Below are positions 1-38,643 of a DNA stretch of 38,643 nucleotides, in pieces. The position numbers were made by a program, and so were the translations under genes. Numbering within the stretch: the stretch's first letter is position 1; every line of letters starts with the position of its first letter. The notes under the pieces are model-generated. The model did no database searches. It saw only the letters and a program-made list of their open reading frames with translations, and had not been told where the DNA came from. Origin of the DNA: Oceanivirga salmonicida (GTDB taxonomy: Bacteria > Fusobacteriota > Fusobacteriia > Fusobacteriales > Leptotrichiaceae); contig NZ_LOQI01000010.1 of NCBI RefSeq assembly GCF_001517915.1, positions 1 through 38,643 of the forward strand, given 5' to 3'.

Positions 1-118
1 TTTTTCAATTTATTTTTTTTCCTTGTTTTGTTTCACCATTTTGTCTTTTGCTTCTTAACATCTTGTTTGCTTTTTTTATCTCTCATTGTCCTTCAACCTT
101 ACTCGGTTGACAAGGTAT

Positions 119-147
119 ATACTAACAAATTTTTTAGACTTTGTCAA
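119..147 (-). promoter_or_regulatory. Possible promoter reading toward the window start
   Basis: On the - strand TTGACA (142-147) is followed after 17 bases by TAGTAT (119-124). The -35 box is perfect and the -10 box is 4/6. The predicted transcript would begin near 112, run through a 6-bp hairpin and leave the window. No protein gene is clear behind it, so this may serve a small RNA or a gene beyond the edge. Confidence 0.4.
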
Positions 148-382
148 TTACTTTTGGCAATTTTTTTTAAAAATTTTTAAAATTTTTTTTTACTATATTG
201 AGACAATATCACAAAACCGTTATTTTTATTATGTTGCTAACCATTTTCTAATAATTCAAAAGTTTTTATTTTTTTTGTTTCTACTATACATATTAATATA
301 TAATTTATTTTATGTTATATTTTTTTAATCAAACTCACTTTATTTATATTCTTAAATATGAAAAAAATTCATATATTTACTT

Positions 383-411
383 TTGGAAATCCCCTATTTA
401 TGTTGTATAAT
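383..411 (+). promoter_or_regulatory. Promoter of the YcxB-like gene
   Basis: TTGGAA (383-388), 17 bases, TATAAT (406-411), sigma-70/SigA type. It lies 40 bases before the ATG at 452, with AAGGGG (436-441) as ribosome-binding site. Confidence 0.6.
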
Positions 412-451
412 ATATTAATATTTAAATAAAAAATTAAGGGGTTGTTTATTT

Positions 452-991
452 ATGGAATTTAAATTTGTAGTTACCGAAAAAGATTTTGTTGATTTTAATG
501 TATTTTATGCTCAAAATTTTAAATTTGCCCAAAAGCAAAAAAAAATTTTTAGGTTTATTTTTGCTTTACTACCAGTATTAGTTATCTTAATCTTTTTACC
601 TATTGAAAGTATATTTTCAAATATATACCTTTCTACTTTTTTTATTGCACTTTCTTTAATATTATCAATATCAATATTTCGTTTTTATCCTAAATTTGAT
701 AATTCGGCAATAGAAAGTGCTATATACAAAATTCTTAAAGAAAGAAAACACGATTTTCCATTTGAAATGACTATCTCATTTGAAGATGATAAAATTATTT
801 CAACCAAAAAATTTGAAAATGCTTCTATGGGTTATGAAGGAATTAAGAGTTTAGAAATGTCAGATGAAGCAATTTATGTTTTCACTGCACCAGCAAATGC
901 TTTTATATTACCTATGCACATTTTCACTTCTGATGATGAAAAGCAAGAATTAATAGATTTTATAAATTCAAAACTAAAAAAGGCCAACTGA
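452..991 (+). CDS. YcxB-like membrane-anchored protein
   Basis: This protein of 179 residues has two adjacent hydrophobic segments (about residues 33-51 and 57-79), which should form a hairpin in the cytoplasmic membrane. A soluble C-terminal domain of about 90 residues follows. That domain, with the stretch around IYVFTAPANAFILP near the end followed by a charged helix, resembles the YcxB-like C-terminal domain of Firmicutes and Fusobacteria. The family has no established function. The start is supported by AAGGGG about 10 bases upstream and by a promoter at 383-411. It is a single-gene unit, closed by a hairpin terminator shared with the convergent gene. Family assignment is by resemblance only. 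Confidence 0.7.
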   Translation: MEFKFVVTEKDFVDFNVFYAQNFKFAQKQKKIFRFIFALLPVLVILIFLPIESIFSNIYLSTFFIALSLILSISIFRFYPKFDNSAIESAIYKILKERKHDFPFEMTISFEDDKIISTKKFENASMGYEGIKSLEMSDEAIYVFTAPANAFILPMHIFTSDDEKQELIDFINSKLKKAN

Positions 992-1005
992 ACTAGCCTT
1001 TTTTT
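976..1005. terminator. Bidirectional terminator
   Basis: Nine-base-pair stem AAAAAAGGC (976-984) / GCCTTTTTT (996-1004) with an 11-base loop. A-runs on one side and T-runs on the other let it stop both the + strand YcxB-like gene and the - strand gene that ends at 1007. Confidence 0.8.
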
Positions 1006-1006
1006 A

Positions 1007-1489
1007 TTATAATATTTTACCTTTATTGATTATATCATTTATATCTTTTTCAAACTCATATCCTTCATATATTAAATATTGATTTGTTTCAATCAAATAA
1101 TATAAAGTATAAATTTTCTCATAATCTATTCTTATATTTATTTTTTTAGGTTCTGTTTGTTTATCGCCTATTTTAGCATAAACAACTATTTCATTACTTC
1201 CTGGTCCAATATAAATAGCTGAACTTCCACTATATATAAATTCTGTTACTTTTTCTCCATAAACTTCTTTAACTACAATTTTATCTGCAAAACTTTTATT
1301 ATGTATGTTTTGTTTTTCTAAAATCAAAATTGAAGCCCATTCTACTTTTTTATTTTCTGCTTTTCTTTTTTTTAAATATTCAAATATTAAAGTTGCTACT
1401 ATCCCTAAGACAATTAAAGCTAATGTATTTAAATAACCAAATTTTTCAACAGAACTAAATATTCTTCTAAGTATAATTATTTTCATCAT
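1007..1489 (-). CDS. Hypothetical protein with one N-terminal membrane anchor
   Basis: I do not recognise this protein of 160 residues. A hydrophobic segment at about residues 18-37 is followed by a Lys/Arg-rich stretch (about 40-47), so the bulk of the protein should lie in the cytoplasm. The rest is a mixed strand/helix domain rich in Lys, Glu and Tyr with no evident catalytic motif. The start is one of two adjacent ATG codons behind AAGGAG at about 10 bases. A -35/-10-like pair, TTGACG and GACAAT with 16-base spacing, lies at 1532-1559. It converges on the YcxB-like gene and shares its terminator. Confidence 0.6.
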   Translation of the reverse strand: MMKIIILRRIFSSVEKFGYLNTLALIVLGIVATLIFEYLKKRKAENKKVEWASILILEKQNIHNKSFADKIVVKEVYGEKVTEFIYSGSSAIYIGPGSNEIVVYAKIGDKQTEPKKINIRIDYEKIYTLYYLIETNQYLIYEGYEFEKDINDIINKGKIL

Positions 1490-1743
1490 TTTATATCAAC
1501 TCCTTGTAAATTTATAATAAATTTATAATTTATTGTCTATTTTCCCTTATTAACGTCAAAATCAAATAGTCTTTAGATATGACTATAAATATAACTAAAT
1601 AGTAGTATAAACTAAATGATAAAAAATGACAATACAAAATTTTAAAAACGGTACAAAAAATTACACATATACAGAACAAAAAACAAAAGAATTTTTGTGA
1701 ACAGTACATGTAAAAATTTAATTTACAAGTCAAAATTATATGA

Positions 1744-1773
1744 TTGAATTTTTTAGTCAAAAAATGTTATAAT
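1744..1773 (+). promoter_or_regulatory. Promoter of the glmU operon
   Basis: TTGAAT (1744-1749), 18 bases, TATAAT (1768-1773), with a TG one base before the -10 box (extended -10). AGGAGG at 1789-1794 then leads to the glmU ATG. Confidence 0.75.
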
Positions 1774-1799
1774 TAACTTGAAATAGTTAGGAGGTTTTA

Positions 1800-3122
1800 A
1801 TGCTATCAATTATACTTGCGGCAGGCAAGGGAACTAGAATGAATTCTAATATCCCGAAAGTTCTGCATAAAGTTAATGGAAAACCTATGCTACAAAAAGT
1901 TTTAGAAAATACTTCATATTTTGGAGAAACTTTATTAGTATTAGGTCATAAAAAAGAAGAAATTATTTCTTCATTTCCAAATAACAATTATATTTATCAA
2001 GAAAAACAACTAGGTACAGGACATGCTGTCCTTATTTCAAAAAATGAAATAGCCAAACACGATGATGTCCTTATATGCTACGGAGATGGTCCTTTATTAT
2101 CAAAAGAAACTATTTCTAATATGGTTGATAAATTTAATAAGGAGAATTTAAATTCTATTATGTTAACCTGCATGGTAGATAATCCTACTGGATATGGAAG
2201 AATTATTAAAAAAGATGAGTATGTTGTAGACATAGTTGAAGAAAAAGAAGCAACTATTGAAGAACAAAAAATAAATGAAATAAATGTAGGTGTTTATTTA
2301 TTTAAATCTCATGCCTTATTATCAGTTTTAGATAAATTAAATAATAATAATTCAAAAGGAGAATACTATTTAACCGATATAATTAAACTATTAAATAATA
2401 ATGGTTATACGACTAAAAGTATTTTATTAAAAGATAAAAATGAAATGATAGGTGTTAACTCTAAAAAAGAATTAGCCCTTGCTTCAAACATACTAAGATT
2501 AAAAAAATTAGATGAATTAATGGACAATGGCATTATAATAATAGATCCTAATACTACTTATATAGAAGATGAAGTGATTATAGGAAAAGATACTATTATT
2601 TACCCAAATACTATAATACAAGGAAATACTAAAATAGGTGAAAACTGTATTATATATTCTTCTAGAATTGAAGAAAGTACAATAGCAAATAATGTTAAAA
2701 TTGATAATAGTGTAATTGAATTCTCTAATGTAGAAAATTTTGTTACTATAGGTCCCTATGCTCATCTTAGAAAAGGAACTAATTTAAAACAAAATGTTCA
2801 TATAGGAAATTTTGTTGAAATTAAAAATTCTACTTTACATGAAAATGTAAAAAGTGGACACTTAACATATATAGGTGATAGCGAAATTGGTTCTAATACT
2901 AATATAGGTGCTGGAACTGTAACTTGTAATTATGACGGAAAAAATAAGCATAAGACTACTATAGATAAAGATTGTTTCATAGGAAGTAATACTATATTAG
3001 TCGCTCCAATTAATATAGGTAAAAATGTATTAACTGCTGCTGGTAGTGTTTTAACAAAAAATGTCGAAGATAACAAACTAGCATTTGGAAGAGCAAAACA
3101 AGTTGTAATAAATAAAAAATAG
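1800..3122 (+). CDS. glmU: Bifunctional GlmU: GlcNAc-1-P uridyltransferase / GlcN-1-P acetyltransferase
   Basis: GlmU makes UDP-GlcNAc, the precursor of peptidoglycan, by acetylating glucosamine-1-phosphate and then transferring UMP from UTP. The N-terminal half is a nucleotidyltransferase: LAAGKGTRM at residues 6-14 and the KVLHKVNGKPM stretch that follows bind the nucleotide, and GTGHA and YGDGP follow. From about residue 245 the protein becomes a left-handed beta-helix of hexapeptide repeats (I-G-E-N and similar). The acetyltransferase segments around GPYAHLRKGT and NYDGKNKHKT are intact. At 440 residues it is slightly short of the usual 450-460, mainly at the C-terminus. The ATG is set by AGGAGG five bases upstream. 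It is first in an operon with prs and tsaC. Confidence 0.97.
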   Translation: MLSIILAAGKGTRMNSNIPKVLHKVNGKPMLQKVLENTSYFGETLLVLGHKKEEIISSFPNNNYIYQEKQLGTGHAVLISKNEIAKHDDVLICYGDGPLLSKETISNMVDKFNKENLNSIMLTCMVDNPTGYGRIIKKDEYVVDIVEEKEATIEEQKINEINVGVYLFKSHALLSVLDKLNNNNSKGEYYLTDIIKLLNNNGYTTKSILLKDKNEMIGVNSKKELALASNILRLKKLDELMDNGIIIIDPNTTYIEDEVIIGKDTIIYPNTIIQGNTKIGENCIIYSSRIEESTIANNVKIDNSVIEFSNVENFVTIGPYAHLRKGTNLKQNVHIGNFVEIKNSTLHENVKSGHLTYIGDSEIGSNTNIGAGTVTCNYDGKNKHKTTIDKDCFIGSNTILVAPINIGKNVLTAAGSVLTKNVEDNKLAFGRAKQVVINKK

Positions 3123-3137
3123 AAAGTGAGTATGGAA

Positions 3138-4118
3138 ATGTCTAAGAAACAAAAAGTTAAAATTTTTGCAGGTAGTTCAAGTATTAAACTTGCAACTAAA
3201 ATTTCTGAAAAATTGGGAATACCTTTAAGCGATAGAAAAATTATACATTTTGCTGATGGGGAAACCTTTGTTAAAGCCAATTCTACTGTTAGAGGGTGTA
3301 AAGTATTTGTTATTCAATCAACTTCTAATCCAGTAAATGAAAGTATAATGGAGTTATTAGTATTCATAGATTCTCTTAAAAGAGCTTCTGCAAAAGAAAT
3401 AGTAGCCGTTATACCTTATTATGGTTATGCTAGACAAGATAGAAAGGCTCATCCACGTGAACCTATTACTGCTAAATTGGTAGCAAATTTATTAACTGCT
3501 GCTGGTGCTAGTAGAATAGTAACTATGGATTTACACGCAAGACAAATACAAGGATTTTTTGATATTCCAGTTGACCATATGGAAGCTTTACCAATATTTG
3601 CTAAATATTTTTTAACTCAAGGATTTACTTCAAAAGATACAGTAGTAGTGTCTCCTGATATAGGTGGAGTTAAAAGAGCAAGAGGTCTTGCAAGTTGGTT
3701 ACATGCTCCACTAGCAATAATAGATAAAAGAAGACCTAAGGCAAATGTATCAGAGGTTATGCATTTAATTGGAGATGTAGAAGGTAAAAATGCAATACTA
3801 ATAGATGATATAATAGATACTGCTGGAACTATATGTAATGCTGCTGATGCTCTTCGTAAATTTGGTGCTAAGGAAGTATATGCTTGTGCAACACACCCTG
3901 TGTTCTCAGGACCTGCTGTTGAAAGACTTAAAAATTCAAGTTTTACTAACATAATTGTTACAGACTGTATTGAATTAAAACCAGAACAAATTTTTGAAAA
4001 ATTAAAAATAGTTTCTACTAGTTCAATGTTCTCTGAAACAATTAAGAGAATTTTTTCAAATGAGGCAATAAGTAATTTATTTGCTCTTCCAGAAGAAATT
4101 GAAGAACATGAAAAATAA
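3138..4118 (+). CDS. prs: Ribose-phosphate pyrophosphokinase
   Basis: Prs makes PRPP from ribose-5-phosphate and ATP for purine, pyrimidine, His and Trp synthesis, in the cytoplasm. Family hallmarks are all present: KIFAGSSS near the start, the YGYARQDRK catalytic-loop region, DLHARQIQGFF, and the PRPP-binding loop ILIDDIIDTAGTI. In-frame starts at 3126 (GTG), 3132 and 3138 (ATG) are possible. I chose 3138 because GTGAG lies seven bases before it, the same arrangement seen at selB in this window. This gives 326 residues, close to the usual 310-320. It begins 15 bases after glmU, and its 3' end overlaps tsaC by 11 bases, so the genes are co-transcribed. Confidence 0.95.
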   Translation: MSKKQKVKIFAGSSSIKLATKISEKLGIPLSDRKIIHFADGETFVKANSTVRGCKVFVIQSTSNPVNESIMELLVFIDSLKRASAKEIVAVIPYYGYARQDRKAHPREPITAKLVANLLTAAGASRIVTMDLHARQIQGFFDIPVDHMEALPIFAKYFLTQGFTSKDTVVVSPDIGGVKRARGLASWLHAPLAIIDKRRPKANVSEVMHLIGDVEGKNAILIDDIIDTAGTICNAADALRKFGAKEVYACATHPVFSGPAVERLKNSSFTNIIVTDCIELKPEQIFEKLKIVSTSSMFSETIKRIFSNEAISNLFALPEEIEEHEK

Positions 4119-4701
4119 GGAAATACAAGCTATTTTAAATGGTGAAGCAGTAATATTTCCAACTGATACAGTATATGGTCTAGGTGCGATACCAAAACAT
4201 GATGCTATTAAAAATTTATATAAAATTAAAAATCGTGATGAAAACAAAAAAATTATAGCACTAGTATCTAGTGTAGATAAAATAAAAGAAATAACTGATG
4301 AAATTGATTATAATGTAGTTTCTAAATTTATGCCTGGTCCACTTACAATAGTTTGTAAGTCTAATAATAAATTTAAGGACTTAGTGGGAGAAACTATAGG
4401 TATTAGAATACCAAATAATAAATTTGCATTACAACTTATAAATAGTGTCGGTGGAATACTTATGACAACTAGTGCCAATATTTCAGGAGAAAAATCACCT
4501 GTTGATTTTGCAGATATTCCAATTGAACTATTATCAAAAGTTTGTTGCTACTTCAAAGCAAATCAAACTTTATCAGGTATACCTTCAACCATAGTTTCAT
4601 ACTTAAATAGTAAGTATACATTACTAAGAGAAGGACAAATAAAATTTGAAGACATATTAAAAATAGGAGGTATAGACATTGAGAATGACAAATCCAAATA
4701 G
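4108..4701 (+). CDS. tsaC: Threonylcarbamoyl-AMP synthase (Sua5/YrdC/YciO family)
   Basis: TsaC makes threonylcarbamoyl-AMP from threonine, bicarbonate and ATP, the first step of t6A37 modification of ANN-decoding tRNAs. The YrdC fold is clear: FPTDTVYGLG near the start, KIKNRDENKK, the PGPLTIV segment, IGIRIPN and TTSANISGE. The protein has 197 residues, the short TsaC form without the Sua5 C-terminal domain. An in-frame TTG at 4081 lies deeper inside prs, but the ATG at 4108 puts the conserved core at its normal distance from the N-terminus and leaves only an 11-base overlap. It continues the glmU-prs operon and overlaps the next gene. Confidence 0.93.
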   Translation: MKNKEIQAILNGEAVIFPTDTVYGLGAIPKHDAIKNLYKIKNRDENKKIIALVSSVDKIKEITDEIDYNVVSKFMPGPLTIVCKSNNKFKDLVGETIGIRIPNNKFALQLINSVGGILMTTSANISGEKSPVDFADIPIELLSKVCCYFKANQTLSGIPSTIVSYLNSKYTLLREGQIKFEDILKIGGIDIENDKSK

Positions 4702-5143
4702 TATAACTGATATGGAAATGTTTAACATTAAAAATCAGGCTAAACTAACTCAAACATTACAAAAACTTGGTAGAGGGAGAAGAAAACTAGAAATATATTT
4801 ATCTAAATCTTCACAAAAATATATAGAACAAGTTATGGTTGAATTAAAAAAGCAAATGGTAGAATACGAAAAACAATTACCAAATATATATGATTTCTTT
4901 AATTATATTATAAAACAAGTTCATGTTGAAAAAAAACAAAGAAGAGAAAAATTTAAAAAAATTGCTCTATCTTATGAAGAACAAGATTTTTTAGTTATGC
5001 AAATAAAAGGAACTATAAAAGAAATTATTAAACAAAGAAAAAATTTAAAATGGTATCAATTCATTAAAAAATTAGCGTTTTCTTCTGTTAGAAAACAAAA
5101 TGAGTTATTATTAGAAGAAGTGTTAAATAAATTGAAAAAATAA
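4679..5143 (+). CDS. Hypothetical Lys-rich helical protein, probable TTG start
   Basis: This protein of 154 residues has no family I can name. It is almost entirely helical and strongly basic, with heptad-like patterns (about residues 20-70 and 85-125) suggesting a coiled coil, and it has no membrane segment. AGGAGG (4665-4670) is eight bases before a TTG at 4679, the preferred distance, while the first ATG (4685) is 14 bases away. I therefore favour the TTG start. The gene overlaps tsaC by 23 bases and closes the glmU operon. Its basic helices could bind RNA or ribosomes, but that is only a guess. Confidence 0.7.
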   Translation: MRMTNPNSITDMEMFNIKNQAKLTQTLQKLGRGRRKLEIYLSKSSQKYIEQVMVELKKQMVEYEKQLPNIYDFFNYIIKQVHVEKKQRREKFKKIALSYEEQDFLVMQIKGTIKEIIKQRKNLKWYQFIKKLAFSSVRKQNELLLEEVLNKLKK

Positions 5144-5146
5144 TAG

Positions 5147-5191
5147 AAAAAATAGGCGAAAAATAGAACATATTCTAAAGCCTATTTTTTT
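5147..5191 (+). terminator. Terminator of the glmU operon
   Basis: An 11-bp outer stem, AAAAAATAGGC (5147-5157) with GCCTATTTTTT (5180-5190), encloses a second small hairpin tagaa-cata-ttcta (5164-5177). A T-run follows the outer stem. Confidence 0.85.
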
Positions 5192-5221
5192 CTATGTATT
5201 CTATTAATTTACTTAAAGTAC

Positions 5222-5246
5222 AAAAAAATAGGTTTTTCACCTATTT
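5222..5246 (-). terminator. Terminator of the ATPase/TOPRIM cassette
   Basis: On the - strand AAATAGGT-gaaaa-ACCTATTT (5246 to 5226) is followed by a run of T. It lies just after the stop codon of the TOPRIM-like gene at 5249. Confidence 0.8.
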
Positions 5247-5248
5247 CC

Positions 5249-5896
5249 TTATATTAATTTTAATTCTTCTAGTAAATTATTCATGTTTGAAGTTCTTATT
5301 TCATATTCATTAATATTTTTATATGATTTTTCATAATTATCAAATATCTTAAACTCTTTTGTAAATTTGCATATATATTTTTCAAAATTTTCCAAGCATA
5401 AATCAGAAAATTTTTTTGATATTTTCTTTTTTTCTTCATCACTAAAATCTTTATCTTGATCTACTAAAACATGTTCTAAATTTTTAGACATAAATACAAC
5501 TTTAAAAGGAATTTTACTACCATTTAATTCAACATATTTTTTATTAAATAAAATATTTAAACAATCTTTTTTATTTTTATGATGATTTTCTTGTCTAGTA
5601 AAACAATAATCAGTATCAGTTACATATATTATTTTGGTTATATATTTTGCTTTAAGACCATATGCTTTTTCAGAAATTATAAATTTACTACATAATTTCT
5701 TAAATTCTCCATTTATATTACTGGTATTTACTTCAAATTTATTAGTCCCGTCTAAATATTTAGTCAATATGTCGCCATACAAAACCTTTGTCTTTGTCTT
5801 ATATTTTTTTTCACTTATAACATTTTCAATTGGAACTACTAATGCTTCCTCATCACTACTACCTTCAACAATAAAAAGTATAAATTCCATAGCCAT
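5249..5896 (-). CDS. Small TOPRIM-like protein, partner of the upstream ATPase
   Basis: The protein has 215 residues. It opens with a strand and FIVEGSSDEEAL (about residues 8-19), which supplies the acidic residue E11, and carries a DxD pair in YVTDTDYC (D94, D96). Glu followed by DxD at the end of a strand is the layout of TOPRIM metal-binding sites in OLD, RloB, AbiLii and PARIS AriB type proteins. The C-terminal half is charged and helical. It starts one base after the ATPase stop codon, with AAGGGAT as ribosome-binding site, so the two are translationally coupled. A nuclease or RNA-targeting effector switched on by the ATPase is the likeliest role. I infer this from motifs and pairing; the exact family is uncertain. 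Confidence 0.65.
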   Translation of the reverse strand: MAMEFILFIVEGSSDEEALVVPIENVISEKKYKTKTKVLYGDILTKYLDGTNKFEVNTSNINGEFKKLCSKFIISEKAYGLKAKYITKIIYVTDTDYCFTRQENHHKNKKDCLNILFNKKYVELNGSKIPFKVVFMSKNLEHVLVDQDKDFSDEEKKKISKKFSDLCLENFEKYICKFTKEFKIFDNYEKSYKNINEYEIRTSNMNNLLEELKLI

Positions 5897-5897
5897 A

Positions 5898-7238
5898 TTA
5901 ATCCCTTAACTCTCTTATTATCTTTTTTAATAATAATTCTTTAATGTTAAATGGAGAAATATTTTCTTCTGTTCCTAAATATTGCGATTTTATATATCTT
6001 AATCTTAAATTAGTTGTAGGAGAAATTTTACCTTTAAAATATACATAATTTACTAAACCATCTTCTTCATTAGCAAGTATTATTGAATTTTTCTCTAATT
6101 TTTCCATCGGAAACAGATTATGTGCAGTAAAAATCATTTGCCCTACAATTTCATCTTTTAACATTTCTAATATATATGATAGTAAATATTCAAAAATATG
6201 TACATCTAATTCATCAACTAATAATATTCCTTTTTTATTTTTTAAAACATAAATTAATGATGATAACATTCTAAATAGTTTTATAGTTCCAGTAGATTCA
6301 TTATAAATACCTATTTTTTGATTATTTCTTATTACAAAAATTTCTATTGAATAGTAATTTACTCCATCTTCATTACTTATCATTTTAGAATCTAATTGAA
6401 TAGAAGCACCCTTAGTGAATAATGGAAACAATTTATTTATATCTTTTATAGTTGCACTTATTAAATTAAAATCTTTTTCACTGTATTTATTGTTAATAGA
6501 ATTTTTATTTGCAATAGGTATAGTCCCAAAAATATCATACGAATTTATAGATAGCGGTATTAATAACTCTAAATTAGTTAAAGCCTGTTCTTTTAAACCA
6601 ATTATTCTTATGTTTTTTAAAACACTGAAAATATTTTTCCAATGTTTATTTAACTCATTATATTTATCACTTTCTATTTTATATTTGCTAGAACAAACCA
6701 AATTAGTATAACTATTCAAATCATTAAATTTAGATATTAATGTCTGAATTTTTATACCACTTAAATCTAATATTTCTTTTTGAATTTCATCAAAACAATC
6801 TGATTTATATCTAAATAAAAATACTTTTGGTTTTAACTGATTTGAATCATTTTCTATTTTTATAAGTCTTTTAAATTTCTCTCTTGCTTTTTTAGTTTTA
6901 TATAGAATTTCTTCATTAAGTACAGTAAAATCATTAAACTCATTTTTATGAATTTTTAAAATTAACAAATAAATGTATTTATCAGATTCTATTTCCAATT
7001 CTATTTCTAATGTGTCTTCGCCTATCTTAAAACTCTCTATTAATTTTTCCTTTAATTCATCTTTTTTTACTTGCGGAAATGGAATTGATAAAAAATAATT
7101 TTTTATAATTTCTACAACTTCAATTACAGACGTCTTCCCTGAGCCATTTGGACCATATATTCCACTTATATTTTTTTTAAACTCTATTTCTGTATTTGAT
7201 ATATTTTTATAGTTTTTAATATTAAGCCTATTTATCAT
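5898..7238 (-). CDS. AAA/OLD-like ATPase of a two-gene defence-type cassette
   Basis: A 446-residue ATPase of the ABC/SMC-related AAA type found in OLD, RloA and AbiLi proteins. The N-terminus reads as a RecF-like strand (INRLNIKNYKNI), then Walker A GPNGSGKT at 29-36. A long insert follows (about 60-300). The C-terminal half has a signature-like STGTIKLF (315-322), Walker B GILLVDELD (337-345) and a switch His in TAHN (H373). The ATG at 7238 is set by AGGAGG eight bases upstream; reading from the TTG at 7271 would absorb the promoter's -10 box and is rejected. It forms an operon with the TOPRIM-like gene, is flanked by housekeeping genes on the other strand, and has its own promoter and terminator, as expected of a portable cassette. 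Phage defence is inferred. Confidence 0.75.
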   Translation of the reverse strand: MINRLNIKNYKNISNTEIEFKKNISGIYGPNGSGKTSVIEVVEIIKNYFLSIPFPQVKKDELKEKLIESFKIGEDTLEIELEIESDKYIYLLILKIHKNEFNDFTVLNEEILYKTKKAREKFKRLIKIENDSNQLKPKVFLFRYKSDCFDEIQKEILDLSGIKIQTLISKFNDLNSYTNLVCSSKYKIESDKYNELNKHWKNIFSVLKNIRIIGLKEQALTNLELLIPLSINSYDIFGTIPIANKNSINNKYSEKDFNLISATIKDINKLFPLFTKGASIQLDSKMISNEDGVNYYSIEIFVIRNNQKIGIYNESTGTIKLFRMLSSLIYVLKNKKGILLVDELDVHIFEYLLSYILEMLKDEIVGQMIFTAHNLFPMEKLEKNSIILANEEDGLVNYVYFKGKISPTTNLRLRYIKSQYLGTEENISPFNIKELLLKKIIRELRD

Positions 7239-7259
7239 ACCATAAACCTCCTTTTTAGG

Positions 7260-7288
7260 ATTATACCCCAAAAAAATAAAAATGTCAA
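7260..7288 (-). promoter_or_regulatory. Consensus promoter of the ATPase/TOPRIM cassette
   Basis: TTGACA (7283-7288 on the - strand), exactly 17 bases, TATAAT (7260-7265). Both boxes are perfect sigma-70 consensus, the best match I found in the window. The start point would be about 7253, leaving a leader of only about 15 bases. Confidence 0.85.
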
Positions 7289-7362
7289 TTTTCTTTTTTT
7301 TTATATAAAAACATACAATTTAATTTTGTGCTATCTATCTTCAAAAAAATTTAAATATTAAA

Positions 7363-7391
7363 TTGACAAATACACTTATAAATGATAGTAT
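7363..7391 (+). promoter_or_regulatory. Promoter upstream of the GspE-like gene
   Basis: TTGACA (7363-7368), 17 bases, TAGTAT (7386-7391). The start point should fall near 7398, only about 25 bases before an intrinsic terminator. Confidence 0.6.
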
Positions 7392-7423
7392 ATCAGTATG
7401 TGTCAAACACACAAAAAATAAGC

Positions 7424-7450
7424 CCCAATATTTAGTATTGGGATTTTTTT
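7424..7450 (+). terminator. Promoter-proximal intrinsic terminator (possible attenuator or small RNA end)
   Basis: CCCAATA (7424-7430), a 5-base loop, TATTGGG (7436-7442), then A and seven T. No + strand gene lies upstream for it to end. It sits between the promoter at 7363-7391 and the GspE-like ATG at 7487. A smaller GTGT/ACAC hairpin (about 7400-7412) precedes it. Either a transcript of about 50 nt ends here or the downstream operon is attenuated. Confidence 0.75.
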
Positions 7451-7486
7451 GTAAAAATCTCAACTTACTCAAAAGAAAGGCTTAAA

Positions 7487-8494
7487 ATGAACATAGAAAA
7501 AATGAATTATAATGCTATAAAAATAGTTGATGATATAATAAAAGAAGCAATTTTAAAAAAGGCTAGTGATATTCATATTAGAGAAGTTAATAATTTTTGT
7601 ATCATTGAATATAGAATAAATGGTATAATATATAAACAAGATGAAAATAATTATAAAGCAAATGAAATAATTTCAAGAATAAAAATAATGGCTAAAATGA
7701 ATGTTGCAGAAAAAAGAATGCCACAAGATGGTAATATAAAATTTGAACAATATGATTTAAGAATATGCAGTATACCTAGCATTATAGGAGAATGTATAAT
7801 AATTCGTATTTTAAATTCTTATCTAAATGATATTTCATTAAAATCACTTGGTTATAGTGATGAAAATATAGAAAAATTTAATAATGCATTAAATCATAAG
7901 CATGGACTTATTCTTATATGTGGCCCTACGGGTTCTGGTAAATCAACAACCCTTTTATCACTAACAAAAATGTTAGATACAGGAGATAAAAAAATAATTT
8001 CTATTGAAGATCCAGTTGAAAATAAATTAAATTCTATAATACAAATTCAAGTTAATGAAGATATAGGTTTAACTTTCCCACATATACTAAGAAGTACCCT
8101 AAGGGCAGACCCTGATATTATAATAATATCCGAAATTAGAGATGAGATAACTGCCAAAATTGCTGTAAGAGCATCTTTAACTGGACATTTAGTTTTAGCA
8201 ACTCTACATACTAATGATAGTATTTCTAGTTTTGCTAGATTAATAGATATGGGTATAGAAAAGTATCTACTACTAGATTCCGTTATATTAATTAGTTCTC
8301 AAAAATTATTAAGTTCATTAGATAATAAAAATATAAAAGAAAGACTATTAATAAATGAAACACTTTATTTTACAGATAAAGAAAAAGAAATTTTTTCTAA
8401 ATATAACTTAAAACAAGATATATTAAATAAATTAAAGACACTAAATTTTAAAACTATGGAGGAAGATTTAAATGAAAAAGGCTATAATATATGA
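7487..8494 (+). CDS. GspE/PilB/ComGA-type secretion ATPase
   Basis: This hexameric ATPase family powers type IV pilus, type II secretion and DNA-uptake pseudopilus assembly at the inner face of the membrane. All four signature boxes are present: Walker A GPTGSGKST (146-154), Asp box IEDPVE (173-178), Walker B DPDIIIISEIRD (208-219) and His box TLHTND (239-244). The N-terminal domain is short and starts with ASDIHI. The tetracysteine zinc motif of many GspE/PilB proteins is absent, as in ComGA. At 335 residues it is near ComGA size. AAAGG lies six bases before the ATG. No pilin, prepilin peptidase, GspF or other pilus gene is in the window, so its partners must be elsewhere. Confidence 0.88.
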   Translation: MNIEKMNYNAIKIVDDIIKEAILKKASDIHIREVNNFCIIEYRINGIIYKQDENNYKANEIISRIKIMAKMNVAEKRMPQDGNIKFEQYDLRICSIPSIIGECIIIRILNSYLNDISLKSLGYSDENIEKFNNALNHKHGLILICGPTGSGKSTTLLSLTKMLDTGDKKIISIEDPVENKLNSIIQIQVNEDIGLTFPHILRSTLRADPDIIIISEIRDEITAKIAVRASLTGHLVLATLHTNDSISSFARLIDMGIEKYLLLDSVILISSQKLLSSLDNKNIKERLLINETLYFTDKEKEIFSKYNLKQDILNKLKTLNFKTMEEDLNEKGYNI

Positions 8495-9086
8495 CTTTGA
8501 TAAAACAATATATAGTAAGGAAACTAGTATTTATTTTATGTTATTCTATATTAAAAAACACCCTGAAAGAATTTTAAAGGTGCTAAAATTTTTAATTAAA
8601 TTTATTTTTTCATTTAAAAATTCTGAATTAAAAAATATAAAAAATGCTTTTTTTGAATTTATAGATAAAAAAAATATAGATAAATTAAATGATGAAATAA
8701 TAGAATTTTGGTCTAGTCAAGAAAAAAACTTTTTCCCATATTTTAAAAATGAAATTATAAAAAATAAAAAAGAAGCAGATATTCTTATACTTATTTCTGC
8801 ATCGCCAGATTTTTTATTAGAACCTATATATACTAAATTAGGCTTTGATATTCTAATAGCAACAAAATTTAAAAATTTTAAAATTGTTGGTAATAACTGT
8901 AAAGGCATAGAAAAATTAAATAGACTTAATGAATTAGGAGAGTTTGAAGTACTATCTTTTTATTCGGACAGTATGTCTGATAAACCTTTATTTGATATTG
9001 CAAAAAATAAATATAGTATAGATAAAAAAGGTAATCTACATGAAGGTTATCCACAAAAAAATGGTAGGGTAGATAAATGGAAATAA
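8472..9086 (+). CDS. HAD-superfamily phosphatase (HAD-IB, SerB-like)
   Basis: A 204-residue HAD hydrolase. Motif I is DFDKT (residues 9-13) with the nucleophile and acid Asp pair, motif II is ISAS (about 109-112), a Lys follows, and motif III is DSMSD (about 166-170). The helical cap between motifs I and II places it in subfamily IB, which contains phosphoserine phosphatase and lysolipid or sugar phosphatases. The substrate cannot be told. The GGAGG ribosome-binding site lies inside the preceding gene, which it overlaps by 23 bases, and its end overlaps truA by 10, so it belongs to a tightly coupled operon. Confidence 0.85.
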   Translation: MKKAIIYDFDKTIYSKETSIYFMLFYIKKHPERILKVLKFLIKFIFSFKNSELKNIKNAFFEFIDKKNIDKLNDEIIEFWSSQEKNFFPYFKNEIIKNKKEADILILISASPDFLLEPIYTKLGFDILIATKFKNFKIVGNNCKGIEKLNRLNELGEFEVLSFYSDSMSDKPLFDIAKNKYSIDKKGNLHEGYPQKNGRVDKWK

Positions 9087-9811
9087 AAATAACATATGCA
9101 TATGATGGCACATACTTTTATGGCTTTCAAAGACAAAAAGATAAAATAACTGTACAAGGAGAAATAGAAAAAGTAATATCAAAGGCTTTTAATGAAAAAA
9201 TAAATTTAATTTCATCAGGTAGAACTGATGCAAAAGTTCATGCCTTAGGGCAAGTTTCAAATTTTAATATAAAGTCTAATATACCTTTAAATTCTATTAA
9301 AAACCAAATAAACAAAAAACTTTTTGGTATGGTTAAGGTAAATGAGATTGAATATGTAGATGAAAATTTTAATTCAAGGTTTGATGCAAAAAAAAGAGTA
9401 TATGAATATAGATTTAAAGCATTTAAAAATGTATCCCCTTTTGAAGCAAACTATATTAGTGCAATTAAAAATGAGAAATTATTAGATTTAGATAGTATAA
9501 ATGAAAAGTTAAAATTATTCATAGGTGAACATAACTTTAATTCTTTTTCTAAAAAAGATAAAAAAAGTGATTTTGATAAAAATCCTGTAAGAGAAATATA
9601 TAATGCTTATTGTTACAAAGAAAATGATACTTTTATTGCCATAATAGAAGGTCAAAGTTTTTTAAGAGCCATGATAAGATTAATTATGGCTGCTTGTATA
9701 TATGAGAGTAAAGAAACTATACTTAAAAGACTTAATCTTGAATTAGTTGATATTCCTAAAAAAATTCTAAGTCCTAATGGTCTATATTTAAAAGAGGTAA
9801 TATATGAATGA
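9077..9811 (+). CDS. truA: tRNA pseudouridine synthase A
   Basis: TruA converts uridines 38-40 of the tRNA anticodon arm to pseudouridine. The 244-residue length is typical. The catalytic motif SSGRTDAKVHALGQV is intact, with the nucleophile at D51. The RVYEYRF strand, FIGEHNFNSF and the QSFLRAMIRLIM helix near the C-terminus all match the family. It overlaps the HAD gene by 10 bases and the GNAT gene by 8, so translation is probably coupled through the whole operon. Confidence 0.96.
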   Translation: MEIKITYAYDGTYFYGFQRQKDKITVQGEIEKVISKAFNEKINLISSGRTDAKVHALGQVSNFNIKSNIPLNSIKNQINKKLFGMVKVNEIEYVDENFNSRFDAKKRVYEYRFKAFKNVSPFEANYISAIKNEKLLDLDSINEKLKLFIGEHNFNSFSKKDKKSDFDKNPVREIYNAYCYKENDTFIAIIEGQSFLRAMIRLIMAACIYESKETILKRLNLELVDIPKKILSPNGLYLKEVIYE

Positions 9812-10253
9812 AATAATGAAAAAATTAAATGCAAAAGAAGATAAAAAAATACTAGAAAGAATATATCTATATGAAGAAGAAGTTTTTGGAAATGCTGCTG
9901 TTGGACAATATAACATATCACCTTTTACTAAATACGGTTCTTGCTATGCTATATATAACAAAAAAGATATTATTTGTGTAATAGAAGTCTTATTTTCTCT
10001 AAATAATAAAGCATATATTTATGGGCTTTCTACTAATAAGGATTATAGACATAAGGGTTATGCTACTAAATTAATGAATTTTTGTATTGATGATATTAAA
10101 AAATATAATATTAATAGTATAGAACTAACAGTTGCACCTGAAAATGAAATTGCAATTAAATTTTACAATAAATTTAAATTTACCATAGATGAATATTTAG
10201 AAAATGAATATTTTGATAATGATGATAGATTATTAATGAAAAAGGAGATATAA
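9804..10253 (+). CDS. GNAT-family N-acetyltransferase
   Basis: A single GNAT domain of 149 residues. The acetyl-CoA pyrophosphate-binding signature is YRHKGYATKLM (about residues 79-89, R/QxxGxA pattern), preceded by the strand AYIYGLSTNKD and followed by the helix and ELTVAPENEIAIKFYNKFKF segment that is typical of RimI-like and small-molecule acetyltransferases. The acceptor substrate is unknown. It overlaps truA by eight bases and shares one base with the next gene (ATAATG junction). Confidence 0.88.
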   Translation: MNEIMKKLNAKEDKKILERIYLYEEEVFGNAAVGQYNISPFTKYGSCYAIYNKKDIICVIEVLFSLNNKAYIYGLSTNKDYRHKGYATKLMNFCIDDIKKYNINSIELTVAPENEIAIKFYNKFKFTIDEYLENEYFDNDDRLLMKKEI

Positions 10254-10873
10254 TGGAACATTATTTCACAAAAAATCCCACAGTTATATCTGAGAAAAAA
10301 GAAATTAGTTTTAACTTTATGAATGAAAACTTTAAATTTATAACTGATAATGGAATATTCTCAAAAGATCATGTTGATGATGGTAGTATGCTATTATTAA
10401 AATATTTTATGAAATCTAATGAAAAAGATAATTTTACTATGTTAGATATAGGTTGTGGTTATGGTGTAGTTGGTATAATTACTAAAAAAATATTAAAAAG
10501 TGCTACTATTACTTATACAGATATAAATAATAGAGCAATAGAATTAACATTAGAAAATATTAAATTAAATAATGTAGACAATAATTGTGAAGTTTTTCAA
10601 TCAGACCTTTTTGAAAATATTAAAAATAACTTTGATATTATAATTTCTAATCCGCCTATTAGGGCAGGTAAAAAAACTATATTTGAAATATATAAAAATG
10701 CATATGAACATTTAAACGATAACGGAGATTTTTATGTAGTAATAATGACAAAACATGGTGCTAAATCAACTGAAAAAGAACTTAAAAATATATTTAATGA
10801 AGTTAAGTGCATTGGTATAGAAAAAGGGTATAGAATTTATAAGGCTAATAAAACTAAAAATAGTTCAAATTAA
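10253..10873 (+). CDS. Class I SAM-dependent methyltransferase, YbxB/RsmC C-terminal-like
   Basis: A 206-residue SAM methyltransferase of the MTS (RsmC/RlmG/YbxB) type. Motif I is LDIGCGYGVVG (about residues 64-74), a DIN acidic loop follows strand 2, and motif IV is ISNPPIRAG (about 127-135). NPPI is characteristic of N2-guanine methyltransferases acting on 16S or 23S rRNA. The N-terminal HYFTKNPTV and the TDNGIFSKDHVDDGS segment match YbxB. It lacks the extra N-terminal domain of Proteobacterial RsmC. rRNA is the likely substrate; the position is not provable here. It is last in its operon, and the stop codon sits in the terminator loop. Confidence 0.88.
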   Translation: MEHYFTKNPTVISEKKEISFNFMNENFKFITDNGIFSKDHVDDGSMLLLKYFMKSNEKDNFTMLDIGCGYGVVGIITKKILKSATITYTDINNRAIELTLENIKLNNVDNNCEVFQSDLFENIKNNFDIIISNPPIRAGKKTIFEIYKNAYEHLNDNGDFYVVIMTKHGAKSTEKELKNIFNEVKCIGIEKGYRIYKANKTKNSSN

Positions 10874-10886
10874 TGAACTATTTTTT
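10856..10886. terminator. Bidirectional terminator between the truA operon and selA
   Basis: A 12-bp perfect stem AAAAATAGTTCA (10856-10867) / TGAACTATTTTT (10874-10885) with a six-base loop that contains the methyltransferase stop codon. T-runs on both strands allow it to end the + strand operon and the - strand selenium operon, which finishes at 10895. Confidence 0.88.
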
Positions 10887-10894
10887 TCATATTT

Positions 10895-12268
10895 TTATAA
10901 TTTTTTCAAACTTTCTGCCACTATATTTAACTCATCTTCTCTTAATGTTCTCATATCTAAAATAATACTATTTTCCTTTATTCTTGCAATAATAGGAATT
11001 TCACATAAAAGAAATTCTTTTTCTATTTGTGTTGCAGATTTCGTATTATGCGTTAATTTTATACCAACACTTTCAAAATAAGAATTTGGATAACTTCCAC
11101 CACCAACTTCTGCTAATGTTTCAATTGTTTCAGCAATAAAATTTGTATCTTTTATTTCATTTAAAAATTTATTAGCCTTTTCTAAAAGTCTTTCTTTTGA
11201 AATAGAAATCATATTTAAAGTTGGAATATTTTCTAATGCCATATTTTTATCTAGGTATAATTTAAGGGTTGCTTCTAATGTTGCTATAACCATCTTATCT
11301 ACACGCAATGCACGAGTAAGTTGATTTTTTTTCATCTTTTCTATGTATTCTTTTTTACCTACAATTATTCCTGCCTGAGATCCACCTAAAAGCTTATCTC
11401 CACTAAATGTAACTATATCAATTCCACTGTCTAATACTTCTTTTACAGTAGGTTCATAAGGCAAACCATATTCTCTTAAATCAATAAATTGCCCACTTCC
11501 CAAATCGTTTACAGATATTAATCCATGTTCATTTGCAATGTTTGCTACTTCACTATTAGTAACTTCTTTTGTAAACCCAGTTATTTTATAATTACTTGTA
11601 TGCACTTTAAGTAAAATTGATGTATTTTCATTAATAGCATTAACATAATCTTTTAAATGTGTCTTGTTTGTTGTTCCAATTTCATATAAAATACCACCAC
11701 TTAAATTAATAATTTCAGGTATTCTAAATGCTCCACCAATTTCTACCAATTCTCCTCTTGATACTACAATTTCTTTATCTTTTGCTAATGTATTAAGTAC
11801 TAACATTACAGCTGCCGCATTATTATTTACAACAAGAACATCTTCTGCCCCAGTTAATCTTTTAACAATATCTGTCAAATGACTATAACGGCTACCTCTT
11901 TTTTTATTTTCTATATCAAATTCTAAATTTGAATAATTAAATGCTGTTTCTATTAAATGTTCCTTTACACTTTCACTTAAAAGACTACGCCCTAAATTTG
12001 TGTGTAATATTGTACCTGTTGCATTAATAACTTGTCTTAAAGAGAATTTATCTTGTTTTTCTACTTCAATAGATACTTTTTCTATGATTTCATCTATTGT
12101 TGGAACTTCACTCAATCTACTTTCTAAAATATTAGTTTTAATATTATCAATTTCTTTTTTCAAAATATCTTTTACAAATATTTCAGGGTATTTTTCTAAC
12201 AACTTCTTTACTGTATTGGTTAACAAAATTTTATTTACAGATGGTATTTTGGCTAATAAATGTTTCAT
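10895..12268 (-). CDS. selA: L-seryl-tRNA(Sec) selenium transferase
   Basis: SelA is a PLP enzyme that converts seryl-tRNA(Sec) to selenocysteinyl-tRNA(Sec) using selenophosphate from SelD. It has 457 residues, about the normal length. The N-terminal LLAKIPSVNKIL helix region that binds tRNA(Sec) is present, INATGTILHTNLGRSLLS is conserved, and the PLP lysine lies in FSGDKLLGGSQAG (K292). GGGAG precedes the ATG. It is the last gene of the operon selD - yedF - DUF3343 - selB - csd - selA, 17 bases after the desulfurase. The five UGA-containing genes in the same window explain why it is needed. Confidence 0.97.
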   Translation of the reverse strand: MKHLLAKIPSVNKILLTNTVKKLLEKYPEIFVKDILKKEIDNIKTNILESRLSEVPTIDEIIEKVSIEVEKQDKFSLRQVINATGTILHTNLGRSLLSESVKEHLIETAFNYSNLEFDIENKKRGSRYSHLTDIVKRLTGAEDVLVVNNNAAAVMLVLNTLAKDKEIVVSRGELVEIGGAFRIPEIINLSGGILYEIGTTNKTHLKDYVNAINENTSILLKVHTSNYKITGFTKEVTNSEVANIANEHGLISVNDLGSGQFIDLREYGLPYEPTVKEVLDSGIDIVTFSGDKLLGGSQAGIIVGKKEYIEKMKKNQLTRALRVDKMVIATLEATLKLYLDKNMALENIPTLNMISISKERLLEKANKFLNEIKDTNFIAETIETLAEVGGGSYPNSYFESVGIKLTHNTKSATQIEKEFLLCEIPIIARIKENSIILDMRTLREDELNIVAESLKKL

Positions 12269-12285
12269 TTTGAGTCTCCCTTATA

Positions 12286-13437
12286 TTATAATTCTTTTGC
12301 TATTTCCTTTATAGCATTTATTGCATAAATTACTTCTTTTTCAGTATTCATACTTGAAAAAGAAAATCTTATCATTCCTTGCTTTTCTGTACCAAAATGT
12401 TTATGCATTAACGGAGCACAATGTGTTCCTGACCTTATTGCTATGTCATATTTTTCAGTTAAAACTTCTGCTACATCTGATGATGGTATTCCTTTAAAAT
12501 TAAAAGACACTATGGCAGTTTTTTCCCTTTCAAAATTTCCATAAAATGTAAGGCATTTTAAATCTTTAAGTTCATTATAGAACATTTTTGCAAAATTTAA
12601 TTGTTTTTCATATAGATTTTCTATTCCTTGTTCATTAATATATTTTATACCTTCAGAAAGTCCTACTATACCAGGTGTATTATATGTTCCTGCTTCAAGT
12701 CTCGTTGGGTATTCTGCTGGGTGTTCCTTTTCAAAACTTTCAACACCACTTCCACCAACATTATATCTTGAAATTTCAATATTTTTATTTGCTATACATA
12801 GTCCACCTACTCCTTGTGGTCCAAATAAACTTTTATGTCCTGTAAAACAAAATATATCTATTCCTAATTTTTCTATATTTATATCTATTACTCCTGCAGT
12901 TTGTGAACCATCTACAAGAAGTAATATTTTATTTTTTTTACAAATTTTTGATATTTTTTCTATATCAACAATATTACCTGTAACATTAGATGAATGAGTT
13001 ATTGCGAGAAGTACAGTATTACTTTTTATATGCTTTTCTATTTCATCATAGATTGTAATACCATCAGTATCACTATCTATTATACTGTATTCTACTTCTC
13101 TTTCCTTTGAAAGTTGATAAATAGGTCGTAATATAGAATTATGTTCCATTTTAGTGGTAATTACATGGTCTCCTTTTTTTAAAATCCCTTTTATTGCTAT
13201 ATTTAAAGCTTGTGTAGAATTTGCTGTAAATACAAGATATCTCTCATCACTTAATCCAAAAAAATCTGCTATTATCTCACGAGATTTGTATATTTCTAAA
13301 AAAGCATTTTCTGCTTCTTTATAAGTACCCCTAGATGGGTTAGCATAATTCCCAGATGATAAAATATCATAAATTTTTTTTGCAACATTTTCAGGCTTTT
13401 TTAAAGAGGTTGCTCCATAATCAAAATAGTATGACAT
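12286..13437 (-). CDS. Cysteine desulfurase / selenocysteine lyase-like PLP enzyme
   Basis: A class V aminotransferase-fold enzyme of 383 residues, expected to remove S or Se from cysteine or selenocysteine as an enzyme-bound persulfide or perselenide. The PLP lysine is K202 in TGHKSLFGPQG. EHNS (98-101) and DGSQ (176-179) contact the cofactor. The mobile-loop cysteine is C340 in RSGTHCAP. Position between selB and selA points to a role in supplying selenium to SelD rather than in Fe-S assembly, where a scaffold gene would be expected. It resembles CsdA/SufS-like proteins (PLP family of YcbU/Csd type). Whether it prefers Cys or Sec cannot be told from sequence. Confidence 0.88.
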   Translation of the reverse strand: MSYYFDYGATSLKKPENVAKKIYDILSSGNYANPSRGTYKEAENAFLEIYKSREIIADFFGLSDERYLVFTANSTQALNIAIKGILKKGDHVITTKMEHNSILRPIYQLSKEREVEYSIIDSDTDGITIYDEIEKHIKSNTVLLAITHSSNVTGNIVDIEKISKICKKNKILLLVDGSQTAGVIDINIEKLGIDIFCFTGHKSLFGPQGVGGLCIANKNIEISRYNVGGSGVESFEKEHPAEYPTRLEAGTYNTPGIVGLSEGIKYINEQGIENLYEKQLNFAKMFYNELKDLKCLTFYGNFEREKTAIVSFNFKGIPSSDVAEVLTEKYDIAIRSGTHCAPLMHKHFGTEKQGMIRFSFSSMNTEKEVIYAINAIKEIAKEL

Positions 13438-13498
13438 AAAGTAAATTTCTCCTTTTTTAGTTAATATATTAATTACTGTTTAAAATTTTTAAAACTTT

Positions 13499-15376
13499 TT
13501 ATTTTGTTAAAACTCTATAATCTTCAACTCTTTTTGTTATTCCTTGTTTGTCCATATACTCCAAAATTGGCAATGCATATTTTCTACTAGAACCTGTCAT
13601 ATCTCTAAATTGTGCTAATGTCAATTTTTTATCAGTTTCAAAATGTTTCACAATTTTATTTAAAGCTTCTTCAAATATTTTAACATGCATAACTATATCA
13701 TCATTTAATCTTATTATAGTATTTCCTACAAGTGAATTTAATAATTCATTAGTTACCTTATTACCTTTTGTAAGTTCTTTTACACTTGGTGGTGTAAATT
13801 TACTTGCTAAAAGAGTTTTTTCTATATATTCTTTTTCTTTAAGTTGAGTAGTATCATACTTCACTTCAAAATCATAAAGTGAGATAAGATTTTTTTGAAT
13901 TTTTAACACTTTATTATTTATAAGTAAATCTATTATTACCATAAGTTCTTTTTGACTTATTTTAAATTTTGAAAAAAGTTCTGCTTTTGATATTCCTACT
14001 TTAAGTTTATATTTTTTATGATATTCACTTATTATATCTAAGTTTTTTTCATAAATTTCATCATATTTTTTAACATGTATATACCCTAATGAAGTCTTAT
14101 ATACCTTATTTTCTTTTTCTAATTCTACTAAATCTATATTTACAGATTCTATATCTTGTTCAAGATCCTTAGAAATTTCTGTTGCTCTTATTAAATAATT
14201 ATTTGCAGATAAAATATAGTTTGAAATCAAGGCCTTACTGTCTCCTTTTGATCTAACTTTTAACTTAGATAAAGTATCTTTATTAAATCTTCTATGTTTT
14301 TTAGGTATTGCATCTAAAATTACCCCACCACCAACAGTTAACATTGGTGAATATGTTCTTATAATAAATTTATCATAATTTTTAACTGAAATTTCTTCTT
14401 CTAAACGAAGTTGCACAAATCCACTTTCTCCTGCTTCAAGCATTTCTTTTCCAAGTGGAACTATTCTTGCCATTACTTCGCAAGTTCCTGTATATACTCT
14501 TACCCTGTCCCATAATTCAATTTTTAGATTAGGACTATTTATTATTTTAATTTCAGCATCAAACATATATGTTTTTGTTAATGTATCAGGACTTGCAAGC
14601 GTGCATCCCCTACCAGCATCTTCTATTTTCACATTACTTAAACTTATTGCTGTTCTTTGACCTGCATAGGCTGTTTTTACATCTTTTTTATGTACTTGTA
14701 TATTTCTTACTTTTGTCATTATTTTTTTAGGGTAAACTTCTAATTCATCTCCTACAGAAATTTCTCCTTCTGTTAAAGTTCCCGTTACTACAGTTCCAAA
14801 TCCTTTTACTTGAAAGGCTCTATCTATATTAAGTCTTGAATTTTTACTTTTCTTTATTTCAATAATTTTTTCAGTTTTTTTATCAATTTCATTTAAAAGT
14901 TCATCTATTCCTTTTTTACTTATAGAATCTACTTCTATTATGGGACTATTATCAAGTGGAGTATCTTTTATAAAGTTTTTTATATCTTCTTTAACAAGTT
15001 CTCTATACTCATCATCTGCTAAATCAATTTTTGTCATTACTATTATATAGTTTTCTACACCTAATAAAGAAAGTATATCTGCATGTTCTTTTGTTTGAGG
15101 CATTATACCTTCTCTTGAATCAACTAAAAGTAATACAAGATTTATTCCACTAACTCCTGCAAGCATATTTTTTATAAATTTTTCATGACCTGGAACGTCT
15201 ACTACTCCGCATCTTTTTCCACTAGGTAAATCAAAATAAGCAAATCCAAGATTAATTGACATACCACGCTCTTTTTCTTCTAATGTAGTATCTGTTTCAA
15301 TACCACTAAGGGCCTTAATTAAAGTTGTTTTCCCATGGTCAATATGCCCAGCCGTTCCTATTATTATATTGCTCAT
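13499..15376 (-). CDS. selB: Selenocysteine-specific elongation factor SelB
   Basis: SelB carries Sec-tRNA(Sec) to UGA codons that are followed by a SECIS hairpin. The GTPase domain opens at once with [11 protein letters not shown] (G1), then the [11 protein letters not shown] switch region, DVPGHEKF (G3) and TKID (G4). EF-Tu-like domains 2 and 3 follow, and the C-terminal half consists of winged-helix domains that bind SECIS RNA. I chose the ATG at 15376 because GTGAG is seven bases upstream and the G1 loop then starts at residue 6. The GTG at 15388 is the alternative. Length is 625 residues, within the normal range. It lies 21 bases after the DUF3343 gene. Confidence 0.97.
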
Positions 15377-15397
15377 AAATTTTCTCACTTTCTAAAA

Positions 15398-15685
15398 TTA
15401 CAAGTTTTCATATAAATTATCGTTTTCATACATTAATTTTATATCTCTTTTTATACCTATTTTTTTAGAATAATATAGTGCCTTATACTCTATATTTTCT
15501 TTATCTAACATTTCTATTAATTGGTTTAAATTATTCCATTCTGTTTTTAACATAAAACCACAACCCAAAGAAATAGATGGATGCGTAGGTACAAGACTAG
15601 CTTTAATATTTTGTAATAAACAAATATTATCTGCTTTTATTGAATCATGAGTATTGTAAAATACTATCAGTGCTTCTTCTATCAT
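15398..15685 (-). CDS. DUF3343 protein (putative Se/S carrier-like)
   Basis: A small protein of 95 residues. It matches the DUF3343 / Se_S_carrier-like family, which is found beside selenium-use genes: an N-terminal VFYNTHDSIKAD strand-helix, a variable middle, and one conserved cysteine in ISLGCGF (C42). A thiol carrier that passes selenium or sulfur between the desulfurase and SelD has been proposed for this family; that role is inference. It lies eight bases after yedF within the selD operon. Confidence 0.85.
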   Translation of the reverse strand: MIEEALIVFYNTHDSIKADNICLLQNIKASLVPTHPSISLGCGFMLKTEWNNLNQLIEMLDKENIEYKALYYSKKIGIKRDIKLMYENDNLYENL

Positions 15686-15693
15686 ATCTACAC

Positions 15694-16305
15694 CTACATA
15701 TATATTACTTTATTTTTTATCATATCTTCTACTATAAAATACATATTTGTTGCTTTCCCTACTGCAATTTGTATATTATAGTAATCAAGACATACACCAC
15801 AGCATACAATTTCTACACCTTTATTTTCAAGTTCTTTTAATTCATCTAAAACATGACTTTTATCCTTATCAACAAGTATTGCCCCTTCGTTATAGAATAT
15901 TATTTTTTTAGGTAATATTTCTTGTTCAGATAATGCATATAAGTATGCTTTCACAAGTTTATTTCCTAGTTCATCACTACCATGTCCCATTGTTTTTTTG
16001 TTAATTACTGCTATATATTCAACATTTGAAGTTTTAATTTTTTCATTATTTTCTGATTTAAAAACTTCTTTATTTTCACTTTTATCTATTTTATTATTAG
16101 ATATTATTACTTTATATTCTTCATTAGATATTTTTTCTATACCAAAATTATAATTTAGTTGAAAAGCTAATTTTTCTAAATTCTGAGTAGCAATCAAATT
16201 ATCTACTGTTGTTTCTACTATATCATATTCTAATAATAATTTTTTTGTTTTAACTACTGGTAATGGACAAGCCATTCCTTTTGCATTAAATTCAAATTTT
16301 TTCAT
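15694..16305 (-). CDS. yedF: Sulfurtransferase-like selenium metabolism protein YedF
   Basis: A protein of 203 residues in two parts. Residues 1-70 are a TusA/SirA-like domain with the sulfur-carrying CPxP motif in GMACPLPVVKTKK (C13). After a Lys/Asn/Glu-rich linker (about 75-95), residues 100-200 are a DsrE-like domain with ELKELENKGVEIVCCGVCLDYY, where cysteines cluster. This fusion is the YedF family that travels with selD and selenocysteine genes, and may deliver selenide to SelD. GGAG sits six bases before the ATG. It begins 16 bases after selD and is followed directly by the DUF3343 gene. Confidence 0.92.
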   Translation of the reverse strand: MKKFEFNAKGMACPLPVVKTKKLLLEYDIVETTVDNLIATQNLEKLAFQLNYNFGIEKISNEEYKVIISNNKIDKSENKEVFKSENNEKIKTSNVEYIAVINKKTMGHGSDELGNKLVKAYLYALSEQEILPKKIIFYNEGAILVDKDKSHVLDELKELENKGVEIVCCGVCLDYYNIQIAVGKATNMYFIVEDMIKNKVIYM

Positions 16306-16321
16306 TTTTTCTCCATATTTT

Positions 16322-17347
16322 CTAATATACTATTATATCTTTGTCTTGTTTTTCTATTACTTTTCCAACTATACTACTTTTAATTTCAAGTTTATTTAAT
16401 TTTTCTAATAATTCTTCTCCATATTCAGATGGAATACTTATAAGTAGTCCACCAGAAGTTTGAGAGTCATACATTATTTCTTCCAAAGCAAAATCATTTG
16501 TTTTAAATTCTATTTTATCTTGGAAATAATTTCTATTTCTTTGACCACTTGAAGTAATTATAAATTCTTTTGCTAAATTATATGCATCAGGTAATATTGG
16601 TATGTTTTTAGATAAAATTTCTGCTGAATATTTATTATCAAGCATTTCTACAAGATGACCTAAAAAACCAAAACCTGTTATATCAGTACAACTATTTACA
16701 GGAAAATCTTTCATAATTTCTGCTGAATATTTATTTAATGTTACCATCTGTTTAACACATATATCAAAGGTCTCTTTTGAACATTCATTTATCATATTAG
16801 CAGTATTAATAATACCAACTCCTAAAGGTTTAGTAACTATTAGTAAATCTCCTAGTTTACAGTTATTATTTAATAGTATTTTACTAGGATGAATAATACC
16901 TGTTACAGATAATCCATATTTAGTAGTTGTATCATGTATTGAATGTCCTCCTGCAAGAACACCACCTGCTTCATGTACTTTTTCTGCTCCCCCTTTTAAT
17001 ATTTGCTTTAATATTTCCATATCCATTTTTTCTGGAAATGCTACAATATTAAGAGCTGATATAACTTCTCCACCCATTGCATAAACATCGCTTAATGCAT
17101 TAGTTGCTGCAATTTGACCATATAAATAAGGGTCATCAATCATTGTAGTAAAGAAGTCTAATGTTTGAATAATGGCTTTATCATCTGATATTTTATACAC
17201 TGCGGCATCATCAGAAGATTCATACCCTACAATTAAATTTTTATCTTGTTTTTTAGGTAAATCTTGTAATAATTCTGAAAGAGCCCCCGGCCCTATTTTT
17301 GAATTTCAACCACCACAGATTATCATTTTCATTTTTTTATTTTCCAT
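16322..17347 (-). CDS. selD: Selenide, water dikinase SelD, itself a selenoprotein (UGA at codon 14)
   Basis: SelD makes selenophosphate from selenide and ATP. A normal gene caller would start at 17200 and lose the N-terminus. Reading through TGA at 17306-17308 restores an N-terminus with CGGUNSKIGPG, where selenocysteine (U14) takes the place of the catalytic Cys, followed by a Lys (K17). GYESSDDAAVY and the following AIRS-type ATP-binding segments (PYLYGQIAATNALSDVYAMGG begins the conserved core; ITGFGFLGH is further on) are intact. The ATG at 17347 has AAGGAG upstream. Full length is 341 residues, normal for the family. A hairpin 11 nt after UGA supports Sec insertion. It is first in the selenium operon, behind its own promoter. 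Confidence 0.96.
17280..17294 (-). promoter_or_regulatory. Probable SECIS hairpin of selD
   Basis: On the - strand AGGGCC-GGG-GGCTCT (17294 to 17280) forms a six-bp stem (one G·U) with a GGG loop, starting 11 nt after the UGA. The placement matches bacterial SECIS elements, which lie just downstream within the coding region. The GC-rich patch is conspicuous in such AT-rich DNA. Confidence 0.7.
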
Positions 17348-17387
17348 ACATCTCCTTTTCCTACAAAATTACTATATTTTTACTTTT

Positions 17388-17423
17388 ATTATAGCACTTA
17401 TTCCTTTTTTTTCAAAGTGCTAT
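17388..17423 (-). promoter_or_regulatory. selD operon promoter with an overlapping 9-bp inverted repeat
   Basis: TTGAAA (17410-17415 on the - strand), 16 bases, TATAAT (17388-17393). A perfect inverted repeat ATAGCACTT (17391-17399) / AAGTGCTAT (17415-17423) with a 15-base centre touches both boxes. That is where a repressor dimer would bind, although nothing identifies a regulator. Confidence 0.65.
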
Positions 17424-17426
17424 ATA

Positions 17427-17463
17427 TAAAAAAATACCACTCAAAAGTATTATTAAGTGGTAT
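17427..17463 (-). terminator. Terminator after tRNA-Sec
   Basis: On the - strand ATACCACT (17463 to 17456) pairs with AGTGGTAT (17441 to 17434) across a 14-base loop, followed by seven T. It lies 40 bases after the tRNA 3' end and separates selC from selD. Confidence 0.8.
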
Positions 17464-17503
17464 ATAATTAATATTTATTTTCAATTTTATATTTTTAAAG
17501 TAT

Positions 17504-17600
17504 TGGCGGGAATGTGTGGGAATCGAACCCACCTAAGAGGCTCTTAACCCCTCATGCTGGTTTTGAAGACCAGAGAGAACACCAGAACTCATCCACTCCC
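17504..17600 (-). tRNA. selC: tRNA-Sec (anticodon TCA)
   Basis: The RNA is about 97 nt including an encoded CCA. The acceptor 5' strand GGGAGTG pairs with CATTCCC (one G·U). The anticodon arm CTGGT-CTTCAAA-ACCAG presents TCA (17564-17566 on the + strand), which reads UGA. The long variable arm has a GAGG/CCTC stem, and the T arm GTGGG-TTCGATT-CCCAC is perfect. Length, anticodon and long variable arm identify tRNA-Sec. The eighth acceptor pair would be a G-A mismatch, and the D stem as I draw it has two U·U oppositions, which is unusual. It has its own promoter and terminator and lies next to selD. Confidence 0.96.
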
Positions 17601-17617
17601 GTTTTTCAATTAATACA

Positions 17618-17646
17618 ATTATAACCTATAAATTATCAAAAATCAA
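17618..17646 (-). promoter_or_regulatory. Promoter of tRNA-Sec
   Basis: TTGATT (17641-17646 on the - strand), 17 bases, TATAAT (17618-17623). The start would be near 17611, about 10 bases before the mature 5' end. Confidence 0.75.
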
Positions 17647-17706
17647 TATTAAAATTTATTTTTCTATTTGCATGTAAGTTGCAATATAAGTTATAAATAC
17701 TTATTG

Positions 17707-18864
17707 CTACATTAATGTTCTTCCTATAAATAAGCCGAAATAATTTCCAATTACATAACCAAATGTTCCAACAAGCATTACTGGTGCAATATATATAGTC
17801 CAATTCTTAGATGTTGCCATAGCTACTGCTGTAGTAGGCCCCCCTATATTAGCATTTGAAGCAAGTATAGCTTCTTCTAATTTAAAGTTAAATATTTTGG
17901 CTCCTATAAATGTAACTAGCATATTTACTACTACTATTATTAAACAATAAACTAATAGTAAAGGAGAATTTTGTATTATAGATATAATTGACGCCGGTAC
18001 TCCAATAACTGCAAAAAAGATATAAATTAGGAAAATTCCAAGTTCTTGGGCTCCTGAAATATTTGAAAAAAACTTTGGAAAAACTGTTGCTAAAATAACA
18101 GTTAATGTAGTTAATATTAAGTATTTATTTCCTAAGAATATTACTAATTCTCCTTGAAAATTTGAATTTAAATAACTAGATAATGCAAATGAAACTGTTA
18201 CTATAGTTACAGTTGAAGCAAAAGCAAATGCTATATCTTTTAAAGACATTTCTATTTTTTCTTTATTTTCCTTAAATTTTTCTACTTTATTACTATCATT
18301 CCCGTAAGCTCTTTCAAAATGTTTATTGAAAAACTTAATGCTTGGTATTATTATTAATACAAAGAAATATATTACTGCTAATAAATTATCACTAACAGTT
18401 GCTGCAGCAATTAATTTACTGTCAACATTAAAACTTGTTGAAACTGCAACAAAATTTAAACTTCCACCTATGTATGTAGCAGACATCATTCCCGCTACAT
18501 GATTTAATTCTGGTATATATTTATATAATAAGAAATAACCTAAAATAGATCCTATCATTGTTCCTACTGAACTTATTAAAAATATTACCATTAATCTTCC
18601 GCTTTCTTTACCTATTTGATAAATGTTACACTTGAAAAGTAATAATGGTATTGCCATAGGAACAACATATGTCCATATTGAATCATAAACTGGTGATTCT
18701 AAAGGTATAATTCCAAAATTTGAAAGGAACATAGCAAATCCTAATGCAATTATAACTCCTGTAATTTTAGCTGCTATTTCATATTTTTGCTCTAAATAAA
18801 TACTAAATGCTGCTATACATATTAATATAGACCAAAGTCCCCATATATTGTCAGAACTTATCAT
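17707..18864 (-). CDS. DUF819-family membrane protein, putative transporter
   Basis: A very hydrophobic protein of 385 residues with about ten membrane segments and one charged cytoplasmic loop (about residues 185-207). Segments such as PMAIPLLLF, TYIGGSLNFVAVS and NIGGPTTAVAMA are typical of the DUF819 (YjcL-like) family of inner-membrane proteins. The substrate is unknown; some relatives are suspected anion or amino-acid transporters. AAGGAG precedes the ATG by about 10 bases. It follows the betaine-type reductase module but is separated from it by a strong terminator. Uptake or release of a reductase substrate or product is possible but unproven. Confidence 0.85.
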   Translation of the reverse strand: MISSDNIWGLWSILICIAAFSIYLEQKYEIAAKITGVIIALGFAMFLSNFGIIPLESPVYDSIWTYVVPMAIPLLLFKCNIYQIGKESGRLMVIFLISSVGTMIGSILGYFLLYKYIPELNHVAGMMSATYIGGSLNFVAVSTSFNVDSKLIAAATVSDNLLAVIYFFVLIIIPSIKFFNKHFERAYGNDSNKVEKFKENKEKIEMSLKDIAFAFASTVTIVTVSFALSSYLNSNFQGELVIFLGNKYLILTTLTVILATVFPKFFSNISGAQELGIFLIYIFFAVIGVPASIISIIQNSPLLLVYCLIIVVVNMLVTFIGAKIFNFKLEEAILASNANIGGPTTAVAMATSKNWTIYIAPVMLVGTFGYVIGNYFGLFIGRTLM

Positions 18865-18903
18865 TTTAATATCATCTCCTTTTATTCTTATATAATTTAA
18901 AAC

Positions 18904-18948
18904 TTGAAAAAAAGCAAAGCATAATTTTAAAATTATAAATGCTTTGCT
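18904..18948 (-). terminator. Terminator after the betaine-type reductase module
   Basis: On the - strand AGCAAAGCAT (18948 to 18939) pairs with ATGCTTTGCT (18922 to 18913), followed by a T-run. The loop itself contains the palindrome ataattttaaaattat. The stem starts about 36 bases after the grdH stop codon. Confidence 0.88.
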
Positions 18949-18984
18949 CTTTTCTTATTTTATTGTATTTAAATCATACCATAA

Positions 18985-20292
18985 TTATACTTTAAATACA
19001 GTTTGTCCTTCTATTTCTTTAGTTAATGCATCTAATGCTACTGAAACTCTATGTTCTCTTAATTCATATTGTTCTTCTTTAGATGTTGCTGGATCTCCTA
19101 AAGGATAAGGTATAGATATAGTAGGTACTATTTTATTTACACCTACTGTAAGAGCAACTGGTACTAAGTTACACATTTGAACTATTGGTATACCTGCTTT
19201 TTCTACTTCTTTAACTATCGTTGCACCGCAACGTGTACAAGTACCTCAAGTAGACACCATTATAACACCGTCCACATTATCTGCTTTTAAATGCTCTAAC
19301 ATTTCTTTACCCATTCTTGCAGCTTCTGCTTGAGTAGTTCCTGTTCCTACAGTACTGTAGAAATAGTCATGAAGTTTACCAAAAACTCCTTTTTTAACTA
19401 AATTTTTCAATGCATCTAAAGGAACTATTACATTAGGATCATTATCTGCTGCTGCTGGATCAAATCCTGCGTGAATAGTTTTGAATTCTCCTGATTTAAG
19501 TCTATCCATTTGTGATATATCATATCTTCCCCATCTTGTTGCAGATGCAGATTGTATTCTATCTGGATTATCTACAGGAACAATTCCACCTGTTGTTAAT
19601 ATTGCAATTTTAGCATTCTTTAAATCTTTTATAGGTGTTGCAACAGGAACAGAATCTTTTTTAGGTATTGGAAGTTCTGTACAAAATTCTTCACCTTTAA
19701 GTTTTTTAACAAGCATATCTACACCACGTTTAGCAGCACTTACTTTTGAATCAAGCCATACTTGATGTCTTATTCCTCTTGCGAAATAACCATTTTCTTC
19801 AGCCCCGCCAACTTCTTCATTTCTTAATACTTTATCAATATATTTTGCTATTGCTTTAGTATCATCTTTCATAGAAGCTGCTGAACGTCCACCTTCAAAT
19901 ATAATTATTTCTTTTTTAAACATTTCTACACCTGGATTTTCTACATTCATAGAACTTATAACAGGTACATTATATTTTTCTTTAATTGCTTTACATATAT
20001 TACCACAAGCAACTCCATATCTTCCTGCTTGGAAAGCTGGTCCTGCAATAAATATATCAAAATCTAAATCTTTTATTAATTCCATTATTTCAGCTATTGC
20101 TTCATCTTTATTTGATCCCATGTAATTATCACCACAAATAATTGTATGAGTTATTTGAACTTCTTTCATTTCACTGTTAAATGCCATACCTGGACCAACA
20201 ACGCCTTCTTTTAAAACAGGCTTAAAGTCAGCTTTATCTTCTCCACCAATTCCACCAAAGAATTGATTTATATAATGAATTGCTTTTTTCAT
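18985..20292 (-). CDS. grdH: Component B selenoprotein of the third reductase module, probably betaine (GrdH)
   Basis: Component B of glycine-type reductases binds the substrate and activates it for transfer to selenoprotein A. The ORF appears broken by TGA at 19246-19248, but reading it as selenocysteine (U349) gives one protein of 435 residues with STUGTCTRCGAT, the UxxCxxC motif of this family. YINQFFGGIGGEDKA at the start and VMVST before the Sec are conserved. A six-bp hairpin lies 12 nt after UGA. It is 44 bases downstream of the GrdI-like gene and behind a BCCT betaine-type transporter, which is why I assign betaine; substrate specificity cannot be read from the sequence directly. Confidence 0.9.
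19219..19233 (-). promoter_or_regulatory. SECIS hairpin of grdH
   Basis: On the - strand CGTTGC-GGT-GCAACG forms a six-bp stem with a GGU loop, 12 nt after the UGA. The same element occurs in grdB with identical spacing and in grdF one pair shorter. Confidence 0.75.
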
Positions 20293-20336
20293 GTTTTTTT
20301 TCCTCCTATATAATGAGTTTTATATTCTCTTAAATC

Positions 20337-21665
20337 TTAAAATTCTTTCATAGTCTTTATAGACCAACCTGCTATTGCATCTCCACAGAACATTGCATTG
20401 TTTTCCATGATAATTGATCCATCTTCTTTTACACTTGGTCCTAATATTTCATCATTAGCCCATCCACCTGATAAACCATCTCTTGCTAGTGATTGAAGTT
20501 CTCCTATAACTTTTTTAGCAGCTGGAAGTTTTATTAATTCAGATACATTTCCTGAAGAAACAAGTGCATTAGCTTTTTCATCTAACACAACTAATGGTTG
20601 ACTCGCACCATCTCTACCTGTACATTCATTACTTATACCTACAACTTTAACTCCTACATCTTCTAATGCAACTATACATCTTATGTAGTCTGTATCTGGA
20701 TTTCCATATCCTTCTTCTGTAACTATTGCTCCATCAGCTCCTAGTGCTTTAGCTAAATTAGCTACAAAAATTGCAGATCTTTCTTTTTGTTCTAATGAAA
20801 CATTTAAGTTTGAAAGTATAACCCCTAAGAAATTTAAAGATTTACCATGTTCATTATATAATTCTTTAATTATAGGGAAATTTTGCATGTCATATGTTGA
20901 CCATTTAGATGAAGCTGGCATAAATGAACCTGATATAATAGCTCCATCAAGTATTTCATTAGGGTTTACAAATGATGGTACATAATGGTTTAAATCCCAA
21001 CCATATATCAAATCATTATATCCCATTTCTTCCATTTGTGATTGTGGTTGCATTACAAGCACTACACTTGGAAGTTTTTCTATATCTGAATTTCTATTTC
21101 TTACTGCTTCAAAATTATATTCTTCTATATCATTAGAAGTTTCTGATAATACAGATTTAGCAAGATATTCAGCAAATTTATGACTTGCCCATCTAATTGC
21201 TTTATTTTTCTTTTGTTGTTCATGTCTTTCAAATTCTTCATCAGTATCTGCAACTATACATATATTTATAAGTTCTCCATATATAGTATATTTTTGACCT
21301 TCTCCTGACATGTCAATTAAACCATCTCCAAATGATCCCCAGTGCATACCCACACCAAGTACAGAAACTCCTTTAAGAGCATATAAATCTCCTTCACCAC
21401 ATGGAGAAAGTTCTCCTGTTACTCCAGGAAATGCAGCTCTTCCATCTTTTCTAGCACGTGGCTCTACTGCTTCTTTAACAGGAACAATACGTATATCTTC
21501 CCCTGGTCTTGCTATTTCTATATCAACATTTGTAATGTGTTTATCTTCTTTTATAAAATTTATAGCTTCTTCTTTATTTATATATAAAATTTCATTTTCA
21601 TATTTTGTTTTATCTCCAAATTTAACATCTTTTACATGAAAATTATGGATTCTTAATTTTTTCAT
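20337..21665 (-). CDS. grdI: GrdE/GrdG/GrdI-type component B subunit lacking the pyruvoyl Cys, probably GrdI
   Basis: A 442-residue homologue of the GrdE/GrdG proprotein; it keeps IARPGEDIRI, PVKEAVEPR, the SGEGQKYT region and EEGYGNPDTDYI. GrdE and GrdG in this window have DGAIVSGNC, where the protein is cut and Cys becomes the pyruvoyl group. Here the segment reads DGAIISGSFM (S247-F248), so the Cys is Phe and the Asn is Ser. It probably stays uncleaved, which agrees with the uncleaved ~45-kDa subunit described for betaine reductase. The ATG at 21665 has GGAGGG five bases upstream. It lies between the BCCT transporter and grdH. Confidence 0.87.
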   Translation of the reverse strand: MKKLRIHNFHVKDVKFGDKTKYENEILYINKEEAINFIKEDKHITNVDIEIARPGEDIRIVPVKEAVEPRARKDGRAAFPGVTGELSPCGEGDLYALKGVSVLGVGMHWGSFGDGLIDMSGEGQKYTIYGELINICIVADTDEEFERHEQQKKNKAIRWASHKFAEYLAKSVLSETSNDIEEYNFEAVRNRNSDIEKLPSVVLVMQPQSQMEEMGYNDLIYGWDLNHYVPSFVNPNEILDGAIISGSFMPASSKWSTYDMQNFPIIKELYNEHGKSLNFLGVILSNLNVSLEQKERSAIFVANLAKALGADGAIVTEEGYGNPDTDYIRCIVALEDVGVKVVGISNECTGRDGASQPLVVLDEKANALVSSGNVSELIKLPAAKKVIGELQSLARDGLSGGWANDEILGPSVKEDGSIIMENNAMFCGDAIAGWSIKTMKEF

Positions 21666-21700
21666 TTGTCCCTCCAAATTTATTATTTTAATTGATTATA

Positions 21701-23194
21701 TTAATAATCTTCTTTTAATGCTTTCATTATTGATACTATAGTTAATAGCATTATAATCGCAAATGGGAATGCCGCTACTATAGATATAGTTTGTAACATT
21801 TTCAAACCATTTGCTGAACCTATCATTAATGATAATGCCAATGTTGATTGTACGATTCCCCATACTAATTTTTTAGAATTAGGTGGATTTAAAGTACCAT
21901 TATCTGATAACATTCCTAAAACAAAAGTTGCTGAATTTGCTGAAGTAATAAAGAATGTAAACAGTAAAATTATGGCTATTACAGCTATTACATTTCCTAA
22001 TGTTATATTAGTTATAACGATAAAGAATGCTGTTGATGCATTACTTGCAGCTTGTACAAGAATTTCTTTTCCCATTGAAAAATCTATTGCTCCAAATATT
22101 GAAAACCATATGAATGATACTACAGATGGTACAATAAGTACACCACTTATAAATTCTCTAATAGTACGACCTTTTGAAATTCTCGCTATGAAAGTCCCTG
22201 TAAATGGAGCCCATGCAATCCACCATGCCCAATAGAACAGAGTCCATAATCCATACCAATCAGTCTTACTAAAAGCTCCTATTTCAAATGTGTTAGATAA
22301 TAGACTTTGTAAGTAATTACCTGTACTTTCTCCAAAAATATTAAGTATATCAACTGTTGGACCAAATATGATTGATAAGCCTAGTAAAGCCACAACTAAA
22401 ATCATATTCAAATTAGAAATTAATTTTATACCTTTATCAATACCTGTTACCGCTGTCCATGTATATATAACAGTAATACCAACTACTATTATTATTTGCA
22501 CTGTTGAACTTTCAGGAATATTAAACATAAAATTCAAACCACTATTTATTTGATATGTTCCTAATCCTAATGAAGTAGCCATTCCTGCTGCTGTAGCAAA
22601 TATTGCAAGTATGTCAATTAATTTACCTATATAACCTTGTGCTCTTTTTTCACCTATTAATGGTATAAATAAACTACTTATTAATCCTGGTTTATTTCTT
22701 CTAAATTGCATATATGCAAGTCCCAAACCTAATATACTATAGTTTGCCCAAGGGTGTAATCCCCAATGAAGAAATGATTTGTTCATAGCAAATCTTGCAG
22801 CACCGACTGTCATTGATTCATGTCCTACAGGATTTACATAATGGAAAAGAGGTTCATATATACCAAAGAAAACTAACCCTATTCCCATTCCTGCAGAAAA
22901 TAGCATTGCAAACCATGAAATATTACTATATTCAGGTTTAGAATCATCTGGACCTAATTTTATATTTTTATATTTACTAAAATATGCTATCCAAACAGCA
23001 AATACTATAAAACATGTCATTGCTATAGTATAAAACCAACCAAAATTACGAACTATTCCTTTTAAAAGGACATTTCCCAATGTTTCAAAATTTGCTGGGA
23101 ATATAAGTCCATATAATGCGACAATAGCTATAATTGAGACTGAAATTATATAAACTGAATTGTCTTTTATTTTTTCACTCATATATCTTTGCAT
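21701..23194 (-). CDS. BCCT-family transporter (glycine betaine/choline/carnitine type)
   Basis: A secondary transporter of 497 residues with about 12 membrane segments. The BCCT signature is complete: GMGIGLVFFGIYEPL early on, and the Trp-rich stretch LFYWAWWIAWAPF followed by GTFIARISKGRTIRE. Family members import betaine, choline or carnitine with Na+ or H+. It is followed directly by grdI and grdH, so betaine for reductive cleavage is the likely cargo rather than an osmolyte role. Two in-frame starts exist (23194 and 23182), but neither has a proper ribosome-binding site. A strong site lies farther upstream, in frame, before ATG-ATT-TAA-TAG. Confidence 0.93.
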   Translation of the reverse strand: MQRYMSEKIKDNSVYIISVSIIAIVALYGLIFPANFETLGNVLLKGIVRNFGWFYTIAMTCFIVFAVWIAYFSKYKNIKLGPDDSKPEYSNISWFAMLFSAGMGIGLVFFGIYEPLFHYVNPVGHESMTVGAARFAMNKSFLHWGLHPWANYSILGLGLAYMQFRRNKPGLISSLFIPLIGEKRAQGYIGKLIDILAIFATAAGMATSLGLGTYQINSGLNFMFNIPESSTVQIIIVVGITVIYTWTAVTGIDKGIKLISNLNMILVVALLGLSIIFGPTVDILNIFGESTGNYLQSLLSNTFEIGAFSKTDWYGLWTLFYWAWWIAWAPFTGTFIARISKGRTIREFISGVLIVPSVVSFIWFSIFGAIDFSMGKEILVQAASNASTAFFIVITNITLGNVIAVIAIILLFTFFITSANSATFVLGMLSDNGTLNPPNSKKLVWGIVQSTLALSLMIGSANGLKMLQTISIVAAFPFAIIMLLTIVSIMKALKEDY

Positions 23195-23225
23195 GATTAA
23201 TTTGTTTTTAAAATTATTCTATTAA

Positions 23226-23247
23226 ATCATACATCTCCTTTTCTTAA
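23226..23247 (-). promoter_or_regulatory. Strong ribosome-binding site followed by a two-codon minicistron before the BCCT gene
   Basis: On the - strand AAAAGGAGATGTATG is followed by ATT TAA TAG. The first 15 bases are identical to the selD start region, where the same site drives a real gene. The ATG is in frame with the BCCT gene but is stopped after one codon. It may be a leader minicistron or the remnant of a damaged start. Confidence 0.55.
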
Positions 23248-23303
23248 AATTTTTTAATTTATTTACATTCAACTATTTATTATCAATTTAAATATTATAT
23301 ATT

Positions 23304-23373
23304 AGAATATGTACCGTTAAACTAGATACAAGTGTAAGATTATGTTTAAAGAAAGTTCTAAGGTACATATTCT
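23304..23373. repeat. 12-bp perfect inverted repeat upstream of the betaine-type module
   Basis: AGAATATGTACC (23304-23315) and GGTACATATTCT (23362-23373) are perfect inverted copies. A second pair, TTAAAC (23317-23322) / GTTTAA (23344-23349), is nested inside. A TATAAT-like box just downstream on the - strand (about 23294-23299) suggests that the promoter of the BCCT-grdI-grdH operon overlaps the proximal arm. Confidence 0.6.
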
Positions 23374-23390
23374 TTATTTTTTTATTAATT

Positions 23391-23783
23391 TTACATGACA
23401 CGTGGAATAATATTATCAATTACTGACAAATCTATAGTTTTAAAATCTTCAGCAATTCTTTGTTCATAATTCTTAGGTGTATGCGATATTTCTTGCCACT
23501 GTTTAAAAATTTCTATACATTTTTCTATTAGTAGTATATCTTTCATGTTATCTTCTTTATCACTCTTAGGGTAAACCATTACAGATCTGTAAGGTGTTTG
23601 ATTTGGTTTCAAACTTGAAGCCTGAGGGTGTGTAAGAAGAATATGTCTATCATAAACAAAATTTCTTGCTTTAATTAGAACTTCCTCATATGTTCTAACA
23701 AAGATACATTGTAATGTATCTTTATATTTCTCATAAACTTTGTCATTATTAGTAATAAGTATTACTTTTTCAATATTCCACAT
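23391..23783 (-). CDS. grdX: GrdX family protein (second copy)
   Basis: A protein of 130 residues of the GrdX family, small proteins of unknown function coded with glycine reductase genes. Shared marks with the copy at 36763-37134 are an ILLTHP stretch, SLKPNQTPYR, a central helix IEKCIEIFKQW and a C-terminal DFKTIDLSVIDNII. AAAGGA lies six bases before the ATG. It follows the YkvI-like transporter by 30 bases and closes the sarcosine-type module. The family's task is unknown; carrying a separate GrdX per module hints that it is tied to each component B. Confidence 0.85.
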   Translation of the reverse strand: MWNIEKVILITNNDKVYEKYKDTLQCIFVRTYEEVLIKARNFVYDRHILLTHPQASSLKPNQTPYRSVMVYPKSDKEDNMKDILLIEKCIEIFKQWQEISHTPKNYEQRIAEDFKTIDLSVIDNIIPRVM

Positions 23784-23813
23784 AAAGTTCCTTTCTTAAA
23801 TTATGTATTTATC

Positions 23814-24950
23814 TTAACTGTTTTTCTTGCTTCTAAAAATACTGATATCTTTCCAAAGCATAAAGAAAAGAAGTAGTGCACCTACATAACCATTTAAAAC
23901 GTATATTATATTTACTAATACTCTAAATGGAAGATATAGTCCTACAATTAAACCTATCAAACCAAGTGCTATAGTAAGTAATCTAAATTTAGATGTTCCC
24001 TCATCTGAAAATCTTGATACTGGATTATAAAGTAAAGGCACAGCAGTTGTATATATTCCAGCAAATACTACCATTGCGAATATAGATGAAAAAGGTCTCC
24101 AAATTTTTGTAGCAAGTATAAGGTTAGGAATAGCTGCATTCCATACATATACACCATTTTCGCTTGTATTTATATTTGCAATTTGTGCAAATGAAACAAG
24201 TGCTATAGCTATACATATTGCCAATGTTCCACCTATTATACCGTATTGTAAATCTTTTTTATTATTTTTAATGGCAAGAGCAGAAGTAAAACTTGCAAAC
24301 CATAAAAGAACAAATCCTGCATAAGATAATCCAGATATAAGCCAATTAGCACCTGCATTTTTAATACTTTCACCTGCTTTAGCCCCTTCGTAAGCTGAAT
24401 TTTTTATAATTTCTAAACCACTAGAAATATTAGATCCATCTCTTACAAAAGTAATAAGCCCAATAGTAATACATAATACCACTACTATAGGACCAACAAT
24501 ACCTATAGCATCTACTAGTGAATTCAATCCTCCAACAACAGTTATAACTGTCATGACAGTTAATATGGTTGCTCCCATCCAAATTGGTAATCCATATTCC
24601 TGATTAAGTGTTGAAGCTGCTCCACCAACCATTACCCAAAATGACATATAACAAAATGAAGTTGAGTAGTAATCATAAAATCCCCCTATATAATCACCAC
24701 AATAATATCTATATATGTCATTGGCTTTTGCAAATTTTTGTTCAGAACCCGCTTTAGCAAAACTAAAATTGTAATATAAAAATGTTATCATAAAAACTGC
24801 TATTACTAAGAAATTTTTCATTCCATAAGCAGTGTAATATTGTATTATCTCCTGCCCTGTTGCAAATCCCGAACCGATAGTAAATGCAATAACTGCTCCT
24901 GCAAGTATTATAACTCTTTTCCAGTTTATTAAATTTTTATTATCTCCCAT
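23814..24950 (-). CDS. YkvI-like membrane protein, LeuT-fold transporter
   Basis: A protein of 378 residues with about 10-11 membrane segments. The N-terminal FTIGSGFATGQEIIQYYTAYG has the broken first helix (GSGFATG) of LeuT/APC-fold Na+-coupled transporters, and the rest agrees with the YkvI group (COG3949), whose substrates are mostly unknown. AGGAGG precedes the ATG. It lies 36 bases after grdF and before a grdX, so uptake of the substrate of that module (sarcosine, by elimination) is a reasonable inference, not a proven role. Confidence 0.8.
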   Translation of the reverse strand: MGDNKNLINWKRVIILAGAVIAFTIGSGFATGQEIIQYYTAYGMKNFLVIAVFMITFLYYNFSFAKAGSEQKFAKANDIYRYYCGDYIGGFYDYYSTSFCYMSFWVMVGGAASTLNQEYGLPIWMGATILTVMTVITVVGGLNSLVDAIGIVGPIVVVLCITIGLITFVRDGSNISSGLEIIKNSAYEGAKAGESIKNAGANWLISGLSYAGFVLLWFASFTSALAIKNNKKDLQYGIIGGTLAICIAIALVSFAQIANINTSENGVYVWNAAIPNLILATKIWRPFSSIFAMVVFAGIYTTAVPLLYNPVSRFSDEGTSKFRLLTIALGLIGLIVGLYLPFRVLVNIIYVLNGYVGALLLFFMLWKDISIFRSKKNS

Positions 24951-24986
24951 ATATCGATTCCTCCTATTATTTTTTAATTTAAAATA

Positions 24987-26309
24987 TTAAAAGTTATCTT
25001 TTTCGAAAACAGTTTGCTCTGTAACTGGAGTTTGTAATACTTTAAGAGCTCTTCTTAACATACGTTTACGTATTTTCTTAGAATCTTCTTCTCCTTGTGT
25101 AGGATCTCCAAGAGGATATGGTATTCCCACACCTGGTATTATTCTGTTAGCACCTATTGTAAGTGAAATTGGAACTACTGTCGCCATATGAACTACAGGT
25201 ATTCCGTATTTTTCTATTCCTTTTACCATTGTTGCACCGCAACGTGTACAAGTACCTCAAGTGCTGACAAGAATAACAGCATCTACATGTTCATCAATAA
25301 GTTTTTGTCCTATTTCAGTTCCAAATTTAGCAGCTGAACCTGTAGCTGTTCCTGTTCCTGTTGTAGCATAGAATGTGTTATATAATTCTCCAAATTCTCC
25401 ATCTCTTTCCATTTCTCTTAATACATCAAGAGGAACTACAAGGTTAGGATTTTCCATAACAAATTGACGGTCATATCCACCATGAATTGTAGTGAAATCT
25501 TTTGATGATAATTCACTAAGACCTTCTATAGAATAAGCACCGTATTTTGTAGCATTTGAAGATTCTATATGATCTGGATTTCCTGTAGGAACAACTCCAC
25601 CTGAAGTTACTATAGCTATTTTAGCTTTTGTAATATCTTTAACAGGATCTGCAGGAGCTACTCTATCAAACTTAGGCATAGGAAGATCTGTTTCAAAAGG
25701 TTCTCCCTTCATTTTCTTAACAAGCATTTTTACAGCTCTTGCTGAAGCTCTTTCATCTGCAAAATAATTAACTCTAATTCCTCTTTCATGGTATCCTTCA
25801 ATTGAAGGACCTAATATTTCTTCACCTGTTGCCATTTTCTTAACAAGGTTAGAAACAATTTTTATAGAATTTTTCATATCAGCTGCAGAATTTTTAGTTT
25901 TAACTATAATAACATCTTTACGGAACATGTCTACTCCTGGATTTTCTTCATATTCAGCAGTAATAACAGGTATTCCTAATTTTTCATCTACAGCTTTACA
26001 TATAGTTCCACAAGCAACTCCATAACGTCCCGCATTAAATGCAGGCCCTGCTACAAAGACATCAGGATTGAATTTTTTAACCATTTGTAAAATAGTTTCA
26101 GTAGCTTCTTCTAAGTTTTCACCGAAATAATTATCACCACATATAATTGTAGCAACTATTTCGTAATCATCACCTAATTCAGTTTGTAATGCTAATCCTG
26201 GACCTATAGCCACACCTTCTCTTAATTCAGGTTTATGACCAGCTTTTTCTTCTCCACCAATACCAGCAAAAAATTGATTTATATAATGTACTACTTTATA
26301 TTTTTTCAT
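24987..26309 (-). CDS. grdF: Component B selenoprotein of the second reductase module, probably sarcosine (GrdF)
   Basis: The reading frame is interrupted by TGA at 25257-25259; read as selenocysteine (U351) it gives a protein of 440 residues with STUGTCTRCGAT (UxxCxxC). YINQFFAGIGGEEKAGH at the N-terminus, PAFNAGRYGVACG and IPYPLGDP are conserved. The ATG at 26309 has AAGGAGG eight bases upstream; upstream in-frame starts lie inside grdG and are rejected. It is 13 bases after grdG. It is closer in length and sequence to GrdB than the third-module protein is. Sarcosine is proposed because the other two modules fit glycine and betaine better. Confidence 0.88.
25231..25243 (-). promoter_or_regulatory. 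SECIS hairpin of grdF
   Basis: On the - strand GTTGC-GGT-GCAAC forms a five-bp stem with a GGU loop, 13 nt after the UGA. The sixth pair of the grdB and grdH versions is a C-A mismatch here. Confidence 0.7.
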
Positions 26310-26322
26310 AATTCCATCCTCC

Positions 26323-27612
26323 TTAATATCCTCTTGCAGCAAGACGATTAAATCCATTTGCTATTGTAGATGCTATTATAATTTGAATTTCGGCTTCAAA
26401 TGAGCCATCTTCATTAACACAACCTGCCCATCCACCGATTTGATTTTCTATATATTCCATAGTTCCTATTATTTTATCCATAGCTGGGAATTGTAAAGTT
26501 GCATTTCCTTGACCACATGATGCAAGTGCAGTTGCTTCTTCACAAGTATCAGCAAGTGATTGAGATTTTCCATCTTTACCTGGAAATTCATCTGTTACAA
26601 TAACTACTTTAATTCCTTTTCTTTCAACCTTACCACAGTTCATCATAAGGTCTGTATCTGGGTTACCATAACCTTCTTCTGTTACGATTACTCCATCAAG
26701 TCCCATCCATTTAGCAAGTTTTGCAACCATATCTGAATGACGTTCTTTATCTGCAAGGAATACATTTTCATTTGTTAAAATAACTCCCATGAAATTTATA
26801 TCTTTACCGTGATGTTTATAGCAATCTTCAATAACTGGATTATGGAAATGATGGTATGTAGTAACTTTATCACATGGAGCAACACAGTTACCTGAAACTA
26901 TTGCACCATCCATAATTTCTGTAGGATACATATATGTTGGAACAAATTCTTTAGCGTCTACTCCATAATAATAAGTATCATGTAATAATCCTTGAGACTG
27001 TAGCATATGAACATATCCTACTTTAGGAAGATCTGGGTACATAGCCGCTTGTTCAAATATAGGTTTTGTTTCATATACTTCTATAGTATCTGGTTCAAGG
27101 TTTCTTGCTGTTTCACCTAAAAACGCAGCTACTTTAAGCCCTGCTATACGACCTGCTTTTTCATACACATGTGTTTCTAATCCTTCTTTAGGTTCTATAA
27201 CTACACAAATATTTACTGTTTGAGAGAAAGGAGTATAATCTGCTGCAGGACCACTCATATCTATTACACCTTCTTGGAATCCTACTATTCGACCTACAGT
27301 AACTACACAGCATCCATCAAGTGAATGAGTTCTTCCTTCACCAACTGTTGGACTAACTTTCCCTATTATTCCTGGGAACATTTCCCCACCACCACTTACT
27401 TTAACACGTGGTTCTATAACATCTTTTACAGGTGTTATTCTTGTTTTATCTCCTGGTCTTGCTATTTCAAGTTTACAATCTATAAGTTTATCATCTTCTA
27501 AAACCAGTTTTTCAACTTCTTCTTTATTTACATAAAGAACATGATCTTTGACATAAGTTTTATCTGCAAACTGTATATCATTTATTTTGATTTTACCTAA
27601 CTCTAACTTCAT
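26323..27612 (-). CDS. grdG: Component B pyruvoyl subunit proprotein, probably sarcosine reductase GrdG
   Basis: A 429-residue homologue of GrdE. It is expected to be cut inside MDGAIVSGNCVAPCDK, leaving a pyruvoyl group derived from C243, which forms a Schiff base with the substrate amino group. IARPGDKTRITPVKDVIEPRV, IVGFQEGVIDMSG, QSQGLLHDTYYYG and EEGYGNPDTDLM are all conserved. AAGGAGG lies eight bases before the ATG. It starts the module grdG - grdF - ykvI-like - grdX. The proximity to GrdE in sequence (both with SGNC) and the separate transporter support a sarcosine role by elimination. Confidence 0.88.
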   Translation of the reverse strand: MKLELGKIKINDIQFADKTYVKDHVLYVNKEEVEKLVLEDDKLIDCKLEIARPGDKTRITPVKDVIEPRVKVSGGGEMFPGIIGKVSPTVGEGRTHSLDGCCVVTVGRIVGFQEGVIDMSGPAADYTPFSQTVNICVVIEPKEGLETHVYEKAGRIAGLKVAAFLGETARNLEPDTIEVYETKPIFEQAAMYPDLPKVGYVHMLQSQGLLHDTYYYGVDAKEFVPTYMYPTEIMDGAIVSGNCVAPCDKVTTYHHFHNPVIEDCYKHHGKDINFMGVILTNENVFLADKERHSDMVAKLAKWMGLDGVIVTEEGYGNPDTDLMMNCGKVERKGIKVVIVTDEFPGKDGKSQSLADTCEEATALASCGQGNATLQFPAMDKIIGTMEYIENQIGGWAGCVNEDGSFEAEIQIIIASTIANGFNRLAARGY

Positions 27613-27726
27613 TTAATATTACCTCCTTTAGTAATATATTCATAATTAAAAGTAGCAAGATTTTAACGCAAAGACTTTAGCTTTACTAAATCAATAATCT
27701 TATTACCACAGACTTAACTAACTACC

Positions 27727-27762
27727 GCAGTAGTTATTATGTATAGCAGTAGTTATTATGTA
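27727..27762. repeat. Two tandem 17-bp copies upstream of grdG
   Basis: GCAGTAGTTATTATGTA occurs at 27727-27743 and again at 27746-27762, 19 bases apart. The first copy also forms a hairpin with the preceding TAACTAC (TAACTAC-CGCA-GTAGTTA, 27717-27734). The region of about 250 bases between the symporter stop and the grdG start holds nothing else that is clear. Confidence 0.7.
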
Positions 27763-27866
27763 CATAAGAACCCAGCTTATCCCTCCTTTTTTCTCTTTTT
27801 ATTTATTGTATCTAAATTTGATAAACTTTTTACACTTTTTACATTTTCGTAAAATATTTAAATTAC

Positions 27867-29276
27867 TCAATCTTTATAATCGTAGTTTACATCTCCTTCT
27901 GCATACTTTTTATTGTAATCTTTTAGTAATGTTTTAACTTCAAATGATAACCAAGCAACAGCTATTAAGTTTGGAAGAACCATTAAACTATTGAATATAT
28001 CAGCTAATGACCATACTATCTCTACTTCTTGTAATGATCCTGCTATTATACAGATTATTACTATTATTCTATATGGCATTAAAGCAGATTTACCAAATAA
28101 GTATTTAATGTTAGATTCTCCAAAATAATACCAACCTATTATAGTTGTAAAAGCAAAAAATGCAAGACAAACTGCTAATAGAATTGCTCCAAATTCACCA
28201 AATGCTATTTTGAAAGCACCTTGTGTTAATTGAGCACCTTTAAGATATTGTCCATTAACATCTGTGACATTATATGCTCCTGTTACTAAAATAGATAAAG
28301 CTGTTGCAGAACAAACTACTGCTGTATCTATAAACACTCCTACTATTGCTGTTAACCCTTGTTCAGCTGGATGTTTAACGTGTGCTACTGCATGGGCATG
28401 TGGTGTAGAACCCATTCCTGCTTCATTAGAGAATAATCCTCTTGCAACACCTTTTTGAACTGCTGCTTTTACTACTGTTCCTGCAATACCACCTGCTACT
28501 GCACTAGGTGCAAAAGCACTTCTTATTATCCAAGCAAATGTAGGAATTATTTGATTATGGAATATAATTAAAATTATAATACTAACAAATATATATACTG
28601 CCGCCATAATTGGAACTACTAATTCAGCAAATTTTGCAATTCTTTTCATACCACCAATAAAGATTAATGCTGCTAGAAAAGCAACTATTACTCCTATTAT
28701 TCCGCCATTTATATTTTCTAATCCACTTATTCCTTTAATTCCTGCTGCAATAGAATTTGATTGAACTGCATTTCCCATAAATCCTAATGCTAAAATTATT
28801 GATATAGCAAAAAAGCCAGCTAAAAATTTACCTATTATTCCTGTTTTTTTCAAACCATAATGTATATAATATGCTGGTCCACCAACTAATTCGCCATTAA
28901 TTTTAGATCTATATTTTTGAGCTAAACAAGCTTCGGCAAAGATAGTCCCCATACCAAGAAAGGCCGCAATCCACATCCAGAAAATTGCCCCTGGTCCTCC
29001 TGCAGTTATTGCTGTTGCAACTCCTGCTACATTCCCAGTTCCTACTTGTGCTGCAATAGCAGTAGCAAGAGCTTGGAATGAAGTCATCGAACCTTCTTTT
29101 TTAGTAATTTGTTTCTTAAATACCATTTTAAATGCTCTTGAAAATTTAGTTACTTGTGGAAATCCTAACATAATACTTAAAAATAATCCTACACCTAATA
29201 ATCCCCACATTAAGATATTACTGGCAATGAAATTATTTATTGTATTTATTAATTTTATCAACTCTTCATAACCCAT
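27867..29276 (-). CDS. Sodium:alanine/glycine symporter (AGCS family)
   Basis: A transporter of 469 residues with about 11 membrane segments. The AGCS signature is clear: FQALATAIAAQVGTGNVAGV, GGPGAIFWMW with FAEACLAQKYR, GGPAYYIHYG, and LFSNEAGMGSTPHAHA. Family members import alanine or glycine with Na+. Lying right after grdD, it most likely brings in glycine for the reductase. AAGGAG is nine bases before the ATG. Expression is probably controlled by the terminator/antiterminator-like leader directly upstream. Confidence 0.94.
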   Translation of the reverse strand: MGYEELIKLINTINNFIASNILMWGLLGVGLFLSIMLGFPQVTKFSRAFKMVFKKQITKKEGSMTSFQALATAIAAQVGTGNVAGVATAITAGGPGAIFWMWIAAFLGMGTIFAEACLAQKYRSKINGELVGGPAYYIHYGLKKTGIIGKFLAGFFAISIILALGFMGNAVQSNSIAAGIKGISGLENINGGIIGVIVAFLAALIFIGGMKRIAKFAELVVPIMAAVYIFVSIIILIIFHNQIIPTFAWIIRSAFAPSAVAGGIAGTVVKAAVQKGVARGLFSNEAGMGSTPHAHAVAHVKHPAEQGLTAIVGVFIDTAVVCSATALSILVTGAYNVTDVNGQYLKGAQLTQGAFKIAFGEFGAILLAVCLAFFAFTTIIGWYYFGESNIKYLFGKSALMPYRIIVIICIIAGSLQEVEIVWSLADIFNSLMVLPNLIAVAWLSFEVKTLLKDYNKKYAEGDVNYDYKD

Positions 29277-29299
29277 ATTTTTTACTCCTTAAATTCATA

Positions 29300-29350
29300 T
29301 ATAAAAAAACGGTAGTTTTAAATTTTTAATATTTACTAAAACTTACGTTT
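29300..29350 (-). terminator. Intrinsic terminator in the symporter leader
   Basis: On the - strand AAACGTAAGTTTTA (29350 to 29337) pairs with TAAAACTACCGTTT (29320 to 29307): 12 pairs around a two-base internal mismatch, then seven T. It ends about 24 bases before the symporter start codon and stops any transcript that enters from grdD or from the promoter at 29439-29467. Confidence 0.8.
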
Positions 29351-29395
29351 TTCCGTTTAGTTTTATGTGTAAATATCAATATAGTAAAATTTCTC

Positions 29396-29410
29396 AACTA
29401 CCGTAAGTTT
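29396..29410 (-). promoter_or_regulatory. Candidate antiterminator strand of the symporter leader
   Basis: This 15-base segment (AAACTTACGGTAGTT on the - strand) can pair perfectly over nine bases with the 5' arm of the terminator (29339-29347) or over nine bases with its 3' arm (29309-29317). Either pairing would disrupt the terminator. This is the usual build of a riboswitch or attenuator expression platform. I recognise no known aptamer in the roughly 45 bases between the segments. Confidence 0.55.
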
Positions 29411-29438
29411 ATATAGAAATATTGTTATTTTTTTAACT

Positions 29439-29467
29439 AATATATTCGTAAAAAATGTTCAAATCAA
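29439..29467 (-). promoter_or_regulatory. Promoter of the symporter leader
   Basis: TTGATT (29462-29467 on the - strand), 17 bases, TATATT (29439-29444), just after the grdD stop codon. The start would be near 29432, giving a leader of about 155 nt. Confidence 0.6.
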
Positions 29468-29481
29468 TAACTTGTTTTTTT

Positions 29482-30624
29482 TTACGATAACAATCCTTCT
29501 GATTTTAAAATTTCTTTTGATTTTTCTTTATTTTCTTTACTTACAAGAATAATAGGACCTGTGCATCCCATACCACTTTCAGCATAAATATTATGTTTCC
29601 ATAATAATTTTGCAGCATCTTCTAAATCCATGATATCAACACCTGAAATTTGTGAAGTTACTACTTCTTTTTCGGGCATTTTTATTTCTTCAGAAGGTTT
29701 TGTTTCTTGTTTTTTATTTTTTAATTCAGAAAAAATTTTATCTAAACCTGCATCTTGTGCTTTTTTATACTCTTGTCTAGCCTTTTCATCAACTTTTCCT
29801 ATAGCAATTTCATAACCATATTTAAGAGCTTTTGCAACAACAGGCGAACCTGATGCTCTTGATAAAATTAAAATTCTTCTATCATAATCTTCGCCTACTC
29901 CTGGACCATAACCATATCCTTGTGCTTCATAATCTCCACCTGTTGTGTATGAAGAAAATATCTTCATGAAAAGATTTCCAGTCAATGAATCTGTTACCAT
30001 TACATCAGGAGTACCCATTAATAAATCATTTCCTCTCATTACAGATCCACCGTCTGCTCTTTGAGATTCAGAGAATTTAAAATCATACCCATTTTTTTGA
30101 AGTTCTAATAATATTTTTTCAGTTTGTCTTGCACCTTCTATGTTTATAATTCCAACTGTTGGTTTACATATACCAACTGATTTAGCAGTTGCTATTCCAT
30201 ATATGGCATTTCTAACCATCGCTTCTACTCTATCAGTTGCTGATGTACCAGTAGTAGTTGCTATAAACATTTCTTTTCCTTTTCCAGGAGTTATTACTCT
30301 ACCTACTGTAGAAACTCCTATAGGGAAATTATAGTGCATTGTAACACATGAAGATATTTCACCTTTATCTAAAAGTTCTTCCATTATTTTATGTGCTTCT
30401 TCTTCTGAACTAGTTTCATAACTTTCAAAATCTTCATGACCTTTTCCTATTAAAACTATATCAAACAAATCATTTTTTGCAAATTTTGCACCTTTTATAA
30501 TATTATCAACTCCGTGTTCACTACCTAAAGTTGTTACTCCTACTTTTATTTTTTTACCGAAGTTTCCTGTTTCAATAGCATCTGCTACTTCCATAAGAAC
30601 TTCTGAAATTATTTTTTTGCTCAT
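29482..30624 (-). CDS. grdD: Glycine/sarcosine/betaine reductase component C, alpha subunit
   Basis: GrdD, with GrdC, releases acetyl phosphate from the carboxymethyl-selenoether on selenoprotein A. It has 380 residues. The first 270 residues resemble PlsX/phosphotransacylases (GKKIKVGVTTLGSEHG, GVINIEGARQ region). A Lys/Glu-rich linker (about 300-322) leads to a C-terminal segment with C354 in ESGMGCTGP. This Cys corresponds to the catalytic Cys359 known from the Eubacterium acidaminophilum enzyme; C93 lines up with Cys98. The start is 12 bases after grdC, with AGGGG upstream. It is shared by all three component B modules because no other copy is present here. Confidence 0.95.
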   Translation of the reverse strand: MSKKIISEVLMEVADAIETGNFGKKIKVGVTTLGSEHGVDNIIKGAKFAKNDLFDIVLIGKGHEDFESYETSSEEEAHKIMEELLDKGEISSCVTMHYNFPIGVSTVGRVITPGKGKEMFIATTTGTSATDRVEAMVRNAIYGIATAKSVGICKPTVGIINIEGARQTEKILLELQKNGYDFKFSESQRADGGSVMRGNDLLMGTPDVMVTDSLTGNLFMKIFSSYTTGGDYEAQGYGYGPGVGEDYDRRILILSRASGSPVVAKALKYGYEIAIGKVDEKARQEYKKAQDAGLDKIFSELKNKKQETKPSEEIKMPEKEVVTSQISGVDIMDLEDAAKLLWKHNIYAESGMGCTGPIILVSKENKEKSKEILKSEGLLS

Positions 30625-30636
30625 AATCTCACACCC

Positions 30637-32154
30637 CTACTCTTCTGTAATATTCTGAGCAAGTTTTCTAATTGATTCCGCTATTATTTTTCTAATTTCT
30701 TCCTTAGATACTGTGCCTTCTTCATCTTTTATACCTGTATTTCTTTCAGCTATAAATGATACACCATCAAATAAATTTGTCATTCTTCCTAAGAATAAAC
30801 TTCCTTTACCAATAATCATGGCTCTATTTTTATTTCCAGTTGTCAAATCATCACATAAAAATCCTATATATGGAACACCTGATGGTATATGACCTTGTGT
30901 TGGAGCCCAACCTGGTAATCCTTTATTTTCTATGAATGATTTTAATTCTGTTCTTTCCATTTCTTTACGAAGTACAGCTAAAGCACCTATCATCTTGTAG
31001 TTTGCTTCTGGAACATTTCCTGCTCCTGCTGACATTGTTATATCAGGATTTTGCATTTCTACTGAATAAACGTCTACGTCAGTTATTTTTAATTTTGCCT
31101 TATCTAATCCTGGAGTTACCAATGCAGATATAACTGCTTGTGGTGAAGAACCAGTTCCAACATTATGTTTACCTACTAAATCAGTTCTAATTATTGGACT
31201 AACTCCGTCATTTTCAGAAATAAGGACTGCAAATCCTCCAAGTACGTCTTCTAATACTGGTATTCCTTTTTTAACATGATCTTTTGCATTCATTCCAAGT
31301 TTTGCAGTTGCTCCTCCTGCAACTACCATAACATTTTTATAAACTCCTGCTTTAACTAATGATGCTGCACTTATTAATGCATGAGTTGGAGCTGCACAGA
31401 AACCTCTTAAATCAGAACCTGAAGCATTTACTAAATTAACTACTTCTGCTATGGCTTTGGCAAAGTTTCCTCCTCCACGTTGATTTACGTCTCCACATGC
31501 TTCTTCAGAACATTCTATAACATAATCTATATCTTGTGGATTTATTTTTGAAGATTTTAAAAGTTCTAATGCTGATATTACACCTGATGCTTTTACAACA
31601 ATATTTTCAAACATTACGTGTGAATTAAGGTTAGGATCTACATCATGTGCTCTTTTAACATAACCAACAACTTTTCCATTATGTATCAATGCTTGATCAG
31701 CATCACTCATATCACTTATATCTGAACCTTTTAATTGTCCAAATAAATGTGATAATTCTTTAAAATTCTTTTCCAATTTTGGAGATACTTCATTTATAAA
31801 TTCATCTGATAATTTTACTAAATCAAAACTATCTGACAATTTCATTATTGCCAAAAATTCATCTTGTGGAACTATTTGACCAAATTTACCGTAACGATCT
31901 CCTTTTTGATCTTTTATATCATACCAAGGTAATGGATAAGTACCCAATTCTTCTGGAGTCTTTCTTCCTATATATACTTGATTTGGTAAATAATCAACCA
32001 CTTCTTCATATGTTCTGATATGTTTTTTTACATTTTGTAAAAATTCCGAACCAGGATTTGTTATTCTCTCTATCGAACATGTTGAACCACTTTCAATCAT
32101 ATCCGGAGTATGAACTAAAACATATCCTGCTCCTTTAAATACTGGATAATTCAT
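30637..32154 (-). CDS. grdC: Glycine/sarcosine/betaine reductase component C, beta subunit
   Basis: GrdC has 505 residues with a thiolase/FabH-like arrangement. The N-terminal FKGAGYVLVHTPDMIESG is diagnostic. The candidate acyl-binding Cys is C253 in DLRGFCAAPTHAL. It takes the carboxymethyl group from selenoprotein A and forms the acetyl thioester that GrdD turns into acetyl phosphate. The ATG is fixed by homology of the N-terminus, but its ribosome-binding site (AAGGAG, 32190-32195) is about 35 bases upstream, with a nine-bp hairpin between. It follows grdB by 56 bases and precedes grdD. Confidence 0.95.
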   Translation of the reverse strand: MNYPVFKGAGYVLVHTPDMIESGSTCSIERITNPGSEFLQNVKKHIRTYEEVVDYLPNQVYIGRKTPEELGTYPLPWYDIKDQKGDRYGKFGQIVPQDEFLAIMKLSDSFDLVKLSDEFINEVSPKLEKNFKELSHLFGQLKGSDISDMSDADQALIHNGKVVGYVKRAHDVDPNLNSHVMFENIVVKASGVISALELLKSSKINPQDIDYVIECSEEACGDVNQRGGGNFAKAIAEVVNLVNASGSDLRGFCAAPTHALISAASLVKAGVYKNVMVVAGGATAKLGMNAKDHVKKGIPVLEDVLGGFAVLISENDGVSPIIRTDLVGKHNVGTGSSPQAVISALVTPGLDKAKLKITDVDVYSVEMQNPDITMSAGAGNVPEANYKMIGALAVLRKEMERTELKSFIENKGLPGWAPTQGHIPSGVPYIGFLCDDLTTGNKNRAMIIGKGSLFLGRMTNLFDGVSFIAERNTGIKDEEGTVSKEEIRKIIAESIRKLAQNITEE

Positions 32155-32164
32155 ATTTATATTT

Positions 32165-32195
32165 AGGAAAGGGGGTTACCCTTTCCTATCTCCTT
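32165..32195 (-). promoter_or_regulatory. Hairpin between the ribosome-binding site and start codon of grdC
   Basis: AGGAAAGGG-taacc-CCCTTTCCT on the - strand (32187 to 32165) is a perfect nine-bp stem. AAGGAG (32195 to 32190) is directly before it and the ATG is 10 bases after it. Folding would bring the two to a workable distance, while the AAAGGG within the stem would be hidden. Confidence 0.6.
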
Positions 32196-32210
32196 TCTGG
32201 ATTATATGAT

Positions 32211-33521
32211 TTAATTTTCAAACACTGTTTGACAACTTACTTCTGTTGTCAACGCTTTTAATGCCTTATTAACTAATTTTCTTCTTAATTTCTTTTCATC
32301 AGCTTTATCTAATTTTGGATTACCTAATGGATGAGGTATCGCAATAGCAGGAACAATTCTATTTGCTCCAACAGTTAGAGAAATTGGTACAACTGTACAC
32401 ATATGAACAACAGGTATTCCAGCTCTCTCTATTTCTTTTGCCATCGTTGCACCGCAACGAGTACAAGTACCTCATGTAGATGTTAAAATAACTGCATCTA
32501 CCCCAGCAGATACTAATTTAGCACCAATTTCTTTTGCAAATGCTTTTGCATTAGCAACTGCAGTACCATTACCTACTGTTGTGTAGAATTTATCATGTAA
32601 TTCTCCTATTACACCTTCTTTTACTAAATCACGCATTACATCTACTGGTAATACACGATCTGCATCTAAATTAGCATAAACAGGATCATACCCACCATGT
32701 GCTGTTTCATGAGTTTGCTCAGTTAAATCATCAAATCCTTTCAAGCAATATTCACCATATTTTGATGCAGAAGAAGATTCAATATGATCAGGATTAGTCT
32801 TAGGTACAATACCTCCTGATGTTACTAAAGCAATTTTTGCTTTAGATAAATCTTTAACTGCTTTATTTGGCTCAACACGGTCAAAATTAGGCATAGGATA
32901 TTCTGTTTCAAAAGATTCTCCTTTTATTTTCTTTATAAGCATATCTACTGCACGTTTTGAACCTGTTTCTTTATGGAAGAAATTAACTCTTACACCTTTT
33001 GGTATATAACCATCTTCTTTTGGAGAAAGTATTTCTTCACCTTTATATAATTTTTTAGCAAAATTAGCCAACTTAGGTAAAACTTTTCTCATACCTGCTG
33101 CACTATCAGATGCTTCTACTATATATATATCTTTTTTATATAAATCAACACCTGGATTTTCAACATACATCGCAGTTACAGAAGGTATATTCAATTTATC
33201 TTGAACAAGTTTAGTAATAGTTCCCGCAGCAACTCCATAACGACCTGCATTAAATGCTGGACCCGCAATAAATAATTGAGGATTCATATCTTTTATCATT
33301 TCAAGTAAAGTAACTTGTGCTTTTTCAAGATTTTCATTGAAATAGCTGTCACCACATACTACTGTAGCTACTATTTCAAATTCTTCTCCCAATTGACTTT
33401 GCAATTGTTGTGATATTGGCGGAAGTTCTTTTCTAAGTTCTGGCTCTATATGTGCCTTTTCTTCCCCACCAACTCCTGCAAAAAATTGGTTTATATAATG
33501 TACTACTTTTACTTTATACAT
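32211..33521 (-). CDS. grdB: Glycine reductase component B selenoprotein (gamma subunit)
   Basis: GrdB is the selenocysteine subunit of the glycine-specific component B. TGA at 32472-32474 splits the reading frame; as selenocysteine (U350) it yields a protein of 436 residues with STUGTCTRCGAT. This position matches Sec350 of known GrdB proteins. YINQFFAGVGGEEKAH, PAFNAGRYGVAAG and IPHPLGNP are conserved. AAGGAGG precedes the ATG. It lies in the canonical order grdE - grdA - grdB - grdC - grdD, so glycine is the substrate with good confidence. GrdB with pyruvoyl GrdE forms the Schiff base with glycine that is attacked by the selenol of GrdA. Confidence 0.95.
32445..32459 (-). promoter_or_regulatory. 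SECIS hairpin of grdB
   Basis: On the - strand CGTTGC-GGT-GCAACG, a six-bp stem with a GGU loop, 12 nt after the UGA and identical to the grdH element. Confidence 0.75.
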
Positions 33522-33549
33522 TTTTTCCTCCTTAAATTAATTAAACGGA

Positions 33550-34011
33550 TTATTCTCCACGTACTTCCTTCATTTCTTTTGAAATTTCCTCAACATCTAA
33601 TACCATTTCCATCATTGCTATTTGTTCTTCATAAATAGCATTATCTACTTGACCTTTTACTTCTTCTTCAACTATATGATACACTCCAAGATTTAATGCA
33701 ACCCCCGCTAAAGGTCCTGCAAAAGTAGGATCTCCTACAGTTACTGTTTCAGCTGCTAGACCAGCAGCTTCAGCTTCTGATGCACCTAATAATACCACAA
33801 CGTTTTCAGCACCGAATTTATCAGCAGCTTCTTTAACACGTTTTTGGTTTTCTAAGTCCATCGCACCTGCAGCCGTTCAAACAAAGCATTCAGTAGATGA
33901 AAATACTACTTCTGCCCCTTCTACTGTTTTTACACATTCTTCGATAGCTTGTCCGGGTATTCCGTCTCTATCACCAATAATAATTATCTTCTTATTTTTA
34001 AGACTACTCAT
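33550..34011 (-). CDS. grdA: Glycine/sarcosine/betaine reductase selenoprotein A
   Basis: GrdA carries the carboxymethyl group as a selenoether between component B and component C. A caller ignoring Sec would begin at 33861 and miss the first third. Reading through TGA at 33877-33879 gives a protein of 153 residues with [18 protein letters not shown] at the start and the redox motif [15 protein letters not shown], with C42 and U45. This matches the Cys-x-x-Sec motif that is universal in GrdA. The ATG at 34011 has AGGAGG seven bases upstream. Length is normal. It is the only grdA in the window, so it should serve the glycine, sarcosine and betaine modules alike. I could not draw a convincing SECIS hairpin after its UGA. 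Confidence 0.97.
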
Positions 34012-34065
34012 TATCTTTCCTCCTATTTTTATTATTTTTATTCAAAATTAATTATATTTTATGCA

Positions 34066-35352
34066 TTAAAATGTTTTTGCACTTAAATATCCAAATCCTG
34101 TTTCATTTGTTGCACCTGTAATTGCTTGAATTTCAACTTCTATACTTCCATCTTTTCTTAATGAATCTTGATTTCCACCTGCAATAACATTTACAACGTC
34201 TATATGTCCTATTATTCTATCTAATTTTGGTAATACTATTACTTGATTAGCATTTCCTCCTGTTACAACTGCATCTGCTTTAGCATCAGCATCTGCTAAA
34301 CTTTGACTTGCTCCATCTTGTCCAGCATATTCATCAGTTACAATAACAGTTTTTACACCTTCATTTTCAATTTTTTTACAGTTCATTATTAAATCAGTGT
34401 CTGGGTTTCCAAATCCTTCTTGTGAAACTATAACAGCATCTAAACCTAAATATTTAGTTAATTTTGCTGTCCAGTTTGATGATCTTTCTTTATCTGCTAA
34501 ATAAACATTTTCATTTGTTATAATTACACCTAAGAAATTGATTTCTTTTCCATGTTTTTTATATAATTCTTCAATTACACCATTATTCAAATGAACATAA
34601 GTAGGATTTTTGTCACATGCTGATACACAGTTACCACTAACTATTGCTCCATCCATTATTTCTGTTGGATAAAGAAGTGTAGGAACTATTTGTTTAGCAT
34701 CTACTCCATATACATAAGTATCATGTAATAATCCTTGTGTTTGAAGCATGTATACATAACCTACCTTTGGTAATTCTGGATACTCTGCTATTTGTTCAAG
34801 TAATGGTTTTGTTTCATATACTTTTACATTTTCAGGTTTTAAACTACGAGCCAATTCTCCTAAGTATTTAGCCGCTTTAAATCCTATATAACGTACAGCT
34901 TTTTCATGTTCATGCTGTTTTACACCTTCTGCTGGTTCAGCAATTACAACCAAATTATTTAATTTTGAAAATGGTGTATATTCTGCCCCAACACCTGTCA
35001 TGTCAATAATTCCTTCTTGGAATCCTACAATCTTCCCTGTAGTTATTACTGACATACCTTTAAGAGCTATTGTTTTTCCTTCTCCAACAGTTCCTACTTT
35101 TGATAAAACACCAGGGAATATTCCTCCATTACCTTCTACTTTTACACGTGGTTCGATTACATCTTTTACCGGAGTAATACGTACACTTTCTCCAGGTCTA
35201 GCTATGTCAAGATCAACAGATATAATTGCATCATCGTCCCAAATATTTTTAATTAGTTCTTCTTTATTAACATAAAGAACATTATTTTCAATTTTTGATT
35301 CTGAAGCAAATTGAATATCTTTTATATAAATCTCTCCTAATTCAAGACGCAT
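34066..35352 (-). CDS. grdE: Glycine reductase component B pyruvoyl subunit proprotein
   Basis: GrdE is made as a proprotein and cleaved before Cys; C242 in MDGAIVSGNCVSACDK gives the pyruvoyl cofactor that binds glycine, the same position as in the known clostridial GrdE. It has 428 residues, normal for the family. IARPGESVRITPVKDVIEPRV, IVGFQEGIIDMTG, TQGLLHDTYVYG and SQEGFGNPDTDLI are intact. GGGGAGG precedes the ATG. It follows trxA and precedes grdA. A palindrome of TAACTA/TAGTTA lies in the short gap upstream. Confidence 0.95.
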   Translation of the reverse strand: MRLELGEIYIKDIQFASESKIENNVLYVNKEELIKNIWDDDAIISVDLDIARPGESVRITPVKDVIEPRVKVEGNGGIFPGVLSKVGTVGEGKTIALKGMSVITTGKIVGFQEGIIDMTGVGAEYTPFSKLNNLVVIAEPAEGVKQHEHEKAVRYIGFKAAKYLGELARSLKPENVKVYETKPLLEQIAEYPELPKVGYVYMLQTQGLLHDTYVYGVDAKQIVPTLLYPTEIMDGAIVSGNCVSACDKNPTYVHLNNGVIEELYKKHGKEINFLGVIITNENVYLADKERSSNWTAKLTKYLGLDAVIVSQEGFGNPDTDLIMNCKKIENEGVKTVIVTDEYAGQDGASQSLADADAKADAVVTGGNANQVIVLPKLDRIIGHIDVVNVIAGGNQDSLRKDGSIEVEIQAITGATNETGFGYLSAKTF

Positions 35353-35397
35353 ATTCTATTCCTCCCCTATTTTTGAAATAACTAACGTAGTAGTTAA

Positions 35398-35715
35398 TTA
35401 TAAATATTTTTTTATCATTGCTTCTATATTCGCTATAGTTGCATCATCTTTTGTAACTTCTTCAAGTTTTATACCATCTTTATAAACTGCTAATGTTGGT
35501 AATCCTAAAACTCTTTGTTTAATAGCCATACGTCTTGCTTTTGCAGTATCTAATGAAGTAAATTTCATTTTACCATCATACTTTTCTGCCAATTTATGAA
35601 CTTCTGGCATTAAAGCTTTACATGGTGCACAACCTTCACTCCAAAAATCTACAAATACATATCCTTGTGCTTGTAGTACTTCTACTTCAAAATTGTCTTT
35701 ATCTAATTCTAACAT
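35398..35715 (-). CDS. trxA: Thioredoxin with atypical GCAPC active site
   Basis: A 105-residue thioredoxin whose active site reads [15 protein letters not shown] (C29, C32), instead of the usual WCGPC. Such GCxPC sites are typical of thioredoxins coded with glycine reductase. Its task is to re-reduce selenoprotein A after each turnover, with electrons from the neighbouring TrxB. The ATG at 35715 has AAGGAGG six bases upstream; the longer frame from 35739 begins inside that site and is rejected. It lies between trxB and grdE. Confidence 0.93.
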
Positions 35716-35796
35716 TTGTTTCCTCCTTCCTTTTAGCAAAATAATATATAAATTTATAATTTAATAACACACATTATTTAAATAGTAGTTAATAGT

Positions 35797-36741
35797 TTAT
35801 TCAAAATGTTCGCTTATATATTTTTCAGCCATTATTGCAGAAACTGCACCATCTGCTGCTGCTGTAATTACTTGACGTACATCTTTTATTCTACAATCTC
35901 CTGCTACAAATACTCCTGGAACATTTGTTTCAGTATTTTCACTTGCTACTACATAACCATATTTATCAAGTTCAATTTTTCCTTTGAATAATTCTGTTTG
36001 TGGAACATAACCTATGAATATAAATAATCCCATTGTTCCATCATCTTCATCTGCTTCAACTTCGTAAACTTCCCCTGTATCTAGATTTTTGAAAACTATT
36101 GATTCTAAAATTCCATCTCCTTTTACTTCTTGAACCATTGTCTTTGTCTTAATATCTAAATTAGGAGTATTCTTAGCTCTTTCTAATGTAATTCCTTCAC
36201 ATTGGAATTCATCTAATATATGAACTACATGAACTTGTCTTGCAAATTTTGATAAGAAAATAGCTTCTTCAATAGCACTATTTCCTCCACCTACTACATA
36301 AACTTCTAATTCCTTGAAAAAGTCAGCATCACATGTAGCACAATATGAAATTCCTTTTCCTGAAAGTTCTTTTACACCTGGTGCATCTAATTTTCTAGGA
36401 GTTGCTCCTGTTGCAATTACTACTGCCTTTGCTGTGTAAACTTTATCTTTACACTTAACTATTTTTTCTTTTCCTGAAAAATCTACTTCAATAACTTCTT
36501 CTTTTCTTACTTCCGTACCAAAATTTTTACATTGTTCAAGCATTCTTCCAGTTAAATTAGGTCCTGTTGGATTTTCAATAGACCCTGGATAATTTTCAAT
36601 TAGATGAGTAATTGCTGCTTGCCCACCATTTTGTCCTTTTTCTAAAACTAATGTTTTAAGTCTTCCTCTTGATGCATATAATGCTGAAGATAAACCTGCT
36701 GGACCTGATCCTATTATTATTAGATCAAAATGTTCTGTCAT
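35797..36741 (-). CDS. trxB: Thioredoxin reductase
   Basis: An FAD/NADPH flavoprotein of 314 residues. The FAD-binding site is IIIGSGPAGLSSALYASRG (8-26), the redox pair is CATC (C134, C137), the NAD(P)-binding site is VYVVGGGNSAIEEA, and the C-terminal FAD motif is FVAGDCR. The NADPH-site residues after GGGNSA (HILDEFQ) lack the usual HRR pattern, so the electron donor may not be NADPH. AAGGAGG precedes the ATG. It reduces TrxA for the selenoprotein A cycle and is second in the operon after grdX. Confidence 0.94.
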   Translation of the reverse strand: MTEHFDLIIIGSGPAGLSSALYASRGRLKTLVLEKGQNGGQAAITHLIENYPGSIENPTGPNLTGRMLEQCKNFGTEVRKEEVIEVDFSGKEKIVKCKDKVYTAKAVVIATGATPRKLDAPGVKELSGKGISYCATCDADFFKELEVYVVGGGNSAIEEAIFLSKFARQVHVVHILDEFQCEGITLERAKNTPNLDIKTKTMVQEVKGDGILESIVFKNLDTGEVYEVEADEDDGTMGLFIFIGYVPQTELFKGKIELDKYGYVVASENTETNVPGVFVAGDCRIKDVRQVITAAADGAVSAIMAEKYISEHFE

Positions 36742-36762
36742 AATTAGCCTCCTTATTCTTTA

Positions 36763-37134
36763 TTATTTAATTATTCTATTTATAGCATTTGTAATTAAAT
36801 CATAATCTATGACACTAAAATCGTCTTTTACTGTTTCAACCCACATTGGAGTTTTTTTATTTTTTTCAAATTTTATAAATGTCTCTATTGCCTGCGATAT
36901 TAAATTAACTGAATTAATATCTAAAATATCTCCTGTTTTTAAAACTATTGTTCTATAAACAGTTTCATTTGGCTTTACACTTCCATACATAGGATGAGTA
37001 AGTATTTCATAATTTTCATGTATATAATCTCTTGCTATTTTTAATATTTCAAGATAACTTACATTTCTAAAATCTACTTCTATGCCTTTACTTATATAAT
37101 TCAAAAACTTCGGATTATTTGTTAACAATTTCAC
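36763..37134 (-). CDS. grdX: GrdX family protein, first gene of the glycine reductase operon
   Basis: A GrdX protein of 123 residues. Its marks are EILTHPMYGSVKPNETVYR, the helix LISQAIETFIKFEK and DFSVIDYDLITNAINR, all shared with the second copy. The start is GTG at 37134, eight bases after AAGGAG, with no ATG nearby. It is the first gene after the glycine riboswitch and is followed by trxB after 21 bases. The function is unknown, but the position is conserved in glycine reductase operons. Confidence 0.85.
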   Translation of the reverse strand: MKLLTNNPKFLNYISKGIEVDFRNVSYLEILKIARDYIHENYEILTHPMYGSVKPNETVYRTIVLKTGDILDINSVNLISQAIETFIKFEKNKKTPMWVETVKDDFSVIDYDLITNAINRIIK

Positions 37135-37161
37135 TTTTATGTCTCCTTCTACGCTTACTTT

Positions 37162-37199
37162 ACAAAAAAACAGGAAAACACTACTGCATTTCCCTCCCC
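37162..37199 (-). terminator. Terminator of the glycine riboswitch expression platform
   Basis: On the - strand AGGGAAA (about 37197 to 37191) pairs with TTTTCCT (about 37178 to 37172) with one bulged G, followed by seven T. It lies about 30 bases before the grdX ribosome-binding site. A near copy of the same hairpin, without the T-run, precedes it at 37231-37261. Confidence 0.7.
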
Positions 37200-37230
37200 T
37201 TATGTAAAATTCTCTCTTGCTATATTACTA

Positions 37231-37261
37231 AACAGGAAAATACTTCTGCTTTTTCCCTGTT
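37231..37261 (-). promoter_or_regulatory. First hairpin of the riboswitch platform
   Basis: On the - strand AACAGGGAAAA (37261 to 37251) pairs with TTTTCCTGTT (37240 to 37231) with one bulged G. It is nearly a copy of the terminator hairpin downstream (37172-37197), so halves of the two could swap partners. Confidence 0.6.
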
Positions 37262-37265
37262 ATAA

Positions 37266-37380
37266 TCTATTCCAGAGTTTTGTCCAAATACAGTCTCTTT
37301 ACCTGAGAATTTCGCTAGAAATCGCAAATTAGCTAACTTGTCCCTTCGGTGCTCTATATTAAAGTCTCTCCCGTATTCTT
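37266..37380 (-). ncRNA. Glycine riboswitch, single aptamer
   Basis: Reading the - strand, the aptamer shows CGGGAGAGACT, then AGAGCACCGAAGGGACAAG, a variable P3 stem, and TCTCAGGTAAAGAGACTG followed by GGACAAAACTCTGG. These are the conserved blocks of the glycine aptamer. Only one aptamer is present, where many such riboswitches carry two. It lies between the operon promoter and grdX. Glycine riboswitches usually turn genes on, which fits a glycine-degrading operon. Confidence 0.93.
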
Positions 37381-37406
37381 CATCCAAATATATTCATTTA
37401 TACTAG

Positions 37407-37434
37407 ATTATAACCCCTTTTTTCCAAAAGTCAA
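37407..37434 (-). promoter_or_regulatory. Promoter of the glycine reductase operon
   Basis: TTGACT (37429-37434 on the - strand), 16 bases, TATAAT (37407-37412). The transcript would start near 37400, about 20 bases before the riboswitch aptamer. Confidence 0.8.
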
Positions 37435-37461
37435 TAAAAAATTTTCTAAAACTTTATAAAT

Positions 37462-37506
37462 AATAACCCTTAATTTGGCATATTATTTTAAGCCATTTTA
37501 AGGGTC
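37462..37506 (-). terminator. Terminator after the MORN-like gene
   Basis: On the - strand ACCCTTAA pairs with TTAAGGGT over a nested TGGC/GCCA stem. It is 20 bases after the stop codon at 37524. The following T-rich stretch is interrupted by A, so it is weaker than the others. Confidence 0.55.
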
Positions 37507-37523
37507 ATTTTAAATTGATAAAT

Positions 37524-38643
37524 TTAATATTCTTTCAATGATAAAGTATCTATATCCTTAATACTTTCATATTTAATAATAATTCTTTTTTTCTCATATT
37601 TTTCTTTATTTTTAATTATTTCGTTTAATTTATTTTTAACTTTTTCTATATTTCCATCTTCATCTATATCAATTTTAGGAATATTTAAATCTGTGGCATT
37701 TCCTTCTATAATGTTATATTTATTCATTTTATTTTCATATCCAAAAATATATAAATATTTTTCACCTTTTGAAATAAGTATTATTCCATACTTTTTATTA
37801 TTTTTTTCAACAATATTTATAAAGGCTCTTTGAATATTATTTTCAAATATAACTTCTTGAAATTTATTTTCATTTATTCTTGTTTGATTTAATAATAATC
37901 CATTATTAAAATTTTCATAGATATAAAATTTTTTTTGTTTAGATTTATATACAAATTCTCCATTTTTTATTCCCATATTATAGGTTTTAGCAAATGTGGC
38001 TCTTTCTCCAAATTTCGTATAACTTTTACCATTTAATAAACCATCTTTATATGTTTCAGATATTTTTATGAATATTCCTTTATTTATTTCATCAGAAATA
38101 TGTTTCCCATTAAACTGTCCTTTTTTTATTTCATATTTTTCCTTTTTTATTATCTTTTTTTGTTTATTATCATATGTGAATATAAAAAGTTCTCCATCTA
38201 CATAATCTTTATACTTAGGTATACTATAAGTTAAAGTTTTATTATTATCTTTGTATTCGTAATTTATTTCTCCATCTTTTTCTTCTTTAATTTTAGCAAC
38301 TAAAATATCTTTTAAATATTTACCTATATCATATTTTTTATATCTTTCTTTTAAGTCATAGAAATCTTTAAATACTTTTAGCTTATTATTAGATTTTAAT
38401 ACTACATTTCCCACCTGTATATTTTCAATAAATAGCATTGATATTTCATCTTTATTCGGAAATACTATATTAAATTCTCCATTTATTGTATCATAATTAT
38501 CAAAAACCGTAAAATTAACTATAGTCCCATTTTTATAAACTGCTTTTCCCTTACCCACAGCCTTATTTCTATCAAAATTAAAATAATATTTATCTCCATT
38601 TGGTTTATTAAATAATACTTTACCTTGTATTTTACCATCAACA
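37524..38643 (-). CDS. MORN-repeat-like protein, cut by the window end
   Basis: The open frame continues to the window edge, so the true start lies outside; a GTG at 38558 is only an internal codon, since in-frame residues DGKIQGKVLFNKPNGDKYYF precede it. At least 373 residues are visible. It contains spaced units of the type G-x-x-N-G-K/E-x-x-x-Y (GIKNGEFVYK, GLLNGKSYTKF, GQFNGKHISDE), which resemble MORN or YwqK-like antitoxin repeats. No membrane segment is seen in this part. MORN-type repeats bind lipids or proteins; the role here is unknown. It reads toward, but is separated by a terminator from, the glycine reductase promoter. Confidence 0.65.
   Translation of the reverse strand, partial: VDGKIQGKVLFNKPNGDKYYFNFDRNKAVGKGKAVYKNGTIVNFTVFDNYDTINGEFNIVFPNKDEISMLFIENIQVGNVVLKSNNKLKVFKDFYDLKERYKKYDIGKYLKDILVAKIKEEKDGEINYEYKDNNKTLTYSIPKYKDYVDGELFIFTYDNKQKKIIKKEKYEIKKGQFNGKHISDEINKGIFIKISETYKDGLLNGKSYTKFGERATFAKTYNMGIKNGEFVYKSKQKKFYIYENFNNGLLLNQTRINENKFQEVIFENNIQRAFINIVEKNNKKYGIILISKGEKYLYIFGYENKMNKYNIIEGNATDLNIPKIDIDEDGNIEKVKNKLNEIIKNKEKYEKKRIIIKYESIKDIDTLSLKEY

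Follow-up and report, generated by a model that had tools for sequence, protein, structure and literature searches.

What occupies the interval between grdD and agcS in Oceanivirga salmonicida, and does it control the symporter gene that follows? In the window, by which we mean the whole analyzed stretch of 38,643 nucleotides, the end of grdD at 29482 and the start of agcS at 29276 are separated by a 205-base gap, which constitutes the leader considered here, with its features on the minus strand. Upstream lies grdD (29482..30624, minus strand), which encodes glycine/sarcosine/betaine reductase component C alpha and matches NCBIfam NF040747 with 592 bits against a cut-off of 350. Downstream lies agcS (27867..29276, minus strand), an amino acid:cation symporter gene that matches TIGR00835 with 474 bits and has the sarcosine reductase genes grdG-grdF 3' of it. 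The order on the minus strand is glycine riboswitch, grdX, trxB, trxA, grdE, grdA, grdB, grdC, grdD, leader, agcS, grdG and grdF, and 3' of grdF are a transporter gene, a grdX paralogue, a BCCT transporter gene, a further component-B reductase pair (grdI/grdH-like) and selenocysteine machinery; some of these gene names rest on sequence resemblance and position. An earlier note on this DNA had read the leader as a transcription attenuator, in which a promoter is followed by a 15-base segment that can pair with either arm of a downstream intrinsic terminator.

The complementarities at the heart of that reading are exact. The 15-mer AAACTTACGGTAGTT (29410-29396, minus strand) forms two perfect nine-base pairings with downstream sequence, one between 29410-29402 and 29347-29339 (CGTAAGTTT) and the other between 29404-29396 and 29317-29309 (AACTACCGT). 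When the leader is shuffled with its dinucleotides preserved, a single 9-mer match is common (39%), while two matches from one 15-mer arise in 1.5% of shuffles and a 9-mer match with at least four G/C in 0.05%. The pairings are thus not a product of chance, as the earlier note had maintained, but since the 15-mer is near-palindromic its two matches are not the fully independent events that the note took them for. The leader as a whole folds far better than its own shuffles (z -6.4, with 0 of 200 shuffles as good), and the sense strand folds slightly better than the antisense strand.

Homologous leaders were sought by symporter searches, which covered 60 relatives and then all 33 genomes of the family. 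Orthologues of agcS stand behind grdD in four relatives, G019, G006, G015 and G008; the genes 3' of agcS are grdG-grdF in the first three of these, but not in G008. The five genomes that bear the leader are exactly the carriers of grdD, and hence of glycine reductase, among the 33. A covariance model of these leaders gives high-scoring matches at exactly five loci in 96 genomes of the order. A sixth match, in G008, is marginal (E 0.046), sits in an unrelated gene region and was set aside. A DNA search of the window genome itself gave a second match of 31 bases (at C61), which falls inside a 659-amino acid reading frame and was dismissed as an AT-rich coincidence. Three Leptotrichia-group genomes (G003, G031 and G029) carry an agcS that is 79-81% identical, without grd genes, and there the gene is preceded by a short, plain leader that lacks the helix described below. 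A scan of public genomes added Firmicutes homologues, whose leaders are unrelated, and L063, which is the G019 contig again. The agcS genes of Parvimonas and Tissierellia, 73-76% identical, were considered as a source of homologous leaders and rejected, their leaders being unrelated.

Comparison of the five leaders reveals a long-range helix, P1, which in all five species joins the 5' part of the leader to a U-rich strand immediately upstream of the ribosome-binding site. P1 starts ∼18 nt into the transcript, as counted from its inferred 5' end, and consists of P1a (7 bp), a 3 × 3 internal loop and P1b (up to 9 bp), together enclosing a variable region of 65-100 nt. In the window, the P1a strands are AUAUAAA (29408..29414) and UUUAUAU (29299..29305), with changes on both sides at four of the seven pairs; the P1b strands are ACGGUAGUU (29396..29404), which is the core of the 15-mer, and AACUACCGU (29309..29317), which doubles as the terminator's 3' arm in the earlier proposal, with both-side changes at four of the nine pairs. 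All four strands are on the minus strand, and the 3' strands of both parts are backed by covariation, RNAalifold and realignment. The compensation is plain in P1a, where AUAUAAA/UUUAUAU in the window becomes GUAUGGA/UCCAUAC in G019 and G006 and GUGCAGA/UCUGUAC in G008. RNAalifold, given a sequence-only alignment of the five, finds P1 unprompted, with eight pairs changed on both sides out of 16, and 88.8% of the cells in the helix are paired. These measures of pairing and covariation are matched by none of 500 shuffles (for one measure, by 1 of 500), though a simple tally of pair types shows no increase. The fold energy of the alignment is -13.6, as compared to a mean of -0.6 after column shuffling (z -14.5; 0 of 300), and P1 survives both realignment and the omission of any one species. 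The earlier note had staked its reading on conservation of the 15-base strand among relatives, and the strand is indeed kept, as half of a helix that covaries. P1 is, very probably, an RNA helix maintained by selection. A repeat at the DNA level, such as a transposon end, was considered and rejected because the arms change in compensated fashion at a fixed position in all five species.

The terminator does not share in this conservation. The proposed hairpin (29306..29351, minus strand), in which the two downstream partners of the 15-mer pair with one another, is interrupted, has a predicted energy of only -7.9 kcal/mol and is followed by U; the U7 tract after P1b (29303..29309, minus strand) is terminator-like in the window genome only. 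In all four relatives the tract is interrupted, as UUUUUCC in G019 and G006, UUUGCUUG in G015 and UUUAUUUC in G008, and the combination of terminator hairpin plus U-tract is not conserved in these homologous leaders. In the five-species alignment the terminator helix shows no covariation, with 35-231 of 500 shuffles as good, and neither does the pairing of the 15-mer with the 5' arm, with 322-424 of 500 as good. Terminator scans of the leader, which limit loops to 8 bases, returned none. Nor does the growing transcript favor the local terminator, even if the 15-mer is blocked: an inner hairpin specific to the window genome, P3/P4 (29326..29379, minus strand; from minimum-energy folds of the growing transcript), is stronger, forms earlier and captures the terminator 5' arm. 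An attenuator in which the 15-mer serves as an antiterminator strand, competing under the control of a sensor with an intrinsic terminator at 29351-29306, would account for the exact complementarities and the U7 tract of the window genome, and for the 3' arm (29309-29317) that P1 and the local hairpin have in common. Against the lack of covariation in both helices, the broken U-tracts and the loss to the inner hairpin, we regard it as distinctly improbable. What stands of the original proposal is a structured, conserved leader of the symporter gene.

Termination could nonetheless take another form. Only in the window genome does a perfect P1b run directly into U7, and there P1b itself therefore looks like the base of a terminator. 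P1b, the nested inner hairpin and U7 would then together make up an intrinsic terminator of which the 15-mer is the 5' arm, not an antiterminator, and which separates the grd operon from agcS in place of the grd terminator of the relatives. The growing transcript preferentially adopts a structure that closes with the 9-bp P1b, U7 coming directly after, and a terminator-like hairpin follows grdD in G019, G006, G015 and G008, with none seen in the window. Part of the U tract is, however, paired across by P1a, and such a terminator would leave the conservation of P1 unexplained in species that have an interrupted U-tract and a grd terminator of their own. We consider this account unlikely: transcription termination is possible in the window genome only, where it may matter, with the 15-mer as its 5' arm.

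We instead favor a role for P1 at the level of translation. The 3' strand of P1 adjoins the ribosome-binding site, whose Shine-Dalgarno sequence AAGGAG lies at 29285..29290 (minus strand) and is predicted by folding to be accessible once P1 forms. The unpaired probability of the Shine-Dalgarno sequence and the start codon was compared between folds in which P1 was forced and folds in which its 5' strand was blocked. With P1 forced as opposed to blocked, the Shine-Dalgarno values are 0.95 and 0.24 in G019, 0.73 and 0.16 in G015, 0.76 and 0.22 in G008, and 0.36 and 0.26, a weak effect, in G006. In the window genome the Shine-Dalgarno sequence is mostly open either way (0.86 and 0.73), and it is the start codon that responds (0.58 and 0.11). 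By prediction, then, P1 opens the site in most species, and clearly so in G019, G015 and G008. Occlusion of the Shine-Dalgarno sequence in the relatives is only moderately unusual, lying in the lowest 5-13% of 78 control genes. The covering hairpins use the same strands in different registers from species to species, and consequently draw no support from covariation themselves. In G019, G006 and G015 a fold other than P1 has the lowest predicted energy, in G015 by ∼15 kcal/mol, so P1 would need kinetics or a helper to form in these three.

On this evidence, P1 would act as an anti-sequestor within a cis-acting leader RNA of ∼155 nt. Once formed, it would withhold its 3' strand from a hairpin masking the Shine-Dalgarno sequence or the start codon, leaving the ribosome-binding site open and agcS translated; were P1 prevented from forming, the local hairpin would close the site. 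We hold this competition to be the most likely of several models for what P1 does, a model drawn from predicted folds, and put the odds that it is the main mode of action at somewhat short of even. That the leader is regulatory in some manner is a good deal safer and, in our judgment, probable. A constitutive P1, which does not switch and instead protects the 5' end, stabilizes the RNA or gives an RNase or an RNA-binding protein a place to dock, would sit well with a helix that starts ∼18 nt from the inferred 5' end and is conserved while the region it encloses varies in sequence and length. It would not account for the position of the 3' strand next to the ribosome-binding site, nor for the sharing of that strand with occluding hairpins in most species, and we judge it unlikely.

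Since the region enclosed by P1 is not conserved across the five species, an aptamer as the sensor is disfavored. Few positions in it are invariant in the five-species alignment, in which no conserved aptamer-like core is found inside P1, and Rfam gives no match in the leader, whether searched across the whole window, in the leader at E values up to 10, or in the four relatives. The earlier statement that the leader holds no known aptamer is in keeping with this, while the small new aptamer suggested alongside it loses ground. A new small-molecule riboswitch closed by P1 and responding to glycine, sarcosine, alanine or betaine would draw on the closing-stem geometry of P1, on the glycine riboswitch 8 kb upstream in the same window (a single aptamer at 37281-37383, minus strand, ahead of grdX and the grd operon), and on the paralogous agcS genes of other Fusobacteriales that are led by tandem glycine-aptamer-like sequences, as read by eye (L045, L046, L048, L052-L054, L057, L059, L060 and L062). 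With no conserved core and no Rfam match, such a riboswitch appears highly improbable. The possibility of a leader peptide was also examined, and the leader showed no short frame that is rich in glycine or alanine and has a ribosome site.

A second element of the leader, missed along with the competition at the ribosome-binding site in the earlier reading, is a palindrome at its promoter. The promoter proposed in that reading is present as a sigma-70-like site, TTGATT-17-TATATT (29439..29467, minus strand), which matches the consensus at 9 of 12 positions; the match alone is not above chance, though its position just ahead of the palindrome is consistent with use. The palindrome TAGTTAA-AAAA-ATAACAA (TAGTTAAAAAAATAACAA; 29422..29439, minus strand) overlaps the inferred start site at about 29432 and has the form of Rex sites, as does TTGTTAATTTTTTAACAA in G015. 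In the sequence-only alignment it occupies one and the same position in all five leaders, immediately past the -10 region; a palindrome of the Rex operator pattern TTGTTAA-N4-TTAACAA, overlapping a promoter that is itself a consensus match only, is thus conserved in the orthologues. In the window genome (G000), G019, G006 and G015 it is the only exact match to TWGTTAANNNNWTAACAA genome-wide, and genome-wide counts of Rex-type motifs with one mismatch allowed are not above control. A Rex-type DNA-binding domain (PF06971) scores above cut-off in all five genomes, a Pfam domain that alone is no proof of orthology. The predicted Rex site of Thermoanaerobacterium saccharolyticum adhA, TAGTTAAATTTATAACAA, follows the pattern TAGTTAA-N4-ATAACAA (PMC5886521), and glycine reductase of Clostridioides difficile is reported to be regulated by Rex (PMC12285225, PMC4885068). 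The palindrome is rather likely to be a Rex operator, in which case Rex, a repressor that senses NADH/NAD+, would place transcription of the leader under redox control at the promoter, and the leader would be transcribed at high NADH/NAD+.

Separately, a Rex-type site, TTGTGAAAGTTTTAACAA, occurs at L160 1501-1518 in the other genome of the genus (G001), upstream of a glyceraldehyde-3-phosphate dehydrogenase-like (gapA-like) gene. The glyceraldehyde-3-phosphate dehydrogenase gene is a common Rex target.

Set beside known systems, the leader resembles translational anti-sequestor/sequestor leaders in having a long-range helix that is exclusive with a hairpin over the Shine-Dalgarno sequence or start codon; it differs from such riboregulatory leaders in having no conserved sensor domain and no Rfam entry, and its switching is predicted from folding energies only. 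With intrinsic-terminator attenuators (trp/TRAP, riboswitch expression platforms) it shares, in the window genome, a 5' strand that can pair with the 3' arm of a terminator-like hairpin, and a U-tract, but the terminator and U-tract are not kept in relatives and the terminator helix does not covary. With Rex-regulated fermentation and Stickland operons (C. difficile grd; T. saccharolyticum adhA, PMC5886521) it has the operator palindrome and the target pathway in common, whereas here a candidate site in Fusobacteriales precedes a transporter gene with a structured leader. The glycine riboswitch (RF00504), one of which stands upstream of the grd operon in the window, controls glycine-related genes, but the agcS leader does not match it.

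The leader is a real, structured cis-regulatory leader that is new to Rfam and belongs to no known family. Our best reading is that it is new, structured and restricted to this lineage, and that a Rex-type promoter drives it; to the whole explanation, in which P1 acts as an anti-sequestor in a leader so transcribed, we assign a probability of about 0.42. A larger claim, that this is a new class of cis-regulatory RNA serving as the second tier of an AND-gate (redox/substrate) over Stickland fermentation, in which Rex would gate synthesis of the leader and P1, set by a metabolite or protein, would gate expression of the transporter and sarcosine reductase, seems to us quite unlikely. To our knowledge, the regulation of glycine and sarcosine fermentation has been little studied in Leptotrichiaceae. 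To this family of the Fusobacteriales the present analysis adds a statistically well-supported, uncatalogued leader RNA, in which the exact bases whose mutation could test it are named, and the likely Rex site would tie the transporter to the redox state. The case also illustrates that an 'attenuator' spotted by hand can mask a different, conserved structure that is revealed only by cross-species comparison.

Several smaller features of the window deserve mention. A perfect 10-base inverted repeat, TCGTAAAAAA/TTTTTTACGA (29446-29455 and 29478-29487), is found at the grdD stop codon of the window genome, at the place where the relatives have their conserved grd terminator, which this genome lacks. 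In the gap between agcS and grdG (27728-27765), GCAGTAGTTATTATGTA occurs twice, adjoining the inverted repeat CTACCGCAGTAG, as read by eye. A grdX-like gene stands after the sarcosine module (23391-23783, minus strand), and another heads the glycine operon (36763-37134, minus strand). Finally, three SECIS_4 elements (19208-19245, 25219-25256 and 32434-32471, minus strand) are present, each within one of three component-B reductase genes (grdB, grdF and the grdH-like gene); with tRNA-Sec (17508-17600) and nearby selenium genes they form a compact selenoprotein cluster.
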